A stretch of 64,000 nt of DNA. It comes from Lutibacter sp. Its GTDB lineage: Bacteria > Bacteroidota > Bacteroidia > Flavobacteriales > Flavobacteriaceae. Of the stretch, positions 1 to 64,000 are shown piece after piece. The translations under genes were made by a program, and so were the position numbers. Each line of letters starts with the position of its first letter. Position 1 is the stretch's first letter. The stretch spans positions 1-64,000 of the forward strand of contig NZ_JABDRI010000101.1 in assembly GCF_013041805.1 (NCBI RefSeq), written 5' to 3'. The notes beneath the pieces are model-generated. The model saw nothing but the letters and a program-made list of their open reading frames with translations, had not been told where the DNA came from and made no database searches.

Positions 1-438
1 GTAAATACCAATTTAGGTTCAGTTAGTGTATTGGGAACACAATTTAATGTTCAAGTAAGAGATGCTTATTTTGAAGTTTTTTGTTATGAGGGTTTGGTAA
101 GTGTAAATTACAATAACGAAACCATAAAATTACCTGCTGGCACTTCTTTTAAAGTATTAAACTCAAACACTGAATTTTCTAATTCTATAACAGGAACAAA
201 TCCTTCTTGGTTAAAAAATAACAGCTCATTTGCAAGTGTGCCTTATAGCTACATTATTAAAGAACTTGAAAGACAATACAATATAGAAGTTACTTATGAT
301 AAAGCCTTAAAAAATACACTTTTCACAGGAACTTTTACACATTCTAATTTAGAAACAGCTTTAAAAGCCATTTGCATACCGCTGAATTTAAATTACACCA
401 TCTTAACTAAAAACAAAGTGAGTATTACTATGCAATGA
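1..438 (+). CDS. FecR-family anti-sigma factor, C-terminal part (5' end outside the window)
   Basis: The reading frame is open from the first base, so this is the 3' part of a longer gene; the TTG near base 31 is not the real start. The visible residues hold the end of the FecR beta domain (LGTQFNV, then a stretch ending in KLPAGTSFKV) followed by a C-terminal DUF4974-type domain (YIIKELERQYNIEVTYD, then FTGTFTHSNLETALKAI). FecR proteins are inner-membrane anti-sigma factors that sense the state of a partner TonB receptor. The stop overlaps the start of the next gene, a TonB receptor, by four bases (ATGA), so the two are probably translationally coupled. A FecI-type sigma factor is expected just upstream, outside the window. 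Confidence 0.85.
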   Translation, partial: VNTNLGSVSVLGTQFNVQVRDAYFEVFCYEGLVSVNYNNETIKLPAGTSFKVLNSNTEFSNSITGTNPSWLKNNSSFASVPYSYIIKELERQYNIEVTYDKALKNTLFTGTFTHSNLETALKAICIPLNLNYTILTKNKVSITMQ

Positions 439-2984
439 AATTTAAAGTAAGTACATATTTTTTAGTTTTAAGTTGTTATTTTTTTTCCTTTCATGCTAAT
501 TCTCAAGATTTAGAAACAAAAAAAATAACTCTTTTTGAGGTGCTTACAAGTGTTGAAAAACAATATTCAGTTTCGTTCACTTATGCAAATAAAATAATTG
601 AAGAAATAAAAATAGTTCCAAACATTAAAGGCTTGTCTTTAAAAGAAACCATAAACTATTTAAAATCCAAAACACAGCTATCTTTCATCTATTTGACACC
701 AACCAACATATTAATTAATAAACCAATTAAGAAAAATTTAATTTGTGGTTATTTAGTTGATATTAACTTAAAAATACCTATTGAAGGAGTTTCAGTAGCT
801 GTATTAAACCGAAATTCCATTTCAGCAATTGATGGCTATTTTGAACTAGACAACGTTACAGCAAATCAAATTATTACTATAAGTCATTTGTCCTACCCAA
901 CTATCTACTTAAATTCTAACGATTTTCTTTCAAAAAGCAACTGTTTAACAATTAATAATACTCAAAAAGTTGAAATGCTAAATGAAGTAATTTTAAATAA
1001 TTACTTAACATCTGGAATTACAATAACCACTAATAACACTATAACAATTGATGTTTTAAATTCGGGGATTTTACCTGGTTTAATTGAGCCTGATATTTTA
1101 CAAAAAATACAAGCAATTCCTGGCATAAGCAGTATTAATGAAACCATTTCAAATATTAATATTAGAGGAGGTTCAAACGACCAGAACTTATTGCTTTGGG
1201 ATGATATTAGAATGTATCATTCTGGACATTTTTTTGGATTAATCTCTGCATTTAACCCTTATTTAACAGATAAAGTAACGCTTACTAAAAACGGTACAAG
1301 CGCTCAATATAATGACGGAGTTTCTGGTACTATAAATATTGAATCTATTAATGAAATTAGCAAAAAACCTTTTGGTGGCGGTGGGTTTAATTTATTAAGT
1401 GCAGATGCTTTTGCGCATATCTCAATTTCAAACAATATTGGATTTCAATTTACAGGAAGAAGAGCAATTACTGACATAATAAATACGCCTACTTTTGAAC
1501 AATATTATAAAAAAACATTTCAAGATTCTAAAATTACAGCTTCAAATGCTGGGCTTGATGAAAATAACATCAGTAATAACTCTACCTTTAATTTTTTCGA
1601 TTATAGTTTTAAGATTTTATATAACTTTAATAAAAATCATAAATTAAGGCTTAGTTATTTAAAAGTAGATAATCAGCTTCATTTTGATGAATTTTTACAA
1701 TCTGAAACTATTTCAGATTCTAAAACTAGTGAGTTAGAACAAAGTAATGTAGCTGTTGGTTTACATAGTACAAATCAATGGAGTTCCAATTTTAGAACCT
1801 TATTTCATACCTATTATACCAAATATAATGTTCATGCAGAAAATTTTACATTATTAAATGACCAACGATTAATACAGATAAATGAAGTTTTAGAAACAGG
1901 TATAAAATTGAATACTTATTATAAATTTAATAAGAATATTCAACTATTAAACGGTTATCATTATTATGAATTAGGAATTACAAACTCTGAAGATGTAAAT
2001 CTTCCATTATTTATTAGAACCATAAAAAATGTTATTAGAAATCATGCTGTTTATAGCGAAATAAATGCCTTCTCTAACAATAATAAAACATTTATCAATG
2101 CTGGCTTTAGGGTAAATTACCTTGAAAAATTTAACAACTTTATAATTGAACCAAGAGTACAAGCATTACATAAAATTAGTTCTAACATTTCATTTAAAAT
2201 TGCTGGAGAATTTAAAAGTCAAAATGCCACACAGATTATAGATTTACAAGAAGATTTTTTAGGTGTTGAAAACAATAGATGGACTTTAGCTGACAATAAT
2301 GAAATTCCAATTATAAAAAGCAAACAGGCATCTGCAGGTATCAATTACAAGAAGAACAACTTTTTTGTTGATGTTGAAGGGTTTTACAAATTTGTTGATG
2401 GAATTACTACAGCAAATCAAGGGTTTCAAAATCAAAATCAACATATTAAAACTTCAGGAAGTTATATTTCAAAAGGAATTGAGTTTTTAGCAAATAAAAA
2501 AACTGAAAATTTTAGTATTTGGGTTGGCTACACTTATAATATAAACGACTATGAGTTTAAAGAGCTTACACCTGCAGTTTTTCCTAATAATTTAGATATT
2601 ACGCATAGCATTTCTTTTGGAAACACCCTTACATTAAATAATATTGATGTTGCTTTAGGTTTAAATTGGCGAACAGGAAAACCACACACTACACCAACTA
2701 GCAATAATGCTGTTACTAACAATGGAATTAGTAGCTCTATAAGTTATAACCAACCTAATAGTGAACGTTTACCCAATTATTTTAGAGCCGATATTTCATC
2801 AACTTATAATTTTAAATTAAGTAAAAAAGTGAATGGAATGGCTGGAATTTCAATATTAAACTTTTTAGATACTAAAAATACATTAAATACGTATTATGAA
2901 GTAAACACAGAGAACTCGATAGATGTTACCAATAATACTTCAATTGGAATAACTCCTAACCTTACTTTTAGAGTTTATTTTTAA
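435..2984 (+). CDS. TonB-dependent outer-membrane receptor with N-terminal STN signalling domain
   Basis: An 849-residue protein. A signal peptide ends near residue 23 (FSFHANSQ). It is followed by a secretin/TonB short N-terminal (STN) domain at about 30-95, a carboxypeptidase-like regulatory fold at about 104-180 (CGYLVDINLKIPIEGVSVAV), a plug with the typical NIRGGSNDQNLLLWDDI segment at about 235-255, and a long beta-barrel ending in the aromatic FRVYF. The STN domain plus the FecR gene overlapping its start indicate a trans-envelope signalling receptor that controls an ECF sigma factor. The transported substrate is not evident: no SusD partner follows, so a polysaccharide system is less likely than a metal or other small ligand. 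Confidence 0.88.
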   Translation: MKFKVSTYFLVLSCYFFSFHANSQDLETKKITLFEVLTSVEKQYSVSFTYANKIIEEIKIVPNIKGLSLKETINYLKSKTQLSFIYLTPTNILINKPIKKNLICGYLVDINLKIPIEGVSVAVLNRNSISAIDGYFELDNVTANQIITISHLSYPTIYLNSNDFLSKSNCLTINNTQKVEMLNEVILNNYLTSGITITTNNTITIDVLNSGILPGLIEPDILQKIQAIPGISSINETISNINIRGGSNDQNLLLWDDIRMYHSGHFFGLISAFNPYLTDKVTLTKNGTSAQYNDGVSGTINIESINEISKKPFGGGGFNLLSADAFAHISISNNIGFQFTGRRAITDIINTPTFEQYYKKTFQDSKITASNAGLDENNISNNSTFNFFDYSFKILYNFNKNHKLRLSYLKVDNQLHFDEFLQSETISDSKTSELEQSNVAVGLHSTNQWSSNFRTLFHTYYTKYNVHAENFTLLNDQRLIQINEVLETGIKLNTYYKFNKNIQLLNGYHYYELGITNSEDVNLPLFIRTIKNVIRNHAVYSEINAFSNNNKTFINAGFRVNYLEKFNNFIIEPRVQALHKISSNISFKIAGEFKSQNATQIIDLQEDFLGVENNRWTLADNNEIPIIKSKQASAGINYKKNNFFVDVEGFYKFVDGITTANQGFQNQNQHIKTSGSYISKGIEFLANKKTENFSIWVGYTYNINDYEFKELTPAVFPNNLDITHSISFGNTLTLNNIDVALGLNWRTGKPHTTPTSNNAVTNNGISSSISYNQPNSERLPNYFRADISSTYNFKLSKKVNGMAGISILNFLDTKNTLNTYYEVNTENSIDVTNNTSIGITPNLTFRVYF

Positions 2985-2997
2985 TTTATTAAAAGTA

Positions 2998-3225
2998 CTA
3001 TATGGCGTACTTATTAAATATTACTTTTCTCAAAGGGCAAGTGCATATATCAGAATAACCAAAAGCCATTTTATAACCACAATAAATTTTTGAAGTATAA
3101 TTTACAATGTGAACTTTATTATTTACTCAATTTGTAACATTACAACAACTGCTAAGATTTTTTAAACAACTAAATTCTTTTTTACACTTAGTGGTTTGTT
3201 CTAATATTTCTTTTTCAATTTTCAT
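2998..3225 (-). pseudogene. Small Cys-rich protein gene interrupted by an in-frame TGA
   Basis: On the minus strand an ATG at 3225 opens a frame of 75 codons to a TAG at 2998-3000, interrupted once by TGA at codon 33 (3127-3129). Both sides look like one protein: Cys at 14, 20, 27 and 28 before the TGA, and Cys 49, 61 and 63 after it, with the C-terminal pattern MAFGYSDICTCPLRK. The composition (many Cys, Lys, Asn) and the uninterrupted frame on both sides suggest a real small cytoplasmic metal-binding-like protein with a single nonsense change. I recognise the C-x-C-P-x-R ending only loosely as a flavobacterial small-protein type. No hairpin resembling a bacterial SECIS follows the TGA, so selenocysteine is not supported. 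Confidence 0.5.
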
Positions 3226-3323
3226 TATTAAAATTAAATTTTTGTAAAGAAACAATCTTAACCATTTCAAATATAAGTTATTACACTCAATAAATTAACG
3301 AAAAATTAAAGAGATAATTGTTG

Positions 3324-3395
3324 TGACTTCACCAGGATTCGAACCTGGATCTAAAGTTTAGGAAACTTTTGTTCTATCCCTTGAACTATGAAGCC
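3324..3395 (-). tRNA. tRNA-Arg (anticodon CCT)
   Basis: The minus strand folds as a complete 72-nt cloverleaf: acceptor GGCTTCA/TGAAGTC, D stem GTTC/GAAC, anticodon stem AAAGT/ACTTT with loop TTCCTAA (anticodon CCT, reads AGG), a 4-nt variable loop, and T arm CCAGG-TTCGAAT-CCTGG. The discriminator is A; CCA is not encoded. Confidence 0.95.
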
Positions 3396-3402
3396 TTTTA
3401 TT

Positions 3403-3433
3403 AAAAAAGGGAGCTGTTAAGGCTCCCTTTTTT
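3403..3433. terminator. Intrinsic terminator hairpin with A- and T-tracts
   Basis: GGGAGC at 3409-3414 pairs with GCTCCC at 3422-3427 around a 7-nt loop, flanked by six A and six T, so it could act on either strand. It lies 8 bp on the 5' side of tRNA-Arg. It most likely ends transcripts coming from the plus-strand receptor gene or isolates the tRNA from antisense transcription. Confidence 0.7.
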
Positions 3434-3522
3434 ACTACTAACTAAAAAAATCAAAAACTCATTACTTATAGAAAAGCAATGAATAAGTTTGGTAAAAGTA
3501 ATACGTATTTCCCTTATAAATA

Positions 3523-3536
3523 ATGATAAATGTCAT
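3523..3536. promoter_or_regulatory. CRP/FNR-like 5-4-5 dyad upstream of the DUF4395 gene
   Basis: ATGAT-AAAT-GTCAT, extendable by one base on each side (A and T). The spacing and TGA/TCA half-sites resemble the sites of CRP/FNR-family regulators. Its reverse complement matches 13 of 14 bases of the dyad at 7061-7074, upstream of the FecA-like receptor. It lies about 32 bp before the candidate -7 element of the DUF4395 gene. Confidence 0.35.
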
Positions 3537-3567
3537 TAAACTAAAAAATTTATTTCTATGAAAGAAC

Positions 3568-3575
3568 TATCTTCG
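3568..3575 (+). promoter_or_regulatory. Candidate -7 promoter element of the DUF4395 gene
   Basis: TATCTTCG is one base from the Bacteroidota -7 consensus TAnnTTTG and lies 28 bp before the ATG. The same octamer precedes mscL at 45045-45052. Confidence 0.35.
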
Positions 3576-3603
3576 CAAACAGAACAAAATAAAACAAAAA
3601 TCA

Positions 3604-4137
3604 ATGGGAATAATTAGTTTTGGAGAATATACTAAATACCACAATTACAAAGTTTTAGATGAAAGACAGTTGAGGGCAAGTGCAGGAATTATGCTTTTAT
3701 TAGGTGTTATAGCAGCTATAAATGGTTTCATTTTAAATAAATACACAATCATTCCTTTTATTTCAGGGTTTCTATTTTTAAATTTTGTGATTGGAATTTT
3801 TATAAACCCAACATATGCACCAACAATGCTCCTTGCGAAAGTCATTATCTATAAACAATCACCATTGCCAATTGGAGCTATTCAAAAGAAATTTGCTTGG
3901 AGCTTAGGACTTGTTTTATCAGCAATTATTTGGACCCTTTCTCTTTTTCTAATTAACGACCCAACTTATTTTGATCCTGTATGCTTATTATGTGTTATTT
4001 GTATTATACTACTTTATGTAGAAACGGCTTTTGGCATTTGTGTTGGTTGTAAATTATACGATGTAGCTATTCTATTAAAACTACTAAAGAAACCTTCAGA
4101 AAAACCAAATTGTATGGGTAATTCATGTGAGGTTTAG
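3604..4137 (+). CDS. DUF4395 family integral membrane protein
   Basis: A 177-residue protein with about four hydrophobic segments (roughly 28-45, 50-66, 98-117, 127-150). The N-terminal DERQLRASAG motif and the membrane-proximal segment ending in KQSPLPIGAIQKKFAW are what I associate with the DUF4395 family, whose function is not established. The C-terminal half is Cys-rich (DPVCLLCVIC, GICVGCKLYD, CMGNSC), suggesting redox or metal chemistry at the membrane. It is monocistronic, with a candidate promoter and a CRP/FNR-like dyad upstream. Confidence 0.8.
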   Translation: MGIISFGEYTKYHNYKVLDERQLRASAGIMLLLGVIAAINGFILNKYTIIPFISGFLFLNFVIGIFINPTYAPTMLLAKVIIYKQSPLPIGAIQKKFAWSLGLVLSAIIWTLSLFLINDPTYFDPVCLLCVICIILLYVETAFGICVGCKLYDVAILLKLLKKPSEKPNCMGNSCEV

Positions 4138-4153
4138 AAAAAAGAACTAAATT

Positions 4154-4561
4154 TTAAGGATTCCCAAAAAGTTGGTGTATTTCTTCTTTGGAAAAAAAAG
4201 TACTAGACCCAAATGTATTACTAGGCAAATTATTTTGCCTAATTTTTACCATTTTTTGACCCTTAATATTTGAAAATTCAAACTTTACAATCGTATCATT
4301 ATTGGCTTGAATAATCATTTGATGATTATTTACATTCTTAAAACCATCCATTATAAGAGCATAAACAGTCTCCTTATTTTTAAAATAAAATGAATTTTGT
4401 GTTGTTTGAGTTTCACAATTAATATCTGAATATACAAAAGAAAATAAGTTATCTGACTTCAAAAGTTTTATAGAATGACTTCCATTTTTAGCACTCCCAA
4501 TTTCTTGACCAAACAAGGTTGATGAAATTAAAAAAAGACATAAAAATACGTTAATTCTCAT
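4154..4561 (-). CDS. Small secreted protein of unknown function
   Basis: A 135-residue protein with a clear signal peptide (MRINVFLCLFLISSTLFGQ, cleavage before Glu-20 or after Gln-19). The mature part of about 115 residues is polar, has one Cys, and is predicted mainly beta by eye (alternating hydrophobic runs such as LFSFVYSDI and ETVYALIMDGF). I do not recognise a family. It is transcribed convergently with the DUF4395 gene, 16 bp apart, and alone on its strand. The 180 bp upstream, toward the FecA-like gene, contain nothing else I can identify. Confidence 0.7.
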   Translation of the reverse strand: MRINVFLCLFLISSTLFGQEIGSAKNGSHSIKLLKSDNLFSFVYSDINCETQTTQNSFYFKNKETVYALIMDGFKNVNNHQMIIQANNDTIVKFEFSNIKGQKMVKIRQNNLPSNTFGSSTFFSKEEIHQLFGNP

Positions 4562-4740
4562 ATAACTATACTATAAATGATGTTGTTAAAATCAATCTTA
4601 AATTTGTTTATTACTTCGTGGGTTTAAAATATAGGGGAAGCAAATGTACTAAAACAATAAATACCTAAGGCATTATCGTAGATTATTTTTTACAAATACG
4701 TACTATTTTTACAATCAAATAACTTATTCTACTGATAGCA

Positions 4741-6969
4741 CTAAAATACGACTTCAAAGCCTCCAAAAATACCAAAAGGATGACCTGGTCTCCAGCCAGC
4801 TGGAACTCTTGATACAGCATAAACTCTATCAAAAAGATTGATAATTTGAGTTGTGAGCTTAAGAGAATTACTCAACCTATATTTTCCGGTTACATCAACA
4901 ATCACATTTGAAGGTAATTCATTAACATTAGCATTCCCACCAGCACTCGTTTGGGTATTAAAGGCGCCATTGTATCTTACATTCGTATTTAATTCAACAT
5001 GCTCAAATTGTAAACTCGAGGTAATGTTAAACTGGTGTGGCGCAATATATGGCACTGCATCTCCCTCTTGTATTTCTCCCCAAATACTTTCATTACTCTC
5101 AAAATTATTTGAAAATACTGCATTGGTATAGGTATAAGTAAATGTTAAAGGAAGTTTTACTTTACTAGTCTTAGGTAATGCATCAACATTTAGTAACAAT
5201 TCAAAACCGCTCACCAATACTTCACCTGCATTAAATTGGTCGAGTGTTCCTGTACCTCCTGTAGCTGCTAAGTCGTTCCCCAATAAATTGCTATAATCGT
5301 TCATAAACCCCGTAAACTCTCCTCGAATACCTTGATAATTAAAACGGCTACCTAGCTCATAGTTCACACTTAATTCTGGTTTTTCCCCTTCTGAAGTTCC
5401 AGGAGGTGAAAACCCTTTATGTACACCTCCAAATAGTGATAGCTGCTTGCTAAATTCAATGTTAAACCCAATACCAGGGATAAACACATTTACATTGTTT
5501 TCTACCATAGAAAGTCCGCTGTTATCTCTAGTAGCATTGCCAGAACCAAAATCTCTTGACTGTAAACGTATGTTTTCATAACGAGCACCTGGAGTAATGG
5601 TTATATTATCTTTTTTAAACTTATAGGTTATATAAGATGCAAAAGCGTTGGCACTGGTAATTCTATTTCCTTGGTCACCTTTTATACCATTTGATGTTTG
5701 TACCATGCCGCCATTAGTTATGGAATAACCATCTTCCCACTGAAAACGATCCTCTTCATCATAATGAAAACGTACCCCAATTTCTAAGTCATGAAACGTA
5801 TTTTGCTTACCAAACCAATGCATATCAAACTTTGTTTGGATTCCTATAGAGGTATACACTCGGTTATTTGCTTTTACTAGTAGGGCATCATTCCCTGAAT
5901 TTAAATTTCCAGCTACAATATCATAATGTTCTGGATACATTGGATAGTTGTTAATTACGGAGGCAATACCAACTTTCTCGCCATTTTGTATTACATCATC
6001 TAACTTATACCAATTGCGTTGAAATTCGTTAAAATAGGCATTCGTAACAAGTTTTATGCGGTCAGACAATCCTAGAATATGTGTCGCCATGTATTGAAAG
6101 TGCTCTGCTTGCATATTATCAATTTGTGAACCCTCATAACGCATAAATGGTGTCGTATCAAAATCGTTTTTTGTTAACCCAACATACGTTTCATTTGAAG
6201 CTTCATCGTAATATTGAAATTTAAATTCAATTGATTGCGGTAATTTGGCTGCTGCTTTTGAACGATAACTTAATTTGGTTACCACTTCATTAATATCGAA
6301 TCCGGTATTTTCATTGTTTCCTAATTCTTTAAATCCATCTGAATTCATATTTAAGTACTCTACCACATAGCCCAAACGCTGGTGCTGATTTCCTACTTTA
6401 GTATATACTTTTCCTGATTGATAGGTTCCATACGAAGAATTAAATACACCACTTAAAGATGATGGAATTTCAGAAGAAACAAAATTAATAGCGCCACCGG
6501 TGGTAAAAGGTCCGTATTGCACTTGACTACTTCCTTTCAATATTTCTACTGCTTGCATTCTAGCTACGGAAGGAAAATAGTAAGCTGCTGGCGCACTATA
6601 AGGTGCCGGTGCAATAAGAACACCATCTTCCATTAAGGTAATTTTTGCACTTCGCTGTGGTGAGGTACCACGTAAACTTATATTTGGTCGTAACCCAAAA
6701 CCATCTTCTTCATAGTAATTTACACCGGGAACCTGACTTAATACTCGGTTGATATCCATATTAGAAAACTTTCCAAGTTCAGCTTTTGAAATATAATAAG
6801 CTGATCCGGTTCTGTGACTTGCCACAAATTTATTCCCGAAAATTCTATTGGCTTTGATAAAAACCTCATCTAATTTTTGAAGCGAATCTATCGATTGATT
6901 ATTCGCACTAGATTGAGCAAAAGTTACTGTTGTAATACACATAAAAGTGAATAGATAAATATATTTCAT
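4741..6969 (-). CDS. FecA-like TonB-dependent siderophore/iron receptor
   Basis: About 742 residues from the chosen start. ATG at 6969 gives a normal signal peptide (MKYIYLFTFMCITTVTFAQ). The frame extends upstream to 7017, but those codons overlap the -7 promoter element, so the shorter start is preferred. The plug contains NRVLSQVPGVNYYEEDGFGL, SLRGTSPQRSAKITLMEDGV and a TonB-box-like segment DEVFIKANR. The barrel ends in the aromatic FGGFEVVF. Plug spacing and wording resemble FecA-type Fe(III)-dicitrate receptors, but no STN domain is present. Two Fur-like dyads lie directly upstream, so an iron-regulated transporter is the most likely role. The ligand is not determined. Confidence 0.88.
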   Translation of the reverse strand: MKYIYLFTFMCITTVTFAQSSANNQSIDSLQKLDEVFIKANRIFGNKFVASHRTGSAYYISKAELGKFSNMDINRVLSQVPGVNYYEEDGFGLRPNISLRGTSPQRSAKITLMEDGVLIAPAPYSAPAAYYFPSVARMQAVEILKGSSQVQYGPFTTGGAINFVSSEIPSSLSGVFNSSYGTYQSGKVYTKVGNQHQRLGYVVEYLNMNSDGFKELGNNENTGFDINEVVTKLSYRSKAAAKLPQSIEFKFQYYDEASNETYVGLTKNDFDTTPFMRYEGSQIDNMQAEHFQYMATHILGLSDRIKLVTNAYFNEFQRNWYKLDDVIQNGEKVGIASVINNYPMYPEHYDIVAGNLNSGNDALLVKANNRVYTSIGIQTKFDMHWFGKQNTFHDLEIGVRFHYDEEDRFQWEDGYSITNGGMVQTSNGIKGDQGNRITSANAFASYITYKFKKDNITITPGARYENIRLQSRDFGSGNATRDNSGLSMVENNVNVFIPGIGFNIEFSKQLSLFGGVHKGFSPPGTSEGEKPELSVNYELGSRFNYQGIRGEFTGFMNDYSNLLGNDLAATGGTGTLDQFNAGEVLVSGFELLLNVDALPKTSKVKLPLTFTYTYTNAVFSNNFESNESIWGEIQEGDAVPYIAPHQFNITSSLQFEHVELNTNVRYNGAFNTQTSAGGNANVNELPSNVIVDVTGKYRLSNSLKLTTQIINLFDRVYAVSRVPAGWRPGHPFGIFGGFEVVF

Positions 6970-7002
6970 TGTTCTGTTATTTAGATTCATTTTAAATAAG
7001 AA

Positions 7003-7010
7003 CAAAAGTA
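7003..7010 (-). promoter_or_regulatory. -7 promoter element of the FecA-like receptor
   Basis: On the minus strand TACTTTTG is a perfect TAnnTTTG match, 33 bp before the chosen ATG at 6969. It abuts the proximal Fur-like dyad, so a bound repressor would block RNA polymerase. Confidence 0.55.
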
Positions 7011-7012
7011 CT

Positions 7013-7056
7013 ATCAAGAATAATTCTAAACAAGCTTATTTAGAATTATTTTAAAT
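7013..7056. promoter_or_regulatory. Tandem Fur-like operators upstream of the FecA-like receptor
   Basis: Two 9-1-9 dyads of the same type: 7038-7056 (ATTTAGAAT T ATTTTAAAT, one mismatch between arms) and 7013-7031 (ATCAAGAAT A ATTCTAAAC, weaker). Their centres are 25 bp apart. Together they create a 28-bp palindrome at 7021-7048 with 13 of 14 base pairs matching. The position immediately upstream of the -7 element and the target (iron-receptor-like) point to Fur-type iron repression. This is an inference from pattern; no regulator gene is in the window. Confidence 0.5.
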
Positions 7057-7060
7057 AAGG

Positions 7061-7074
7061 ATGACATTTGTCAT
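7061..7074. promoter_or_regulatory. CRP/FNR-like 5-4-5 dyad ATGAC-ATTT-GTCAT
   Basis: A 14-bp dyad (ATGACA-TT-TGTCAT, fully self-complementary apart from the two central Ts) centred about 60 bp upstream of the -7 element of the FecA-like receptor. Nearly the same site occurs at 3523-3536. The half-sites resemble those of CRP/FNR family members, but the regulator is unknown. Confidence 0.35.
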
Positions 7075-7318
7075 ATTTGTTACATAATTAATCACTGAAG
7101 AAATTTAAAAAAGTGCAAAAATTATTACCTAACTACTTGTTTTATAATATCTTAAATTATAATATGTAATAATCCTTAAAAAAATGAAGTTGCCCTAAAA
7201 TGAACTTTATAGTAGGGCTTTAGCAAAAAATGATTGTAATATTTGCTCTATAAATCGCAAGAATTGAATCTCAATCACTATGTAAACACATTGTGATTAC
7301 TTGTTTGAAGGCAACAGT

Positions 7319-7681
7319 TTATAAATACTCACGAATTAACTTTACCAAGTCGTTTTTATGAATGGGCTTTGTAATATAATCATCACAACCAGCTAAAATT
7401 GACTTTTCCCTGTCGCCAGGCAATGCCAAAGCAGTTTGAGCAATAATAATTACGTTTTTATTAAATTTTCGTATTTGCTCGGTTGCTTTATAACCATTCA
7501 ACGTTTCCATTTGAATATCCATTAAAATTAAATCGATATCGGTATTATTTTTACATGCTTTAACGGCTTCAAATCCGTTGGTAACGCTTATAATTTCCTT
7601 AGACATACTATTTAACATATATGAAAGCAATTGGCTTGAACCTTCATCGTCTTCTACAATTAATATCTTAAGATTTCCCAT
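7319..7681 (-). CDS. Single-domain response regulator (receiver), probable remnant of a hybrid kinase
   Basis: A 120-residue CheY-type receiver: acidic pocket IVEDDE at about 8-13, phospho-acceptor Asp in DLILMDIQM (about residue 56), conserved Thr/Ala in AQTALA and the Lys of YITKPIHK. No output domain. It is strikingly close to the receiver at the C-terminus of the hybrid kinase encoded next door (shared NLKILIVEDDE, FNKNVIIIAQTA, GDREKSI, AGC-DY-TKPI). Upstream of its start a broken copy of the kinase ATPase end remains (7738-7776), so this gene is probably what is left of a duplicated hybrid kinase. It may still work as a free receiver. Confidence 0.85.
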   Translation of the reverse strand: MGNLKILIVEDDEGSSQLLSYMLNSMSKEIISVTNGFEAVKACKNNTDIDLILMDIQMETLNGYKATEQIRKFNKNVIIIAQTALALPGDREKSILAGCDDYITKPIHKNDLVKLIREYL

Positions 7682-7737
7682 TGTATTTTGTTAATAGTAT
7701 TAGATTTATAATGAATCGCCTCTAAAATAATGTGCTA

Positions 7738-7776
7738 TTTATAAGGCAGCGTAAATTAGAATGTAGAACCCACATT
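7738..7776 (-). pseudogene. Remnant of a histidine-kinase ATPase C-terminus
   Basis: The minus strand encodes VGSTF-stop-FTLPYK (TAA at 7756-7758), matching VGSTFYFTLPYN of the intact hybrid kinase. At DNA level the segment aligns with 8436-8474 with about four of five bases identical. A second stop (TAG) and a frame change follow before the receiver at 7319-7681. The rest of the 317-bp space (7682-7998) has no other recognisable content. Confidence 0.6.
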
Positions 7777-7998
7777 TACTTTTTGAAGTTATATGCTTTT
7801 TTATAGCTTTAGTAGTTGTGTTTCTGATTTGAGCCGATATTTTTTTCTTGCTTTCCAAGTTACTGATACGCTTTAGAAATTACTTTTAAAGTTAGGTTAT
7901 AAATTTTATTTTAATGTAAAACGTATTACTTATTTGAATTAGAACATCTCTACAGATAAATAATTGACCTATCTAATTATTGATAGGCGTTAAAAACT

Positions 7999-10893
7999 TT
8001 ATAAATTTTGCGTAAAATACTTTTCTATGAATGACTCTAATTTATCTTTTTTAATAGGTTTGGTCATATAATCATTGCAGCCTGCTGAAATTGATTTTTC
8101 TCTATCTCCTGATAATCCATACGCAGTTTGAGCAATTATAATTACATTTTTGTTAAACTCCCTAATTTTACGTGTCGTTTCGTATCCGTTCATTTCAGGT
8201 AGTTGAATATCCATTAAAACCAAATCAACATCAGGATTTTTTTTGCACATTTCAATAGCCTCTACACCTGTTCTAGCATTGATAATCTCATTGCTAAACT
8301 CACGAATATATATAGACAGCAATATTTCTGATGCTTCATCATCCTCAACAATGAGTATTTTTAAATTTTTAAAATCATTTTTAGTGTTGTGATTTATCTC
8401 ATTAGGTTTTGGAATATTCTTTTCTTTTGCTTTCCTGTTATAAGGTAATGTAAAATAAAATGTAGAGCCAACACCTTCTTCACTTTCTAACCATATGTTA
8501 CCGCCTAGCATTTCTACATAGGCTTTTGTAATAGACAAACCAAGCCCAGCTCCTTGTCTAGCCATTTTATCTCCTATATCAGCTTGAATAAACCGTTCAA
8601 AAATAGCTTCTTGTCGGTCTATTGGAATCCCAATACCGGTATCTTTCACATAAAACTCTAAGTAGTCTCCTTTTTTTTCATAGCCAAATTCAATAGAACC
8701 TTTGTTAGAGTACTTAATAGCATTTTTAACCAAGTTCGTTAAAATAGCAAATAATTTTTCACGGTCTGTTTCAACAATAGCTTCATTTTTTGGCAATGTG
8801 TTATTCATGAAAAGTTGCATGCCTTTGGTTTCAACTTCTGGTTTAAAAAAAGTATATAGGTATTCTATTTGCCTGTTGATATCGGATTCCTTCATGTCCA
8901 TTTTCATCAAACCAGCTTCTATCTTCGAAATATCAACAATATCATTGATAATATTTAACATTCTATTCCCACTTTTTTCAATAACCTCTATATACTTCTG
9001 TTGCTGTTCACCAGAAAGATTCGGTATTTTTAAGAGTTCTGAAAACCCTAAAATACCGTTCATTGGAGTACGAATTTCATGACTCATATTTGCAAGGAAT
9101 GAGGATTTTAATCGATCACTTTCTTCAGCTTTTTGTTTTGCCAAGATTAATTCTAATTGAGCTTTCTTTATGCTTGTGATATCTCGAATTACACCTACCA
9201 AATATTTTTTTCCATTAATATCTGAAAATCGAGTTTTACGTGTTGAAATTGTTCTAGTTTCACCACCTCTTACCGTAAGAGATTCTTCATTTATATTTTC
9301 AATTCCATCGGTAAGTACTTGTTTGTCAATTTTAAAAAAACTTTCTCTTTCCTCGGGTGATACATCTTCAGCAAGTGTTTTTCCTATAATTTTACTTTTA
9401 GCTAAACCAAATAGTTTACAAAAAGCTTCATTTACAAGAAGTAGCCTACTTTCTTCATCTTTTACAAACAAAGGGTCGCCAACTTTGTTAATTATATTAT
9501 CGAGATATTCCTTACTTTCTTCGGCTTTTTCTTTGGCTTTTTTTAATTCTTTTTCAACTTTTCTTTGTTTGGTGATATCAACATGAGTTCCCACCATTCT
9601 TATTGCATCTCCAGATTCATTAAAAATTGCTTCTCCGCGTGATAGAATATCAACCCAATGACCATTTTTGTGTTTCATTTTAAACTCCATTACAAAACGG
9701 TCTAATTGTTTTGAAATAAGTTGTTGCTGCATGTCCCATGATTTTTTAACACCTTCAGGATCAGTTATTTTTTCCCAGATGGAGAAATCATTCGGAATTT
9801 CGTGATCTTCATATCCTAGCATTTTTTTCCATCCTGGGGAATAGTATATTTCGTTGGTAATTAAATTCCAATCAAATAAACCATCATTCGAAGCATTCAT
9901 TGCAAGATTAAATCGTTCTTCACTTTCTTTTAGTTGTTTTTCTGTAGCATACTTTTCAGTAATATCTGAAAAAACCAACACCACACCACTAATCAAACCA
10001 TTTTTATTTTTAATAGGAGCAGCGCTGTCTGCAATTTGGTATTCACTTCCGTTTTTTGAAACTAAAACTGTATGGTTTGCAAGCCCCACAATTTCACCAT
10101 TTTCCATTACCTTTTCAACAGGATTTTCAACTCTTTTACGACTTTCGGCATTGATAATGTTAAAAATCTTTGTTAAGGGCTTTCCCTTAGCGTCATCAAA
10201 ACTCCAACCAATAAGCTTTTCTGCAATTGGATTCATGTGTGTAACCCTACCCGCTATATCTGTAGAAATTACACCATCACCAATAGAATGAAGCGTAATC
10301 CTTAAGTTTTCCTCGCTCTTGGCAAGAGATTTTTCCGCTAACTTTCGTTCGGTAATATCAATAAAACTAATAACTATTTCTATTATTTCACCCTTAGTAT
10401 CCAGCACAGGAAAACCATTGATAGTTGCCCAAACCATGGAATTTTTAATGGGATGGTGAATTCCTAGTATTTGATTTTTTATTGATTTTTTAGTTTTTGC
10501 AATCCGATTAACAGGATATTCCTCAAACGGCAAAATAGTAGTATCTTCTTTCAATAATTTCCACAATGGATCAATGGCTACTTTACCCTTCATTTGATCG
10601 CTTGTTAATCCTAAGATTTTTTCAGCCAATGAATTGGTCATTAAAACTGAAGTATCTGGTGCGTGAACCACCACTCCAGCCTCAAGATTTTGTAACAAAC
10701 CTAAATACCTCGCCTCGCTTTTACGATATGCATTACAAACTATTTTTTTTTCAGCTACATCTTTTAGGACATCTTTTGGAAGTTTGCTTTGCTCAAAACC
10801 TGTTTCAACTGAAAGTAATAAGGAGTCGTATTTTTGCTGTAGTTCTTGTAATTCAAAGTTAAGTTTTGATTTACTTTTAGCTTTATTATCCAT
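7999..10893 (-). CDS. Hybrid sensor histidine kinase with four PAS domains and a C-terminal receiver
   Basis: A 964-residue protein without signal peptide or membrane segments, so probably cytoplasmic. Domains in order: a short N-terminal coiled coil; PAS at about 60-185; PAS/PAC at about 195-318 (ISTDIAGRVTHMNPIAEKLIGW); PAS at about 328-448; PAS at about 468-585; HisKA with the phospho-acceptor His in FLANMSHEIRTPMNG; HATPase_c with N box (LTNLVKNAIKYS), G1 (DTGIGIP) and G2 (GAGLGLSI); receiver with Asp in DLVLMDIQLP. No DNA-binding output is attached, so phosphate must pass to another protein, possibly the free receiver downstream at 7319-7681. Signal unknown. Confidence 0.93.
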   Translation of the reverse strand: MDNKAKSKSKLNFELQELQQKYDSLLLSVETGFEQSKLPKDVLKDVAEKKIVCNAYRKSEARYLGLLQNLEAGVVVHAPDTSVLMTNSLAEKILGLTSDQMKGKVAIDPLWKLLKEDTTILPFEEYPVNRIAKTKKSIKNQILGIHHPIKNSMVWATINGFPVLDTKGEIIEIVISFIDITERKLAEKSLAKSEENLRITLHSIGDGVISTDIAGRVTHMNPIAEKLIGWSFDDAKGKPLTKIFNIINAESRKRVENPVEKVMENGEIVGLANHTVLVSKNGSEYQIADSAAPIKNKNGLISGVVLVFSDITEKYATEKQLKESEERFNLAMNASNDGLFDWNLITNEIYYSPGWKKMLGYEDHEIPNDFSIWEKITDPEGVKKSWDMQQQLISKQLDRFVMEFKMKHKNGHWVDILSRGEAIFNESGDAIRMVGTHVDITKQRKVEKELKKAKEKAEESKEYLDNIINKVGDPLFVKDEESRLLLVNEAFCKLFGLAKSKIIGKTLAEDVSPEERESFFKIDKQVLTDGIENINEESLTVRGGETRTISTRKTRFSDINGKKYLVGVIRDITSIKKAQLELILAKQKAEESDRLKSSFLANMSHEIRTPMNGILGFSELLKIPNLSGEQQQKYIEVIEKSGNRMLNIINDIVDISKIEAGLMKMDMKESDINRQIEYLYTFFKPEVETKGMQLFMNNTLPKNEAIVETDREKLFAILTNLVKNAIKYSNKGSIEFGYEKKGDYLEFYVKDTGIGIPIDRQEAIFERFIQADIGDKMARQGAGLGLSITKAYVEMLGGNIWLESEEGVGSTFYFTLPYNRKAKEKNIPKPNEINHNTKNDFKNLKILIVEDDEASEILLSIYIREFSNEIINARTGVEAIEMCKKNPDVDLVLMDIQLPEMNGYETTRKIREFNKNVIIIAQTAYGLSGDREKSISAGCNDYMTKPIKKDKLESFIEKYFTQNL

Positions 10894-11071
10894 ATCTAAA
10901 TATATTACTTCAAATATTACATAGCTATAAATTTAAGCTAAATAAATTCGTTTATTTAAAAATGGATTAGTTTAAAACCATTCTAAGTAGTTTTTGTATG
11001 TTAGGAAGTAAATTAAGGGAAGTAAATAGACACTTATATACAAAAAATGTGTTGAAACGTTACCCATAAAA

Positions 11072-11120
11072 AAAGCCTTTACAATGCTATAAAGGCTTTA
11101 ACAAAATTTGCGCCCCCTAC
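11072..11120 (-). repeat. Orphan copy of the tRNA-Asn 3'/terminator cassette
   Basis: Hairpin AAAGCCTTTA (11072-11081) / TAAAGGCTTT (11090-11099), then ACAAAATTTGCGCCCCCTAC. Over about 48 bp it matches the region just downstream of tRNA-Asn (12098-12147) with about five differences, up to the start of the tRNA acceptor sequence, but no tRNA follows. It looks like the remains of a duplicated and deleted tRNA gene. The rest of 10894-11388 (AT-rich) shows nothing further that I can identify. Confidence 0.6.
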
Positions 11121-11388
11121 TATTGTTTTGTCGAATTATTCTAATTAAGAATTGATAAAGTTAACATATCACTTATATTAAACTACACAAATGTTCTATT
11201 AACATCTTTACTACAGAATCAAATTATCATAAGTATTGTTTATGGCTTATAAATTTAAATTATATTTATTTAATAATGACTTAGGGTGTATTTTGTTTAA
11301 AATAAAGTCTTTTTATGTTAAATTTTTGAAGATGTGTTAAAAAAAGGTTAAATGCTATTTAAAAGCCTTTTCGCTTTATAAAAAGGTA

Positions 11389-11396
11389 TACTTTTG
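11389..11396 (+). promoter_or_regulatory. -7 promoter element for the 39-residue peptide gene
   Basis: TACTTTTG, a perfect TAnnTTTG match, 43 bp before the ATG at 11440. Confidence 0.45.
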
Positions 11397-11439
11397 TCTA
11401 AGTTTAATTATATATTCATTAGACATTAAAATTTAAATT

Positions 11440-11559
11440 ATGAAAACAACTAATATTACAAACATGACAGCGGATAAGAAATTACTTCCAATTGCTACTG
11501 CTGTGACTAGAAGAACACAATGGAATAATTATAGAAGATTCGGTAACAGATTCAATTAA
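11440..11559 (+). CDS. 39-residue basic peptide, unknown function
   Basis: ATG at 11440, TAA at 11557-11559. The peptide starts MKTTNITNMTADKKLLPIAT and ends with an Arg/Asn/aromatic tail (RRTQWNNYRRFGNRFN), so it is strongly basic with no signal peptide and no membrane segment. It is preceded by a good -7 element and followed after 40 bp by the gene for a secreted 108-residue protein, probably in one transcript ended by the terminator at 11948-11978. I do not recognise the family. Coding status rests on promoter, position and composition only. Confidence 0.5.
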   Translation: MKTTNITNMTADKKLLPIATAVTRRTQWNNYRRFGNRFN

Positions 11560-11599
11560 ATTATTTAACAAGAAATTAATTAATAATAAATCAAAAATC

Positions 11600-11926
11600 A
11601 TGAGAAAATTAAAATTTTTAACATTTGTACTTTTTTTTAGTATCACAAGTTTATTTGCTTCAGAAAAAATAAATAAAGCAAATACTGACATTAGAGAGCA
11701 AATTGTTCAACTGCTAGACGATGCAAAATTTGAATTAATAGACGATTACAAAATGTATTTAACTTTTACCTTTAATTCAAATGGAGAAATAGTAGTTCTA
11801 AATATTACCTCAAGTAACAAGGAAATAAAAGATTTTATTAGAAAGAACATCAATTACAAAAAACTTGAAAATCCAGGAATTATGAATGAGACGTATACGA
11901 TGCCAATTTATTTAAAGGCAATCTAA
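11600..11926 (+). CDS. Small secreted protein, unknown function
   Basis: A 108-residue protein with a signal peptide (MRKLKFLTFVLFFSITSLFA, cleavage before Ser-21). The mature part has a pattern of a helix (TDIREQIVQLLDDAKFEL) followed by beta strands (YLTFTFNSNGEIVVLNIT) and a helix (KEIKDFIRKNINYKKL). This layout is seen in a group of small periplasmic proteins of flavobacteria of unknown role; that family link is a recollection, not a search. It is probably co-transcribed with the 39-residue peptide gene upstream, and followed 21 bp later by a strong terminator. Confidence 0.72.
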   Translation: MRKLKFLTFVLFFSITSLFASEKINKANTDIREQIVQLLDDAKFELIDDYKMYLTFTFNSNGEIVVLNITSSNKEIKDFIRKNINYKKLENPGIMNETYTMPIYLKAI

Positions 11927-11947
11927 TTACACTCTATATAAAATTTT

Positions 11948-11978
11948 AAACTCGGACTAGATAGTCCGAGTTTTTTTT
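11948..11978 (+). terminator. Intrinsic terminator
   Basis: AACTCGGACT pairs with AGTCCGAGTT around the 4-nt loop AGAT, followed by an unbroken run of T. It ends the 11440-11926 transcript. The remaining 120 bp to the tRNA terminator hold nothing identifiable. Confidence 0.85.
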
Positions 11979-12097
11979 AATAAATCTAAAATTTAGTTAT
12001 TGGGTTTAATCTTTTTAAAGTTCAATTTTTCTCAGACTCAATCTATTTTGAATTTAATTAGACAGCCATTAAATAGGATTGCATAGAATGCAAAAGT

Positions 12098-12127
12098 AAA
12101 AAGCCTTTACATTGCTGTAAAGGCTTT
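12098..12127 (-). terminator. Intrinsic terminator of tRNA-Asn
   Basis: AAAGCCTTTACA (12100-12111) pairs with TGTAAAGGCTTT (12116-12127). On the minus strand the stem is followed by T residues, 12 bp past the 3' end of the tRNA. Confidence 0.75.
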
Positions 12128-12138
12128 AACAAAAGTTG

Positions 12139-12212
12139 CTCCCCCTCTTGGACTCGAACCAAGGACCCTCTTATTAACAGTCAGATGCTCTAACCAACTG
12201 AGCTAAGGAGGA
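12139..12212 (-). tRNA. tRNA-Asn (anticodon GTT)
   Basis: A 74-nt minus-strand cloverleaf: acceptor TCCTCCT/AGGGGGA, D stem GCTC/GAGC, anticodon loop CTGTTAA (anticodon GTT), T arm CTTGG-TTCGAGT-CCAAG, discriminator G, CCA not encoded. The anticodon stem TCTGA/TAAGA carries one G-A mismatch at its fourth pair where a C would restore pairing. Confidence 0.93.
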
Positions 12213-12468
12213 ATTTATTCTCTTTTGCGAGTGCAAATATACAAGGATTTCTACTTTTTGCAATATTTTTTTTAAAAAAAATCATTCTTTTATCTTTTTT
12301 TTCTACTTTTAAAACTAACATCCTGATAATTAATGCTTCAAAAATTTATAAAAATGAGATAAAGCAACTATTTTAAATAGTAAAACACATAAAAACAGTA
12401 CAAATTTTTATAATTCTACAATAATCTTAAAAAATAATAAATTGAAATGTTTGTTATTGTAAAAATTG

Positions 12469-12476
12469 TATTTTTG
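12469..12476 (+). promoter_or_regulatory. -7 promoter element of sucAB
   Basis: TATTTTTG, a TAnnTTTG match, 38 bp before the sucA ATG. Apart from this, the 301 bp between tRNA-Asn and sucA are AT-rich and show no other gene. Confidence 0.45.
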
Positions 12477-12513
12477 CAAGAACTAAATAAATCATTGACT
12501 ACTAAATATCAAT

Positions 12514-15249
12514 ATGGATAAATATTCATTTTTAAATGCAGCTCATACAGGTTTCATCTCAGATTTGTACGATCAGTATTTAATTAATCCTGACAGTGTA
12601 GAGCCTAGTTGGAGAAGTTTCTTTCAAGGTTACAATTTTGCGAATGAAAATTTTTCGTTAACAGAAGAGGTTGAATCTGAAACTGCAATTCCTGAAAATG
12701 TCCTGAAAGAATTCAGAGTAATAGACCTTATAAATGGGTATAGAACTAGAGGCCATTTATTTACAAAAACAAATCCTGTTAGAGCTCGAAGAACTTATAC
12801 ACCAACGCTATCGTTAGAAAATTTTGGTCTATCCAACAATGACTTAAATACAATATTTGATGCCGGTAATATGATAGGAACTGGTAAGGCAACACTTCAA
12901 AAAATTATAGCGCATTTAGAATCTATTTATTGCGATTCTATTGGTGTTGAATATATGTACATTCGAAATCCAGAAGAGATTAAATGGATTCAGAAACAAT
13001 TACACAGAAATTCTAATCACCCAAACTATTCATCTGAAACTAAAAAATACATCTTAAAAAAATTAACCCAAGCTGTTACATTTGAAAATTTTTTACAAAC
13101 AAAATATGTAGGTCAAAAACGATTTTCGTTAGAAGGAGGTGAAACTTTAATCCCTGCAATTAGTGCTGTAATTAGAAATGCCGCAGTAGTATATGACGCT
13201 GATGAGTTTGTTTTAGGTATGGCACATAGAGGTCGTTTAAATACCTTAACTAATATTTTTAGAAAACCAATACGCGATGTATTTAGTGAGTTTGAAGGGA
13301 AAGATTTTGAAGATGAAGATATTGATGGTGATGTAAAATACCATTTAGGATTAACTACAACCAAAACGCTAAAAAATAATAAAGAACTAAAAATGAATTT
13401 AGTTCCTAATCCTTCACATTTAGAAACGGTTGGACCAATTGTTGAAGGAATTGCACGTGCTAAAATTGACGAAAAATATAATGGAGATAATTCCAAGTTA
13501 CTACCAATTATAGTACACGGAGATGCGGCAATTGCTGGTCAAGGTTTGGTATATGAAGTTACTCAAATGAGTAAATTGAACGGTTATACAACAGGAGGAA
13601 CTATTCATATTGTTATTAATAATCAAATTGGATTTACCACTAATTATTTAGACGCACGTTCGAGTACCTACTGTACTGATGTTGCCAAAGTTACCTTATC
13701 GCCAGTCTTACATGTAAACGCAGATGATGTTGAGGCGGTAGTTCACGCTATGGAAATGGCGTTAGATTTTAGAATGAAATTCAAACGCGACATATTTATT
13801 GACCTTTTAGGCTACAGAAAATATGGACATAATGAAGGTGACGAGCCTCGTTTTACGCAACCAAAATTGTATAAAGCAATTGCAAAACATAAAAATCCAA
13901 GAGATATTTATGCACAAAAATTAATTGAAGAAGGTACTATTGATACAGCATATTTAACTAATTCTATCGCAGAATTCAAAAATCTTTTAGAACAAGAATA
14001 CTTAGAATCTAAAAAAGTTGAAACGTCTAAAGTACGTGAATTTATGCAAGACGCTTGGGAAGGTTTTACGCGAAGAGATTTAGACGCAATGCTCATTTCT
14101 GAAAACACAACCTATCCAACAGCAAAGCTAAAAGATATTGCTAAGGTAGTTTCAACAGTTCCTGAAGGTTTAAAATTTTTAAGGAAAGCTGAAAAAATCT
14201 TATTGGATAGAAATAAGATGGTTTTTGAAAGAAATAAGATTGATTGGGGAATGGGGGAAACTTTAGCTTACGGAAGTTTGCTTCAAGAAGGTTTTGATGT
14301 TCGTATTTCTGGTCAAGATGTTGAACGTGGAACATTTAGTCATCGACACGCCATATTGCGTGATGAAATTTCTGAAGAACGCATTAACCTATTAAATAAA
14401 TTAGACGATAACCAAGGGAAAATGTATATCTATAATTCCTTATTGTCTGAATATGGAGTGCTTGGTTTTGATTATGGTTATGCCATGGCAAATCCAAATA
14501 CCTTAACAATTTGGGAAGCCCAGTTTGGTGATTTTAGCAATGGCGCACAAATTATTTTCGACCAATATTTATCGGCTGCTGAAGATAAGTGGAAATTGCA
14601 AAATGGTATTGTTGTTCTGCTTCCTCACGGTTATGAAGGCCAAGGCTCTGAGCACTCATCTGCTCGTATGGAGCGCTTTTTACAATTATGCGCAATTGAT
14701 AATATGATTGTAGCAGATTGTACAACACCAGCAAATTTCTATCATCTATTGCGTCGTCAAATGAAACGCGATTTTAGAAAACCATTAATTGTATTTACAC
14801 CAAAAAGTTTATTACGCCATCCTTTAGCAACCTCGACTTTAGAAGAATTTTCTGAAGGAGGTTTTCAAGAAGTAATTGACGACGCCATAGATACGAAACA
14901 TGTAACTAAATTAGTATTTTGCACAGGTAAATTTTATTATGATCTATTAGCAGAACGAACTTCTTTAGAAAGAAATGATGTTGCTTTGGTAAGAATTGAG
15001 CAATTATTTCCGTTACATTTAGAAAAATTACAACAAGTAATTGATAACTATCCAAATGTAAAAAATTATGTTTGGGCTCAAGAAGAACCTGAGAATATGG
15101 GAGCTTGGAGTTTTATGCTTCAACGCTTTAGATTGGTTAACCTAGAGGTAGCTTCACAGCCTTTTTATGCTGTTCCTGCTGCAGGTTCATCGGCGAGATT
15201 TAAAAGAAGACACCAACGTGTAATTGACAAGATATTTAAAACTAACTAA
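12514..15249 (+). CDS. sucA: 2-oxoglutarate dehydrogenase E1 component
   Basis: A 911-residue protein, normal length for SucA. It is the thiamine-diphosphate subunit that decarboxylates 2-oxoglutarate in the TCA cycle. The N-terminal helix that binds E2 is present ([18 protein letters not shown] and [14 protein letters not shown]). The catalytic core shows [23 protein letters not shown], the TPP/Mg region with [15 protein letters not shown], and [13 protein letters not shown]. The C-terminal transketolase-like half has [15 protein letters not shown] and [16 protein letters not shown]. It is followed after 35 bp by sucB, so the two form one operon; E3 is not in the window. Confidence 0.98.
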
Positions 15250-15284
15250 TAAAAATTCGTCTAAAAAGACAAAAAATTAATAAG

Positions 15285-16484
15285 ATGATTTTAGAAATGA
15301 AAGTTCCCTCTCCGGGAGAATCTATTACAGAAGTAGAAATCGCAGCTTGGCTCGTTGAGGATGGTGATTATGTTGAAAAAGACCAACCAATTGCTGAAGT
15401 TGATTCAGACAAAGCAACATTAGAATTACCTGCTGAGGAAAGTGGTATTATTACACTAAAAGCTGAGGAAGGTGATGCTGTTGAGGTTGGTGCCATTGTA
15501 TGTTTAATTGATATGGATGGCAAAAAGCCTGAAGGTATGGCTGCTAAAGGAGTTAAACCTGAAGCACCAAAAGCAATTGAAAAACCTGTTGAATCAAAAA
15601 CTACCTATGCTAGTGGATCTACATCACCAGCTTCTAAGAAGATTTTAGATGAAAAAGGAATTGCTCCTTCTGAAGTGAAAGGCACAGGTCGCGATGGAAG
15701 AATTACAAAAGACGATGCCATAAATGCTGTGCCAAGTATGGGAACTCCTGCTGGTGGATCTCGTAGTTCTGAACGTTCAAAAATGTCTATGCTTAGAAGA
15801 AAAGTAGCACAGCGTTTGGTTTCTGTAAAAAATGAAACTGCCATGCTTACTACTTTTAATGAAGTAGATATGAAGCCTATTTTTGATTTAAGAAAAGAAT
15901 ATAAAGAAGATTTTAAAGCAAAACATGGAGTTGGACTTGGATTTATGAGTTTCTTTACGCTAGCAGTTGTAAGAGCGTTAGAATTATACCCTGACGTAAA
16001 CTCAATGATTGACGGAGATTATAAAATTTTACACGATTTTAAAGATATTTCAATAGCTGTTTCTGGACCAAAAGGTTTAATGGTTCCTGTAATTAGAAAT
16101 GCTGAGAACTTAACTTTTAGAGGTGTTGAAAGTGAAGTAAAACGCTTAGCCATAAGAGCACGCGAAGGTCAAATTACAGTAGATGAAATGACTGGTGGAA
16201 CATTTACAATTACAAACGGTGGCGTATTTGGATCTATGCTCTCTACTCCAATTATAAACCCTCCTCAAAGTGGAATTTTAGGAATGCATAATATTGTTGA
16301 AAGACCTATTGCTGTGAATGGTGAGGTTGTTATTAGACCAATTATGTTTGTTGCATTATCTTATGACCACAGGGTTATTGATGGAAGAGAATCTGTTGGA
16401 TTTTTAGTAGCTGTTAAAGAAGCTTTGGAAAATCCAGTTGAAATTTTAATGGATAATAATCCTAAAAAAGCATTGGAATTATAA
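15285..16484 (+). CDS. sucB: Dihydrolipoyllysine-residue succinyltransferase (2-oxoglutarate dehydrogenase E2)
   Basis: A 399-residue protein. Lipoyl domain at 1-75 with the lipoylated Lys-43 in [13 protein letters not shown]; a Pro/Ala/Lys-rich linker; peripheral subunit-binding domain at about 108-147 ([20 protein letters not shown]); catalytic acyltransferase domain from about 165 to the end, with the active-site signature [11 protein letters not shown] and [20 protein letters not shown]. It transfers the succinyl group from lipoate to CoA. It follows sucA by 35 bp and is ended by a terminator at 16506-16535. Confidence 0.98.
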
Positions 16485-16505
16485 TTCAAGCCTACATTTT
16501 AAAAC

Positions 16506-16535
16506 AAAAAACCGAGCTATTTGCGCGGTTTTTTT
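16506..16535. terminator. Bidirectional terminator between sucB and the convergent protease gene
   Basis: AAAAACCG (16507-16514) pairs with CGGTTTTT (16526-16533), flanked by A- and T-runs on both sides. It serves sucB on the plus strand and the aspartic-protease gene on the minus strand. Confidence 0.75.
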
Positions 16536-16538
16536 GTT

Positions 16539-16991
16539 TTAAAATTTATACACCAATCTTTTTAAATACAAAAGCTGATTTTTATAATCTATTATTGCTT
16601 TGCCCTTTTCAAGAATATCTGCCCCAATAATTCCATCCACAGCATCAGCATTATGCTCAGTTAAGGCCGTATTTACATGTGTCAAATCCAACAATACTAA
16701 ATGACAATTATGATAGCGCCAACCTTTTAATCCAAGTTTATTTTTTGTGGAAATTTTAGTCTCAATACCAATGGCGCCAGCTCCTGCGGCTTTTGTTTCA
16801 GAATCTTTCACCTCTAATTTAAACTTACCATCTAAATGAATATCAACACAAGAATTAGAAGCTCCAGTATCTAAAATAAATCTACCTTTTACACCATTTA
16901 TAGTTGCTTTTAACTCAAAGTGATTCGTGTTAATTTTCTTGAGTTTTATTTTAGTGTAGCCTTTTCTTATAAGGATGTTGTTTAATTTCAT
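16539..16991 (-). CDS. Retropepsin-like aspartic protease (clan AA)
   Basis: A 150-residue protein, a single retropepsin-like domain. Catalytic motif FILDTGASNSCVD with Asp-41, then the second conserved hydrophobic-Gly element DGIIGADILEKGKAIIDY near the end. Such proteins act as dimers, each giving one Asp. No signal peptide is visible (basic N-terminus MKLNNILIRKGYTKIKLKK), so it is probably cytoplasmic or peripheral. It is the last gene of a minus-strand run, 22 bp after the CHAT-protease gene, which suggests a linked function, but the substrate is unknown. Confidence 0.8.
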   Translation of the reverse strand: MKLNNILIRKGYTKIKLKKINTNHFELKATINGVKGRFILDTGASNSCVDIHLDGKFKLEVKDSETKAAGAGAIGIETKISTKNKLGLKGWRYHNCHLVLLDLTHVNTALTEHNADAVDGIIGADILEKGKAIIDYKNQLLYLKRLVYKF

Positions 16992-17013
16992 GGAGTGTTA
17001 ATTTCAGTCAAAT

Positions 17014-19686
17014 TTAACGCTTTTTTAAAAGAAAGTACCCAACTAAAACTAAGATTCCTAGAAATAGAATCCACATAAAATTAAAGCCTTTATTTTCAAA
17101 AGAAGTTACCTCACCTATATATATGAAGCTTGCCCAATAGAAAGGTGACTTTTTACTTGCCACAATTGATTTATTTTCAAGATAGGCTAATTTTGAATGA
17201 TGTAAAGCAGCTGATTTATTTCCTGTGTTCTTATAATTTTTATAAAACGCTGCCATAAGTCTTTCTGTAGACTTATCATTAACTTTCCATAAAGAAACGA
17301 GTAAATTTTTTACACCTGCATACGAAAATCCACGTGCTAAACTCATAGCTCCTTCTCCTTTTCTTAAAGTTCCTAAACCTGTTTCGCAAGCACTTAAAAC
17401 TAACAAATCAGTTTCTAAATTATAGCCATAAATTTCAGGTAAATAGAGTGTTTCATCATAAAACTCAATGGCTGGTGGTGTATAATAATCGCCTGAAGTT
17501 GCGTGCGTTGATAAGTGAACAATCTCATACTTTTTTACGAGCGTATTAAAGACTTCTTTTGAAGCATTCTCTTTTAATAAAAAAGTACCCTTCATACTAT
17601 TCTTAACACTTTCTGATTCTTGCAAGGTATATGTAAGTTCAGCTAATTTGCGATGATTGTTCTCAAAAACCGGAAAAAAGCCAATGAAACTATCCTTTGT
17701 ATTTTCTTTTATTTTTGCATCATACATTAAAACAGAGGCCGAATACGCAAAGCTTATCCTACTTTTTTTAAGTAAATAGGGTAACTTTTCGAAGTTTGTG
17801 TTAACTGTTTTCTCCGTAATTAAAGCATCAAAAGGAAGAAAGGAAAACACACCATCCGGAACAATTATTGTGTTTTTAGGCAACTCAATTGTAATAATTT
17901 TTCTAAATAACTCATATCCTAACGAAGTGTATTTTGCAACATTATTTTGTAAAGCAGTTCCTCGACTATCAGCAAATAGGCTTAAAAATTGGGAAATTTG
18001 ATATTTAAAAGTAGTATCTTTTACAATCTTATCCAATTTAGGTTTAGCTGTTTTAGAAATATAAAAAATATACACATACTCTTTACCATCAAAAAACTCA
18101 ATAAATTGTTCGTTGTTAACTAATAATTTTTCTTTAATACTTTTAAATGAAATTAAACTGTCATTCCTAATAGCTAACGATGGATATTTCTTTTTAATCT
18201 GCTGCTTTACTAGTTGTAATTCATTAAAAACAATGTTACGCCTATTCGTTAAATCTGCTAATAAATTTATAGATGCTTTTTTACCTTTTAATTCTTCAAT
18301 AGTAATGCTTTTATTTAATTGTGCTTTCTTAAAAGTTAGATCCTTTTCAATTATGAATAAAGAATCATTTTTAATTGTTGACTTTTGAAAAGCTGCTTCT
18401 TTAGCTTCTAATAATACTGCCGATTTTGATAGTTCGGCAAAATGAAATGCCTTTTCAAGCCAATTGATAGTTTTAGTTTGTTGATATAATTCGTAACACA
18501 AATCAATACAATTTTCACTTCTATTTCTATTTTCTTGTTGTTGAATTACTTTCGCATTCTGACTTAATAAAGAGGCTCTTAATTCATCTTCAACCTTAAA
18601 AGCCAATTCATAGTTTTTTAGTGCATTTTCAAAATCGTTTTGTTGAATAAAAAGTTGAGCTCTTCCGTCCAAAGCTTCTTTTAATGTATTTTCAGGATAA
18701 AAATAAGTTGCTTTAGGATTCTCAAAAACCGTTTTTGGCTGATACTTTGGAAGCAATGTACTCAACGATTTTTGATAATACGTTAATCCATTTTCAAGTT
18801 GATTGGTTTGACCATAAACTTCAGCAAGTTGATTGTAAATTTTAGCAACTTCTCTATCGTGTTCCCCAAAAGCTTTTCGTGCATTTTTTAAAGCATCCTC
18901 CAATTCAATAATTGCTTGATCAAACTCTCTAAGTTGAACAAAACAATTTGCTAACGTAATCCTATTTTTGGCTAAAATTGAACTATTAGAATCAACATTG
19001 AATTGATTTGAAAATTGTACGTTTTTTTTCGCTTTTTCAATATCTTTTAAATACAAAAAATTAATAGCTAAATCGGAATAAACTCGCGCTTTTAGTTGAT
19101 TTTCAGTTGATAAATTCAAGCTTAAATTCAAATAAGTAATGGCTTGTAAATAATCTCCTTTTGTTCTAAAAACAGTTGCTAAATTTGAATATCCAGCGAT
19201 TAACTGGGAGGTATCCTGTTCTTTTTGAGCTTTTTCAATGGTAATTTTTAAAATATCTTCGGCTCTATCAACATCCCCTAATCGTGTATAATTATTGGCT
19301 AATGGCTTTAGGCAATACTCAATAATATCGAATTGAATGTTCGTATTGTAAATTGCAAAGGCTTTTTCATATTCAAGTATTGACTGATTAATAAATCCAA
19401 ATTGTTTTAAATAAAACGCATAATTAATGTGCAAATAAAGTTGTGCTGTTGTTTCACTAGTATTTTTTGGATTACGCCATAGATTGGTTGAAACATCCTC
19501 AAATAATTTTAAATTTTCAATAGTTGCGTTTTTTGCATACGCATCTAGTTGTCTATAAATAAATTCAGAAAAATTGTCTTCCGTTTTTAATGAGTCTAAA
19601 GTTATTTTAAAATTAGAATCAGTACGTTGAGCAACTGAACTAACACCAAAAAGAAGAAAAAATAAAATGACTATATTTTTTAGCAT
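17014..19686 (-). CDS. TPR-CHAT (caspase-like) protease, secreted and membrane-anchored
   Basis: An 890-residue protein. Signal peptide (MLKNIVILFFLLFGVSSVAQ); tetratricopeptide repeats over about 85-400; a helical linker; a CHAT domain over about 600-845; a C-terminal membrane helix (FMWILFLGILVLVGYFLL) followed by KKR. The caspase-type dyad is intact: His-728 in VHLSTHATSG and Cys-767 in LSACETGLG, with downstream GEGAMSLARGFSYAGV typical of CHAT. The topology places TPR and CHAT in the periplasm, anchored in the inner membrane. It lies 6 bp after the PKD/barrel gene and 22 bp before the aspartic-protease gene, so all three are probably one operon. Target and trigger are unknown. Confidence 0.88.
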   Translation of the reverse strand: MLKNIVILFFLLFGVSSVAQRTDSNFKITLDSLKTEDNFSEFIYRQLDAYAKNATIENLKLFEDVSTNLWRNPKNTSETTAQLYLHINYAFYLKQFGFINQSILEYEKAFAIYNTNIQFDIIEYCLKPLANNYTRLGDVDRAEDILKITIEKAQKEQDTSQLIAGYSNLATVFRTKGDYLQAITYLNLSLNLSTENQLKARVYSDLAINFLYLKDIEKAKKNVQFSNQFNVDSNSSILAKNRITLANCFVQLREFDQAIIELEDALKNARKAFGEHDREVAKIYNQLAEVYGQTNQLENGLTYYQKSLSTLLPKYQPKTVFENPKATYFYPENTLKEALDGRAQLFIQQNDFENALKNYELAFKVEDELRASLLSQNAKVIQQQENRNRSENCIDLCYELYQQTKTINWLEKAFHFAELSKSAVLLEAKEAAFQKSTIKNDSLFIIEKDLTFKKAQLNKSITIEELKGKKASINLLADLTNRRNIVFNELQLVKQQIKKKYPSLAIRNDSLISFKSIKEKLLVNNEQFIEFFDGKEYVYIFYISKTAKPKLDKIVKDTTFKYQISQFLSLFADSRGTALQNNVAKYTSLGYELFRKIITIELPKNTIIVPDGVFSFLPFDALITEKTVNTNFEKLPYLLKKSRISFAYSASVLMYDAKIKENTKDSFIGFFPVFENNHRKLAELTYTLQESESVKNSMKGTFLLKENASKEVFNTLVKKYEIVHLSTHATSGDYYTPPAIEFYDETLYLPEIYGYNLETDLLVLSACETGLGTLRKGEGAMSLARGFSYAGVKNLLVSLWKVNDKSTERLMAAFYKNYKNTGNKSAALHHSKLAYLENKSIVASKKSPFYWASFIYIGEVTSFENKGFNFMWILFLGILVLVGYFLLKKR

Positions 19687-19692
19687 AGCACC

Positions 19693-21687
19693 TTATATTT
19701 TCCAAATTGCATAAAAATGCAGTTGAGAATGTGGTTGATTTAAATTATACAAATAACGCACTCCAACACTTGGGCCAATTCTAGATGCTCCAATTGTTAC
19801 ATCTCCAAAAATACCGTAATTAATATCACTAAAAGACGAGTTAGTTTCAGTTTCTATTGTTTCATTAAGTGCCTCAATTGGATCTCCAACAATATCTTTT
19901 AAATACGTAAAATAGCTAGAGTTTGTTGTATTGCTCGTTTCGTTAGAAACATCAAAAGAAAGTTGAGGCCCAATACCCAAACCAATAACTCCATTTAAAT
20001 TATATCGAAATGAAATAGGGACTACATCAATATTTAATTTTGTGATTTCTGAGTTTGTTTCATCAAATCGTATAGCACTATCAATAATTACATCTTGATC
20101 TAAAATAACTGGACCAAGTTGTTCGCTGCTACTTTTAAAATCTCCAAATTCGTGAGTAGAAATCATGATTTCAGCTTGCAGGTATTTTTTATAAGATTTA
20201 TAAGGAGAAATTGTGGCTCCAACAAAATAACTTTTAGAATCTTTTACATCTAAATAACTGTTGTACCCAGATTTTACACCAATAGAAATCCCTGGCGAAA
20301 AACGTGAAGTTGATGTATTTGTTATGATTGGTTCATTTTTATCAAAAATAATTGCGGTTTTACTTTTAGACTTTTTCTTATGAAAATCGTTTCCAAATTT
20401 TAGTGAATATTTTACAAACCCTTTAGTAGAATCCTTATCATGAACTCCTTTTTGAGCTGTTCCTGGTAAATAAATATTTTTAAATTGAAATGAAATCTGG
20501 TCTTTTAAAATAATCGTATCCAAACAACTATATCTCACTTCTTCTTCCGGACAAATAGGACATTCAGGATACATATCCAATACTTTTAAACTTGACTTAT
20601 CTAACATTTCAGGAATATCAACATTTAATTTTATCAATCGAGCTGGACCTTCTCCATCATTTTGAAAACGAACTTTATATTTTAATCGTTTAAAACGAAC
20701 CAACCTGTAATTTAATCTTGTATCGTAAACTGCCATTTTATTTGGGTCGTGCGAGGTTACAATTTCCATTTCTTTGGTTAACACTTTATGGGAATCGTTA
20801 CCACGTTCAGGTACATAAATACTTCTAATTGAAATAACAGCACTTGTATCTTTTAACATTTCAGGTGTTGTTTTAAAGCTAAAAAACATGTTACGCTCTT
20901 CATTCGCTTCCAAATAATCAACATCATACACTTTAACATCTTGATAATACGCTTTAGCTTCTTCTAAAGATAAGGGTAAGTTTTGCTTTAGTGTATCAGA
21001 AACTATTAGTTTTTCATTTATAAATGTTGAAACACCTGTAGTTTTTATGAATTCGTTTTTAGAAATATATCTATTATTATCAACTATTATTTCATCTGAA
21101 ATTTCTTTTTCATTGTGATGTAACCTCACATCTACTAAATCAAAATTTTTCGCTTTGTATTTCTTTTCATTAAAAAAAACGTACACTCTTCCGCTAGTTG
21201 GAAATTCTTTTGTGTTTCCATAACTTAGCACCAACTGCATTTCTTCATCAGGTACTGGATCTCTATTTGTTTGTAACCTAAATCCATTATGAGCAGCTAC
21301 TAAATTATGATTTTCATTTTCAGAAGTATCAAAATTTGCTTCTTGAATAGCAACTTCTTTTGGACGAGTTGCTGGTGGTTTCCCATCGTCATAATTATTA
21401 GTTACCGATAATTGAGTGTTATAGTTCCCTTTCTTTTTATACGTATGCTTTGGCTTTTCTTCAAAACTATAATCTCCATCACCAAACTCCCAGTAATAAG
21501 TGTAAAACGCTTTTGGCGCTCCAGCAATTTGATTTAATTGAGGTGTTTTAGGATTAAAAGAAACCCGATTCAAATCCACTGAATATTCAATAGTGGCTGT
21601 CCTCTCTATGGTGTCATTTTCTATTGCCTGTCCGTAAAAAGTAAAAGATAATAAAAGCACAAAAAGTGCTGAAACATAATTTTTCAT
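19693..21687 (-). CDS. PKD-domain outer-membrane protein
   Basis: About 664 residues from ATG at 21687, which gives a clean signal peptide (MKNYVSALFVLLLSFTFYGQ). The open frame reaches 21735, but those codons overlap the promoter. A PKD domain lies near the N-terminus (YYWEFGDGDYSFEEKPKHTY). The middle has beta-sandwich stretches, including a DUF11-like segment (KVRFQNDGEGPARLIKLNVD) with a CPICPEEE cysteine pair. The last 200 residues alternate as barrel strands and end LHFYAIWKI, so a small outer-membrane beta-barrel is likely. It is the first gene of the operon with the CHAT protease and could be its outer-membrane partner. I do not recognise a named family. Confidence 0.75.
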   Translation of the reverse strand: MKNYVSALFVLLLSFTFYGQAIENDTIERTATIEYSVDLNRVSFNPKTPQLNQIAGAPKAFYTYYWEFGDGDYSFEEKPKHTYKKKGNYNTQLSVTNNYDDGKPPATRPKEVAIQEANFDTSENENHNLVAAHNGFRLQTNRDPVPDEEMQLVLSYGNTKEFPTSGRVYVFFNEKKYKAKNFDLVDVRLHHNEKEISDEIIVDNNRYISKNEFIKTTGVSTFINEKLIVSDTLKQNLPLSLEEAKAYYQDVKVYDVDYLEANEERNMFFSFKTTPEMLKDTSAVISIRSIYVPERGNDSHKVLTKEMEIVTSHDPNKMAVYDTRLNYRLVRFKRLKYKVRFQNDGEGPARLIKLNVDIPEMLDKSSLKVLDMYPECPICPEEEVRYSCLDTIILKDQISFQFKNIYLPGTAQKGVHDKDSTKGFVKYSLKFGNDFHKKKSKSKTAIIFDKNEPIITNTSTSRFSPGISIGVKSGYNSYLDVKDSKSYFVGATISPYKSYKKYLQAEIMISTHEFGDFKSSSEQLGPVILDQDVIIDSAIRFDETNSEITKLNIDVVPISFRYNLNGVIGLGIGPQLSFDVSNETSNTTNSSYFTYLKDIVGDPIEALNETIETETNSSFSDINYGIFGDVTIGASRIGPSVGVRYLYNLNQPHSQLHFYAIWKI

Positions 21688-21703
21688 TGTTAGTAGATTT
21701 AAA

Positions 21704-21711
21704 CAAATATA
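21704..21711 (-). promoter_or_regulatory. -7 promoter element of the PKD/CHAT/protease operon
   Basis: On the minus strand TATATTTG (TAnnTTTG) 17 bp before the chosen ATG, with TTG at 21733-21735 about 21 bp further upstream as a possible -33 element. Confidence 0.5.
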
Positions 21712-21764
21712 AAAAAAGGATTTAAGTAAGTGCAAGACAGCATAAACGTTTGATGAAAAAATGT

Positions 21765-21794
21765 AAAAAGAGACTCTCCAAAAAGGAGAGTCTC
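21765..21794 (-). terminator. Intrinsic terminator of the lipoprotein gene
   Basis: GAGACTCTCC pairs perfectly with GGAGAGTCTC around a 5-nt loop; on the minus strand a run of T follows. It separates the lipoprotein gene from the PKD/CHAT operon, so that operon has its own promoter. Confidence 0.85.
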
Positions 21795-21839
21795 AATTAC
21801 AGCAATTAACCTATTTCTAACTGTTCTCTAATTGCAATA

Positions 21840-22889
21840 TTATGGTAAATCGTTAATTAATGTTTCTAAAGCTGCTTGTGTAATTGGACTTAAACTTGAA
21901 ATTACTTCAATATGATCGTCTACAATTGTTGTTCCTTGTATGGCGTAATTTAATTGTCCGTCTATTTCAGCAACCATAATAATGTGTACTTCTAATCCAA
22001 CTGGAATTAATCCGTAATGTTCTGTAAACATCTCCAACTCGGTATTATAAACATCCATTCTTGCTAAAGCTGTTGGTTCTCCATCGTATGATAAGTAAAC
22101 AGCACAATTATCTTGATTAAATTCGTTTGGCACATCAATAAATATTTCTGTTTTAGCTCCTGCATAATTGTACCATCTGTCTAAGTTTGTCCATCCAAAA
22201 TCTCCAATATCATAATTATACGTTGCGAAAGCACCATCAGCACCTTGAGCATCTCTAATTTGAGCATCATCTTGTTCACCATTTCCATCTTCATCAGCTT
22301 CAACCCAATCACAATCATCATCAATACCATCACAATCTTCATCCGGTCCTCCTCTAAAAATTTGCATTCCTCCATCTAGATCTGCAAAATCAACTGGTCT
22401 ACTATTCACGTTTGCCATGGCTAATAATTCTAATTCATTTGACCCTTGTTTTGCATTGATAAAAAATTCTCCCGCTGATTTTAACGCTTCTTTATCGCCA
22501 TTATCTCTCATTCCTAAAGTTGATTTATTCTTTAATAACATAGAAGCTTTATCATAAATTTCAATAAGTTCTACTGTAACATTTCCAGTAACTGGACTTC
22601 CATTTATTCCAAAAGAATTTGGTTGAAAAGTTACTTGTGTTCCTTGAGTTCCTGTAATTACACCACCTGATGCAGCGTCTAATGTAAATTCTTGTAAAGC
22701 ATCAACTCTATTGTCTAAAAAACGAGCTGCTAGAGCTTCACCGTCTGGTTGAGTTTGAGCAACTTCATTGTTGTCGTCAATACAACTTGCCAAACTTGCA
22801 AGAACCATTATTCCTAATACATTTTTAAAAATTCTGTTTACAACTTTACTATTGTTTAAGTTTGTAAAATTTTGTTTTTGTGTTTTCAT
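21840..22889 (-). CDS. Lipoprotein with acidic calcium-binding-like segment
   Basis: A 349-residue protein with a lipobox (LASLASC, Cys-36) after a long basic N-region, so probably a lipoprotein. Residues of about 55-160 look like a beta-rich domain (GGVITGTQGTQVTFQPNSFG and TVELIEIYDKASMLL, a pattern seen in bacteroidetal surface proteins with a ZU5-like fold). About residues 180-215 are extremely acidic with DEDCDGIDDDCD and DEDGNGEQDD, resembling thrombospondin type-3 calcium loops. The rest is beta-rich. It is divergent from the ECF sigma gene (118 bp between) and upstream of the CHAT operon on the same strand. Function unknown. Confidence 0.7.
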   Translation of the reverse strand: MKTQKQNFTNLNNSKVVNRIFKNVLGIMVLASLASCIDDNNEVAQTQPDGEALAARFLDNRVDALQEFTLDAASGGVITGTQGTQVTFQPNSFGINGSPVTGNVTVELIEIYDKASMLLKNKSTLGMRDNGDKEALKSAGEFFINAKQGSNELELLAMANVNSRPVDFADLDGGMQIFRGGPDEDCDGIDDDCDWVEADEDGNGEQDDAQIRDAQGADGAFATYNYDIGDFGWTNLDRWYNYAGAKTEIFIDVPNEFNQDNCAVYLSYDGEPTALARMDVYNTELEMFTEHYGLIPVGLEVHIIMVAEIDGQLNYAIQGTTIVDDHIEVISSLSPITQAALETLINDLP

Positions 22890-23007
22890 AATTATTAAAT
22901 TTTAATTGTTTTTAAATTTGTGTTACACTAACATATCAACAGGTTTCTTTTTTTGTTACCCCTTTTTCTAAAAAAAAAATTAAATTAGCTATCTCTAACA
23001 TTTGTAA

Positions 23008-23589
23008 ATGAGCCAAAAACCACACGCAGACCATATATATATTGAGGCTTTACTAAAAAACAACAGTAAAGTACTTTCTGAAATTTATTTGAAGTTTTCT
23101 CATAAAATTATTTCGTACGTAAAAAAGAACAATGGAAATTCAGATGATGCTCAAGATATTATTCAAGAAACATTAGTCACTATTTATCACCAAGCAAAAG
23201 AGAAAAATTTTATACTTACATGTCCGTTTGATGCGTACTTCTATTTATTATGTAAAAGACGTTGGTTGAATGAACTTAAAAAAAGAGGAAATAATAGGGT
23301 AACAATTTTTGAAGATGACACATCTATTACTGAAGAGCAAGAACAACAAGTTGAAGAAACTGAAATTTTTGAAAAACAAAGTCAGCTTTTTGAGTCAAAG
23401 TTTAAAGAATTAGGTGAAAAATGTCGAGAATTATTAAAAACCACCTTCAAAATTAAATCGATGGAGAAAGTTGCCGAAATTTTAGGTGTTACTTATGGAT
23501 ATGCTCGAAAGAAAAAATCACAATGTATGGGTAAGTTAACGCAGCTTGTGAAAAATTCGAATGAATATCATCAACTAAAAGCGTACTAA
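23008..23589 (+). CDS. ECF-type RNA polymerase sigma-70 factor
   Basis: A 193-residue protein with sigma region 2 (SDDAQDIIQETLVTIYHQA and DAYFYLLCKRRWLNELKKR) and region 4 helix-turn-helix (SMEKVAEILGVTYGYARKKK). The length and lack of regions 1 and 3 fit an extracytoplasmic-function sigma factor. The start codon lies only four bases after a TAACATTTG sequence, so the transcript may be leaderless. The next gene begins one base after the stop and encodes a membrane-anchored TPR protein, the usual place of an anti-sigma factor. The divergent lipoprotein and CHAT operon are candidate targets. Confidence 0.92.
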   Translation: MSQKPHADHIYIEALLKNNSKVLSEIYLKFSHKIISYVKKNNGNSDDAQDIIQETLVTIYHQAKEKNFILTCPFDAYFYLLCKRRWLNELKKRGNNRVTIFEDDTSITEEQEQQVEETEIFEKQSQLFESKFKELGEKCRELLKTTFKIKSMEKVAEILGVTYGYARKKKSQCMGKLTQLVKNSNEYHQLKAY

Positions 23590-23590
23590 A

Positions 23591-24331
23591 ATGAAAGAAG
23601 ATCACTACATAACATTCGATAACTATTTAAATAATGAATTATCAGGTGCAGAGTTAGCATCTTTTGAAGAACAATTAAATTCTGATGCAGATTTTAAGCA
23701 AGAATTTGAAATATATAAAGCCATAGAATCTTCATTAAGTTCAAAATTTGAAAATGAAGAAGAAGAAAAAGCGTTAAGAAATACACTTTCAAAATTAGGT
23801 TCAACTTATATAAAACAAGAAAATTCAACTAAAAAGAAAGGAAAAGTAATTTCCTTCTTAAATTATAAAAAATTGATGGTTGCAGCAAGTATTGCGCTCT
23901 TAATTGGTTTTTTCTTATTCAATAATGGAGAGCCTGTTTATAGTGATTTCTCCAGCCATCAAGCATTAGAATTAGTGGTAAGAAGTGAAAATAATGAAGC
24001 TATAGTAAAGGCTCAAGAAGCGTTTAATTCTAAAAATTATGAAGTTGCTTTAGAGCAATTAACCATATTGTCTGAAACAACTAAAAACGATGCTGAAATT
24101 GAGTTATATAAAGGAATTTGCTTTTTAGAGCTAAATAATTATGTGGAAGCCGATGTTATTTTTGATGAAATAAGTGGTGGAAATTCTGCTTTTGTAAATA
24201 CTGCATCTTGGTATAAAGCGTTAAGTATGTTAAAACAACAACAGTTTGAAGCGTGTAAATATGTTTTACAAAGAATTCCTGAAAGCGCTGATGAATACAA
24301 TAAAGCTCAAAAGTTATTGAAGAAGTTATAA
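23591..24331 (+). CDS. Membrane-anchored TPR protein, probable anti-sigma factor
   Basis: A 246-residue protein. The N-terminal about 60 residues (TFDNYLNNELSGAELASFEEQL) have the pattern of the bacteroidetal anti-sigma cytoplasmic domain. One membrane helix at about 95-112 (LMVAASIALLIGFFLF) is followed by a periplasmic C-terminal region with two or three TPR-like repeats (EAFNSKNYEVALEQLTIL, GICFLELNNYVEADVIF, WYKALSMLKQQQFEACKYVL). It is coupled to the upstream ECF sigma gene (1 bp apart). The most likely role is to hold the sigma factor at the membrane until a periplasmic TPR-mediated signal releases it. The TPR in both this protein and the CHAT protease is notable. Confidence 0.75.
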   Translation: MKEDHYITFDNYLNNELSGAELASFEEQLNSDADFKQEFEIYKAIESSLSSKFENEEEEKALRNTLSKLGSTYIKQENSTKKKGKVISFLNYKKLMVAASIALLIGFFLFNNGEPVYSDFSSHQALELVVRSENNEAIVKAQEAFNSKNYEVALEQLTILSETTKNDAEIELYKGICFLELNNYVEADVIFDEISGGNSAFVNTASWYKALSMLKQQQFEACKYVLQRIPESADEYNKAQKLLKKL

Positions 24332-24358
24332 AGTTTAATATCAAAGAAAATATAATTC

Positions 24359-24444
24359 AAAAAACGTCATTGCAAACACCGTGAAGCAATCTATTTCTTA
24401 TGAAAAGATTACTTAGCCACTGCTCTACTCGCAATGACGTTTTT
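24359..24444. repeat. Palindromic REP-like element (CGTCATTGC type)
   Basis: Outer arms AAAACGTCATTGC (24361-24373) and GCAATGACGTTTT (24431-24443) are perfect inverted repeats. Inner arms GTGAAGCAATCT (24381-24392) and AGATTACTTAGCCAC (24406-24420) pair imperfectly. The wording matches the dispersed CGTCATTGCGA...GAAGCAATCT palindromes found in many bacterial genomes. It also ends in T-runs and may terminate the sigma/anti-sigma transcript. Confidence 0.75.
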
Positions 24445-24458
24445 CTTACTTTTTTAGT

Positions 24459-24466
24459 TACTTTTG
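24459..24466 (+). promoter_or_regulatory. -7 promoter element of tatD
   Basis: TACTTTTG, perfect TAnnTTTG, only four bases before the tatD ATG. Transcription would start at or just before the ATG, that is, a leaderless or nearly leaderless mRNA. Confidence 0.45.
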
Positions 24467-24470
24467 CCTT

Positions 24471-25238
24471 ATGATAATTACTGACACACACACTCATTTA
24501 TATAGCGAACAATTTAATGAAGACAGAAATGAAATGGTGCAACGCGCAATTGATGCTGGTGTTTCTCGCTTTTTTATTCCTGCCATAGATTCAACCTACA
24601 TGAGTGCCATGTTAGAATTGGAAAAAGAATTTCCAACTAATATGTTTTTAATGATGGGTTTACACCCAACACATGTAAAAGAAAATTTTGAAGAAGAGTT
24701 AGCTTTTGTAAAAAAGTGGTTAGATAAACGAAAATTTTATGCCGTTGGTGAAATAGGAATTGACTTATTTTGGGATAAATCCACTCTTGAAATTCAACAA
24801 AAAGCTTTTAAAACTCAAATTCAGTGGGCGAAAGAAAAAAAATTACCTATCATAATTCATTGTAGAGATGCCTTTGACGAAATTTTCGAAATATTAGAAG
24901 AGGAAAAAGACGAAAGTCTTTATGGAATTTTTCATTGTTTTACTGGAAATTTAGAACAAGCTAAAAAAGCAATTTCGTACAAGATGAAATTAGGAATTGG
25001 TGGTGTTGTGACATTTAAAAATGGAAAAATTGATCAGTTTTTACAAGAAATTCCTTTAGAGCATCTGGTTTTAGAAACCGATGCACCTTATTTAGCACCT
25101 ACTCCATATAGAGGGAAAAGAAATGAAAGTAGTTATATTATAAACGTTTTAGAAAAGTTAGCTGATATTTATAAGGTTACGCCGCAAGAAATTGCAGAAG
25201 TTACTACTCAAAACTCAAAAAATATATTTGGAATCTAA
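24471..25238 (+). CDS. tatD: TatD-family metal-dependent deoxyribonuclease
   Basis: A 255-residue protein of the TatD hydrolase (TIM-barrel) family. Metal ligands: DTHTHLYS at the N-terminus, GEIGID with the bridging Glu, IIHCRDA, FHCFTGN and LETDAPYLAP. TatD proteins are metal-dependent 3'-5' exonucleases linked to DNA repair. Its last bases overlap the start of the alkyltransferase gene, so the two are likely co-transcribed, which fits a repair theme. Confidence 0.95.
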   Translation: MIITDTHTHLYSEQFNEDRNEMVQRAIDAGVSRFFIPAIDSTYMSAMLELEKEFPTNMFLMMGLHPTHVKENFEEELAFVKKWLDKRKFYAVGEIGIDLFWDKSTLEIQQKAFKTQIQWAKEKKLPIIIHCRDAFDEIFEILEEEKDESLYGIFHCFTGNLEQAKKAISYKMKLGIGGVVTFKNGKIDQFLQEIPLEHLVLETDAPYLAPTPYRGKRNESSYIINVLEKLADIYKVTPQEIAEVTTQNSKNIFGI

Positions 25239-25710
25239 GCAAACAGCATATTACAAAACACCTATTGGAACAGCAAAAATTGTTGGTGATAACAAAGGAA
25301 TAATTGCTATTACTTTGTTAGATGATGCTATTGAAACCTCAACTAAAATTCCTAAAAACTTACAAAACTGTATCGTACAATTAGAAGAATATTTTAATGG
25401 AGTTAGAACTGATTTTACACTTAAATTAAACCCACAAGGAACTGACTTTCAACAAAGAGTTTGGAACGAATTATTACAAGTTCCTTTTGGAAAAACACGC
25501 ACTTATTTAGAGCAAAGTAAAAAATTAGGTGATCCAAAAGCGATTAGGGCTGTAGCTGCTGCAAATAGTAAAAACCCAATTTGGATTGTTATTCCTTGTC
25601 ATAGAATTATTGCAAGTGATGGATCATTAACAGGTTATGCTGGTGGTATATGGAGGAAAAAATGGTTGTTAGAACACGAAAACCCATCACAACAACAATC
25701 ATTATTTTAA
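25228..25710 (+). CDS. ogt: Methylated-DNA--protein-cysteine S-methyltransferase
   Basis: About 160 residues from a TTG at 25228. The open frame reaches another TTG at 25192, but the shorter start puts YYKTPIGTAKIVG near the N-terminus as usual for the family. Active-site motif IPCHRI with the acceptor Cys, preceded by AVAAANSKNP and followed by SLTGYAGG, and the helix-turn-helix part (PFGKTRTYLEQ). It repairs O6-methylguanine by irreversible methyl transfer. It overlaps the tatD stop by 11 bp. There is no AUG start in this frame upstream of the conserved region. Confidence 0.9.
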   Translation: MESKQTAYYKTPIGTAKIVGDNKGIIAITLLDDAIETSTKIPKNLQNCIVQLEEYFNGVRTDFTLKLNPQGTDFQQRVWNELLQVPFGKTRTYLEQSKKLGDPKAIRAVAAANSKNPIWIVIPCHRIIASDGSLTGYAGGIWRKKWLLEHENPSQQQSLF

Positions 25711-25743
25711 ACTATATTTAACGTTCCAACGTTCGTTTAAAAA

Positions 25744-28700
25744 ATGAAAAAAGGTTTACTTTTCTTAGCTGTTTTAATTAGCGTTACTGTCAATGCTCAA
25801 ATTCAATCAAAAAATATTCATTTGAAAACTTTTTTGGTTAAAAGTGATACTATAAAAATAGATTCAGTAAGTATAACTCCTTTTAATTTTAAAGTATTTA
25901 ACAACTCCAACGCTGAAATTGATACCTCAAAATACAATATAGACTTTTCAAAATCCTTATTAATTCTAAAAAAAGATGCTGCTGAATTACTTTCAGAAAT
26001 AAAGATTCAATATATCTCATACCCAACATTTTTAACTAAGAAATATTTTAAATTTGATGAAAAATTAATTGTTCCTAAAGCAACGGAGCAAACAAAATTA
26101 TATAGCTTAACTACTAACGAAAACAAATTACCATTTACACCTTTTGACGGTTTAAATACTTCAGGTAATCTTACACGAGGAATTACAGTTGGTAATAATC
26201 AAAACTCAGTTGTAAATTCATCGCTCGATTTACAAATTGCAGGGAAATTATCAGATAAAGTTACTTTAAAAGCTTCAATTCTTGATACAAATTTACCCAT
26301 TCAAGAAAATGGAAATACGTATAAATTAAATCAATTCGATCGAGTTTATATTGAACTATTGAGTGATTATTGGTCTATAAATGCTGGAGATATTTATTTG
26401 AATAACCGAGAAAGCGCCTATTTGAATTTTAATAAAAAGGTTATTGGAGTAGATGTAAATGCAACAATAAAACAGAAAAACTCCACACTAAATATTGAAA
26501 CTTCAGGAGCTATTGTTGAAGGAAAATACAAAAAAGTACAGTTTGTAGGACAAGAAGGAAATCAAGGTCCTTATAGATTATCTGATTTAAATACCAATAC
26601 TTATATTTTAATTTTATCTGGAACTGAACTGATTTATGTGAATGGTAGGCTTTTAAAACGTGGGGAAAATAACGATTATACGATTGATTACAATAATGCC
26701 GAAATTATATTTAGCACCACGTTTCCTATCACTGCCAATATGCGAATTACTGCAGAATATCAATTTACGGACAGAGTTTATTCACGCTTTGTAACCTACA
26801 ACAATGTGAGGTATAAAAGTGATAAACTTAGTGTTGAAGGTTATTTTTACAATGAAAATGATGTAAAAAATCAACCCTTAGAACAAGATTTAAGCAATGA
26901 ACAAAAACAGCTCTTAGCCAATGCGGGCAATAATACTAGCGCCATGGTAACACCTTCAGCATATCTTGATACGTTCTCTGAAGATAAAATTTTATATAAA
27001 AAAATATTCATTGGAATTGAAGAAGTTTTTGAATATTCAACCAATGAAAATGATGAGCTATACCAAGTAACCTTTTCTTATGTTGGTGAAAATTTGGGAA
27101 GCTATAACTTGAAAGAAGTTATTGCTATTGGAAAAGTATTTGAGTATGTTGGTGAAAATTTAGGAAATTACGATCCTATCATACAACTAGTTGCTCCAAA
27201 TAAATTACAAATAGCCGTTTTTAACGTCACTTATAATCCAAGCAAAAAAACAACCATACATACAGAAACTGCTTTTAGTACAAACGATGAAAATTTATTT
27301 TCAACAATTGACGACGCATCAAATGATGGAATTGCAACAAAATTAAATTTAGAGCAAGTTATTTTTGAAAATAAATGGGAACTAAAAAGTAATGTAAAAA
27401 TCGATTTCATTGCAAAAGATTTTAAACCTGTTGAACGCCTACAATCTATTGAATTTAATAGAGATTGGAATATTGAGACAAGTACCGGAAATCAAAAATT
27501 AATAAACACCTCATTGGTCCTTTCAAATAAAAAAAATAGTCAAGTGCAATATGATTTTGGAAATCTTACGTTTGGTGATAATTTTAAAGGAACTAAACAT
27601 CTTTTGTTTGGAAATATAGCTCATAAAAATGCTTCATTTATTTTTAACAGCAGTTTCTTGGACAACGAAACAACATATGAAAAAGGGACTTTTCTAAGAT
27701 CCTATTTAAAATCAGTATACAATTTGAAAAAAAGTTGGTTTGGAATTATTCTAAATGCAGAAAAAAACAAACGTACCACTATTGAAACAAATGAGTTATC
27801 AAATTTAAGTCATCAGTTTAACGAAGTTGAGGCATTTGTTGGTTTAGGGGACTCAACCAAAGTATTTACTAAAATTGGAGCTATTTTTAGAACGACTGAT
27901 AGTATTCAAAATATGAGGCTTGAAAAAGTAAATACTTCTAAAACCTGGTATCTAAAGTCGAGCTTTATTAAGTCTGAAACAACAGATTTAAATGCCTATA
28001 TAAATTACAGAACTGTTAAAAATACCAACTATGATAATGAAGAATCTATAAATTCTAAATTGGTATACAACCAACAATTAATGAATCAATTTTTAACTTT
28101 TAATACAGTGTATCAAACGCTATCTGGAACCCTTCCCCAACAAGATTTTACTTACATAAAAACAGAACAAGGACAAGGGTTTTATACTTGGATTGATTAT
28201 AATGGAAACGGCATTAAAGAATTAAACGAATTTGAAATTGCTCAATTCCAAGATCAAGCTCAATATTTAAGAATTATTCTACCAACGGTCAATTACATTG
28301 ACACACATCAAAATAAATTAGCACAAACAATTGCTATTAACCCTCAACAATGGAAATCAAAAAATGGGTTTAAAAAAATTGCATCTCACTTTTACAATCA
28401 AACCTATATTTTAATTGATAGTAAACAGCAAAAAATAGCTAAAAAATTTAATTTAAATCCATTTGATATCGATAATGAAAAATTACTTGGATTAAATTTT
28501 AATTTAAATAACAGCCTTTATTTCAACAAAGGAGAAAAGAATTTTTCAACTACACTTAGGTTTATAAAATCTCAAAATAAAGCTACAACAACCATAGATA
28601 ATTTAGAAAATAAATTACAACTTCAACAACTTCAATTTGAACATAAAATAGGTGACTTTTGGCAACTTAATTTGGATATGAGTAACGCAAAAAACAATAC

Positions 28701-29136
28701 AAACTCATTAAACTTTACCAATAGAAATTTCAAATTAACCAATGTAACTTTACAACCAAAGCTATCGTATTACTACACTAAGAATTCGTATTTTTCAGTG
28801 TTTTATGAACATAAAACAAAAGAAAATAGCATTGGAAATTTAGAGCTATTGAATGCTAATACATTTGGAGGTATCTTAAACTATATTAGTACTGCTAAAA
28901 ATAGTTTAAAAGCTGAATTTAATTTTTTTAAAAACAATTTTGAAGGAACCGTAAATTCTCCAGTAGCTTATCAAATGCTAGAAGGTTTACAACCAGGAAA
29001 AAATTATACTTGGACTTTCTTATTTCAACGAAAATTAAATTCATTTTTAAATTTAAATATCAACTATTTAGGTAGAAAAAGTGAAACTTCAAAAGCCATT
29101 CATACTGGAACTGTGCAGTTAAAAGCATTTTTTTAG
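25744..29136 (+). CDS. Very large outer-membrane/surface protein with SprA-like segments
   Basis: An 1130-residue protein with a signal peptide (MKKGLLFLAVLISVTVNAQ). Around residues 135-250 it reads NTSGNLTRGITVGNNQNS, LQIAGKLSDKVTLKASILD and NQFDRVYIELLSDYWSINAG; around 275-345 GNQGPYRLSDLNTN and GRLLKRGENNDYTIDYNNAE. These resemble motifs of the gliding/type IX secretion protein SprA (Sov), but the protein is less than half that length. The C-terminal half alternates like a large beta-barrel and ends LKAFF. It is probably an uncharacterised bacteroidetal outer-membrane barrel. It follows ogt by 33 bp. Confidence 0.75.
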   Translation: MKKGLLFLAVLISVTVNAQIQSKNIHLKTFLVKSDTIKIDSVSITPFNFKVFNNSNAEIDTSKYNIDFSKSLLILKKDAAELLSEIKIQYISYPTFLTKKYFKFDEKLIVPKATEQTKLYSLTTNENKLPFTPFDGLNTSGNLTRGITVGNNQNSVVNSSLDLQIAGKLSDKVTLKASILDTNLPIQENGNTYKLNQFDRVYIELLSDYWSINAGDIYLNNRESAYLNFNKKVIGVDVNATIKQKNSTLNIETSGAIVEGKYKKVQFVGQEGNQGPYRLSDLNTNTYILILSGTELIYVNGRLLKRGENNDYTIDYNNAEIIFSTTFPITANMRITAEYQFTDRVYSRFVTYNNVRYKSDKLSVEGYFYNENDVKNQPLEQDLSNEQKQLLANAGNNTSAMVTPSAYLDTFSEDKILYKKIFIGIEEVFEYSTNENDELYQVTFSYVGENLGSYNLKEVIAIGKVFEYVGENLGNYDPIIQLVAPNKLQIAVFNVTYNPSKKTTIHTETAFSTNDENLFSTIDDASNDGIATKLNLEQVIFENKWELKSNVKIDFIAKDFKPVERLQSIEFNRDWNIETSTGNQKLINTSLVLSNKKNSQVQYDFGNLTFGDNFKGTKHLLFGNIAHKNASFIFNSSFLDNETTYEKGTFLRSYLKSVYNLKKSWFGIILNAEKNKRTTIETNELSNLSHQFNEVEAFVGLGDSTKVFTKIGAIFRTTDSIQNMRLEKVNTSKTWYLKSSFIKSETTDLNAYINYRTVKNTNYDNEESINSKLVYNQQLMNQFLTFNTVYQTLSGTLPQQDFTYIKTEQGQGFYTWIDYNGNGIKELNEFEIAQFQDQAQYLRIILPTVNYIDTHQNKLAQTIAINPQQWKSKNGFKKIASHFYNQTYILIDSKQQKIAKKFNLNPFDIDNEKLLGLNFNLNNSLYFNKGEKNFSTTLRFIKSQNKATTTIDNLENKLQLQQLQFEHKIGDFWQLNLDMSNAKNNTNSLNFTNRNFKLTNVTLQPKLSYYYTKNSYFSVFYEHKTKENSIGNLELLNANTFGGILNYISTAKNSLKAEFNFFKNNFEGTVNSPVAYQMLEGLQPGKNYTWTFLFQRKLNSFLNLNINYLGRKSETSKAIHTGTVQLKAFF

Positions 29137-29198
29137 AATTTTTATTTAATTGGTTTAATTTTTGCTAGTATATTTACTTTTTAATTTAATTGATTTTT

Positions 29199-29771
29199 AT
29201 GAAAAAATATTTTTACACTATTTTAATTTTTTTTACAACTTTTGTAACTTTCTCTCAGAATAATTACGAACAAGAAACCACAAAATACAATGAATTAAAA
29301 ATTAACATGTCTAATTTAATTGGGTTTAAGTTTTTGGATGTTGGTTATGAAAAAATTATAAATGAAGAGTCTACATTTGGTGTTAACCTTCTTTTTAACC
29401 TAGATAGTAATTCAGAAAGTACTGGTTTGGATGAATATAGAACCTTTTCAATTACACCATACTATAGGCATTTTTTTTCCAATAAATACGCCCAAGGTTT
29501 TTTTGTAGAAGCTTTTACAATGCTTCATTCAGCGAAAGAAGATGATTACTATTATGAAATTTTTGACCCTAATACAGGTATGTATAGTGGCGGTTCAAAT
29601 TCTAACACTTATACAGATTTTGCTGTTGGAATTTCAGCAGGTGCAAAATGGGTGAGTAGAAGAGGCTTTGTTGCTGAAATTTATCTAGGTATAGGTAGAG
29701 ATTTATTAGGGAATAGTGATGAAGAAGTAGTTGGTAGAGGTGGTGTTGCAATTGGTTACAGATTTAAATAG
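29199..29771 (+). CDS. Small outer-membrane beta-barrel protein
   Basis: About 190 residues from ATG at 29199; an in-frame TTG lies 9 bp upstream. Signal peptide (MKKYFYTILIFFTTFVTFSQ), then alternating strands such as LKINMSNLIGFKFLDVGYEK, TFSITPYYRHFF and GGVAIGYRFK, ending aromatic/basic. It resembles DUF3575-like or OmpA-type small barrels of Bacteroidota. It lies 62 bp after the 1130-residue protein gene and is ended by a strong terminator. Function unknown. Confidence 0.75.
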   Translation: MKKYFYTILIFFTTFVTFSQNNYEQETTKYNELKINMSNLIGFKFLDVGYEKIINEESTFGVNLLFNLDSNSESTGLDEYRTFSITPYYRHFFSNKYAQGFFVEAFTMLHSAKEDDYYYEIFDPNTGMYSGGSNSNTYTDFAVGISAGAKWVSRRGFVAEIYLGIGRDLLGNSDEEVVGRGGVAIGYRFK

Positions 29772-29790
29772 TAATAAAAAGTAAACAGAT

Positions 29791-29831
29791 AAAAAAGAAG
29801 GCTTTCTAAATTAGAAAGCCTTCTTTTTTTT
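29791..29831. terminator. Bidirectional terminator
   Basis: AAAAAAGAAGGCTTTCT pairs with AGAAAGCCTTCTTTTTT around a short loop. It serves the small barrel gene (plus) and glyS (minus), which converge here. Confidence 0.9.
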
Positions 29832-29852
29832 GTTCTTATATTTTAGTGAAAA

Positions 29853-31394
29853 TTACATTTTCATCAACCAATTTTTAACATCAACATCTTCTTTAATAAT
29901 TGAACGCAATTCTTCAATTTTAACACGTTTTTGTTCCATAGTATCTCTATAACGAATAGTCACAGAATTATCATTTAAAGTGTCATGGTCAACTGTAATA
30001 CAAAATGGTGTTCCTGCAGCATCTTGCCTTCTGTAACGCCTTCCTACTGCATCTTTTTCATCATAAGTAACGTTGAAATCCCATTTTAAATCTTCTACAA
30101 TTTTTCGAGCTACTTCTGGTAGACCATCTTTTTTAACTAATGGTAAAATTGCTGCTTTTGTTGGAGCTAGTACTGAAGGTAATTTTAAAACCGTACGTGT
30201 AGAACCATTTTCTAATTCCTCTTCTTGCAAAGAGTTCGAAAAAACAGCTAAAAACATTCTATCTAAACCAATAGATGTTTCAACAACATAAGGAACATAG
30301 TGTTCATTTATTTCTGGATCAAAATATTGTAGTTTTTTTCCTGAATGCTCTTCGTGGGCTTTTAAATCGAAATCTGTACGAGAATGGATTCCTTCTAATT
30401 CTTTGAACCCAAACGGAAATCTAAACTCAATATCAGAAGCCGCATCAGCATAATGTGCTAATTTTTCATGGTCATGGAAACGGTAGTTATCTTCACCCAT
30501 ACCTAGTGATAAATGCCATTTTAAACGATTTTCTTTCCATTTTTCGTACCATTCCTTTTGAGTACCAGGACGTACAAAAAATTGCATTTCCATTTGTTCA
30601 AACTCACGCATACGGAAAATAAATTGGCGAGCAACTATTTCATTTCTGAAGGCTTTACCCGTTTGTGCAATTCCAAAAGGAATTTTCATTCTTCCTGTTT
30701 TTTGAACATTTGAAAAGTTAACAAAAATACCTTGTGCAGTTTCTGGACGTAAGTACAAATCCATTGCTGTATCTGCTGAAGCGCCTAATTTAGTTCCAAA
30801 CATTAAGTTAAATTGCTTCACATCTGTCCAATTCTTTGAACCTGACAATGGACAACCAATTCCTAATTCTTCAATTAATAATTTTACATCTGCTAAATCT
30901 TCATTTTCTAAAGATTTTCCCATACGTTGTAAAATAGCATCTCCTTTTTCTTTATAACCTATAACTCTTGGATTCGTAGCTAAAAATTCTTCTTTATTAA
31001 AAGCCTCTCCAAATCGTTTTGCTGCTTTAGCTACTTCCTTTTCAATTTTGGTATCTAATTTTCCAACATAGTCTTCAATTAAAACATCTGCTCTATATCT
31101 TTTTTTAGAATCTTTATTATCAATTAATGGATCGTTAAAAGCATCTACGTGCCCTGAAGCTTTCCAAGTTGTTGGATGCATAAAAATTGCAGCATCTAAA
31201 CCAACAATATTTTCGTGCATTTGCACCATTGCTTTCCACCAGTAATTTCTAATGTTTTTCTTTAACTCTACACCATTTTGAGCATAGTCATAAACTGCGC
31301 TTAAACCATCGTAAATTTCACTTGATTGAAATACGTAACCGTACTCTTTTGCGTGTGAAACTACTTTTTTAAATTGATCTTCATTATTTGCCAT
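29853..31394 (-). CDS. glyS: Glycine--tRNA ligase
   Basis: A 513-residue class II synthetase of the alpha2 (eukaryote/archaea-like) type, charging tRNA-Gly. Motif 2 is FRNEIVARQF...RMREFEQMEMQFF, motif 3 SIGLDRMFLAVF, with the insertion between them and the C-terminal anticodon-binding domain (LPSVLAPTKAAILPL, VDHDTLNDNSVTIRYRD). Length is normal for the family. The start ATG lies about four bases after a perfect TATTTTTG element, implying a leaderless or near-leaderless mRNA. Confidence 0.97.
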   Translation of the reverse strand: MANNEDQFKKVVSHAKEYGYVFQSSEIYDGLSAVYDYAQNGVELKKNIRNYWWKAMVQMHENIVGLDAAIFMHPTTWKASGHVDAFNDPLIDNKDSKKRYRADVLIEDYVGKLDTKIEKEVAKAAKRFGEAFNKEEFLATNPRVIGYKEKGDAILQRMGKSLENEDLADVKLLIEELGIGCPLSGSKNWTDVKQFNLMFGTKLGASADTAMDLYLRPETAQGIFVNFSNVQKTGRMKIPFGIAQTGKAFRNEIVARQFIFRMREFEQMEMQFFVRPGTQKEWYEKWKENRLKWHLSLGMGEDNYRFHDHEKLAHYADAASDIEFRFPFGFKELEGIHSRTDFDLKAHEEHSGKKLQYFDPEINEHYVPYVVETSIGLDRMFLAVFSNSLQEEELENGSTRTVLKLPSVLAPTKAAILPLVKKDGLPEVARKIVEDLKWDFNVTYDEKDAVGRRYRRQDAAGTPFCITVDHDTLNDNSVTIRYRDTMEQKRVKIEELRSIIKEDVDVKNWLMKM

Positions 31395-31398
31395 GCTG

Positions 31399-31406
31399 CA
31401 AAAATA
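31399..31406 (-). promoter_or_regulatory. -7 promoter element of glyS
   Basis: On the minus strand TATTTTTG (TAnnTTTG) four bases before the glyS ATG. Confidence 0.45.
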
Positions 31407-31430
31407 GGAAAGGTTTTAATACTAAAAAAT

Positions 31431-31461
31431 AAAAAGTGGAAATAGCCGAAACTATTTCCAC
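31431..31461 (-). terminator. Intrinsic terminator of the coiled-coil membrane protein gene
   Basis: GTGGAAATAG pairs with CTATTTCCAC around a 6-nt loop; on the minus strand TTTTT follows. It lies about 40 bp past the stop of the 293-residue gene and before the glyS promoter. Confidence 0.8.
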
Positions 31462-31502
31462 CCAATTAACATTAAATAATACTAATCTGGAGTTTACTAT
31501 AA

Positions 31503-32384
31503 TTACTTTAGGGTAAAATTAGTTGCTCCTACAAGTCTTTCTTCTATGTATATATTTACTTTATACAATCCCTTTTCAATTTGATCTCTATTTACTTCAA
31601 CCAGCGAAATAATGTCTACTGCTTCATTTAAATAATTAATAATAGTTTGATCACTGTAATTAATAGTTGCATTATTCATCAGCAACTCTCCTTTTTTAGC
31701 AATTGTTTCTCCTTTTGAATTCACTAATTGAATATAAACTTGACGCTCTCCTGGTTCGCTAATTTCATTTTTTGCTATTGTGAAATTAATTCTAAATGCG
31801 TCCGTATTTCTCGCTCTTGAAGTTTCAACTAATTTTCCATTCGTTTTTTCTCGCATCGCTAATATTCTAGCTGAGCTTACTTTTAAAATTGAACCAATAG
31901 CAACTTTTTCAGATAATTGCATATTTTGTAAAGACAATGTGTCGTTTTTAGCTACTTGATTACTTATTTTAACATTTGCACTGTCTAAATTATTGGTTAA
32001 CAACTGATTTAGACCTTTTAGTGAATCTGTCATAAAAAATAAACGTCTATTTGTTTCCTCCAAATTGGCTATTTCTTTTCTATAGCGACGAATTAAATTA
32101 TAATTTGTAGCCTTTAAACCTTTAATAGAATCTCTTAAAGAAATTATTCTATCCCGTTCTATTGAAAGTTCAGAAGAAAGCGAAGTATTTTGCCCAATAG
32201 CTTCTTCATACTTCACAATCATATTATCTAAATTACCTTCAATCTCTAATTTCTCTTCCTCAATAGCATCTGTAACTTTTTTGTGTTGCTTATTGTTATA
32301 GAAAGTATAAGCCACAACGGCAAGCAATAAAACACCTAGTACAATAAGGATGATTTTACTATTTGAATTTTTCTTTTCTTCCAT
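31503..32384 (-). CDS. Inner-membrane coiled-coil protein, unknown function
   Basis: A 293-residue protein: one N-terminal membrane helix at about 10-29 (IILIVLGVLLLAVVAYTFY), a long coiled coil over about 40-160 (KLEIEGNLDNMIVKYEEAI, DRIISLRDSIKGLKATNYN), then a beta-rich C-terminal domain (RNTDAFRINFTIAKNEISE, ERQVYIQLVNSKGETIA, LYKVNIYIEERLVGATNF). The topology puts the coil and sandwich domain in the periplasm. This arrangement is common in flavobacterial conserved hypotheticals; I know no assigned role. Monocistronic, with its own terminator. Confidence 0.75.
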   Translation of the reverse strand: MEEKKNSNSKIILIVLGVLLLAVVAYTFYNNKQHKKVTDAIEEEKLEIEGNLDNMIVKYEEAIGQNTSLSSELSIERDRIISLRDSIKGLKATNYNLIRRYRKEIANLEETNRRLFFMTDSLKGLNQLLTNNLDSANVKISNQVAKNDTLSLQNMQLSEKVAIGSILKVSSARILAMREKTNGKLVETSRARNTDAFRINFTIAKNEISEPGERQVYIQLVNSKGETIAKKGELLMNNATINYSDQTIINYLNEAVDIISLVEVNRDQIEKGLYKVNIYIEERLVGATNFTLK

Positions 32385-32568
32385 TCTTCTTTTATTTTAT
32401 ACTGCATTAAATTTATTATCAAACGTAAACGATTTTAATAAATTATAAAAAACCAATAAATAATTTTGAGGTGTTTCTTGAGGAATTATAAAATTACGTT
32501 ATAAAAATTATCTTTCATAATTTTTTATTCTTTTTTTAATTTAGAGTACTTTTAAAAAAAGTATTGCT

Positions 32569-33255
32569 ATGAAATTTTTGAAAGATATTTTTAATATTTT
32601 CTTTCCTGAAATATGTTTAAGTTGTAAAGTGCAGTTAGCAGAAAATGAAGGGCCTATTTGCATTAAATGTAGACACGATTTACCATTAACTAATTTTACC
32701 TTTGAACCAGCTAATTTAGTTGAAAAAACATTTTATGGGAGAATCCCTATAGAGAAAGCAACTGCATTATTTTATTTTTTTAAAAAGGGAAAGGTGCAAC
32801 AATTAATGCACGAACTTAAATACAATAAGCAACAACAAGTGGGAACTTTTGTTGGAAATTGGTTAGGTTCAGAAATGATTGAAAGTAAGCGTTTTGAAAA
32901 TATAGATTATATTATACCCGTGCCTCTTCATAAAAATAAGTTAAAAACCAGGGGTTATAATCAAGTTACTACTTTTGGAGAAAGTTTATCTCAAAAACTT
33001 ATGATTCCATTCAACGATACGTATTTAATAAAAATTTCATCAACACGAACACAAACAAAAAAATTACGATTAGATCGGTGGAAAAATGTTCAAGAATTAT
33101 TTGTGGTTCAGCATCAAAACAATCTAATAGATAAACATATTTTGTTAATTGATGATATTATAACAACTGGAGCTACTCTTGAAGCTTGTTGCAAAGCATT
33201 TGGAAAAATTGAAGGTTTAAAAATAAGTATCGCTTGCATGGCATATACGAAGTAA
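32569..33255 (+). CDS. comF: ComF-family phosphoribosyltransferase-like protein
   Basis: A 228-residue protein. N-terminal zinc-finger-like element (CLSCKVQL and CIKCRHDLP); PRTase fold with KLKTRGYNQVTTFGESLS and the PRPP-binding loop ILLIDDIITTGATLEACC. ComF proteins are needed for natural transformation in several bacteria, acting in uptake or handling of single-stranded DNA; the enzymatic role is uncertain. Single gene with its own upstream region. The symbol is by family only. Confidence 0.9.
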   Translation: MKFLKDIFNIFFPEICLSCKVQLAENEGPICIKCRHDLPLTNFTFEPANLVEKTFYGRIPIEKATALFYFFKKGKVQQLMHELKYNKQQQVGTFVGNWLGSEMIESKRFENIDYIIPVPLHKNKLKTRGYNQVTTFGESLSQKLMIPFNDTYLIKISSTRTQTKKLRLDRWKNVQELFVVQHQNNLIDKHILLIDDIITTGATLEACCKAFGKIEGLKISIACMAYTK

Positions 33256-33339
33256 CATCTTAACTTAAAATATAAAATAACGCTTTGCGTTATTTAAATA
33301 AATTAATTGTTATTTTGCAAAAAAGTTACTTAAATAAAT

Positions 33340-34941
33340 ATGAATTATAGCGTTCGTAAAATTCTTTTAATAGTTGCACTTGGAATAATTCTAAGTAATT
33401 GTGCTAAAAGAGGTAAACCAACTGGAGGCCCATTAGACAGTATTGCTCCTATTCTAGTTAGTGCAAATCCTGAACATAAAAGTATTAATTTTAAAGCAAA
33501 AAAAATTAAAATTTATTTTGATGAATATATCAAATTAAAAGATGTTAGTAAGCAATTAGTTGTTTCGCCTCCACAAAAATATGATCCAATAATAACACCT
33601 TTAGGTACTGCTAGCAAACTAATTACAATAGAAATCTTAGATACATTAGATCTAAATACCACTTATGCATTTAATTTTGGAAATAGTATTGTTGATAATA
33701 ATGAAGAGAATGAATTAGGTAATTTTAAGTATGTATTTTCAACAGGAACTTATATTGATTCATTAGAGTTAAAAGGGGAAGTTACAGATCCAAGTGTAAA
33801 AGCTCCCACACAAGGTATAGATGTAATGTTGTATGAGTATAATGAATTTTATACTGACTCTATTATTTTTAAAGAAAAGCCGCGTTATATTGCTAATACA
33901 CTAGACTCTACCCTATATGAAATAACAAATCTACGAGCAGGAAAATATCTTCTAATTGCTTTAGATGATCGCAATGGAAATAAAATTTACAACCCTGAAG
34001 TTGATAAAATTGGTTTCGTAAAAGATACAATTACAATTCCAACAGATAAATCATATGATTTCCCGATATTCAAAGAAATTCCTCCATTAAAAGTTATTAA
34101 ACCTAAAGAAGTTACCAAAGGTCATTTAATATTTGGTTACCAAGGAGATGCAAATGGAATTAATATCAAGTTGACAACTCCTGTTGATAACAATTTTAAA
34201 TCTGAAATTAACTTTGAAAAAGATAAGGACACTATAAATTATTGGTACACAGGTATTGAAGCAGATTCTCTAAACTTTATAGTTTCAAAAGACGAATTTA
34301 GTGAAGAGTTTACTGTAAAGCCTAGAACTTCAAAATTAGATTCATTAGTTATTACAAAAAGTACTGCGAGCGTTCTACATTTAACCGATACGTTTTCACT
34401 AGCAACTAATATTCCTATTGAAACTACTAATAAATCGTTGATAAGCTTAAAAGAGCAAGACTCTATTGATGTTGATTTTGATGTAATTCTTTCTGAATCT
34501 AAAACAAAATTATACCTAGATTTTGAAAAAAAACACAGCACTAAATACAGTTTTACCTTGTTACCCAAAACACTTACAGATATTTTTGGAATTGCAAACG
34601 ATTCTTTATCTTTTCAATTAAATACAAAATCACCTGAAGATTATGGTATCTTAAGCCTTGAATTAGTAAGTGTTAAAAACACAAACTTCATTGTTGAATT
34701 GATAGATAGTAAAGGGCTCGTGGTAAGAACAAAAATAGTAGAGAAACCACAAAATGTAAGTTTTAAGCTATTACTTCCAGGTAATTATCTTATAAAAGTT
34801 ACGTTAGATGAAAATAGAAATGGAAAGTGGGATACCGGAGATTTTTTAACAAAACGGCAACCTGAAGAAGTCCTTTATTTTGATCAAGAATTGGAAATAA
34901 GAGCGAATTGGGAAGAAATAGAACGTTTTATAATAAAATAA
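33340..34941 (+). CDS. Ig-like (Big_5) domain lipoprotein
   Basis: A 533-residue protein with a lipobox (LSNC, Cys-21). Directly after it, GKPTGGPLDSIAPILVSANP and KKIKIYFDEYIKLKDVSKQL are characteristic of the Big_5 Ig-like domain found in conserved bacteroidetal lipoproteins. Further beta-rich domains follow, with DDRNGNKIYNPEVDKIGF and DENRNGKWDTGDFLTKRQPE, Asp/Asn-rich loops that look calcium-binding. It is probably an outer-membrane lipoprotein of structural role; no function is established to my knowledge. It lies 84 bp after comF. Confidence 0.82.
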   Translation: MNYSVRKILLIVALGIILSNCAKRGKPTGGPLDSIAPILVSANPEHKSINFKAKKIKIYFDEYIKLKDVSKQLVVSPPQKYDPIITPLGTASKLITIEILDTLDLNTTYAFNFGNSIVDNNEENELGNFKYVFSTGTYIDSLELKGEVTDPSVKAPTQGIDVMLYEYNEFYTDSIIFKEKPRYIANTLDSTLYEITNLRAGKYLLIALDDRNGNKIYNPEVDKIGFVKDTITIPTDKSYDFPIFKEIPPLKVIKPKEVTKGHLIFGYQGDANGINIKLTTPVDNNFKSEINFEKDKDTINYWYTGIEADSLNFIVSKDEFSEEFTVKPRTSKLDSLVITKSTASVLHLTDTFSLATNIPIETTNKSLISLKEQDSIDVDFDVILSESKTKLYLDFEKKHSTKYSFTLLPKTLTDIFGIANDSLSFQLNTKSPEDYGILSLELVSVKNTNFIVELIDSKGLVVRTKIVEKPQNVSFKLLLPGNYLIKVTLDENRNGKWDTGDFLTKRQPEEVLYFDQELEIRANWEEIERFIIK

Positions 34942-34983
34942 CTTACAAAAAAGATATATTTATATTTAGTTTAAAAAATTTAT

Positions 34984-34991
34984 TACTTTTG
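34984..34991 (+). promoter_or_regulatory. -7 promoter element of the THC0290_0291-type gene
   Basis: TACTTTTG, perfect TAnnTTTG, 20 bp before a TTG start codon. Its position supports the TTG at 35012 as the real start. Confidence 0.5.
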
Positions 34992-35011
34992 ATACATCTA
35001 AAACCCTTATT

Positions 35012-35806
35012 TTGATTAACTACTTTAAATTATTTACTTTTTTATTATGTTGCTTTGCATTGATTTCTGTTAAAGGACAAGATAGAAGTAGTCATGAAAT
35101 TGGATTTATCACTGGGGCAGCTTCTTTTACCACTGACTATGGTCAACGCAATAATTTCAATAGTAATGTAGGTGGTAATATAGGAATGGGTGTAGGTCTT
35201 ATTTATTATATGAATTTTTCAGATTATAGATATGGATGGAGTCAACGAACCAATTATTTTAATGAACATTTTAGATTAAGAGGTGAGTTATCATTTATGA
35301 CTGCTGATTTAGATCATTTTGGTAAATGGATAGATATTATAGATAATAATACTGGAGAATTGTCTCTAGGTGCTCAACAGTTGCGTGCAATGCATGGAAA
35401 AACCAAATTAATTAATTTTGGCGCACAATTAGAGTTTCATATTGTAGATATTGTAGATTTTGGCTCTCGAAGAATTCCAGATTTAAAATGGTCTCCTTAT
35501 GCAAGTGCTGGTTTTATGTTAGATTATTATGACCCTGAATTAAAAATTGATGAACCATATAGCCTGTTTCCTAAGTGGAATGTAGATGGTGCAACAAATA
35601 TGAGATCTAATATTACAGGATCATTAACTTTTGGTGTTGGAACTAGACATAAATTGGGTGAATATTCTGATATATTAATAGAATCGCGTTGGCAATACTT
35701 TTTTTCAAACTTTGTTGATGGTTTAAATGCCAGAGATGATTCTGCTAACAAATACAACGACTGGTTGCTTTGGGTTCACGTTGGTTATGTATATTACCTA
35801 AATTAA
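35012..35806 (+). CDS. THC0290_0291-family outer-membrane protein
   Basis: A 264-residue protein with a TTG start (LINYFKLFTF...). The signal peptide ends ALISVKGQ. The mature part opens RSSHEIGFITGAASFTTDYG, followed by YFNEHFRLRGELSF and LDHFGKWID, wording I associate with the flavobacterial THC0290_0291 family of predicted outer-membrane barrels, which ends in an aromatic strand as here (VHVGYVYYLN). Function unknown. No ATG lies in frame near the start; promoter spacing favours TTG. The last 9 bp overlap the convergent cystathionine gamma-synthase-like gene. Confidence 0.85.
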   Translation: MINYFKLFTFLLCCFALISVKGQDRSSHEIGFITGAASFTTDYGQRNNFNSNVGGNIGMGVGLIYYMNFSDYRYGWSQRTNYFNEHFRLRGELSFMTADLDHFGKWIDIIDNNTGELSLGAQQLRAMHGKTKLINFGAQLEFHIVDIVDFGSRRIPDLKWSPYASAGFMLDYYDPELKIDEPYSLFPKWNVDGATNMRSNITGSLTFGVGTRHKLGEYSDILIESRWQYFFSNFVDGLNARDDSANKYNDWLLWVHVGYVYYLN

Positions 35807-36943
35807 ATCCAACGCCTTCTTCAAATCAGCAATTAAATCATCTATATCCTCAATACCAACACTTAATCTAATTAAAGAATCAACAACACCTGTTTTCTCT
35901 CTTTCCTCTTTTGGAATAGAAGCATGAGTCATACTTGCAGGATGCCCTGATAACGACTCCACACCACCTAATGATTCGGCAAGCGTAAATATTTTTAAAT
36001 TTTCAACAATTTTAAAAGCATCTTTTATCTTATTCCCTTTAGTAACAAAAGAAACCATTCCTCCAAAATCTCTCATTTGCTTCTTTGCTACATCATGATT
36101 AGGATGATTCTCAAAGCCAGGCCAATAAACCTTTTCTATTTTAGGATGTTTTGCTAAAAACTCAGCTACAGCTTTTCCATTTTCACAATGACGCTGCATA
36201 CGCACATGCAACGTTTTTATCCCTCTTAGAACCAAAAAACTATCCATAGGCCCGCAAACAGCACCGCAAGAATTTTGAATAAAGTATAATCTTTCTGCTA
36301 AATCTTTATCATTAACAACTAAAGCTCCCATGACAACATCACTATGGCCCCCTAAATATTTAGTAGCTGAATGCATCACAATATCTGCTCCTAAATCTAA
36401 TGGATTTTGCAAATAAGGTGTGGCAAAAGTATTGTCAACAGCCATTAAAATTTGATGTTTTTTAGCGACATTAGAAACTGCCTGTATATCAATAATATTC
36501 ATCATTGGGTTTGTTGGAGTTTCAACCCAAATTAGTTTTGTTTTTTCCGAAATGTATTCCTCTATTCTATCTGCATTCTCCATTCCAATAAAATGAAATT
36601 TAATACCGTAATTTTCAAATATTTTTGTGAATATTCGATATGAACCACCATATAAATCATTCGTTGAAATAACTTCATCTCCAGGGCTTAAAAGTTTTAT
36701 AACACAATCAATTGCTGCTAATCCTGATCCAAAAGCCAAACCAAAATTTCCATTTTCGATACTTGCAAAGGAATTTTCAAGTGCAGTTCGTGTTGGATTT
36801 CCGGTTCTTGAATACTCATACCCTTTATGATCTCCTGGAGAAGCTTGAGCATAAGTTGATGTTTGGTAAATTGGCGGCATTACAGCTCCAGTTGAAGGGT
36901 CGTGTTGCTGTTTTCCGTGTATTGTTTTTGTATTGAATTTCAT
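35798..36943 (-). CDS. Cystathionine gamma-synthase family PLP enzyme
   Basis: A 381-residue Cys/Met-metabolism PLP-dependent enzyme. Family markers: YEYSRTGNPTR, the PLP-Lys region HSATKYLGGHSDVVMGA, and C-terminal LAESLGGVESLSGHPA. It could act as cystathionine gamma-synthase (trans-sulfuration toward methionine), as gamma-lyase, or on O-acetylhomoserine; sequence alone does not decide. A minus-strand TACATTTG at 36980-36987 provides a promoter. Single gene. Confidence 0.93.
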   Translation of the reverse strand: MKFNTKTIHGKQQHDPSTGAVMPPIYQTSTYAQASPGDHKGYEYSRTGNPTRTALENSFASIENGNFGLAFGSGLAAIDCVIKLLSPGDEVISTNDLYGGSYRIFTKIFENYGIKFHFIGMENADRIEEYISEKTKLIWVETPTNPMMNIIDIQAVSNVAKKHQILMAVDNTFATPYLQNPLDLGADIVMHSATKYLGGHSDVVMGALVVNDKDLAERLYFIQNSCGAVCGPMDSFLVLRGIKTLHVRMQRHCENGKAVAEFLAKHPKIEKVYWPGFENHPNHDVAKKQMRDFGGMVSFVTKGNKIKDAFKIVENLKIFTLAESLGGVESLSGHPASMTHASIPKEEREKTGVVDSLIRLSVGIEDIDDLIADLKKALDLI

Positions 36944-36979
36944 AATGATTTAATTTCTAGTTCTGCTTCCTTTCGCGAG

Positions 36980-36987
36980 CAAATGTA
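36980..36987 (-). promoter_or_regulatory. -7 promoter element of the cystathionine gamma-synthase-like gene
   Basis: On the minus strand TACATTTG (TAnnTTTG) 36 bp before the ATG, immediately after the stop of the antiporter gene. Confidence 0.45.
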
Positions 36988-36988
36988 C

Positions 36989-38227
36989 TTATTCTTTACT
37001 TAATTTTTTTATTAATTTTCCTACAGTTAATCCTTGTCCAATAATGGAAAAAACAACAATTATATATGTAATTACTAAAAATAAATCTCGGTGCATTTCA
37101 TTTGTTAAACTTAATGCTAAGGCTATGGAAATTCCCCCACGCAAACCACCCCAAGTCATAATTAAATTGGTATTAGGAATAAAATCTAATTTTTTAGCAT
37201 ACAGTTTAATTGGTAACATTAACGATACATACCTTGCAAACAATAAAGTTGGTACACATAATAAACCCGCTAAGATATATTGATTATTATAGGTTAGTAC
37301 CAAAATTTCCATTCCTATCATTACAAATAATACCGTATTTAGAAGTATATCAACTAATTCCCAAAATTTATCAACATATTGCTCTGTAATTTTACTCATG
37401 GTAGTTTCTCTAACGGTATCGTGACCAACAATTAAACCGGTCGTAACCATAGCTAATGGTGCCGATAAATGAAAATATTGTGCTAAAACAGTTCCGCCCA
37501 TAACAGCGGCTATTGTTATAATTACTTCGACATCATAGTCATCAATAGATTTTAATAACTTATAGGTAATCCAACCTAATAAAAAACCCAGAGCTATGCC
37601 TCCAACAACTTCAACCAAAAACATTTCTGCAACATGACCAAAAGTTACTGTGTTCCCTTCTTTAGCAATTTGATATATTGTTAAAAAAACCACCACTCCA
37701 ATTCCATCATTAAATAAAGACTCACCTACTATTTTTGTTTCTAGTTTTTTGGGTGCTCCCACTTGTTTTAGAATTCCTAAAACGGCAATTGGGTCTGTTG
37801 GTGAAATTAAAGCTCCAAATAGCAAACAATAAATGAAATCAATTTCTAAATTAACTACTTTTAATAAATAATAAGAAAATACACCAACCAATAAAGTGGA
37901 TATAAGTGTACTAAACGTTGCGAATATTAAAACCGGTTTTCGTTGCACTTTTAATTGTTGAAAATTAGTGTGTAAAGCACCTGCAAATAACAAAAAACTT
38001 AACATCACATCTAATAATACTGTTTCAAAATCTATTTGAGCTATCAGCATTTTTTCTTGCTCTAATAGCGTATCATTAAAAAGACTAGTTGCTAACACTA
38101 ATAGTGTAAAAACGATTGTAATTACCATTAAACCTATTGTAGTTGGCAACTTTAAGAACCTTACATTTATGTAACCAAAAAGTGCTGAAATAACAATTAA
38201 AACAGCAATTACTGCAAATACACTCAT
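36989..38227 (-). CDS. Na+/H+ antiporter of the CPA1 (NhaP) family
   Basis: A 412-residue membrane protein with about 12 hydrophobic segments. CPA1 signatures are present: FGALISPTDPIAVLGILK, ESLFNDGIGVVVFLTIY (the ND motif for ion binding) and MTWGGLRGGISIALAL. Such proteins exchange Na+ (or K+) for H+ at the inner membrane for pH and salt homeostasis. The length is normal with no long cytoplasmic tail. It is 1 bp after the DinB-family gene on the same strand. Confidence 0.93.
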   Translation of the reverse strand: MSVFAVIAVLIVISALFGYINVRFLKLPTTIGLMVITIVFTLLVLATSLFNDTLLEQEKMLIAQIDFETVLLDVMLSFLLFAGALHTNFQQLKVQRKPVLIFATFSTLISTLLVGVFSYYLLKVVNLEIDFIYCLLFGALISPTDPIAVLGILKQVGAPKKLETKIVGESLFNDGIGVVVFLTIYQIAKEGNTVTFGHVAEMFLVEVVGGIALGFLLGWITYKLLKSIDDYDVEVIITIAAVMGGTVLAQYFHLSAPLAMVTTGLIVGHDTVRETTMSKITEQYVDKFWELVDILLNTVLFVMIGMEILVLTYNNQYILAGLLCVPTLLFARYVSLMLPIKLYAKKLDFIPNTNLIMTWGGLRGGISIALALSLTNEMHRDLFLVITYIIVVFSIIGQGLTVGKLIKKLSKE

Positions 38228-38228
38228 C

Positions 38229-38684
38229 TTATATAAATTTTAGTAGTTGTAAAATAATTCCGAGGTGAATACCTTCATGATAATTGTTAAACACAATTCC
38301 ATCTTCAATAGTTTCCAATGTAACATCAACGCTTGTAGTGTATTTTGTGTATTTTTTAAATATTCCTTTAGAATAGTCTTCAATTAAAGTTTTAGGGAAT
38401 GCCATGAATTGTTTTTTTATGGTTTCAAATTCACTTTGTGAAACACTATAAGTTGGGGCGGTTCCTTTTTGAAAATTTGTAATCAATTCATTTGAAACTA
38501 AACAATCTAAATCAGATAATTTGTAGCACAGCAATTGCTGAGTTACTACTAAGTGTGCAATATTCCAAGCAATACTATTTTTAAATCCATTTGGAATTTT
38601 ATTCAATTGTTCTATGGTGCAATTCTCAATTGCCTTTAGGGTTAATGCCCTAGATTTTAATAAAATATTAAATTGTTGCTGCAT
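38229..38684 (-). CDS. DinB-like family protein
   Basis: A 151-residue all-helical protein of the DinB/YfiT-like metalloenzyme superfamily, with candidate metal-binding His in WNIAHLVVTQQ and EGIHLGIIL near the C-terminus. These proteins resemble mycothiol- or bacillithiol-dependent transferases, but substrates in Bacteroidota are generally unknown. Next to the antiporter gene (1 bp), so both are probably on one transcript. Confidence 0.85.
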   Translation of the reverse strand: MQQQFNILLKSRALTLKAIENCTIEQLNKIPNGFKNSIAWNIAHLVVTQQLLCYKLSDLDCLVSNELITNFQKGTAPTYSVSQSEFETIKKQFMAFPKTLIEDYSKGIFKKYTKYTTSVDVTLETIEDGIVFNNYHEGIHLGIILQLLKFI

Positions 38685-38764
38685 TATTTTTGATTTTTTT
38701 TAAAAGTCCTCAAATTTAACACAAAAAGGCATTAATTTTACAAAACACATTTATTATAAATAGT

Positions 38765-39106
38765 ATGAAAAAAATTTACCACTTAAAAACTTGTGATACC
38801 TGCAGAAGAATCTTAAAAGAAATGGATACAACAGGCTATACTTTACAAGAAATAAAAACAGAGCAAATTACTGTAAAACAATTAGATGAATTGTATAAAC
38901 TAACTAAGAGTTACGAAGTTTTGTTTAGTAGACGAGCCAAAAAATACAAACAAATGGACTTAAAAAATCAAACACTCACTGAACAAGATTTTAGACAGTT
39001 AATTTTAGATGAATACACTTTTTTAAAGCGTCCGGTTATTATAGATGGAACTAAAGTTTATGTAGGTAACATTAAGAAAAGAGTTGATACTTTTTGTAAA
39101 AGTTAG
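38765..39106 (+). CDS. ArsC/Spx-like thioredoxin-fold protein
   Basis: A 113-residue protein of the ArsC/Spx/YffB family: active-site KTCDTCRRI (Cys-x-x-Cys) near residue 10 and the C-terminal FLKRPVIIDGTKVYVG. True arsenate reductases of this family have one Cys and the RNTS(P) motif, which is absent here, so a Spx/YffB-like redox role is at least as likely as arsenate reduction. Single gene, divergent from the DinB-family gene. Confidence 0.88.
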   Translation: MKKIYHLKTCDTCRRILKEMDTTGYTLQEIKTEQITVKQLDELYKLTKSYEVLFSRRAKKYKQMDLKNQTLTEQDFRQLILDEYTFLKRPVIIDGTKVYVGNIKKRVDTFCKS

Positions 39107-39128
39107 TTTAGATAGGATTCTTTTTTTC

Positions 39129-40196
39129 TCAATTTGAGTTTTGAGTAATCATTTCATTCTTCTTCAAATAAGAGTGTACTCTTACTAATGCATTTTCTCT
39201 AATATCTTCCCAAAATAAATTAATATCTCCTTCATGATATCGCTTTTTTCCTAAAATAAATATTCTGTATGGAAAATGAGGCAAGCTAGTCCATAAAATT
39301 CCATCAGCGACTTTAACTTTTAATGCTTGTTTATATAGTTTCCCATTACTAAATAAAAACCCTTTATGATCTTTTCTACTAGATGTTTTAGCAGTATTCC
39401 AAGAAATAGGATTTGAAACTACACTTCCTTTATACCAACTTGAATATCGTTTAGGATAATGATTCATTTTAAATGTATTCCAAGAAACAAACCCTCCAGT
39501 TTCTGTTGGACTTGTCATTAAAGGAATATTTATAAATTCATTTTTTTTAATCGCAATTCCTGGAATATAGGCGGCTATTAATTTAGAATGCAATGGTTTT
39601 CCATCAAAAAAATCTTTTAACAATTGAATTGCATGAGTAGTTCCTTGGCTGTGCGCTGCAATAATTATTGACCTTCCATTATTATACTTTTCTAAATAGG
39701 CAATAAACGCATTTTTAATATCTGCATATGCAATATTTAATGCTTTATCTCCACCATTATCATATTCTGAATAAGATCTTAAGTGCGCTTGCCTATAAAA
39801 CGGAACATATAATTTCCCTGCATTTAAGAAAGCTGAAGCTTGAAAATAAACCGCTTTTTCTAGTACTTTTTCTTGTTGTAGAATATCTTCAATAGGAACA
39901 TTCCATCTTACATCTTTCTTTTCAATATTTAACGTAGGATATACATAAAATACATCGGCAACTAAACTGTCCTTAGTGGTTTTCCAGTCACTCAATTTAT
40001 CAGAATATTTATTTGGCAAAACCGCCCATGAAGATGGTTCATTATAATTTGGTACTGCTGGTGATACTTGAGAAGAAAATGTGGGAACAGTTAGACTTTT
40101 ACAACTGGTTATGCTAAATAAAACAACTATAATAAAGACTTTAAAAAAACCTCTATTATAGTTGCTCATCATTTTATTAAATGAAATAACTATCAT
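39129..40196 (-). CDS. DUF3089 lipoprotein, alpha/beta-hydrolase-like
   Basis: A 355-residue protein. The start at 40196 overlaps the previous stop by 4 bp (ATGA); in-frame ATGs at 40172 and 40169 would give a shorter N-region. A lipobox ends TSC (Cys-32 from the long start). It contains the DUF3089 landmarks VFYVYPTLNIEK, the serine-hydrolase elbow AAHSQGT, and GFVSWNTFK. It is predicted to be a periplasmic or outer-membrane lipoprotein esterase-like enzyme; substrate unknown. Last gene of the minus-strand run that begins at 43169. Confidence 0.85.
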   Translation of the reverse strand: MIVISFNKMMSNYNRGFFKVFIIVVLFSITSCKSLTVPTFSSQVSPAVPNYNEPSSWAVLPNKYSDKLSDWKTTKDSLVADVFYVYPTLNIEKKDVRWNVPIEDILQQEKVLEKAVYFQASAFLNAGKLYVPFYRQAHLRSYSEYDNGGDKALNIAYADIKNAFIAYLEKYNNGRSIIIAAHSQGTTHAIQLLKDFFDGKPLHSKLIAAYIPGIAIKKNEFINIPLMTSPTETGGFVSWNTFKMNHYPKRYSSWYKGSVVSNPISWNTAKTSSRKDHKGFLFSNGKLYKQALKVKVADGILWTSLPHFPYRIFILGKKRYHEGDINLFWEDIRENALVRVHSYLKKNEMITQNSN

Positions 40197-40795
40197 TTTT
40201 TTGCATACAACATGGGATTTGTATCCTCATCGTTATACATTTTCATTTGCTTATACACTTTCATAAATTTATCACCTGAAGCAAAATCAGCTAATAAATC
40301 ATCAATAGCAGTTGATAAATCAACTCGCTGCTCTAAAAGTATATCTAATTTTGATTGACATTTTGCGCGGTGCTCATCTGTAGCCGATTCACGAGTTGCT
40401 TCTTCATTCATATGGTAAATTTTCAAGGCTAAAATTGATAATCTATCAATAGCCCAAGCAGGAGTTTCAGAATTAATTTTAGCTCCTTCCTTCACTTTTA
40501 CATCTTTAAATTTAGTTAAGAAATAACTATCAATAAATTCAACCATATCTGTTCTATCCTGATTAGAAGCATCTATTTTTCGTTTTAATACAATTGCTTC
40601 ATTTGGATTAATATCTGGTAATCTAATAATATCTTCATAATGCCATTGCACTGTGTCAATCCAATTTTTACGGTATAATAAATGTTCAAATGTATTTTTA
40701 TCAAATGGGTTTTCAAATGGTTGATCAACATCATCAATAATATGATATTTTGCGATTACCTCATCAAATAATTTGTTGTATTCTTTTGCGCTCAT
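40193..40795 (-). CDS. DUF4254 family protein
   Basis: A 200-residue, mostly helical protein without signal peptide. The segments FEHLLYRKNWIDTVQWHYED and VLKRKIDASNQDRTDMVEF are typical of DUF4254, a conserved family in Bacteroidota that often neighbours GT9 glycosyltransferases; in this window the GT9 gene is 10 kb away. It overlaps both neighbours by 4 bp, so it is translationally coupled with the methyltransferase gene upstream and the DUF3089 gene downstream. Function unknown. Confidence 0.85.
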   Translation of the reverse strand: MSAKEYNKLFDEVIAKYHIIDDVDQPFENPFDKNTFEHLLYRKNWIDTVQWHYEDIIRLPDINPNEAIVLKRKIDASNQDRTDMVEFIDSYFLTKFKDVKVKEGAKINSETPAWAIDRLSILALKIYHMNEEATRESATDEHRAKCQSKLDILLEQRVDLSTAIDDLLADFASGDKFMKVYKQMKMYNDEDTNPMLYAKK

Positions 40796-41793
40796 AATTC
40801 TTTTTCTAAAATGTGTAAATATTCAACTGTTGAAGTTGCTTTGTGATTTCTATTTTCGGTTTTATCTGCTTTAAATCGTTGATAATCTATAGTTTTCAAA
40901 CTGTAATTTCCATAACGTGATAATATATCTCTTACTCCTTTTTCAGTCATTAAACCCTCATTATTATAACTTAAAAAAATGTGCTTAAAGTTAGCATTTT
41001 TTATCAAATTTTCGAAGGAATTTTCAACTTCATTTTTTCTACAATAAGAAGACTTATAATAATCTCTTAATCCAGTTTTTCCTTTTGGCTGAAAGGTATC
41101 ATAGTTAGAAATTGTATTTAACAAATGATAATTTGACCCATATTGTCTTGCATTATAAGGTGGGTCTAAATACAAAATATCACCTTTAATTTTTTGAATC
41201 AATTCATTACCATCTTCATTAAAAACTTGATGTGAATTTGCGGTAACACTAAAATCAGCTACTTTTAAAATTAATGATTTTTGTGCTGTGTTTTTTAATT
41301 TCTTTAAATAAGCTCCATAAACTGATGCTGTATTTGCAACTTTGTCGGCACTTTCAATTAACGACGCAACTAATAAATAATACACATCTTCATTGATTTC
41401 TTGCGACAATTTCCAAGCTTCTATTTGCTGTCGGATTGCATCAATTTTTTGACCATTAGAAGACGAAAAATACAATCTTTTACTATTTCCGTTTTCGCTA
41501 TAATTATGAAATATAAAACCTTTGATACCTTCCAAATTATTTAGAAAATCAATTCTATTTTCAACATTTAAAGCTTTATGATTTCCAATATAATTTCTGT
41601 TTAAAACATAACTATAGTGCTCTACATCATTCGCAATAATTTGCTTTACAAAAGGTTTGAATGTTCTTCCAACAATGCCTGTTCCTGCAAATAAATCACA
41701 AAAAACAAGATTTGTTAAGTCTTTATCAACAGCATCAACTATGGATTTTTTTAAAAATGAAGAAAGTTTATGTTTAGAGCCTATATAATTCAC
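40792..41793 (-). CDS. D12-class DNA adenine-N6 methyltransferase
   Basis: A 333-residue protein with the order of an alpha-class adenine methyltransferase: N-terminal MNYIGSKHKL (motif X-like), FCDLFAGTGIVGRTF (SAM-binding motif I), a variable target-recognition region, then DILYLDPPYNARQY (catalytic DPPY). It methylates adenine in an unknown target sequence. The preceding gene (6 bp upstream) encodes a candidate PD-(D/E)xK nuclease, so the pair may be a type II restriction-modification unit. Alternatively it is an orphan methyltransferase. It overlaps the DUF4254 gene by 4 bp. Confidence 0.9.
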   Translation of the reverse strand: MNYIGSKHKLSSFLKKSIVDAVDKDLTNLVFCDLFAGTGIVGRTFKPFVKQIIANDVEHYSYVLNRNYIGNHKALNVENRIDFLNNLEGIKGFIFHNYSENGNSKRLYFSSSNGQKIDAIRQQIEAWKLSQEINEDVYYLLVASLIESADKVANTASVYGAYLKKLKNTAQKSLILKVADFSVTANSHQVFNEDGNELIQKIKGDILYLDPPYNARQYGSNYHLLNTISNYDTFQPKGKTGLRDYYKSSYCRKNEVENSFENLIKNANFKHIFLSYNNEGLMTEKGVRDILSRYGNYSLKTIDYQRFKADKTENRNHKATSTVEYLHILEKEL

Positions 41794-41799
41794 GTAACT

Positions 41800-42435
41800 T
41801 TATTTAATTGCCCAAATTACATCTGCTTTTACAATGTTATTTTTATGTGTAAAACTATATAAATTAGAAATATCAAATTTACATAAATAAGTTGATATTA
41901 TTTGTTGTAACCAACTAAGCTCCGATTTTAATTTCCAATGTTTATTTTCATCCTCATAATTAACCAATACAATAAAAATTCTATTACTAAAGTGTTTTCG
42001 CTGCTGCTGACTTTGATTTTGATACAACCACTCTATAAGTTCATTCTTATGTTCAATCGCATAAGGAACAGATTTATTAAAACCTTTTGGAAAAACAGTT
42101 GTTTTATGGTCAAATGGTATTTCATCAATAAAAAAATCAGTGAATTTATCTTTTAAATTAGGATAAGGTTTTACAATTTCATGTTCACAAAAGAAATATT
42201 CTACAGCAGTCGCAGACCAGAAATTGAACCAGCGATTTAGTGCATAGTTTTTTAAATCATTGTATTTAGAATTGTCTTTAAATTTAGTTTCAATTTCTAA
42301 CAAAACAGTCTCAAATGAATTTATTTTGTAAATAAAATTAGTTTGTTTGTCAAAATCATCTGCTTGTTTTCTTCCCCAAAAATATTCAAATTCTACTCTT
42401 TTTTTAAGTTCTTTCTCTAGCAAAAGGTACTTCAT
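41800..42435 (-). CDS. Putative PD-(D/E)xK restriction endonuclease
   Basis: A 211-residue soluble protein. Asp-100, eight residues, then Asp-109-His-Lys-111 (KFTDFFIDEIPFDHKTT) fits the D-x(n)-(D/E)xK nuclease core, with an upstream Glu in TAVEYFF as a possible third acidic residue. The C-terminal half is mixed alpha/beta (RIFIVLVNYEDE). I recognise no named restriction enzyme. The call rests on this motif plus its position 6 bp before the DNA methyltransferase gene. An unrelated conserved hypothetical remains possible. Confidence 0.5.
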   Translation of the reverse strand: MKYLLLEKELKKRVEFEYFWGRKQADDFDKQTNFIYKINSFETVLLEIETKFKDNSKYNDLKNYALNRWFNFWSATAVEYFFCEHEIVKPYPNLKDKFTDFFIDEIPFDHKTTVFPKGFNKSVPYAIEHKNELIEWLYQNQSQQQRKHFSNRIFIVLVNYEDENKHWKLKSELSWLQQIISTYLCKFDISNLYSFTHKNNIVKADVIWAIK

Positions 42436-42440
42436 AAATT

Positions 42441-43169
42441 CTACAAAAATTTTCGCTCAATTAAACTTATTAAACGCTCTTCATACTCCTGTTTAGTGCT
42501 CCAATCATAATCTGGTTTTACCATTTTTTTAATAAAAGTTTTTGCTTCATTTTCACTTTTAAAAGTGTTTAACTGTGACAATACTCGGTTAAAATCGCCT
42601 TGATCACCTTCAAATAAGTGTTTTACAAATGCTATTCTATCATTTAATTCTACTTGTAAATTATTTTTAAACAACGTATCATTTAACGATTTTTTATAGC
42701 TCTCTGGAATTTCTTCAACTACTGGATTTTCTTTTGTTACTCTTTCAAAAAGCTCCGTAGCAACATCAGAAGAAATGGCATCTTTTAATTCTTCTTCTAA
42801 CGTGCTTTGAATAGAAGGAATATCGTGTTCATCATTTTTCGATAAGGTATCTTCAATTCCAAAAATTTCTTCAACCTGCTCTTGAGAAATAACTTTTTTT
42901 GGACTCATTTCGTCCGAAGAAGGAAAAGAGATTGCCGTGATATCTTTTTCTATACTCTCCTTAATTGGTTCAATTTTACCAACAATTTCTTTTGAAAAAA
43001 CTTCATTTTCAGCAACATTGTTCATATTTGAATCAACAAACTTTAAAACGGTTAATTTTTCATACAATTCTTGTGATTTATTGTGTAATTCAACAATATC
43101 ATCACTATTTTTCATTTCTAAAATACTGTGCGCCAGACTTACTAATTGGGCTTTTAATTTTTTGTGCAT
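42441..43169 (-). CDS. Conserved cytoplasmic protein, unknown function
   Basis: A 242-residue, strongly charged protein without signal peptide. The N-terminal about 45 residues are helical/coiled (LAHSILEMKNSDDIVELHNK); a low-complexity acidic middle follows (about 55-165); and a compact C-terminal domain comes last (NDRIAFVKHLFEGDQGDFNR, VKPDYDWSTKQEYEERLISL). This architecture is common in flavobacterial genomes but has no function known to me. First gene of the minus-strand operon, 5 bp before the nuclease-like gene. Confidence 0.75.
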   Translation of the reverse strand: MHKKLKAQLVSLAHSILEMKNSDDIVELHNKSQELYEKLTVLKFVDSNMNNVAENEVFSKEIVGKIEPIKESIEKDITAISFPSSDEMSPKKVISQEQVEEIFGIEDTLSKNDEHDIPSIQSTLEEELKDAISSDVATELFERVTKENPVVEEIPESYKKSLNDTLFKNNLQVELNDRIAFVKHLFEGDQGDFNRVLSQLNTFKSENEAKTFIKKMVKPDYDWSTKQEYEERLISLIERKFL

Positions 43170-43306
43170 AAGTTGAACTATTAAATGATTTTTGATGTAT
43201 ATTTTTTAATAAATTTGTATGAAATCAAAACGAATGTACTACTATTTTTTAGTGCATTTAGATAACATAAAAAAATACGATAACCTTTCAAGCGTGAAAT
43301 TACAAA

Positions 43307-43927
43307 ATGTTTCTTGAAAATACAGTAAATCATAACGAACAATTTGGATGGATTGAAGTTGTTTGCGGATCCATGTTTTCTGGCAAAACAGAAGAGCTAA
43401 TTCGTAGATTAAAACGTGCACAGTTTGCCAAACAAAAAATTGAGATCTTTAAGCCTGCTATTGATACTCGATATGATGAAGAAATGGTAGTTTCACATGA
43501 TTCAAATGAAATTAGATCTACGCCCGTGCCGTCTTCTTCTAATATTCTAATCTTAGCTGCAGGAGTGGATGTTGTTGGAATTGATGAAGCACAATTTTTT
43601 GATGATGGTATTGTTGCTGTCTGTAATGAACTTGCGAATCGTGGAATACGAGTTATTGTTGCAGGGTTAGATATGGACTTTAAAGGTAATCCTTTTGGGC
43701 CTATGCCCGCGCTAATGGCAACTGCTGAATATGTGACAAAAGTGCATGCTGTTTGTACAAGAACTGGTAATTTGGCACACTATAGCCATAGAACTGCTGC
43801 GGGTGATGAATTGGTATTACTTGGTGAAACTCAAGAATATGAACCTTTGAGCCGTGCAGCATATTATAAAGCCATAAAAGAAGAAACGCAACAAAAAAAA
43901 GTTGACCAAAATACAGATGAAAAATAA
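43307..43927 (+). CDS. tdk: Thymidine kinase
   Basis: A 206-residue type II thymidine kinase: P-loop [15 protein letters not shown] near residue 20, Walker-B-like GIDEAQFF, lasso region [23 protein letters not shown]. The usual fourth zinc-binding Cys pair is reduced: only CTRTG is clear, with no CxxC before it. It salvages thymidine to dTMP. Its 3' end overlaps the start of alr by 11 bp. Confidence 0.95.
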
Positions 43928-45020
43928 TCATGTTACTACACTTGATTTACATTTAAATGCCATTGATTTTAATTTCAATTATTTTAAATCTAAACTTCAT
44001 AGTACTACAAAAATTTTAGTTGTTATTAAGGCGTTTGGGTATGGAACTAGTGCTATTGAAATTGCCAAACACTTAGAACAAAAAGTTGACTATTTTGCTG
44101 TTGCATATGCCAATGAAGGAATAGCTCTTAGAAATGCAGGGATTGAAACTCCAATTTTAGTACTACATCCTCAAAAAAATAACCTTAAAAAAATAATTGA
44201 TTTTTGCTTAGAACCAAATATATATTCAATCAATATTTTAAAGGCTTTTATTGAAATTTCCAAAGAATTGAAGGTTCAAAATTATCCTATTCATATAAAA
44301 TTTAATACAGGTTTAAACAGATTAGGATTTACCGAAAAAAATATTTCTGAAATAGTTTCTTTAATAAAACCTCAAAAAGAGGTTACCATAACTTCTGTTT
44401 TTTCACATATTGCTGCCAGTGAAGATTTAAATGAACGAGAATTTACCTTACAACAAATAACTACTTTTAAAAAGGTATCTTCAATATTAATAAATCAAAT
44501 ACCATCAACTCCTTTTAAACATATGTTAAACACTTCAGGAATAATTAATTATGCTTCTGAAGCGCAATTTGATATGGTTCGCTTAGGTATTGGTTTGTAT
44601 GGTTTTGGAAATAGTAAAAATGAAACTTCTAAATTAAAAAATGTAGTAGTTTTAAAATCAATTATTTCTCAAATTCATACCATTAAAAAAGGTGAAACTG
44701 TAGGATACAATCGTGCTTATAAAGCTACTTCGACCGTAAAAACAGCAACTATTCCTATTGGGCATGCCGATGGTATTTCTAGACAACTTAGCAATGGAGT
44801 TGGCTACGTGTATATCAACAATCAAAAAGCTTATATTGTTGGAAATGTTTGTATGGATATGATTATGGTTAATATTACTGAAATTAATTGTAATGAAGGC
44901 GATGAAGTTCTAGTTTACAAAAACCAACAACATATAGAATCTCTGGCAAAAGCCATACATACAATTCCTTATGAATTATTAACGGCTATTTCACAACGAG
45001 TTGGAAGAGTGTTAAAATAA
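43917..45020 (+). CDS. alr: Alanine racemase
   Basis: About 367 residues from ATG at 43917, inside the end of tdk; an in-frame TTG lies 15 bp upstream. PLP-binding Lys in [12 protein letters not shown]; substrate/PLP region [12 protein letters not shown] and FSHIAASED; catalytic Tyr region [12 protein letters not shown]-terminal beta domain [12 protein letters not shown]. It makes D-alanine for peptidoglycan. In some Bacteroidota Alr is fused to MurF; here it stands alone. Confidence 0.95.
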
Positions 45021-45044
45021 TGTTAATATTATCTATTTTTTTGT

Positions 45045-45052
45045 TATCTTCG
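45045..45052 (+). promoter_or_regulatory. Candidate -7 promoter element of mscL
   Basis: TATCTTCG, one base from TAnnTTTG, 31 bp before the mscL ATG. Identical to the octamer upstream of the DUF4395 gene. Confidence 0.35.
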
Positions 45053-45083
45053 CTTTTGTATTAATCAATTAAAAGAACTTAAA

Positions 45084-45494
45084 ATGGGAATGTTAAAAGA
45101 ATTTAAAGATTTTGCAATGAAGGGAAACCTTGTTGACATTGCAGTTGGTTTTGTAATGGGTGCTGCATTTAAAGCTGTAGTTACTTCATTTACAGGAGGA
45201 ATAGTATCTCCGCTAGTTGGTCTAATTTTCAATTCAGACTTCAAAGATTTAAAGTACGTAGTAAAAGATGGTGTAGCCGATGAAGCAGGTAAAGTTGTTG
45301 GTGAGGTTGCTGTACTTTATGGTGATTTTATTACTAATATTATTGACTTTGTTATTGTTGCATTTGTAATGTTTATGGTAATTAAAGGAATAAATAAAAC
45401 CAAAAAGAAAGAAGAGCCAGCTCCTGAAGCTCCAAAAGGTCCTTCTCAAGAAGATTTATTAACTGAAATTAGAGATTTATTATCTAAAAAGTAA
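45084..45494 (+). CDS. mscL: Large-conductance mechanosensitive channel
   Basis: A 136-residue protein with the MscL N-terminal helix and first membrane segment (FKDFAMKGNLVDIAVGFVMGAAF), a periplasmic loop, the second membrane segment (IIDFVIVAFVMFMVIKGIN) and a charged cytoplasmic tail (KKKEEPAPEAPKG). It releases solutes on hypo-osmotic shock. Normal length; ended by a strong terminator. Confidence 0.96.
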   Translation: MGMLKEFKDFAMKGNLVDIAVGFVMGAAFKAVVTSFTGGIVSPLVGLIFNSDFKDLKYVVKDGVADEAGKVVGEVAVLYGDFITNIIDFVIVAFVMFMVIKGINKTKKKEEPAPEAPKGPSQEDLLTEIRDLLSKK

Positions 45495-45516
45495 ACCAAA
45501 CTTTATTCAGTAAACT

Positions 45517-45545
45517 AAAAGGCTTGCATCTGCAAGCCTTTTTTT
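45517..45545. terminator. Intrinsic terminator after mscL
   Basis: AAAAGGCTTGCA and TGCAAGCCTTTT pair around a 2-nt loop, with a T-run on the plus side. It overlaps the last bases of the convergent MOSC gene. Confidence 0.85.
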
Positions 45546-46089
45546 ATTTCTCTTTTTTAGTTTCGTAAACCTCTGCAATCGTTGGTGAGTTTTTGTTTTC
45601 TTTAATTAAGATAAGCTCATCACATGCTTTTACTTTTCCTCTTTGAAGCACCTTAAAGTAAACCCCACATTTTGTTGAATTCCAAAATTGTTTTACCACT
45701 TTTTGGGTCCCAAAAACTAAACCTAATTTCATACAAGGTTGTCTAGACTTAGAAACTTGTATAATAGCTTCACCCAATTTATAGGTATTTCCTACTTTTA
45801 TATTTGTTTCTTCAAGATTTGAAATGGTTAAATTTTCACCAAACATTCCAAATCTCCAATCTAAGTTTGGATATAATTTTTTCCAATACTCATAATGATA
45901 TTCAGAATATGCATAGACTGCTTGATCTATTCCTCCATGATATTTTCTATCAACTACAGCATCATTAACTACATCTTCCTCTCCTAATAAAAGTTCATCC
46001 ACTGGAAATTTAAAAATGCCTGTTTCAACTATTCTACCCTTATAATCAATGGCTTTTTTTTCTCCAATATTTACTGATACTACTTTCAT
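45544..46089 (-). CDS. MOSC domain protein (YiiM-like)
   Basis: A 181-residue single MOSC domain. Landmarks: VVDRKYHGGIDQAVYAYSEYHYEYW, FGMFGENLTISNLEE and the conserved Cys in VSKSRQPCMKLG. MOSC proteins handle molybdenum cofactor or sulfur; YiiM-type proteins reduce N-hydroxylated compounds. It overlaps the GH3-type gene upstream by 4 bp. Confidence 0.9.
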   Translation of the reverse strand: MKVVSVNIGEKKAIDYKGRIVETGIFKFPVDELLLGEEDVVNDAVVDRKYHGGIDQAVYAYSEYHYEYWKKLYPNLDWRFGMFGENLTISNLEETNIKVGNTYKLGEAIIQVSKSRQPCMKLGLVFGTQKVVKQFWNSTKCGVYFKVLQRGKVKACDELILIKENKNSPTIAEVYETKKEK

Positions 46090-47582
46090 TTTACTTTAAA
46101 TTTTGAAAGTTCATTCGCAATTTTTCTATCGTTAGCAAGTCTTGGAACTTTGTTTTGCCCACCTAATTTTCCAACAGATTTCATATATGCATTAAAACCG
46201 CCTTTTTCAATTACTGTAATTTTTAGCGGCTGCAATATTTTTCCTGCAATTAAATCTAAGTAGTACATGTTTTGTTGTTGCATGGAAGCATCAAGATGAG
46301 TTGCAAATTCTTCCAAATTTTCTGGTATATTTTCAAATTCAATAAGCCATTCATGGTATGGCAACCCTTCTGTAGGAGTAATTTGAGGTGCTACTGTAAA
46401 TTCAGAAATACCAATTGCAGTATTCACTGTATTCTCCTGCATTGCGTGTTCAACTTCTTTACCAATAACATGTTCTCCAAAAGCTGAAATAAAGTGTTTT
46501 ATTCTACCTGTTACAATAATTCTAGGCGGATTTACAGAAACAAATTCTACAGTATCTCCAATATTATAACCCCATAGACCCGCATTTGTATTTAAAATAA
46601 GCACATAATTTACACCTACTTTAACATCAGCTAAAGAAAGTCTTTTTGGATTTTCACTAAAGAATTCTTCAGAAGGAATAAATTCATAAAACATTCCATT
46701 ATCAACCAACAACATCATTCCCTTTTCTGCTTGTGAATCTTGGTATGCAATAAAACCTTCGGAAGCTGGATACAATTCAATTGTATCTACTTTTCTTCCA
46801 ATTAAATCATCAAACTTGTTTCTATAGGGCTCAAAATTTACACCTCCATAAACAAACAAATTAAAGTTTGGGAAAACTTCTCCAACTTTTTTTCCTGTTC
46901 TTTCTATAATTTTTTCAAAATACATTTGAACCCAAGAAGGAATTCCACTTATTAGTGTCATATTTTCATTGATTGTTTCACTAACAATAGCGTCAACTTT
47001 AGTTTCCCAATCTTCAATGCAGTTTGTTTCCCAACTTGGCAAGCGATTTTTTAACAAATAATTAGGAATAAAATGTGCAGAAATACCCGAAAGACGACCT
47101 GTTTTTATACCATTTTTTTCACCTAGCTCTGGACTTCCTTGTAAAAAAATCATTTTTCCGTTTACAAAATCGGTTTTGCTAGTTTCAGCAATATACAGTA
47201 ATAATGAATTTCTAGCCGCGCTAATATGCATTGGCATAGATTCTTTTGTAAGTGGAATGTATTTTGCACCAGAAGTTGTACCCGATGTTTTCGCAAAATA
47301 CAAGGGTTTGCCTTTCCATAATATATCAGGTTTCCCGTCTACAACTTTCTCAACATATGGCTTAAGCGCTTCATAATCTCGAATTGGAACTTGATTTTTA
47401 AAATCGGAGTACGAATTAATTTTTTCAAAGTTATGGTCTTTTCCAAAAGCTGTATGTTCAGCTTCTGAAATTAATTGTTTAAAAATAGTTTGTTGAACTT
47501 TTACTGCATTTTTACTCTGCTTGTAAAATTTTCCTGCAATATATTTTGCAAATGGTTTTGCTAAAATTGATTTAATACTCAT
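46086..47582 (-). CDS. GH3 auxin-responsive-promoter family acyl-adenylating protein
   Basis: A 498-residue protein of the GH3 family within the ANL (adenylate-forming) superfamily: FAKTSGTTSGAKYIPLT (P-loop-like nucleotide motif), ELYPASEGFIAYQDS, and GLWGYNIGDTVEFVS followed by GRIKHFISAFGEHV. Plant GH3 enzymes link amino acids to hormones; the bacterial substrate is unknown. It sits between an M23 peptidase gene (3 bp) and the MOSC gene (4-bp overlap). Confidence 0.9.
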   Translation of the reverse strand: MSIKSILAKPFAKYIAGKFYKQSKNAVKVQQTIFKQLISEAEHTAFGKDHNFEKINSYSDFKNQVPIRDYEALKPYVEKVVDGKPDILWKGKPLYFAKTSGTTSGAKYIPLTKESMPMHISAARNSLLLYIAETSKTDFVNGKMIFLQGSPELGEKNGIKTGRLSGISAHFIPNYLLKNRLPSWETNCIEDWETKVDAIVSETINENMTLISGIPSWVQMYFEKIIERTGKKVGEVFPNFNLFVYGGVNFEPYRNKFDDLIGRKVDTIELYPASEGFIAYQDSQAEKGMMLLVDNGMFYEFIPSEEFFSENPKRLSLADVKVGVNYVLILNTNAGLWGYNIGDTVEFVSVNPPRIIVTGRIKHFISAFGEHVIGKEVEHAMQENTVNTAIGISEFTVAPQITPTEGLPYHEWLIEFENIPENLEEFATHLDASMQQQNMYYLDLIAGKILQPLKITVIEKGGFNAYMKSVGKLGGQNKVPRLANDRKIANELSKFKVK

Positions 47583-47585
47583 ATT

Positions 47586-48455
47586 TTATTCAAAATCGAT
47601 ATAATTAGTTGGGTCAACTGGATAACCTTCATTCCATAACTCGAAGTGCAAATGAGGACCTGTGCTATATTCACCAGAGTTCCCTGCCGAAGCTATTACC
47701 TCTCCAGATTTTACTAAATCTCCTTGACGCTTATGCAATGTTGAATTGTGTTTGTAAATAGATATAAACCCGCCTGCATGTTTTACAATAATAACATTCC
47801 CTGTGTTTGCCGTCCACTCAGCAAAAATTACAGTTCCATCAGCAACAGATTTTACAGGAGTTCCCATTTCTACAGCAATATCAACTGCGAAATGTTTGGT
47901 TTCCAAATTATACCCATCACTTAACGTTCCTACAACAGGTGCAAAAAAAACAATATCAACATCTTTTGTCGCTTGTTCAAAAATGCTATACCTATCAGCT
48001 AGTTCGATTTCTTGTCGAAACTCTAAATCTAATTGCGAGGGCTCTAAGCTCATTGTATCTTTGTCATACTGAATAGCTTGTAAAATTGAATCCTTATCAA
48101 AATGATCTTCAGAGATTTCACCTGTTAATAAAGCTCTTACCCTTTGAATATATAAATTATTTACCTCTAAAACCTGTTCTAAAGAATCAGCTTTGTAAAC
48201 CAATTTTGTGGCATCTTTTTTTAATTTAGTTGAGGAATAACCTGGAATATATTCTCTTAAAGGGGTAAAAGCAATTAAAAAAATGGTTCCAACAATTAAA
48301 AATATAGAAAAAACACTTCCTAAAATAAATACGTTTAATCTGGTTAATTTAAAGGATAATTTTTCTTCAAAAGTATCCTCGTTTAAAACTACTAAACGAT
48401 ATTTATGAATTAACTTTTTTCTGAATTTTCCTTTATTTTGAGGTTTGTTAGCCAT
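47586..48455 (-). CDS. M23 family metallopeptidase (membrane-anchored)
   Basis: A 289-residue protein with a basic N-terminus, one membrane helix at about 33-58 (VFILGSVFSIFLIVGTIFLI), a coiled periplasmic linker, and a C-terminal LytM domain: ETKHFAVDIAVEMGTPVKSV (H-x3-D zinc ligands) and STGPHLHFELW (HxH). It is a predicted peptidoglycan endopeptidase or an activator of one. First gene of the M23-GH3-MOSC run. Confidence 0.93.
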   Translation of the reverse strand: MANKPQNKGKFRKKLIHKYRLVVLNEDTFEEKLSFKLTRLNVFILGSVFSIFLIVGTIFLIAFTPLREYIPGYSSTKLKKDATKLVYKADSLEQVLEVNNLYIQRVRALLTGEISEDHFDKDSILQAIQYDKDTMSLEPSQLDLEFRQEIELADRYSIFEQATKDVDIVFFAPVVGTLSDGYNLETKHFAVDIAVEMGTPVKSVADGTVIFAEWTANTGNVIIVKHAGGFISIYKHNSTLHKRQGDLVKSGEVIASAGNSGEYSTGPHLHFELWNEGYPVDPTNYIDFE

Positions 48456-48540
48456 AATTATGAATGAAACAAATATACAACGAATTTTTATTTAAATCAT
48501 TTCAAATAACTTAAGTACCCATGTTAAAAATAAGCCAATT

Positions 48541-49122
48541 TTAACTTTTATAAAAGTTCATTTCGTCTATATAATTCCAAACACTAGCAGGTAACATAGT
48601 ACTTATATCTTTCTTCTCATAAATTGCTTTCCTTATAAAGGTTGAAGAAATTTGCACTATAGGTGCGTTCACTTTATGTACTTTTTTATGATTTGAAAAC
48701 CTGCTTTCAGTTTGCTCTTTAGAAATTCTTGGATACACATACAACTCATAATTTTGAAGAATGGTTTGATAGTTTTTCCATTTGTGAAAACCTTTTAAAT
48801 TATCTTCACCCATAATTAAACAAAATTGTTTTTCGGGATATTTCTCCTCAATATATGCCAACGTATTTATAGTATAATTGGGTTGAGGAAGATTAAATTC
48901 TATGTCAGATGTTTTTAGTTTCGGATAATTTTCAACAGCGATATTTGCAATTGATAATCTATGATGGTTGCTGAGCATAGACATTTTTTGTTTAAAAGGA
49001 CTTTGAGGCGTTATTACAAACCAAACCTCATCTAAATCAGAAAATTCAACTATATAATTTGCAATAATCATATGACCAATATGAATTGGATTAAAAGTAC
49101 CAAAAAATAACCCTACTTTCAT
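48541..49122 (-). CDS. nadD: Nicotinate-nucleotide adenylyltransferase
   Basis: A 193-residue nucleotidyltransferase: GLFFGTFNPIHIGHM (the GxFxPxHxGH motif), LIMGEDNLKGFHKW and the ISSTFIRKAI motif (ISxTxxR). It forms NaAD from nicotinate mononucleotide in NAD synthesis. One base after gmk on the same strand. Confidence 0.95.
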   Translation of the reverse strand: MKVGLFFGTFNPIHIGHMIIANYIVEFSDLDEVWFVITPQSPFKQKMSMLSNHHRLSIANIAVENYPKLKTSDIEFNLPQPNYTINTLAYIEEKYPEKQFCLIMGEDNLKGFHKWKNYQTILQNYELYVYPRISKEQTESRFSNHKKVHKVNAPIVQISSTFIRKAIYEKKDISTMLPASVWNYIDEMNFYKS

Positions 49123-49701
49123 TTAGTTTATAAAGTTTTTAACTAATTCATATGCATTATTTTTTGCTGTATCTAAATCATTATTAACTAAAATAACATC
49201 AAAATCATCTGCATATTTCAATTCTTTTTCAGCTTTTGCAACGCGTTCTTTTATTTTTTCTTCACTGTCTGTTTGTCTATTTCTAAGTCGGCGCTCCATC
49301 TCTTCAATTGATGGAGGTTGAACAAAAACAGCCAAAGTTTTTGTTGGAAACTGACTTTTTATACTTAAGCCTCCAACTACATCAATATCAAAAATTACAT
49401 GTTTACCTAATTCCCAAATACGTTCTACTTCTTTTTTTAAAGTTCCATAAAAGTTATTGGTGTATACTTCTTCCCATTCAATAAAATCTTGATTATTTAT
49501 ATGTTTTTTAAAATCTCTTAACGACATAAAATAATAATCTTCTCCATGAACTTCTGTACCTCTTTTATCACGAGAAGTTGCAGAAATAGAAAAATCTAAA
49601 TTTAATTCAGGCTGTTGTAATAAATGATGTACAATTGTTGTTTTTCCTGAACCAGAAGGGGCCGAAAAAACAATTAATTTCCCTTTCTTTTTTGCTGACA
49701 T
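49123..49701 (-). CDS. gmk: Guanylate kinase
   Basis: A 192-residue protein with the P-loop VFSAPSGSGKTTIVHHLL, GMP-binding SATSRDKRGTEVHGEDYYF and FIEWEEVYTNNFYGT. It converts GMP to GDP. It lies between yicC (6 bp upstream) and nadD (adjacent), an arrangement common in Flavobacteriia. Confidence 0.97.
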   Translation of the reverse strand: MSAKKKGKLIVFSAPSGSGKTTIVHHLLQQPELNLDFSISATSRDKRGTEVHGEDYYFMSLRDFKKHINNQDFIEWEEVYTNNFYGTLKKEVERIWELGKHVIFDIDVVGGLSIKSQFPTKTLAVFVQPPSIEEMERRLRNRQTDSEEKIKERVAKAEKELKYADDFDVILVNNDLDTAKNNAYELVKNFIN

Positions 49702-49707
49702 ACGTTG

Positions 49708-50565
49708 CTATAATACGTTCAAATTTTGTTCTTTAATTTTTTCTAGTTCATCTTTCATTTGAACTACTAATTTTTGCATATCTGCAAAGTTAGATTTAGA
49801 ACCAATAGTATTAATTTCTCTTCCCATTTCTTGCGTAATAAACCCTAGTTTTTTACCATTAGAAGTTGTCTCGTTTAATTCTTTTGTGAAATAATCTAAA
49901 TGATTTTTTAAACGAACTTTTTCTTCTGTAATGTCTAATTTTTCAATGTAATAAATTAGCTCTTGTTCAAATCTACTTTCATCAATCTTTGCAGCTAATT
50001 CATCAATTGCTTTTTTAATTTTATCTTCAACATGTGTAATTCGTTTTGGATCAACTTCAATTACTTTATCAAGTAACAATTCTATATTTGAAATACGCAA
50101 CACAAAATCAGTATGCAACGATTTTCCTTCATCCGTTCTGTACAAAATAATTTTATCTATAGCCTGAATTATTCCTTTTTCAATTTGCAACCACTCTTGT
50201 TCATCTAGTTCCTCTCTTTCAGTTTTTAAAGCATCTGGCAAACGAACCGCCATTTTTAGCAATTCTATTTCATCAGAATCAACAATTTCTTTCAACTGTT
50301 TCATGTATTCTTTAACCGCATTCTGATTAATTTTTGATGAAACTTCACCTCCGTTATTTTCAATATAAATTGAAAAATCAATTTTACCTCTTACTAATGA
50401 TGATGCAAGTTTTTTTCTAATATTTAACTCTTTTTCTTTATAATAATTAGGAATTCTAACATTTACATCTAAGTTTTTACTGTTTAACGATTTCAGCTCA
50501 ATCGTAATTTTTTTAGTAGGAAGCTGTATAACGGTTTTACCGTATCCGGTCATTGATTGTATCAT
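49708..50565 (-). CDS. yicC: YicC family endoribonuclease-type protein
   Basis: A 285-residue protein: N-terminal MIQSMTGYGKTVIQLPTKKI and C-terminal GKKLGFITQEMGREINTIGSKS are the two YicC_N/DUF1732 signatures. YicC-family proteins have been described as RNA-cleaving enzymes in E. coli. First gene of the yicC-gmk-nadD operon. Confidence 0.95.
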   Translation of the reverse strand: MIQSMTGYGKTVIQLPTKKITIELKSLNSKNLDVNVRIPNYYKEKELNIRKKLASSLVRGKIDFSIYIENNGGEVSSKINQNAVKEYMKQLKEIVDSDEIELLKMAVRLPDALKTEREELDEQEWLQIEKGIIQAIDKIILYRTDEGKSLHTDFVLRISNIELLLDKVIEVDPKRITHVEDKIKKAIDELAAKIDESRFEQELIYYIEKLDITEEKVRLKNHLDYFTKELNETTSNGKKLGFITQEMGREINTIGSKSNFADMQKLVVQMKDELEKIKEQNLNVL

Positions 50566-50646
50566 CTAATTCTAAAATTTTAGCAAATTTACGGATTTTA
50601 TAAATAGTATTTAATATAGTACTTTTACATTTCTTAAATCTATATT

Positions 50647-51681
50647 TTGAGCAAAGAAAAACACCTTTTAGTGATTAGATTATCCGCAATGGGAGATGTT
50701 GCCATGACAGTCCCCGTGCTTAGAGCTTTTATAAAACAGCACCCATCCACAAAAATAACAGTTTTATCAAAAGGTTTTTTAAAACCACTTTTTTCTGATT
50801 TAAAAAATGTTACTTTTTATACTGCTGATGTTAACGGAAAACACAAAGGGGTTTTTGGAATATTCAAACTTTTTAAAGAATTAAGAGGTTTGAATATTAG
50901 CGCCGTTGCAGACTTGCATAATGTGCTACGATCTAAAATTTTATGCACATTTTTTAAACTCTCATTTATAAAAGTTGCCACTATTGATAAAGGGCGAAAA
51001 GAAAAAAAAGCATTAACAAGCACCAAAAACAAAGTTTTAAAACAATTAAGAACTACTCATGAACGCTATGCTGATGTTTTTAGAAGTTTGAATTTTAAAT
51101 TAGATATTTCTAAACCAGAGTTTCCTTCAAAATCTGAACTATCAAAAAGTGTTGTAGCTATTACAAATGTTAAAAAAAAGAAATGGATAGGTATTGCTCC
51201 TTTTGCTCAATATAGCTCAAAAATGTACCCGTTAGATTTAATGGAAAAAGTAATTTCAGAATTATCAAAAGAAAAAGATATATCAATATTTTTGTTTGGT
51301 GGTGGTACTAAAGAAGTCAAAATTTTAGAAAAAATAGCCAATAAATATATCAATACAATTAATGTTGCTGGTAAAATAAAGCTAACCGAAGAATTAAACT
51401 TAATTTCTAATTTAGATGTTATGCTTAGTATGGATTCTGGAAATGCTCATTTTGCAGCAATGTTTGGTATTAACACCTTAACCCTTTGGGGAATAACACA
51501 TCCTTACACAGGGTTTGCACCGTTTAACCAACCCTTTAAAAATGCAATTTTACCAGATTTAGTGACCTATCCAAATATTCCTTGTTCTATTTATGGTAAT
51601 AAAGTTTGTGACGGATATAATGATGTAATGCGAAGTATTTCTCCAAAGTTTGTTGTGGAAAAAGTATTAGAATCTATTTGA
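50647..51681 (+). CDS. Glycosyltransferase family 9 (heptosyltransferase-like)
   Basis: A 344-residue protein with a TTG start (LSKEKHLLVIRLSAMGDVAM); the canonical N-terminus of GT9 enzymes begins right there, which supports it. C-terminal donor-binding region GIAPFAQYSSKMYPLDLMEK and DVMLSMDSGNAHFAAMFG. GT9 enzymes add heptose or related sugars to lipopolysaccharide; the sugar is not determined. Its usual flavobacterial neighbour DUF4254 is elsewhere in the window. Confidence 0.9.
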   Translation: MSKEKHLLVIRLSAMGDVAMTVPVLRAFIKQHPSTKITVLSKGFLKPLFSDLKNVTFYTADVNGKHKGVFGIFKLFKELRGLNISAVADLHNVLRSKILCTFFKLSFIKVATIDKGRKEKKALTSTKNKVLKQLRTTHERYADVFRSLNFKLDISKPEFPSKSELSKSVVAITNVKKKKWIGIAPFAQYSSKMYPLDLMEKVISELSKEKDISIFLFGGGTKEVKILEKIANKYINTINVAGKIKLTEELNLISNLDVMLSMDSGNAHFAAMFGINTLTLWGITHPYTGFAPFNQPFKNAILPDLVTYPNIPCSIYGNKVCDGYNDVMRSISPKFVVEKVLESI

Positions 51682-51684
51682 TAA

Positions 51685-51714
51685 AAAAGACTTGCGTATT
51701 GCAAGCCTTTTTTT
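51685..51714. terminator. Intrinsic terminator
   Basis: A CTTGC/GCAAG stem, extended by A/T pairs across one mismatch, with a T-run on the plus side. It lies between the GT9 gene and the convergent LysM gene. Confidence 0.7.
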
Positions 51715-51729
51715 ACAGTCTTAACTACT

Positions 51730-52197
51730 TTAATCTTTCAATGCTGGAATTCTTAGCACTTGACCTGGATAAATTTTATCAGGATCTGTCAACATTGGTT
51801 TATTTGCTTCAAAAATCACAGGATATTTCATCGCATTTCCATAGTATTTTTTTGCAATTTTACTTAAATAATCTCCTTTTACAACAGTATGAAATTGAGC
51901 TTCTGGCTCTTGAATTTCAACAGTCATTCTATCATCTACTGACGCTATTCCTGCAGTGTTTCCAATTACTAATACAACTTTTTCACGTGTTTCTTGTGAA
52001 TTTGCTTGCCCCCAAACAGTTGCACTATCTCCACTGACTTCAATGTTCAAATCTAAAACTTTAAATCCTAAAGTTTCAACAGCATTTGTTAATTTACTTG
52101 CTTTTTCTCTAGCTGCTTCAGCAGATTCTTCTTCAGTAGTTTTTCCAATTCCAAAAACTTTTGCTCCTGCATTCTTAATAAACGAAAATAATCCCAT
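51730..52197 (-). CDS. BON-LysM domain protein (Kbp/YgaU-like)
   Basis: A 155-residue protein without signal peptide: an N-terminal amphipathic GLFSFIKNAGAKVFGIGK, a BON domain (about 35-95, ATVWGQANSQETREKVVLVI) and a C-terminal LysM domain (about 100-153, HTVVKGDYLSKIAKKYYG and PDKIYPGQVLRIP). It matches the potassium-binding protein Kbp/YgaU layout. Despite LysM, it is cytoplasmic in the characterised relative. Single gene. Confidence 0.93.
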   Translation of the reverse strand: MGLFSFIKNAGAKVFGIGKTTEEESAEAAREKASKLTNAVETLGFKVLDLNIEVSGDSATVWGQANSQETREKVVLVIGNTAGIASVDDRMTVEIQEPEAQFHTVVKGDYLSKIAKKYYGNAMKYPVIFEANKPMLTDPDKIYPGQVLRIPALKD

Positions 52198-52283
52198 AAT
52201 ACTTAATTTTATATTTTTAAATTAGAAATTAAAGATACAAAAATTAACCTGAATATCTAACTGAATTTATGATATTAATGTGC

Positions 52284-52291
52284 TATTTTTG
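52284..52291 (+). promoter_or_regulatory. -7 promoter element of upp
   Basis: TATTTTTG (TAnnTTTG) 16 bp before the upp ATG. Confidence 0.45.
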
Positions 52292-52307
52292 TATAAAATA
52301 ATTAAAT

Positions 52308-52958
52308 ATGATTGTTAAAACTTTAGATGCTAAAAATTCTATATTAAATAAATTTATTGCTGAAATTAGAGATGTAACTATCCAAAAAGATAGCATGCGC
52401 TTTAGAAAAAATATAGAACGTATTGGTGAAATTTTAGCGTACGAAATAAGTCAATCTTTAGTTTATGAAAATAAGGTAGTGACTACACCTTTGGGAACTA
52501 AAATAGTATCAATTCCAAAAAGTGATATTGTTTTATGTTCTATTTTAAGAGCGGGCTTGCCATTACATAATGGACTTTTAAATTATTTTGATGATGCAGA
52601 AAATGCATTTATTTCAGCCTATAGAAACCATATAAACGAAACTGAATTTGAAATTAAAGTTGAATATTTTGCTTCACCTAATTTAGATGGTAAAACATTA
52701 ATTTTAGCTGACCCTATGTTAGCAACTGGTCAATCAATTGTAAGCGTTTATGAAGGTTTGAAAAAGCATGGAACTCCAAAAGAAATTATTTTAGCCTGTG
52801 TAATTGGATCAAATGAAGGCATTAAATTACTTGAAAAACAATTTCCGAGTAGCACAAAACTATGGATTGCTACCGTAGATAATAAACTGAACGACAAAGG
52901 ATATATTGTTCCTGGGTTAGGAGATGCTGGTGATTTAGCTTTTGGTGAAAAATTATAA
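52308..52958 (+). CDS. upp: Uracil phosphoribosyltransferase
   Basis: A 216-residue PRTase: ILRAGLPLHNGLLNYFDDAE, PRPP loop LILADPMLATGQSIVSVYEG and uracil-binding GYIVPGLGDAGDLAFGEKL at the C-terminus. It salvages uracil to UMP. The last 6 bp overlap the convergent DUF6427 gene. Confidence 0.96.
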   Translation: MIVKTLDAKNSILNKFIAEIRDVTIQKDSMRFRKNIERIGEILAYEISQSLVYENKVVTTPLGTKIVSIPKSDIVLCSILRAGLPLHNGLLNYFDDAENAFISAYRNHINETEFEIKVEYFASPNLDGKTLILADPMLATGQSIVSVYEGLKKHGTPKEIILACVIGSNEGIKLLEKQFPSSTKLWIATVDNKLNDKGYIVPGLGDAGDLAFGEKL

Positions 52959-53876
52959 AAAATTAACAATAACAGCTAGCATCAAAAACAAGTATAGAAT
53001 TAAATTTTTAAATGTTTTAGATTTGGTTTTTTGCAAAAAATTAGTGACAAGTATTGCTAAAGGGAATATCAAATAAAAAAATTCTGTTCCATTTTTAATT
53101 GGTGCCATTATAATAACAAGTACCGTTATTATTAAATGATTTAATAATAAAATCCAAGAAAACTTTAAATAATTACTCACCAAAATAATTTTTGGTGTTG
53201 CTATAGCTATAGCCCATAATAAAATTGTAATTAAAAATGTAATAGGTATTAAAAATTTAAAAGAATTATATATTAAAAAACTAAAATTTACGCTATAATC
53301 AAAGCTATTATAGAATATCTCAAGATTATCAAAATAAAAACTATATGAGAAATAAATAAAAATAGGAGTTGTAAATCCAATTAAAGGAATGAACAAATTT
53401 TTATAATTTAATTTATTATAAATTACAATTGCAATAAAAATTAAAAGTAAATAAAGGATACTCCAAAAATAGATAATTGTAGAAATACCAATCCAAAAGG
53501 AAGCGTCAAAAAGTTTTAATTTTGTATTAATACCACTTCGTAAGCTATAAATTTTTCTAAAACTTAATAGTAATAGTATATTAGAAAAAAGTATGCTATA
53601 AGAGAAAAAAACTTCAGGAAAAATTCCTAAAACAGTTACAGCAATAAACAACGCAAAAGTATTATCTTTTGTCAATTTATTTTTTTCAATTATAAATTTT
53701 AAAATAATAAAATATAAATTATAGAGAAAAAAAAGAGCTAAATTTTTAAAAATAAAAGCTATTGAAAAAACTTCTGGTTGCCTATTAAAAATTGCAACCA
53801 TATACATGAAAAAAAGTAAAATAGTTATACTAAAAATTTTAATTGGCTTTGAATTATTAAAAAAATTTGCAATCAT
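52953..53876 (-). CDS. DUF6427 family membrane protein
   Basis: A 307-residue polytopic membrane protein with about nine hydrophobic segments and very AT-rich codon use. It lies between upp and the small DUF6341-type gene, which is the position of the flavobacterial DUF6427 family; the call rests on that neighbourhood plus topology. Function unknown. Confidence 0.75.
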   Translation of the reverse strand: MIANFFNNSKPIKIFSITILLFFMYMVAIFNRQPEVFSIAFIFKNLALFFLYNLYFIILKFIIEKNKLTKDNTFALFIAVTVLGIFPEVFFSYSILFSNILLLLSFRKIYSLRSGINTKLKLFDASFWIGISTIIYFWSILYLLLIFIAIVIYNKLNYKNLFIPLIGFTTPIFIYFSYSFYFDNLEIFYNSFDYSVNFSFLIYNSFKFLIPITFLITILLWAIAIATPKIILVSNYLKFSWILLLNHLIITVLVIIMAPIKNGTEFFYLIFPLAILVTNFLQKTKSKTFKNLILYLFLMLAVIVNFL

Positions 53877-53888
53877 TACTATATTTTA

Positions 53889-53896
53889 TACTTTTG
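53889..53896 (+). promoter_or_regulatory. -7 promoter element of the DUF6341-type gene
   Basis: TACTTTTG, perfect TAnnTTTG, 20 bp before the ATG at 53917. Confidence 0.45.
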
Positions 53897-53916
53897 CCTG
53901 TAAATATAAATAAGAT

Positions 53917-54114
53917 ATGATTGCAAACAATATTTTTAAAGCAATAGGTGATTTTTTTACAAACGTTTTATTTCAACCTTACCATGCTTTAAGGTCAATG
54001 GACAATTGGTGGTTACAAAGCACCATAAGTTGGATATTTATTGCTATTACTTTTGTGGCTTTCTTTTACTGGCTAGGAGAATTAAAAAAATATAAGAAAG
54101 CTGGAAACGAGTAG
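53917..54114 (+). CDS. Small membrane protein, DUF6341-like
   Basis: A 65-residue protein: an N-terminal amphipathic stretch with FQPYHALRSMDNWWLQST, then one membrane helix (ISWIFIAITFVAFFYWLGEL) and a basic tail. It matches the small conserved protein that I know next to DUF6427 and upp in Flavobacteriia (DUF6341). It is the first gene before trmB, 48 bp apart, and has its own promoter. Confidence 0.8.
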   Translation: MIANNIFKAIGDFFTNVLFQPYHALRSMDNWWLQSTISWIFIAITFVAFFYWLGELKKYKKAGNE

Positions 54115-54162
54115 TTTCCCATTTTAATTTCATTTTCAATTCTTTTTTAAAACTCAAAATCT

Positions 54163-54834
54163 GTGGGGAGTAAGAATAAACTTAAAAGATTTCGTGAAAA
54201 CGAAACATTCTCTAATGTAATTCAACCTGCACGAGAGGAGCTACTAAAAGGCTCACAATTAAAAGGAAATTGGCACAATCATTTTAATAACAACAATCCT
54301 ATTGTATTGGAATTAGGTTGTGGAAAAGGGGAATATACCATTGATTTAGCAAGAAAAAATTCAACTATAAATTATATTGGTATTGACTTAAAAGGAGCTC
54401 GTTTTTGGCGTGGTGCCAAAACAGCTTTAGAAGAAAATTTGACTAATGTTGCTTTTATAAGAACTCAAATAGAGCTCATCGATTTACTTTTTAGTAAAAA
54501 TGAAGTATCTGAAATTTGGATTACTTTTCCCGATCCTCAAATAAAATATACCCGTACAAAACATCGACTAACAAATACTGACTTTTTAAAAAAATACCAT
54601 TATATTCTTAAATCTGAAGGCTTCGTAAATTTAAAAACTGACAGTGAATTTATGCACGGTTATACTTTAGGCTTATTACACGGAGAAGGTCATGAAATTA
54701 TATATGCACATCACAATATTTATAAAAATCCGCATGCCCCAGTTGAAGTTACCTCAACACAAACCTTTTATGAAAGTCAATATTTAGAAAAAGGAAAACC
54801 TATTACTTATATTAAATTTAAAATTCGATATTAA
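54163..54834 (+). CDS. trmB: tRNA (guanine-N7-)-methyltransferase
   Basis: A 223-residue protein with a GTG start (VGSKNKLKRFRENETFSNV). SAM-binding VLELGCGKGEYTIDLA, family motif IWITFPDPQIKYTRTKHRLT (normally PDPWPKKRHxKRR), and NLKTDSEFMHGYTL. It makes m7G46 in tRNA. It is followed 17 bp later by the alkyltransferase-like gene. Confidence 0.95.
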   Translation: MGSKNKLKRFRENETFSNVIQPAREELLKGSQLKGNWHNHFNNNNPIVLELGCGKGEYTIDLARKNSTINYIGIDLKGARFWRGAKTALEENLTNVAFIRTQIELIDLLFSKNEVSEIWITFPDPQIKYTRTKHRLTNTDFLKKYHYILKSEGFVNLKTDSEFMHGYTLGLLHGEGHEIIYAHHNIYKNPHAPVEVTSTQTFYESQYLEKGKPITYIKFKIRY

Positions 54835-54851
54835 ATCATTATTTTTATTGA

Positions 54852-55190
54852 ATGAAACAGTCAGAAAACTTTTTTGAAAAAGTTTATGAAGTTGCTAAAT
54901 TAATTCCCTTCGGAAGAGTAACTAGTTATGGTGCCATAGCGAAATATTTAGGAACTGCTAGATCTGCTCGAATGGTTGGCTGGGCTATGAATGCTTCACA
55001 TTCTAATCAGGATATTCCCGCACACAGAGTTGTAAATAGAAATGGGCTATTAACAGGAAAACTTCATTTTGATGGTACTAATTTAATGCAACAATTATTA
55101 GAAAACGAAGGGATTACCATCAAAGAAAATCAAGTCCAAAATTTTAAAGAACACTTTTGGGATCCATATATTGAATTGAACAAAAAATAA
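54852..55190 (+). CDS. Alkyltransferase-like protein (ATL), MGMT-family without active Cys
   Basis: A 112-residue protein corresponding to the DNA-binding domain of MGMT: FEKVYEVAKLIPFGRVTSYG and IPAHRVVNRNG. The acceptor Cys of PCHRV is replaced by Ala (PAHRV), the mark of Atl1/ATL proteins, which bind O6-alkylguanine and flag it for nucleotide-excision repair. A true Cys-containing Ogt is encoded at 25228-25710. Adjacent to trmB. Confidence 0.92.
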   Translation: MKQSENFFEKVYEVAKLIPFGRVTSYGAIAKYLGTARSARMVGWAMNASHSNQDIPAHRVVNRNGLLTGKLHFDGTNLMQQLLENEGITIKENQVQNFKEHFWDPYIELNKK

Positions 55191-55297
55191 TATTCTCCGC
55201 TTTGTAACACCCTCTACATTTCTTTTTAATAGGTTTTTTTTTATATCCGATTGAACTCTGTATATTTGTTGTTTAGAATGATTTTAGATAAACAATT

Positions 55298-56422
55298 ATG
55301 GCATTTAGTAAAAAAGATATAACAAAAGTACTTGAAACTATTACTGCACCAGGTGAAGGTAAAAGTTTAATTGAAAGCGGATCGGTAAAAAATATTGTAG
55401 TTTTCGATAAAGAGGTAGTCGTAGATGTTACCATTAGTAATCCTACATTACAGGCAAAAAAGAAAATCGAAATAGAAATCATGAAAGCTATTCATGAGCA
55501 AATTGATCAAAAAATTGATGTAAAGGTAAATGTTTCAGCAGTTGTTCCTGTAAAAGAAGTTGAAGCTAAAGAAAACTCAATTCCTGGAATTAAAAATATT
55601 ATCGCTGTTGCTTCTGGTAAAGGTGGAGTTGGAAAATCTACTATTACAGCAAACCTTGCAGTTTCTTTACAAAAAATGGGGTTCAAAGTTGGTATTTTAG
55701 ATGCTGATGTTTATGGGCCTTCTATTCATTTAATGTTTGATGTTGCTGATGCAAAACCTCTTTCAGTTGAAATTGATGGTCGTGCTAAAATGCAACCTGT
55801 TGAAAGTTATGGTGTAAAAATCTTATCATTAGGGTTTTTTACTGATGCAAATCAAGCTGTAATTTGGCGTGGAGCTATTGCCTCTAAAGCATTAAATCAA
55901 ATGATTTTTGACTCTCATTGGGGAGAATTAGATTTTCTATTAATTGATTTACCTCCAGGAACTGGTGATATTCATTTATCAATAGTACAAGCAGTTGCAG
56001 TTACAGGTGCTGTAATTGTAAGTACTCCTCAAAATATTGCACTAGCTGACGCTAAAAAAGGAGTTGCCATGTTCCAACAAGAGAACATTAATGTACCTGT
56101 TTTAGGTATTGTTGAAAATATGAGTTATTTCACACCTGCTGAATTACCAAATAATAAATATTACATTTTTGGTAAAGACGGTGCTAAAAATTTAGCCGAA
56201 GATATTGACACTAAATTTTTAGGTGAAGTTCCTTTGGTACAAAGTATTAGAGAAGCTGGTGATGTGGGTCACCCAGTAGCTTTACAAGATAATACACCTT
56301 TAGAAAAAGCTTTTTCTGAAATAACAAAAAATACACTTTCCCAATTGGTTAAAAGAAATACAGATTTACCTCCAACTGAAATAGTTAGAATTACAACTAT
56401 GAGTGGGTGTAGTACTAAATAA
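55298..56422 (+). CDS. apbC: Mrp/NBP35-family Fe-S carrier ATPase
   Basis: A 374-residue protein: N-terminal DUF59/MIP18 domain (about 1-85), then a P-loop ATPase of the Mrp type with IAVASGKGGVGKSTITANLA, LDADVYGPSIH and LLIDLPPGTGDIHLSI. It carries Fe-S clusters to apoproteins. It is followed 6 bp later by a NifU-like scaffold, so both probably work in cluster assembly. C-terminal GCS replaces a full CxxC. Confidence 0.94.
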   Translation: MAFSKKDITKVLETITAPGEGKSLIESGSVKNIVVFDKEVVVDVTISNPTLQAKKKIEIEIMKAIHEQIDQKIDVKVNVSAVVPVKEVEAKENSIPGIKNIIAVASGKGGVGKSTITANLAVSLQKMGFKVGILDADVYGPSIHLMFDVADAKPLSVEIDGRAKMQPVESYGVKILSLGFFTDANQAVIWRGAIASKALNQMIFDSHWGELDFLLIDLPPGTGDIHLSIVQAVAVTGAVIVSTPQNIALADAKKGVAMFQQENINVPVLGIVENMSYFTPAELPNNKYYIFGKDGAKNLAEDIDTKFLGEVPLVQSIREAGDVGHPVALQDNTPLEKAFSEITKNTLSQLVKRNTDLPPTEIVRITTMSGCSTK

Positions 56423-56428
56423 TAAACG

Positions 56429-56677
56429 ATGAGTACGGAAGAACTTAAAGCAACTGTAGAAATTGCGCTACAAGAAATTAGACCTTATTTAGAGGCTGAT
56501 GGTGGTAACATTAAATTAGTTGATGTTACAGAAGATACTGTTAGAGTTGAGTTAGAAGGTGCTTGTTTGGGTTGTTCTGTGAATCAAATGACTTTAAAAA
56601 ATGGAGTTGAAGCTACTATAAAAAGGCATGCACCACAAATTAAAAATGTTATTGAGATTAGTGGAATTTCATTTTAG
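56429..56677 (+). CDS. NifU C-terminal-domain Fe-S scaffold protein
   Basis: An 82-residue NifU-like domain: RPYLEADGGNIKLVDV and the cluster-binding GACLGCSVNQMTLKNGVE (CxxC). Operonic with the Mrp gene 6 bp upstream; ended by a strong terminator. Confidence 0.95.
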   Translation: MSTEELKATVEIALQEIRPYLEADGGNIKLVDVTEDTVRVELEGACLGCSVNQMTLKNGVEATIKRHAPQIKNVIEISGISF

Positions 56678-56696
56678 TTTGATACATATACTTTTT

Positions 56697-56723
56697 AAAA
56701 AGAGCGCAATAGCGCTCTTTTTT
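56697..56723 (+). terminator. Intrinsic terminator of the mrp-nifU operon
   Basis: AAAAGAGCGC pairs with GCGCTCTTTT around AATA, followed by further T. The rest of the 303-bp space to hmgA holds a -7-like TATATTTG at 56753-56760 and a 21-codon open frame at 56767-56832, but no clear gene. Confidence 0.85.
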
Positions 56724-56752
56724 GTTTAAAACAAGGATCAAAAAAATATTTC

Positions 56753-56760
56753 TATATTTG
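56753..56760 (+). promoter_or_regulatory. Candidate -7 promoter element upstream of hmgA
   Basis: TATATTTG (TAnnTTTG). It is 221 bp before hmgA, so either the transcript has a long leader or it drives the 21-codon frame starting at 56767. Confidence 0.3.
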
Positions 56761-56980
56761 TGAAATATGAAAACAGGTTGGACAGAATTATTACTTCATA
56801 TTAAATTCTTAATCAAGAGAAATCCTGAGTGAAATTTCTTGTATACTGGTTTTCAATTTTATATCTTATAATTTTGTAACTTTAGTAAGTACATATTATT
56901 ATAGTTATTTTATATAAATAGCTAAAATCTAAAAACTTTTATATTCCCTTTTGGGGATTCACAAACTAAACAAATAACAT

Positions 56981-58141
56981 ATGCCTAGATATTATTCATT
57001 AGGTAAAATTCCACCAAAACGTCATACTACTTTTGAAAAACCAACTGGTGGATTATACCAAGAAGAACTTTTTGGTACAGCAGGTTTTGTTGGCATGTCT
57101 TCTTTATTATACCACTTAAATCCGCCAACTGTTGTTTCTGAAATTAAGCAACTTAAAAGTGTGACTCCTAAAATAGCCATTGAAAAGAATATGAAAGCGT
57201 TAAGTTTTAAAGGATTTTCTTTAAAACCTGAAGTTGATTACTTAGAAAGCAGAAAAACACTATTTGTAAATAACGATTTGCACATTGGTTTGGCTGCTCC
57301 TAAAGAATTTTCTTCTTCTTATTTTTACAAAAACGCTGACGCTGACGAAATGATTTTCATTCACGTAGGTTCAGGTACATTAAAAACAATGTATGGAAAT
57401 ATAGAGTTTAAATACGGTGATTATTTAATCATTCCACGAGGGACCATTTATCAAATTGATTTTAATACTGAAGACAATAGACTATTATATGTAGAATCAT
57501 TCAGCCCAATTGTTACACCAAAACAATATAGAAACAATTTCGGACAACTATTAGAGCATTCTCCTTTTTGTGAGCGGGATTTTAGACTACCGAGCAATTT
57601 GCAAACACATGATGAAAAAGGATCTTTTAGAGTTTTAATAAAAAAACAAGGTGTTTTATGGGAATACATGTACAATAATCATCCTTTTGATGTTGTTGGT
57701 TGGGACGGTTTTAATTATCCGTATGCGTTTTCAATCCATGATTTTGAACCAATAACGGGTCGAATTCATATGCCTCCACCAATTCATCAAACTTGGGAAG
57801 CATCAGGGTTTGTAGTTTGCTCTTTTGTGCCAAGAATGTATGATTACCACCCAAAATCTATTCCGGCTCCATACCATCATAGTAACATTGACTCTGAAGA
57901 GATTCTTTATTATGTAGATGGTGATTTTATGAGTAGAAACAATATAGAAAAAGGTCAACTAACACTCCACCCAGGTGGAATTCCACATGGGCCGCATCCG
58001 GGGGCAATAGAAAGAAGTGTTGGAAAAAAATTCACTGAAGAATTAGCCGTTATGATCGATCCTTTTAAACCAGTTATGATTACTGAAGAAGCTATAAATT
58101 TACAAGTAGATGATTATTACAAATCTTGGATAACAACATAA
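56981..58141 (+). CDS. hmgA: Homogentisate 1,2-dioxygenase
   Basis: A 386-residue non-haem iron dioxygenase of the tyrosine catabolic path; it opens the ring of homogentisate to maleylacetoacetate. Cupin-type strands include EMIFIHVGSGTLKTMYGNIE, YLIIPRGTIYQID and HPGGIPHGPHPG with the iron-binding His. A catalytic-region tract reads PPPIHQTWEASGF. It is 10 bp before hppD, so the two consecutive enzymes are co-transcribed. Confidence 0.95.
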   Translation: MPRYYSLGKIPPKRHTTFEKPTGGLYQEELFGTAGFVGMSSLLYHLNPPTVVSEIKQLKSVTPKIAIEKNMKALSFKGFSLKPEVDYLESRKTLFVNNDLHIGLAAPKEFSSSYFYKNADADEMIFIHVGSGTLKTMYGNIEFKYGDYLIIPRGTIYQIDFNTEDNRLLYVESFSPIVTPKQYRNNFGQLLEHSPFCERDFRLPSNLQTHDEKGSFRVLIKKQGVLWEYMYNNHPFDVVGWDGFNYPYAFSIHDFEPITGRIHMPPPIHQTWEASGFVVCSFVPRMYDYHPKSIPAPYHHSNIDSEEILYYVDGDFMSRNNIEKGQLTLHPGGIPHGPHPGAIERSVGKKFTEELAVMIDPFKPVMITEEAINLQVDDYYKSWITT

Positions 58142-58151
58142 AACTAAAAAA

Positions 58152-59309
58152 ATGTCAGATTTAAAAAATAAACAGAATTTTAATTACGGACTAGAAAAAA
58201 TATTTCCTGAAGCCGAAGACTTTTTACCATTGTTAGGAACTGATTACGTAGAACTTTATGTTGGTAACGCCAAACAAGCAGCACATTATTATAAAACAGC
58301 ATTTGGGTTTCAATCATTAGCATACGCAGGTTTAGAAACTGGACTTACAGATAGAACTAGTTATGTTTTAGTGCAAGACAAAATTCGTTTGGTGCTAACT
58401 ACACCAATGCCAAATTCAAAAAATAGCGAAATTTTTGAGCATATTTCAACTCATGGCGATGGTGTAAAAGTAGTAGCTCTTTGGGTGGGGGATGCTACAA
58501 AAGCGTGGGAAGAAACCACAAAACGTGGTGCTAAATCTTATTTAAAGCCAACAAAAGAAAGTGATGAAAATGGTGAAGTTATTCGTTCAGGAATTCATAC
58601 GTATGGAGATACTGTTCACATTTTTGTTGAGCGTAAAAATTACAATGGTGTCTTTCTTCCAAAATTTCAAAAATGGGAATCAACTCATAACCCTTCAAAT
58701 GTGGGCTTGCGATATATAGATCATATGGTTGGAAATGTAGGTTGGAATGAAATGAATGTTTGGGCAAAATTTTATAATGAAGTTATGGGTTTTGCAAACT
58801 TAATAACGTTTGATGACAAAGATATTTCAACCCAATATACTGCTCTAATGAGTAAAGTAATGACCAATGGTAATGGTCGTGTAAAATTTCCAATCAACGA
58901 ACCCGCTGACGGATTGAAAAAATCTCAAATTGAGGAGTATTTAGATTTTTATAGTGGTGCTGGAATTCAACATATTGCTGTAGCCACTAACAATATATTA
59001 GAAACAGTAAAAGCTATGACCGAGCGCGGAGTTGAATTTTTATATGTACCAGGCTCTTATTATGATACTGTTTTAGATAGAGTTGGTGATATTGATGAGG
59101 ATTTAGCTGAATTAAAAGATTTAGGGATTTTAGTTGATAGAGACGATGAAGGATATCTATTGCAAATATTTACAAAACCAGTAACAGATAGACCCACACT
59201 ATTTTTTGAAATTATCCAAAGAAAAGGAGCACAATCCTTTGGAAAAGGGAACTTTAAAGCCTTGTTTGAAAGTATTGAAGCTGAACAGGAAAGAAGAGGT
59301 ACGTTATAA
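58152..59309 (+). CDS. hppD: 4-hydroxyphenylpyruvate dioxygenase
   Basis: A 385-residue protein with two glyoxalase-like halves. The N-terminal half has DYVELYVGNAKQAAHYYKTA. The iron ligands are in the C-terminal half: His in RYIDHMVGNV, His in AGIQHIAVAT and Glu in LFFEIIQRKGAQSFGKGNF. It makes homogentisate, the substrate of the preceding gene. Terminator follows. Confidence 0.97.
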   Translation: MSDLKNKQNFNYGLEKIFPEAEDFLPLLGTDYVELYVGNAKQAAHYYKTAFGFQSLAYAGLETGLTDRTSYVLVQDKIRLVLTTPMPNSKNSEIFEHISTHGDGVKVVALWVGDATKAWEETTKRGAKSYLKPTKESDENGEVIRSGIHTYGDTVHIFVERKNYNGVFLPKFQKWESTHNPSNVGLRYIDHMVGNVGWNEMNVWAKFYNEVMGFANLITFDDKDISTQYTALMSKVMTNGNGRVKFPINEPADGLKKSQIEEYLDFYSGAGIQHIAVATNNILETVKAMTERGVEFLYVPGSYYDTVLDRVGDIDEDLAELKDLGILVDRDDEGYLLQIFTKPVTDRPTLFFEIIQRKGAQSFGKGNFKALFESIEAEQERRGTL

Positions 59310-59336
59310 CTTAGTTAAATAAATATTTATTATTTT

Positions 59337-59372
59337 AATAAAAGCTTAACTTCATATTGTTAGGCTTTTATT
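59337..59372 (+). terminator. Intrinsic terminator of hmgA-hppD
   Basis: AATAAAAGCTTAAC pairs with GTTAGGCTTTTATT (one mismatch) around an 8-nt loop, followed by T. Confidence 0.75.
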
Positions 59373-59428
59373 ATTTTTGGCTTAATAATTGTATTTTTAA
59401 CCAATATAACAGTGCATTAAACTACTAA

Positions 59429-60229
59429 ATGAAAATAAAACTTATCATACTCGCATTAACAATATCTGCAATAGCTTTTGGGCAATCTGTAAAAAACGAG
59501 GATAGCTCAACGCAATATGCTTTCCAAAAAGGCGAATGGTTAAAGTTTAGAATGAGTTATAGTAATTTCCTAAATGCTGGATATTCAACCATGGAAGTTA
59601 ACGAAGTAACTGACAACAATAAAAATGCTTTTCATATTATTGGAACTGGAAAATCTACCGGATTGGTAAGTCTTTTTTTTAAAGTAAAAGATGATTATCA
59701 AACCTATATTGATAAGGAAACATTAAAACCTTGTCGCTTTATTAGAAAAATAAATGAAGGTGGTTATACCAAAGATAAAGAGATTTTATTTGACTATGAA
59801 ACCAATGAAGCAACTGTAAAAGATTATAAACATAACACCGTTGAAAAGCATCCAATAAGTAGTGAAATACAAGATATTCTTTCCACCTTATATTATATAA
59901 GAAACCAAAAATTAAACGATTTAGCAGTTGGAGATGAAATTGAATTACAAATGTTCTTTGATGAAGAAATCACAAATTTTAAACTTCACTTTCTAGGAAG
60001 AGAAGTTATAAAAACTAAATTCGGAAAAACAAAAACGCTGAAATTTAGACCAATGGTGCAAGCTGGAAGAGTTTTTAAAGAAAAAGAAAGTGTAACCATT
60101 TGGATTACCGATGATAAAAATAAAATTCCACTTCGTATTAAAGCTTCATTAGCTGTTGGCTCTCTTAGAGCAGATTTAGATGCTTTTAAAGGTTTAGCTC
60201 ATCCTTTTAATATTATTTTTGACAATTAA
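59429..60229 (+). CDS. DUF3108 periplasmic protein
   Basis: A 266-residue protein with a signal peptide (MKIKLIILALTISAIAFGQ). The DUF3108 pattern is clear: FRMSYSNFLNAGYSTMEV, the strand LKPCRFIRKINEGGYTK and IWITDDKNKIPLRIKASLAV. It is predicted to be a beta-rich periplasmic protein of unknown function. Directly followed (41 bp) by an M23 peptidase lipoprotein, a pairing that suggests an envelope role. Confidence 0.88.
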   Translation: MKIKLIILALTISAIAFGQSVKNEDSSTQYAFQKGEWLKFRMSYSNFLNAGYSTMEVNEVTDNNKNAFHIIGTGKSTGLVSLFFKVKDDYQTYIDKETLKPCRFIRKINEGGYTKDKEILFDYETNEATVKDYKHNTVEKHPISSEIQDILSTLYYIRNQKLNDLAVGDEIELQMFFDEEITNFKLHFLGREVIKTKFGKTKTLKFRPMVQAGRVFKEKESVTIWITDDKNKIPLRIKASLAVGSLRADLDAFKGLAHPFNIIFDN

Positions 60230-60233
60230 ATTG

Positions 60234-60241
60234 TATTTTTG
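60234..60241 (+). promoter_or_regulatory. -7 promoter element of the M23 lipoprotein gene
   Basis: TATTTTTG (TAnnTTTG) 29 bp before the GTG start. Confidence 0.45.
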
Positions 60242-60270
60242 CGTTTTAATTTTTTGAACTTTATTAATTC

Positions 60271-61551
60271 GTGAAAAAACACCCTTTGAAAAAATTCGTA
60301 TCTCTTTTTGTTATTCTCATATTATTTGCTTGTAAAGAAGAAAAAAAAGCAATTGAAGTAATTCCTGAACCACCCAAAATAGTTACAGAATATGGGTTTA
60401 TATTAAATGATTATAAAGTTATAAATGATACTATTAAGCCAGGTCAAAATTTTAGTGAAATTTTAGATCATAACCATATAGAGTACCCTAAAGTATTGGA
60501 AATTGTTTCTAAAATAAAAGACACTTTTAACGTTAGAAAAATTAAAAGCGGAATCCCTTATACCATCTTAGCAAAAAAAGATTCTACTGAACAAGCTCAA
60601 GTGTTTATTTATAAGCATTCAAAAGTTAGGTATACTGTAATAGACTTTAAAGATTCTATAATTACTGCATACAATGCTAAAAAGCCTGTTAAAAAAGTAA
60701 TTAAAACTGCTGCTGGAATTATTAAAAGTAATTTATCAGATGCTGTTGAAGAGCAAGGATTAAGTTCATACTTATGGATGAAAATGGCTGATGATATTTA
60801 TGCTTGGACAATTGACTTCTCAAAACTTCAAGAAAATGACAAGTTTAAAATAATCTACGAACAACTATATATAAATGATACGGTACCTGTTGGAATAGGT
60901 GAAGTAAAAGCTACTTATTTTGAACATGGTGAAAGACCATTTTATGCTTTTAAATATGTAGCAGACTCTACCTTAAATATTCCAGATTATTTTGATGATG
61001 AAGCCACTAACTTAAGACGTCAATTTTTAAAAATGCCAGTTAAATTTAGCAGAATTTCGTCAAGGTATAATTTGAGAAGAAAAATTGCCTACTATGGAAA
61101 TAAAGTTAGACCGCATAAAGGTACTGACTATGCAGCTCCAATTGGAACAGAAATTATGGCTACTGCAAATGGAACCGTAACAGAATCACGATACAAAGGT
61201 GGGAATGGTAATTATGTTAAAATACGTCATAATGCAACCTACAGTACTCAGTATTTACATATGAGTAAAAGAGCTGTTAAGGTTGGTGATGTGGTAAAAC
61301 AAGGTGAAGTCATTGGATATATTGGAATGACAGGAAATACTGCTGGACCTCATGTATGCTATCGATTTTGGAAAAACGGAAAGCAAGTTGACCCATACAA
61401 ACAAAAATTACCTGCGGCTAAACCAATGAATGAAGCTGTTAAACCAGCATATTTTGAATTTATTTCTCCTTTAAAAATGGAATTAGATACTATTGAATAT
61501 CCAATATTAGATGAGGAAATAACAAATCAAGAAGAAGAATTAAACGCTTAA
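60271..61551 (+). CDS. M23 family peptidoglycan peptidase, lipoprotein
   Basis: A 426-residue protein with a GTG start and a lipobox (LILFAC, Cys-21). Middle domain with LysM-like/OapA-like fold ([15 protein letters not shown]), then a LytM domain: [17 protein letters not shown] (H-x3-D) and [17 protein letters not shown]. In the second motif the usual HxH is HxC, so one zinc-side residue is Cys. It is a predicted cell-wall endopeptidase in the envelope. It lies between the DUF3108 gene and pgi (10 bp). Confidence 0.93.
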
Positions 61552-61561
61552 GATTTTTACA

Positions 61562-63133
61562 ATGACCATGAAAAATACAAATCCAACTGAAACAAAGTCT
61601 TGGAAACAACTTACAACGCATTACAACGAAGTTAAAAATACCCATATAAAATCGTTATTCTTAAATGATAGTAAGCGAAAAAATAAATTTACAATCAACT
61701 TTAACGACTTTGAATTTGATTATTCAAAAAATAGAATAACCGAAGAAACCATTAAATACCTTCTTGAATTAGCACAAGAAGTTGATTTAAAAAGTGCTAT
61801 TGAAGCTCAATTTTCAGGAGAAATAATTAATCAAACTGAAAAAAGAGCCGTTCTACATACTGCTTTAAGAAATCAAACCAACCACGAAGTTTTAGTTGAT
61901 GGTCAAAACATTGTTCCTGAAATTAAAGAAGCCCTTTTAAAAATCGAAGGGTTTACTAATAAAGTAGTTTCAGGAGATTGGAAAGGATATACTGGAAAAT
62001 CAATAACTGATGTTGTAAATATCGGAATTGGAGGTTCAGATTTAGGTCCAGATATGGTTGTAGAGTCCTTAAAATATTACAAAAATCGTTTAAATGTACA
62101 TTTTGTATCAAATATTGATGGAGACCATGTTCAAGAAGTAATTAAAAATTTAAATCCAGAAACTACGCTTTTTGTAATTGTATCAAAAACATTTACTACA
62201 CAAGAAACGCTTACCAATGCAACTACAATTAAAAAATGGTTTTTACAAACTGCTTCAAATAATGATGTTGCTAAACATTTTGTTGCGGTTTCAACCAATT
62301 TAGAAACGGTTAAAAACTTTGGAATTGCTTCTGAAAATATTTTCCCAATGTGGGACTGGGTCGGCGGCCGTTTTTCTTTATGGAGTGCCGTTGGGCTTTC
62401 AATTAGTTTAGCTGTAGGTTTTACTAATTTTAAAGATTTATTAATTGGTGCTTTTGAAATGGATGAACATTTTAAAAACACACCTTTTGAAAAAAATGCA
62501 CCTGTAATTTTAAGTTTAATTGGTATTTGGTATACTAACTTTTTTAATGCTGAAACAGAAGCTATTCTCCCATATACTCAATACTTAAATAAATTACCTT
62601 CTTATTTGCAACAGGCTATTATGGAAAGTAATGGTAAAAGTGTAGATAGAAATGGAGAGCCGGTAAACTATCAAACTGGAAATGTAATTTGGGGAAGCCC
62701 AGGTACAAACTCCCAACATGCTTTTATGCAATTACTGCACCAAGGAACAAAATTAATTCCTGCAGATTTTATTGGCTACAAAGAATCCTTATATGGTAAT
62801 AAAGAGCATCACGATAAATTAATGGCGAACTTTTTTGCACAAACACAAGCACTAGCCGAAGGAAAAACAAAAGAAGAGGTACATTTAGATTTAAAAACGC
62901 AAGGTAAAATAAGTGAAATTGCCACTTTATTACCTTATAAAATTTTTGAAGGGAACAAACCAAGCACTTCTATTTTGATAAAAAAGCTAACTCCTAAAAC
63001 ATTAGGTAGTCTAATTTCATTTTATGAGCATAAAATATTTGTTCAAGGAATTATATGGAATATCTATAGCTATGACCAGTTTGGAGTTGAATTAGGTAAG
63101 GAATTAGCACAAAAGTTGTATAAAAAAAGCTAA
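61562..63133 (+). CDS. pgi: Glucose-6-phosphate isomerase
   Basis: A 523-residue protein with both PGI signatures: [19 protein letters not shown] and [16 protein letters not shown], catalytic Glu region [12 protein letters not shown], and [18 protein letters not shown]. It interconverts glucose 6-phosphate and fructose 6-phosphate. A second in-frame ATG (61568) gives a protein two residues shorter. It follows the M23 gene by 10 bp. Confidence 0.97.
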
Positions 63134-63344
63134 AATTTAACTTTAAAAAAAGCAACCATACTCTAAAAAAATCATCTGTTAATAAACTGTTAACATTTAA
63201 ACCAATGTAAATCAGTTTTAAGGGCGATTTTTATTACTTTTAATAGTCTTAATTTTTTGTTAAAACTTAACAATAAGTTAATAAAGATAAATCAATAAAA
63301 AGGTGCATTTTTGCACAAACATTTAATTCAAATTAAAATAAACA

Positions 63345-64000
63345 ATGAGAAATTTTAAAAATTGGCTAGTGGTAGTTATGTTGATTTCAACATCTGTCAT
63401 TTTTGCACAAACCAAACTTACTGGTAAAGTTGTTGATGAAACAAATCAACCATTACCTGGTGCTACTGTAGTTCTTCAAGGAACCCAAGCAGGAGCCTCA
63501 ACTGATTTTGATGGGAATTTTACATTTGAAACTTCAAGTACTAACGGTACTATTTTAGTTTCATTTGTAGGGTATGAAACAAAATCATTTACATTTAATG
63601 GTAACAAAAATTTTGGTACTATTGCTTTAAAACCTTCTGCAGAATCTTTAGATGAGATTGTAATTACTGCAACATCTTTTGCTGTAGATAGAAAAACTCC
63701 TGTTGCAGTTTCAACTGTAAAAGCTGATGTTATTGAAAATAAATTAGGATCTCAAGAATTTCCTGAAATTTTAAAATCTACACCAGGTGTATATGCTACT
63801 AAGTCAGGTGGTGGATTTGGTGATGGTAGATTAAATTTAAGAGGGTTTAACTCTGAAAATGTAGCCGTGTTAATTAACGGTGTACCTGTTAATGACATGG
63901 AAAACGGTAGAGTATACTGGAGTAACTGGGCAGGTCTTTCTGATGTAACAAGTGCTATGCAGGTTCAAAGAGGTTTAGGTGCTATTAAAGTTGCTGTACC
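63345..64000 (+). CDS. TonB-dependent receptor, N-terminal part (runs off the window)
   Basis: ATG at 63345, open to the last base (218 codons). Signal peptide (VVVMLISTSVIFAQ), a carboxypeptidase-like domain at about 25-105 (KLTGKVVDETNQPLPGATVV), a TonB-box region (LDEIVITATSFAVDRKTPVAVS) and the start of the plug (ILKSTPGVYATKSGG, LNLRGFNSENVAVLINGVP). No STN domain. The 211 bp between pgi and this gene hold only AT-rich sequence with a GTGCA-TTTT-TGCAC dyad at 63303-63316. Confidence 0.9.
   Translation, partial: MRNFKNWLVVVMLISTSVIFAQTKLTGKVVDETNQPLPGATVVLQGTQAGASTDFDGNFTFETSSTNGTILVSFVGYETKSFTFNGNKNFGTIALKPSAESLDEIVITATSFAVDRKTPVAVSTVKADVIENKLGSQEFPEILKSTPGVYATKSGGGFGDGRLNLRGFNSENVAVLINGVPVNDMENGRVYWSNWAGLSDVTSAMQVQRGLGAIKVAV

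Follow-up and report, generated by a model that had tools for sequence, protein, structure and literature searches.

The type III-E CRISPR system (Craspase) brings together a cytoplasmic TPR-CHAT protein (Csx29), an anti-sigma factor (Csx30) and an ECF sigma factor (CASP-sigma); the protease carries a His/Cys dyad, works intracellularly and is RNA-activated through Cas7-11 (PMC10028731). A triad of protease, anti-sigma factor and ECF sigma factor is also formed by CalpL-CalpT-CalpS, where a Lon-type protease within a CRISPR system is activated by cA4 (PMC11417357). In the RIP-controlled DegS-RseA-RpoE pathway, an ECF sigma factor is paired with a single-pass anti-sigma factor bearing a periplasmic domain (PMC10028731, PMC8999054). 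CHAT genes have further been noted near ECF54 factors of Actinobacteria, where subtilase, carboxypeptidase and CHAT genes surround the model member from Geodermatophilus and the group is described without an anti-sigma factor (PMC8999054).

The window, a 64,000-nucleotide stretch of Lutibacter sp. contig NZ_JABDRI010000101.1, contains a locus that can be compared with each of these systems (Table 1). Like Craspase and the Calp triad, it combines a predicted protease, a putative sigma inhibitor and an ECF sigma factor. Unlike Craspase, its TPR-CHAT protease has export and C-terminal anchor signals predicted by hydropathy, its inhibitor is a single-pass TPR protein, and the seven proteins that flank it at 12.5-31.4 kb (OdhA, OdhB, TatD, a methyltransferase, a tRNA synthetase and two without a family) include neither Cas7-11 (gRAMP) nor any other Cas protein. 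The arrangement of a sigma factor beside a single-pass anti-sigma-like protein recalls DegS-RseA-RpoE, but here a caspase-like CHAT protein from a nearby gene is the candidate for the first cut, and the periplasmic domain is a TPR. The presence of a CHAT gene near an ECF sigma gene, with a subtilase too in one related locus (L128), is reminiscent of ECF54, although that group belongs to another phylum and the Lutibacter sigma gene is followed by a membrane TPR gene, the two adjoining in 21/21 genus loci and in 39 of the 40 family loci with a sigma gene (the 40th is cut by the end of its stretch). The statement in an earlier sequence-only reading that no described system has this exact set therefore needs qualifying, as a cytoplasmic TPR-CHAT/anti-sigma/ECF sigma system and the CHAT-ECF54 neighbourhood are on record (PMC10028731, PMC8999054).

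Table 1. Coordinates of genes, codons and DNA elements of the locus, in window positions.
Feature	Position	Strand	Basis or remark
Retropepsin-like clan AA protease, neighbour outside module	16539..16991	-	Pfam, genus survey
TPR-CHAT protease, 890 aa	17014..19686	-	ORF, Pfam, orthologue alignment
Cys767 codon, catalytic dyad	17386..17388	-	64/64 orthologues, 12/12 paralogues
His728 codon, catalytic dyad	17503..17505	-	64/64 orthologues, 12/12 paralogues
Outer-membrane protein (OMP), PKD/DUF7619/DUF7849	19693..21687	-	start moved to ATG at 21687
TAnnTTTG element before OMP, TATATTTG	21704..21711	-	motif counts
Terminator-like hairpin between lipoprotein and OMP, 10 pairs and T tail	21770..21794	-	hairpin scan
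Lipoprotein, lipobox Cys36	21840..22889	-	ORF, alignment, model
Conserved element before sigma, GTTACCC...TTAAATTAG	22955..22988	+	candidate autoregulatory promoter
ECF-type sigma factor, 193 aa	23008..23589	+	ORF, Pfam, TIGR02937
Membrane TPR anti-sigma-like protein, 246 aa	23591..24331	+	ORF, profiles, model, hydropathy
Arg131 codon, between transmembrane segment and TPR	23981..23983	+	Arg in 60/60 orthologues, Arg/Lys in 11/12 paralogues

All six open reading frames proposed earlier for 16539-24331 were recovered at the same positions and on the same strands, and they fall into at least three blocks: sigma-TPR, with the TPR gene 1 bp downstream of the sigma gene on the same strand, lipoprotein, and OMP-CHAT. 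Of four terminator-like sites observed in the region (2.5 in shuffles), the hairpin between lipoprotein and OMP has by far the longest stem. The earlier domain descriptions (CHAT, TPR, aspartic protease, PKD, sigma) were largely matched by Pfam; the OMP start and the acidic stretch of the lipoprotein had to be revised. Downstream of the ATG at 21687, which is residue 17 of a TTG-initiated frame, no stops occur in 20/20 genus loci, stops lie upstream of it in five, and Met is found there in 61/62 homologues, so the start at 21735 was rejected.

The TPR-CHAT protein is a predicted CHAT protease by virtue of its domain (PF12770, E 8.8e-45, alongside TPR) and its intact dyad, and the genome holds no other CHAT-domain match. 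The protein begins with a signal-peptide-like N terminus (approximately residues 1-19), followed by a TPR array, the CHAT domain (607-859), a C-terminal hydrophobic segment and a KKR tail. The dyad claimed at His728 and Cys767 was correctly placed and is invariant, as the earlier reading had anticipated in making its conservation a point on which the proposal could fall. Both topology signals named there are likewise present, hydropathy thresholds detecting an N-terminal segment in 50/64 orthologues and a C-terminal one in 63/64, and TPR-CHAT thus appears to be located outside the cytoplasm.

The sigma factor matches Sigma70_r2 (PF04542, 1.1e-6) and, over residues 23-179, TIGR02937 sigma70-ECF (1.9e-17), with regions 2 and 4 and no region 3, as expected of the ECF type. 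Its partner consists of N-terminal helices, seen in the structure model, a single transmembrane segment (approximately residues 93-111; 60/60 orthologues and 12/12 paralogues by hydropathy) and a C-terminal TPR domain. Gene position and the single transmembrane segment make this protein anti-sigma-like, while sequence gives the identity weak support (NF052375 at 17 bits, where the cut-off is 100; E 0.0034). The conserved Arg131 is a candidate cleavage or docking residue; it may instead be structural, since the model is moderately confident at this position (block means 78-85), unlike in a disordered linker.

The OMP has a signal-peptide-like N terminus, PKD and DUF7619 domains and a C-terminal DUF7849 barrel. 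The lipoprotein, present in 1-3 copies in related loci and with its lipobox Cys kept in 88/89 homologues, belongs to no Pfam family and had no Pfam match at E up to 1; ZU5 was absent among 25 of the 29 Pfam families weakly matching any of 87 homologues (E up to 1). Its model nevertheless resembles a ZU5/GAIN-like domain followed by an Ig-like domain: residues ~60-275 aligned with ZU5 (ankyrin, UNC5b, NLRP1) and GAIN (CD97, BAI3) domains at VIA-align Z 10.1 to 6.4, led by ankyrin-B ZU5 (Z 10.1, rmsd 3.5, 131 aligned) and with CD97 GAIN at Z 9.2 (146 aligned). PDB sequences gave no convincing match, and residues 219-240, roughly the expected place of an autoproteolysis site, contain no His. The best Foldseek matches were cyclodextrin glycosyltransferases (E 1.3e-5, TM only 0.18-0.19). 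The supposed calcium-loop-like stretch is not conserved: across 90 homologues the loop spans 14-28 residues (absent in one row) and its acidic positions vary.

Five families, namely the ECF sigma factor, the membrane TPR anti-sigma-like protein, the lipoprotein, the OMP and TPR-CHAT, form one unit. Whether the genes co-occur elsewhere had been posed as a check, and the last four have strong matches in an identical set of 21 genomes out of the 38 from Lutibacter. On a quick single-gene OdhA tree, presence or absence of the module requires seven changes, six of these forced by starred branches. Among 299 Flavobacteriaceae genomes, with orthologue cut-offs chosen after the match lists had been viewed, the TPR protein and CHAT co-occur in 43; 2 genomes have only the first, 2 only the second, and 252 neither. 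No TPR match lies on the same contig for 7 of the 45 CHAT orthologues. Co-loss is weak evidence in single-locus genomes because one deletion could remove all the genes together.

The pairing of a sigma/TPR anti-sigma couple with an exported TPR-CHAT protein is seen again in paralogous loci, where the accessory genes differ. Of the 104 paralogous TPR-CHAT genes listed for Flavobacteriaceae, 76 have a paralogous TPR anti-sigma gene no more than 10 kb away; in 45 of these cases the two are within 500 bp and always tail to tail. A further 24 lack a TPR match on their contig, and for 4 the nearest one is more than 10 kb distant. With two TPR anti-sigma paralogues in a 4-Mb genome, random placement would yield approximately 1% linkage. 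Among 43 TPR matches outside the family, 23, across six family codes, have a listed CHAT gene within 10 kb and 20 do not. The sigma gene was also noted in the 12 paralogue loci inspected, which were selected for CHAT-TPR linkage; the locus map shows it in 11, not in L135. Profiles found no OMP or lipoprotein counterparts in these 12 loci beyond one 12-bit OMP match in L135.

GTTACC occurs within 130 nt before the sigma gene in 21/21 genus, 31/39 family and 7/12 paralogue loci, versus 3.3% of background windows, and the sigma factor probably controls itself. The proposal that it also governs the genes at 17-23 kb was not borne out, as the element precedes 0/43 OMP, 1/43 CHAT and 3/61 lipoprotein genes, and family upstream regions offered no DNA evidence of sigma driving the OMP-CHAT operon. 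A loose form of the pattern matched twice in the genome versus six times for a reversed control, and a similar one matched once in the window versus 0.56 by chance. The TAnnTTTG element before OMP, presumably linked to the Bacteroidota housekeeping sigma factor, lies within 200 nt in 20/20 Lutibacter loci and within 130 nt in 3/43 other loci, which is background.

Many related bacteria hold similar sets, and the module therefore looks like an uncharacterised route by which the cell envelope signals to the genes. Our best reading, to which we assign a probability of about 0.5, is that an exported, membrane-anchored caspase-like protease acts on a transmembrane TPR anti-sigma factor, as an envelope counterpart of Csx29-Csx30-sigma. 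The sigma factor would be held by the membrane protein encoded directly downstream, presumably through its N-terminal helices in the cytoplasm, with the TPR domain in the periplasm. TPR-CHAT would be exported, and its C-terminal segment would tether it to the inner membrane, bringing its catalytic domain to face that TPR domain. An envelope signal, probably sensed via OMP and lipoprotein, would activate TPR-CHAT to cut or remodel the anti-sigma factor on its periplasmic side; the sigma factor, once released, would act first on its own promoter. The envelope sensing or proteolytic-response system proposed earlier is upheld as to co-occurrence, invariant dyad and recurrence of the sigma/TPR/CHAT trio, to which domains and topology signals can be added at the sequence level, and is not supported as to the second protease and sigma control of 17-23 kb.

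The likeliest alternative makes CHAT the effector: the sigma pair would sense the envelope otherwise (for example, through DegS/RseP-like proteases) and TPR-CHAT would then process or degrade envelope proteins such as OMP or lipoprotein. OMP and CHAT are indeed the tightest pair, separated by 6 bp in the window and adjoining in all 19 fetched genus loci holding both, with OMP in 43/43 family loci, and in 11 of the 21 Lutibacter genomes the sigma-TPR-lipoprotein block sits apart from OMP-CHAT, both being kept. We nonetheless regard this as unlikely, given that sigma, TPR and CHAT stay together in the paralogous loci where the OMP and lipoprotein profiles detect almost no counterpart and that OMP lacks the sigma-type element. 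More doubtful still is a surface assembly or export machine of OMP, lipoprotein and CHAT, with CHAT as maturation protease for exported proteins and the sigma pair only tuning its amount. The domains of the OMP agree with such a machine, as do the acidic residues after the lipobox Cys (at least two among six in 80/88 homologues, counted without a control) and the T9SS sorting tails in two paralogue loci, one encoding a subtilase together with a PKD protein that ends in such a tail and the other a small protein that also bears one; the six proteins of the window gave no sorting-tail match, and the 12 paralogous loci again speak against it.

An anti-phage or other defence module, in which damage would trigger TPR-CHAT to switch on a sigma response on the model of type III-E CRISPR, would fit the Csx29-Csx30-CASP-sigma architecture and the variable presence within the genus. 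It is very improbable, as PADLOC gave only weak matches (PDC-M08B for the aspartic protease neighbour, 2.6e-6; TPR repeats, 3.8e-5) and the site beside tatD and odhAB is common to many Flavobacteriaceae, which is not what a mobile defence island would show. That unrelated genes have come together by chance appears to hold for the aspartic protease; for the five other families it is scarcely credible and, in our view, already refuted by the co-inheritance and recurrence counts.

If protease action on the anti-sigma factor is correct, the adjacent TPR anti-sigma protein becomes a direct candidate substrate for the many exported TPR-CHAT proteins found in Flavobacteriaceae and other Bacteroidota, a pairing that offers a simple assay; to our knowledge, substrates are known for few bacterial CHAT proteases, CRISPR-associated cases aside. 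It would also provide a caspase-like counterpart to the DegS step in envelope stress signalling and suggest that the anti-sigma-cutting protease, as in Craspase, is a broader design. More tentatively, and at less than even odds, exported caspase-like CHAT proteases anchored in the membrane may, across Bacteroidota, be dedicated to making the first cut in transmembrane TPR anti-sigma factors, at the conserved Arg that lies immediately beyond the membrane. Caspase-controlled envelope sigma pathways would then form an entire class in which the surface proteins serving as sensors are exchanged from one system to another, the ZU5/GAIN-like lipoprotein and the PKD barrel in the present case, and CRISPR Csx29-Csx30-sigma would represent the same overall plan in the cytoplasm.

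The neighbouring retropepsin-like protease (Asp_protease_2, 2.6e-11), suggested earlier as a partner, keeps its DTG motif (D41 T42 G43) in 48/48 sequences and is placed outside the module because 37/38 Lutibacter genomes carry it whether or not the other genes are present; it is a common gene near odhAB.

The six open reading frames that a sequence-only reading had gathered into one envelope cluster are all present in the window at the coordinates it had assigned. The outer-membrane protein (OMP) and TPR-CHAT genes are spaced 6 bp apart, and a 10-pair, terminator-like hairpin separates the OMP gene from that of the lipoprotein. The module's own CHAT gene is the single CHAT-domain match in this genome, and the genes flanking the module are odhA, odhB, tatD and a methyltransferase gene.

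Genes of the cluster in the window
Feature	Position	Strand	Remark
ECF sigma gene	23008-23589	+	
TPR membrane protein, 246 aa	23591-24331	+	1 bp after sigma gene
Lipoprotein	21840-22889	-	
OMP with PKD, DUF7619 and DUF7849 domains	start re-assigned to 21687	-	
TPR-CHAT protein, 890 aa	17014-19686	-	
Retropepsin-like protease, 150 aa	16539-16991	-	

Strong matches to the CHAT, TPR, lipoprotein and outer-membrane proteins fell in the identical 21 of the 38 Lutibacter genomes compared, bearing out the expectation that the module genes occur together in other genomes, and the sigma gene, counted by adjacency to the TPR gene only, adjoins it in all 21. Weak matches, which figure in the tallies and are excluded from this strong set, comprise a partial protein matched by the TPR query in seven further genomes (E 3.9e-7 to 1.3e-5), PKD-sized pieces matched by the OMP in three and a CHAT remnant in one (G017); the CHAT gene of G024 is truncated by the contig end. 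The G017 remnant (locus L084), the sole CHAT trace in that genome, is a frame-broken C-terminal piece adjoining an intact aspartic protease gene on a short contig that also carries tatD.

The five module genes stand at one place in 10 of the 21 genomes and at two places in the other 11, these split genomes carrying the sigma-TPR pair and a lipoprotein gene, or two, at one site and OMP-CHAT at the other. In five of them a single contig holds the two sites, separated by more than 120 kb. Where the genes are linked, one deletion could clear all of them, and the retention of both parts in every one of the 11 split genomes is therefore the stronger evidence. On an OdhA tree of 37 genus members, a single-gene tree made by a quick method with 18 of its 36 inner branches open, module presence needs seven changes, of which starred branches force six; the two-place arrangement needs two. 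The genome G002, from which the module is absent, groups in a starred clade with seven split genomes and a linked one (G009), and may therefore have lost both parts, the ancestral state in that clade being uncertain. A tandem pair of lipoprotein genes is found in eight of the 11 split genomes (loci L047, L049-L053, L055 and L056) and a single copy in the 10 linked ones.

The same set extends across the Flavobacteriaceae. Among 43 family loci, 40 of them around CHAT orthologues of other Flavobacteriaceae and three from the named genome collection (whose contigs gave five loci only when scanned), the OMP gene is present at 43, the lipoprotein at 42, sigma at 40, the TPR gene at 39 and the aspartic protease at 31; the TPR genes missing at L092, L095, L113 and L121 lie elsewhere in the genome or just beyond the stretch. 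The common order is tatD-TPR-sigma and then lipoprotein(s)-OMP-CHAT, after which the aspartic protease and odhAB often come. In 299 genomes, orthologues of the TPR protein (E < 3e-61) and of CHAT (E < 1e-90, with at most three candidates scored per genome) were found together in 43, TPR only in two, CHAT only in two and neither in 252, all counts being among the matches listed, and the four genomes with one of the two alone are 80-85% complete. All nine loci read in the interval from lipoprotein to sigma (L091, L093, L096, L097, L100, L103, L105, L107 and L114) encode there an additional small protein, roughly 140-165 aa long, whose N-terminus resembles a signal peptide; the corresponding gap in the window is 118 bp and so leaves no room for it.

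The aspartic protease, previously included as a partner of the module, was found in 37 of the 38 Lutibacter genomes whether or not the module is present, and is therefore better regarded as a mere neighbour. It lies about 5 kb or less from odhA in 13 of the 17 module-free genomes; the two genes are on separate contigs in G002, G016 and G017, and G012 gave no odhA match. At L028 and L029 (genomes G036 and G013), remnants of the aspartic protease gene adjoin CHAT and an intact copy is present elsewhere in the genome, which suggests that the module moved carrying a fragment of its former neighbour.

Other TPR-CHAT proteins of Flavobacteriaceae share 21-25% identity with the window's CHAT protein over the alignment. 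In a count covering genomes other than the window's, 76 of the 104 paralogous CHAT matches listed lie within 10 kb of a listed TPR anti-sigma paralogue, where about 1% would be expected by chance (for random placement in a 4-Mb genome with two TPR genes); for the remainder, the TPR gene is more than 10 kb away in four and there is none on the contig in 24. All 45 pairs among the 104 that are at most 500 bp apart are convergent. Beyond this family but within the phylum, CHAT lies no more than 10 kb from 23 of 43 TPR matches, again among the matches listed and with at most three CHAT candidates scored per genome. Twelve paralogue loci, chosen from the linked CHAT-TPR pairs, were read in detail: matched open reading frames place a sigma gene at all 12 (the locus map displays 11), and the loci come in several layouts with differing accessory genes, among them those for a VKOR-thioredoxin protein (L131) and a ricin-type lectin protein (L127). 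Since the trio recurs with differing accessory genes, the constant core appears to consist of sigma, TPR anti-sigma and TPR-CHAT, the surface proteins being variable.

The CHAT dyad first recognized in the window, His728 and Cys767, is invariant in 64 orthologues and 12 paralogues. Hydropathy places a hydrophobic segment at the C-terminus of 63 of the 64 orthologues and all 12 paralogues; a basic tail follows in 56 of the orthologues and in every paralogue. An N-terminal hydrophobic segment is present in 50 of 64 orthologues and 8 of 12 paralogues, several start codons being uncertain; in the homologue sets the reading frames were often started at their first Met, which may lie too far upstream. 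The CHAT region matched no PDB sequence up to an E-value of 1 (phmmer), and the whole CHAT profile found TPR-type chains among the matches listed (60 of 228). For the TPR protein, hydropathy identifies a transmembrane segment in each of the 60 orthologues and 12 paralogues. Its model (mean pLDDT 76.7, pTM 0.55) consists of N-terminal helices, a transmembrane helix of low confidence and a TPR domain that resembles those of BamD and YbgF at a Z of about 15.5, on a scale where helical repeats commonly reach 13.

In the pathway we propose, the exported CHAT protein would act on the TPR anti-sigma and release sigma, with cutting of the anti-sigma as a putative step. Between the transmembrane segment and the TPR domain of the anti-sigma lies Arg131 (codon at 23981-23983), which is conserved in 60 of 60 orthologues and replaced by Lys in one and Gln in one of the 12 paralogues (Arg in 10), mostly in the form Arg-Gly/Ser. 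An Arg at this position would match the preference of separase- or gingipain-like proteases. Arg131 is a possible candidate for the protease site and could equally be a structural cap.

The motif GTTACC occurs within 130 nt upstream of sigma in 21 of 21 loci of the genus, 31 of 39 of the family and 7 of 12 paralogue loci, against a background of 3.3% of windows, a sequence distribution that fits sigma autoregulation. Before the other genes in the family it is found at 3 of 61 lipoproteins, 0 of 43 OMPs and 1 of 43 CHAT genes; control of OMP-CHAT by sigma, as suggested earlier, thus gains no evidence from this element and counts as rejected or unproved. A genome-wide GTTACCC regulon likewise counts as rejected or unproved, with two matches versus six in the reversed control and no wider regulon. 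The element TAnnTTTG precedes OMP at 20 of 20 Lutibacter loci and at 3 of 43 other family loci, the latter at background level.

PMC10028731 describes Csx30 as inhibiting an ECF sigma factor and being cleaved by Csx29, and PMC8999054 places CHAT genes near ECF54 factors with the anti-sigma absent. CalpL-CalpT-CalpS, as presented in PMC11417357, is an analogous triad with a Lon-type protease in contrast to CHAT here. For the predicted exported CHAT with a membrane TPR anti-sigma and its pairing with sigma we found no description in the open-licence library searched; since Csx29-Csx30-sigma is known, the module is a variant of a known design. The sequence-only claim that no such system had been described therefore stands, within that library, for the exported version and gives way for the general arrangement, already represented by Csx29-Csx30-sigma and ECF54-CHAT. 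The paralogous locus L128:9651-13791 encodes a subtilase as well as a PKD protein that ends in a type IX sorting (T9SS) tail, and its subtilase near CHAT recalls the subtilase/CHAT context of ECF54 in PMC8999054.

The idea that the acidic loop of the lipoprotein serves the family as a calcium site was rejected on comparison of homologues. None of the Pfam families listed for the 87 lipoproteins scanned was convincing, the commonest being Lum_binding (14 members, best E 0.0015). Foldseek with the predicted model (mean pLDDT 86, pTM 0.81) returned seven matches at E < 0.001, all cyclodextrin glycosyltransferases (best E 1.3e-5, TM < 0.2). By VIA-align the model appears to resemble ZU5 and GAIN domains of animal proteins, with ankyrin ZU5 at Z 10.1 (rmsd 3.5, 131 aligned), the GAIN domains of CD97 at 9.2 (146 aligned) and BAI3 at 8.1, UNC5b at 7.3 and NLRP1 at 6.4; best Z values of 7 to 8 are common without a clear match, and the top rows here are somewhat higher. 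No sequence link to ZU5 or GAIN was found among the Pfam families listed or in PDB sequences. Residues 245-335 align with Ig/transthyretin-like folds by the same method. Animal ZU5-UPA proteins act with caspases, and the pairing of lipoprotein and CHAT may be set beside them as a parallel only, one worth testing.
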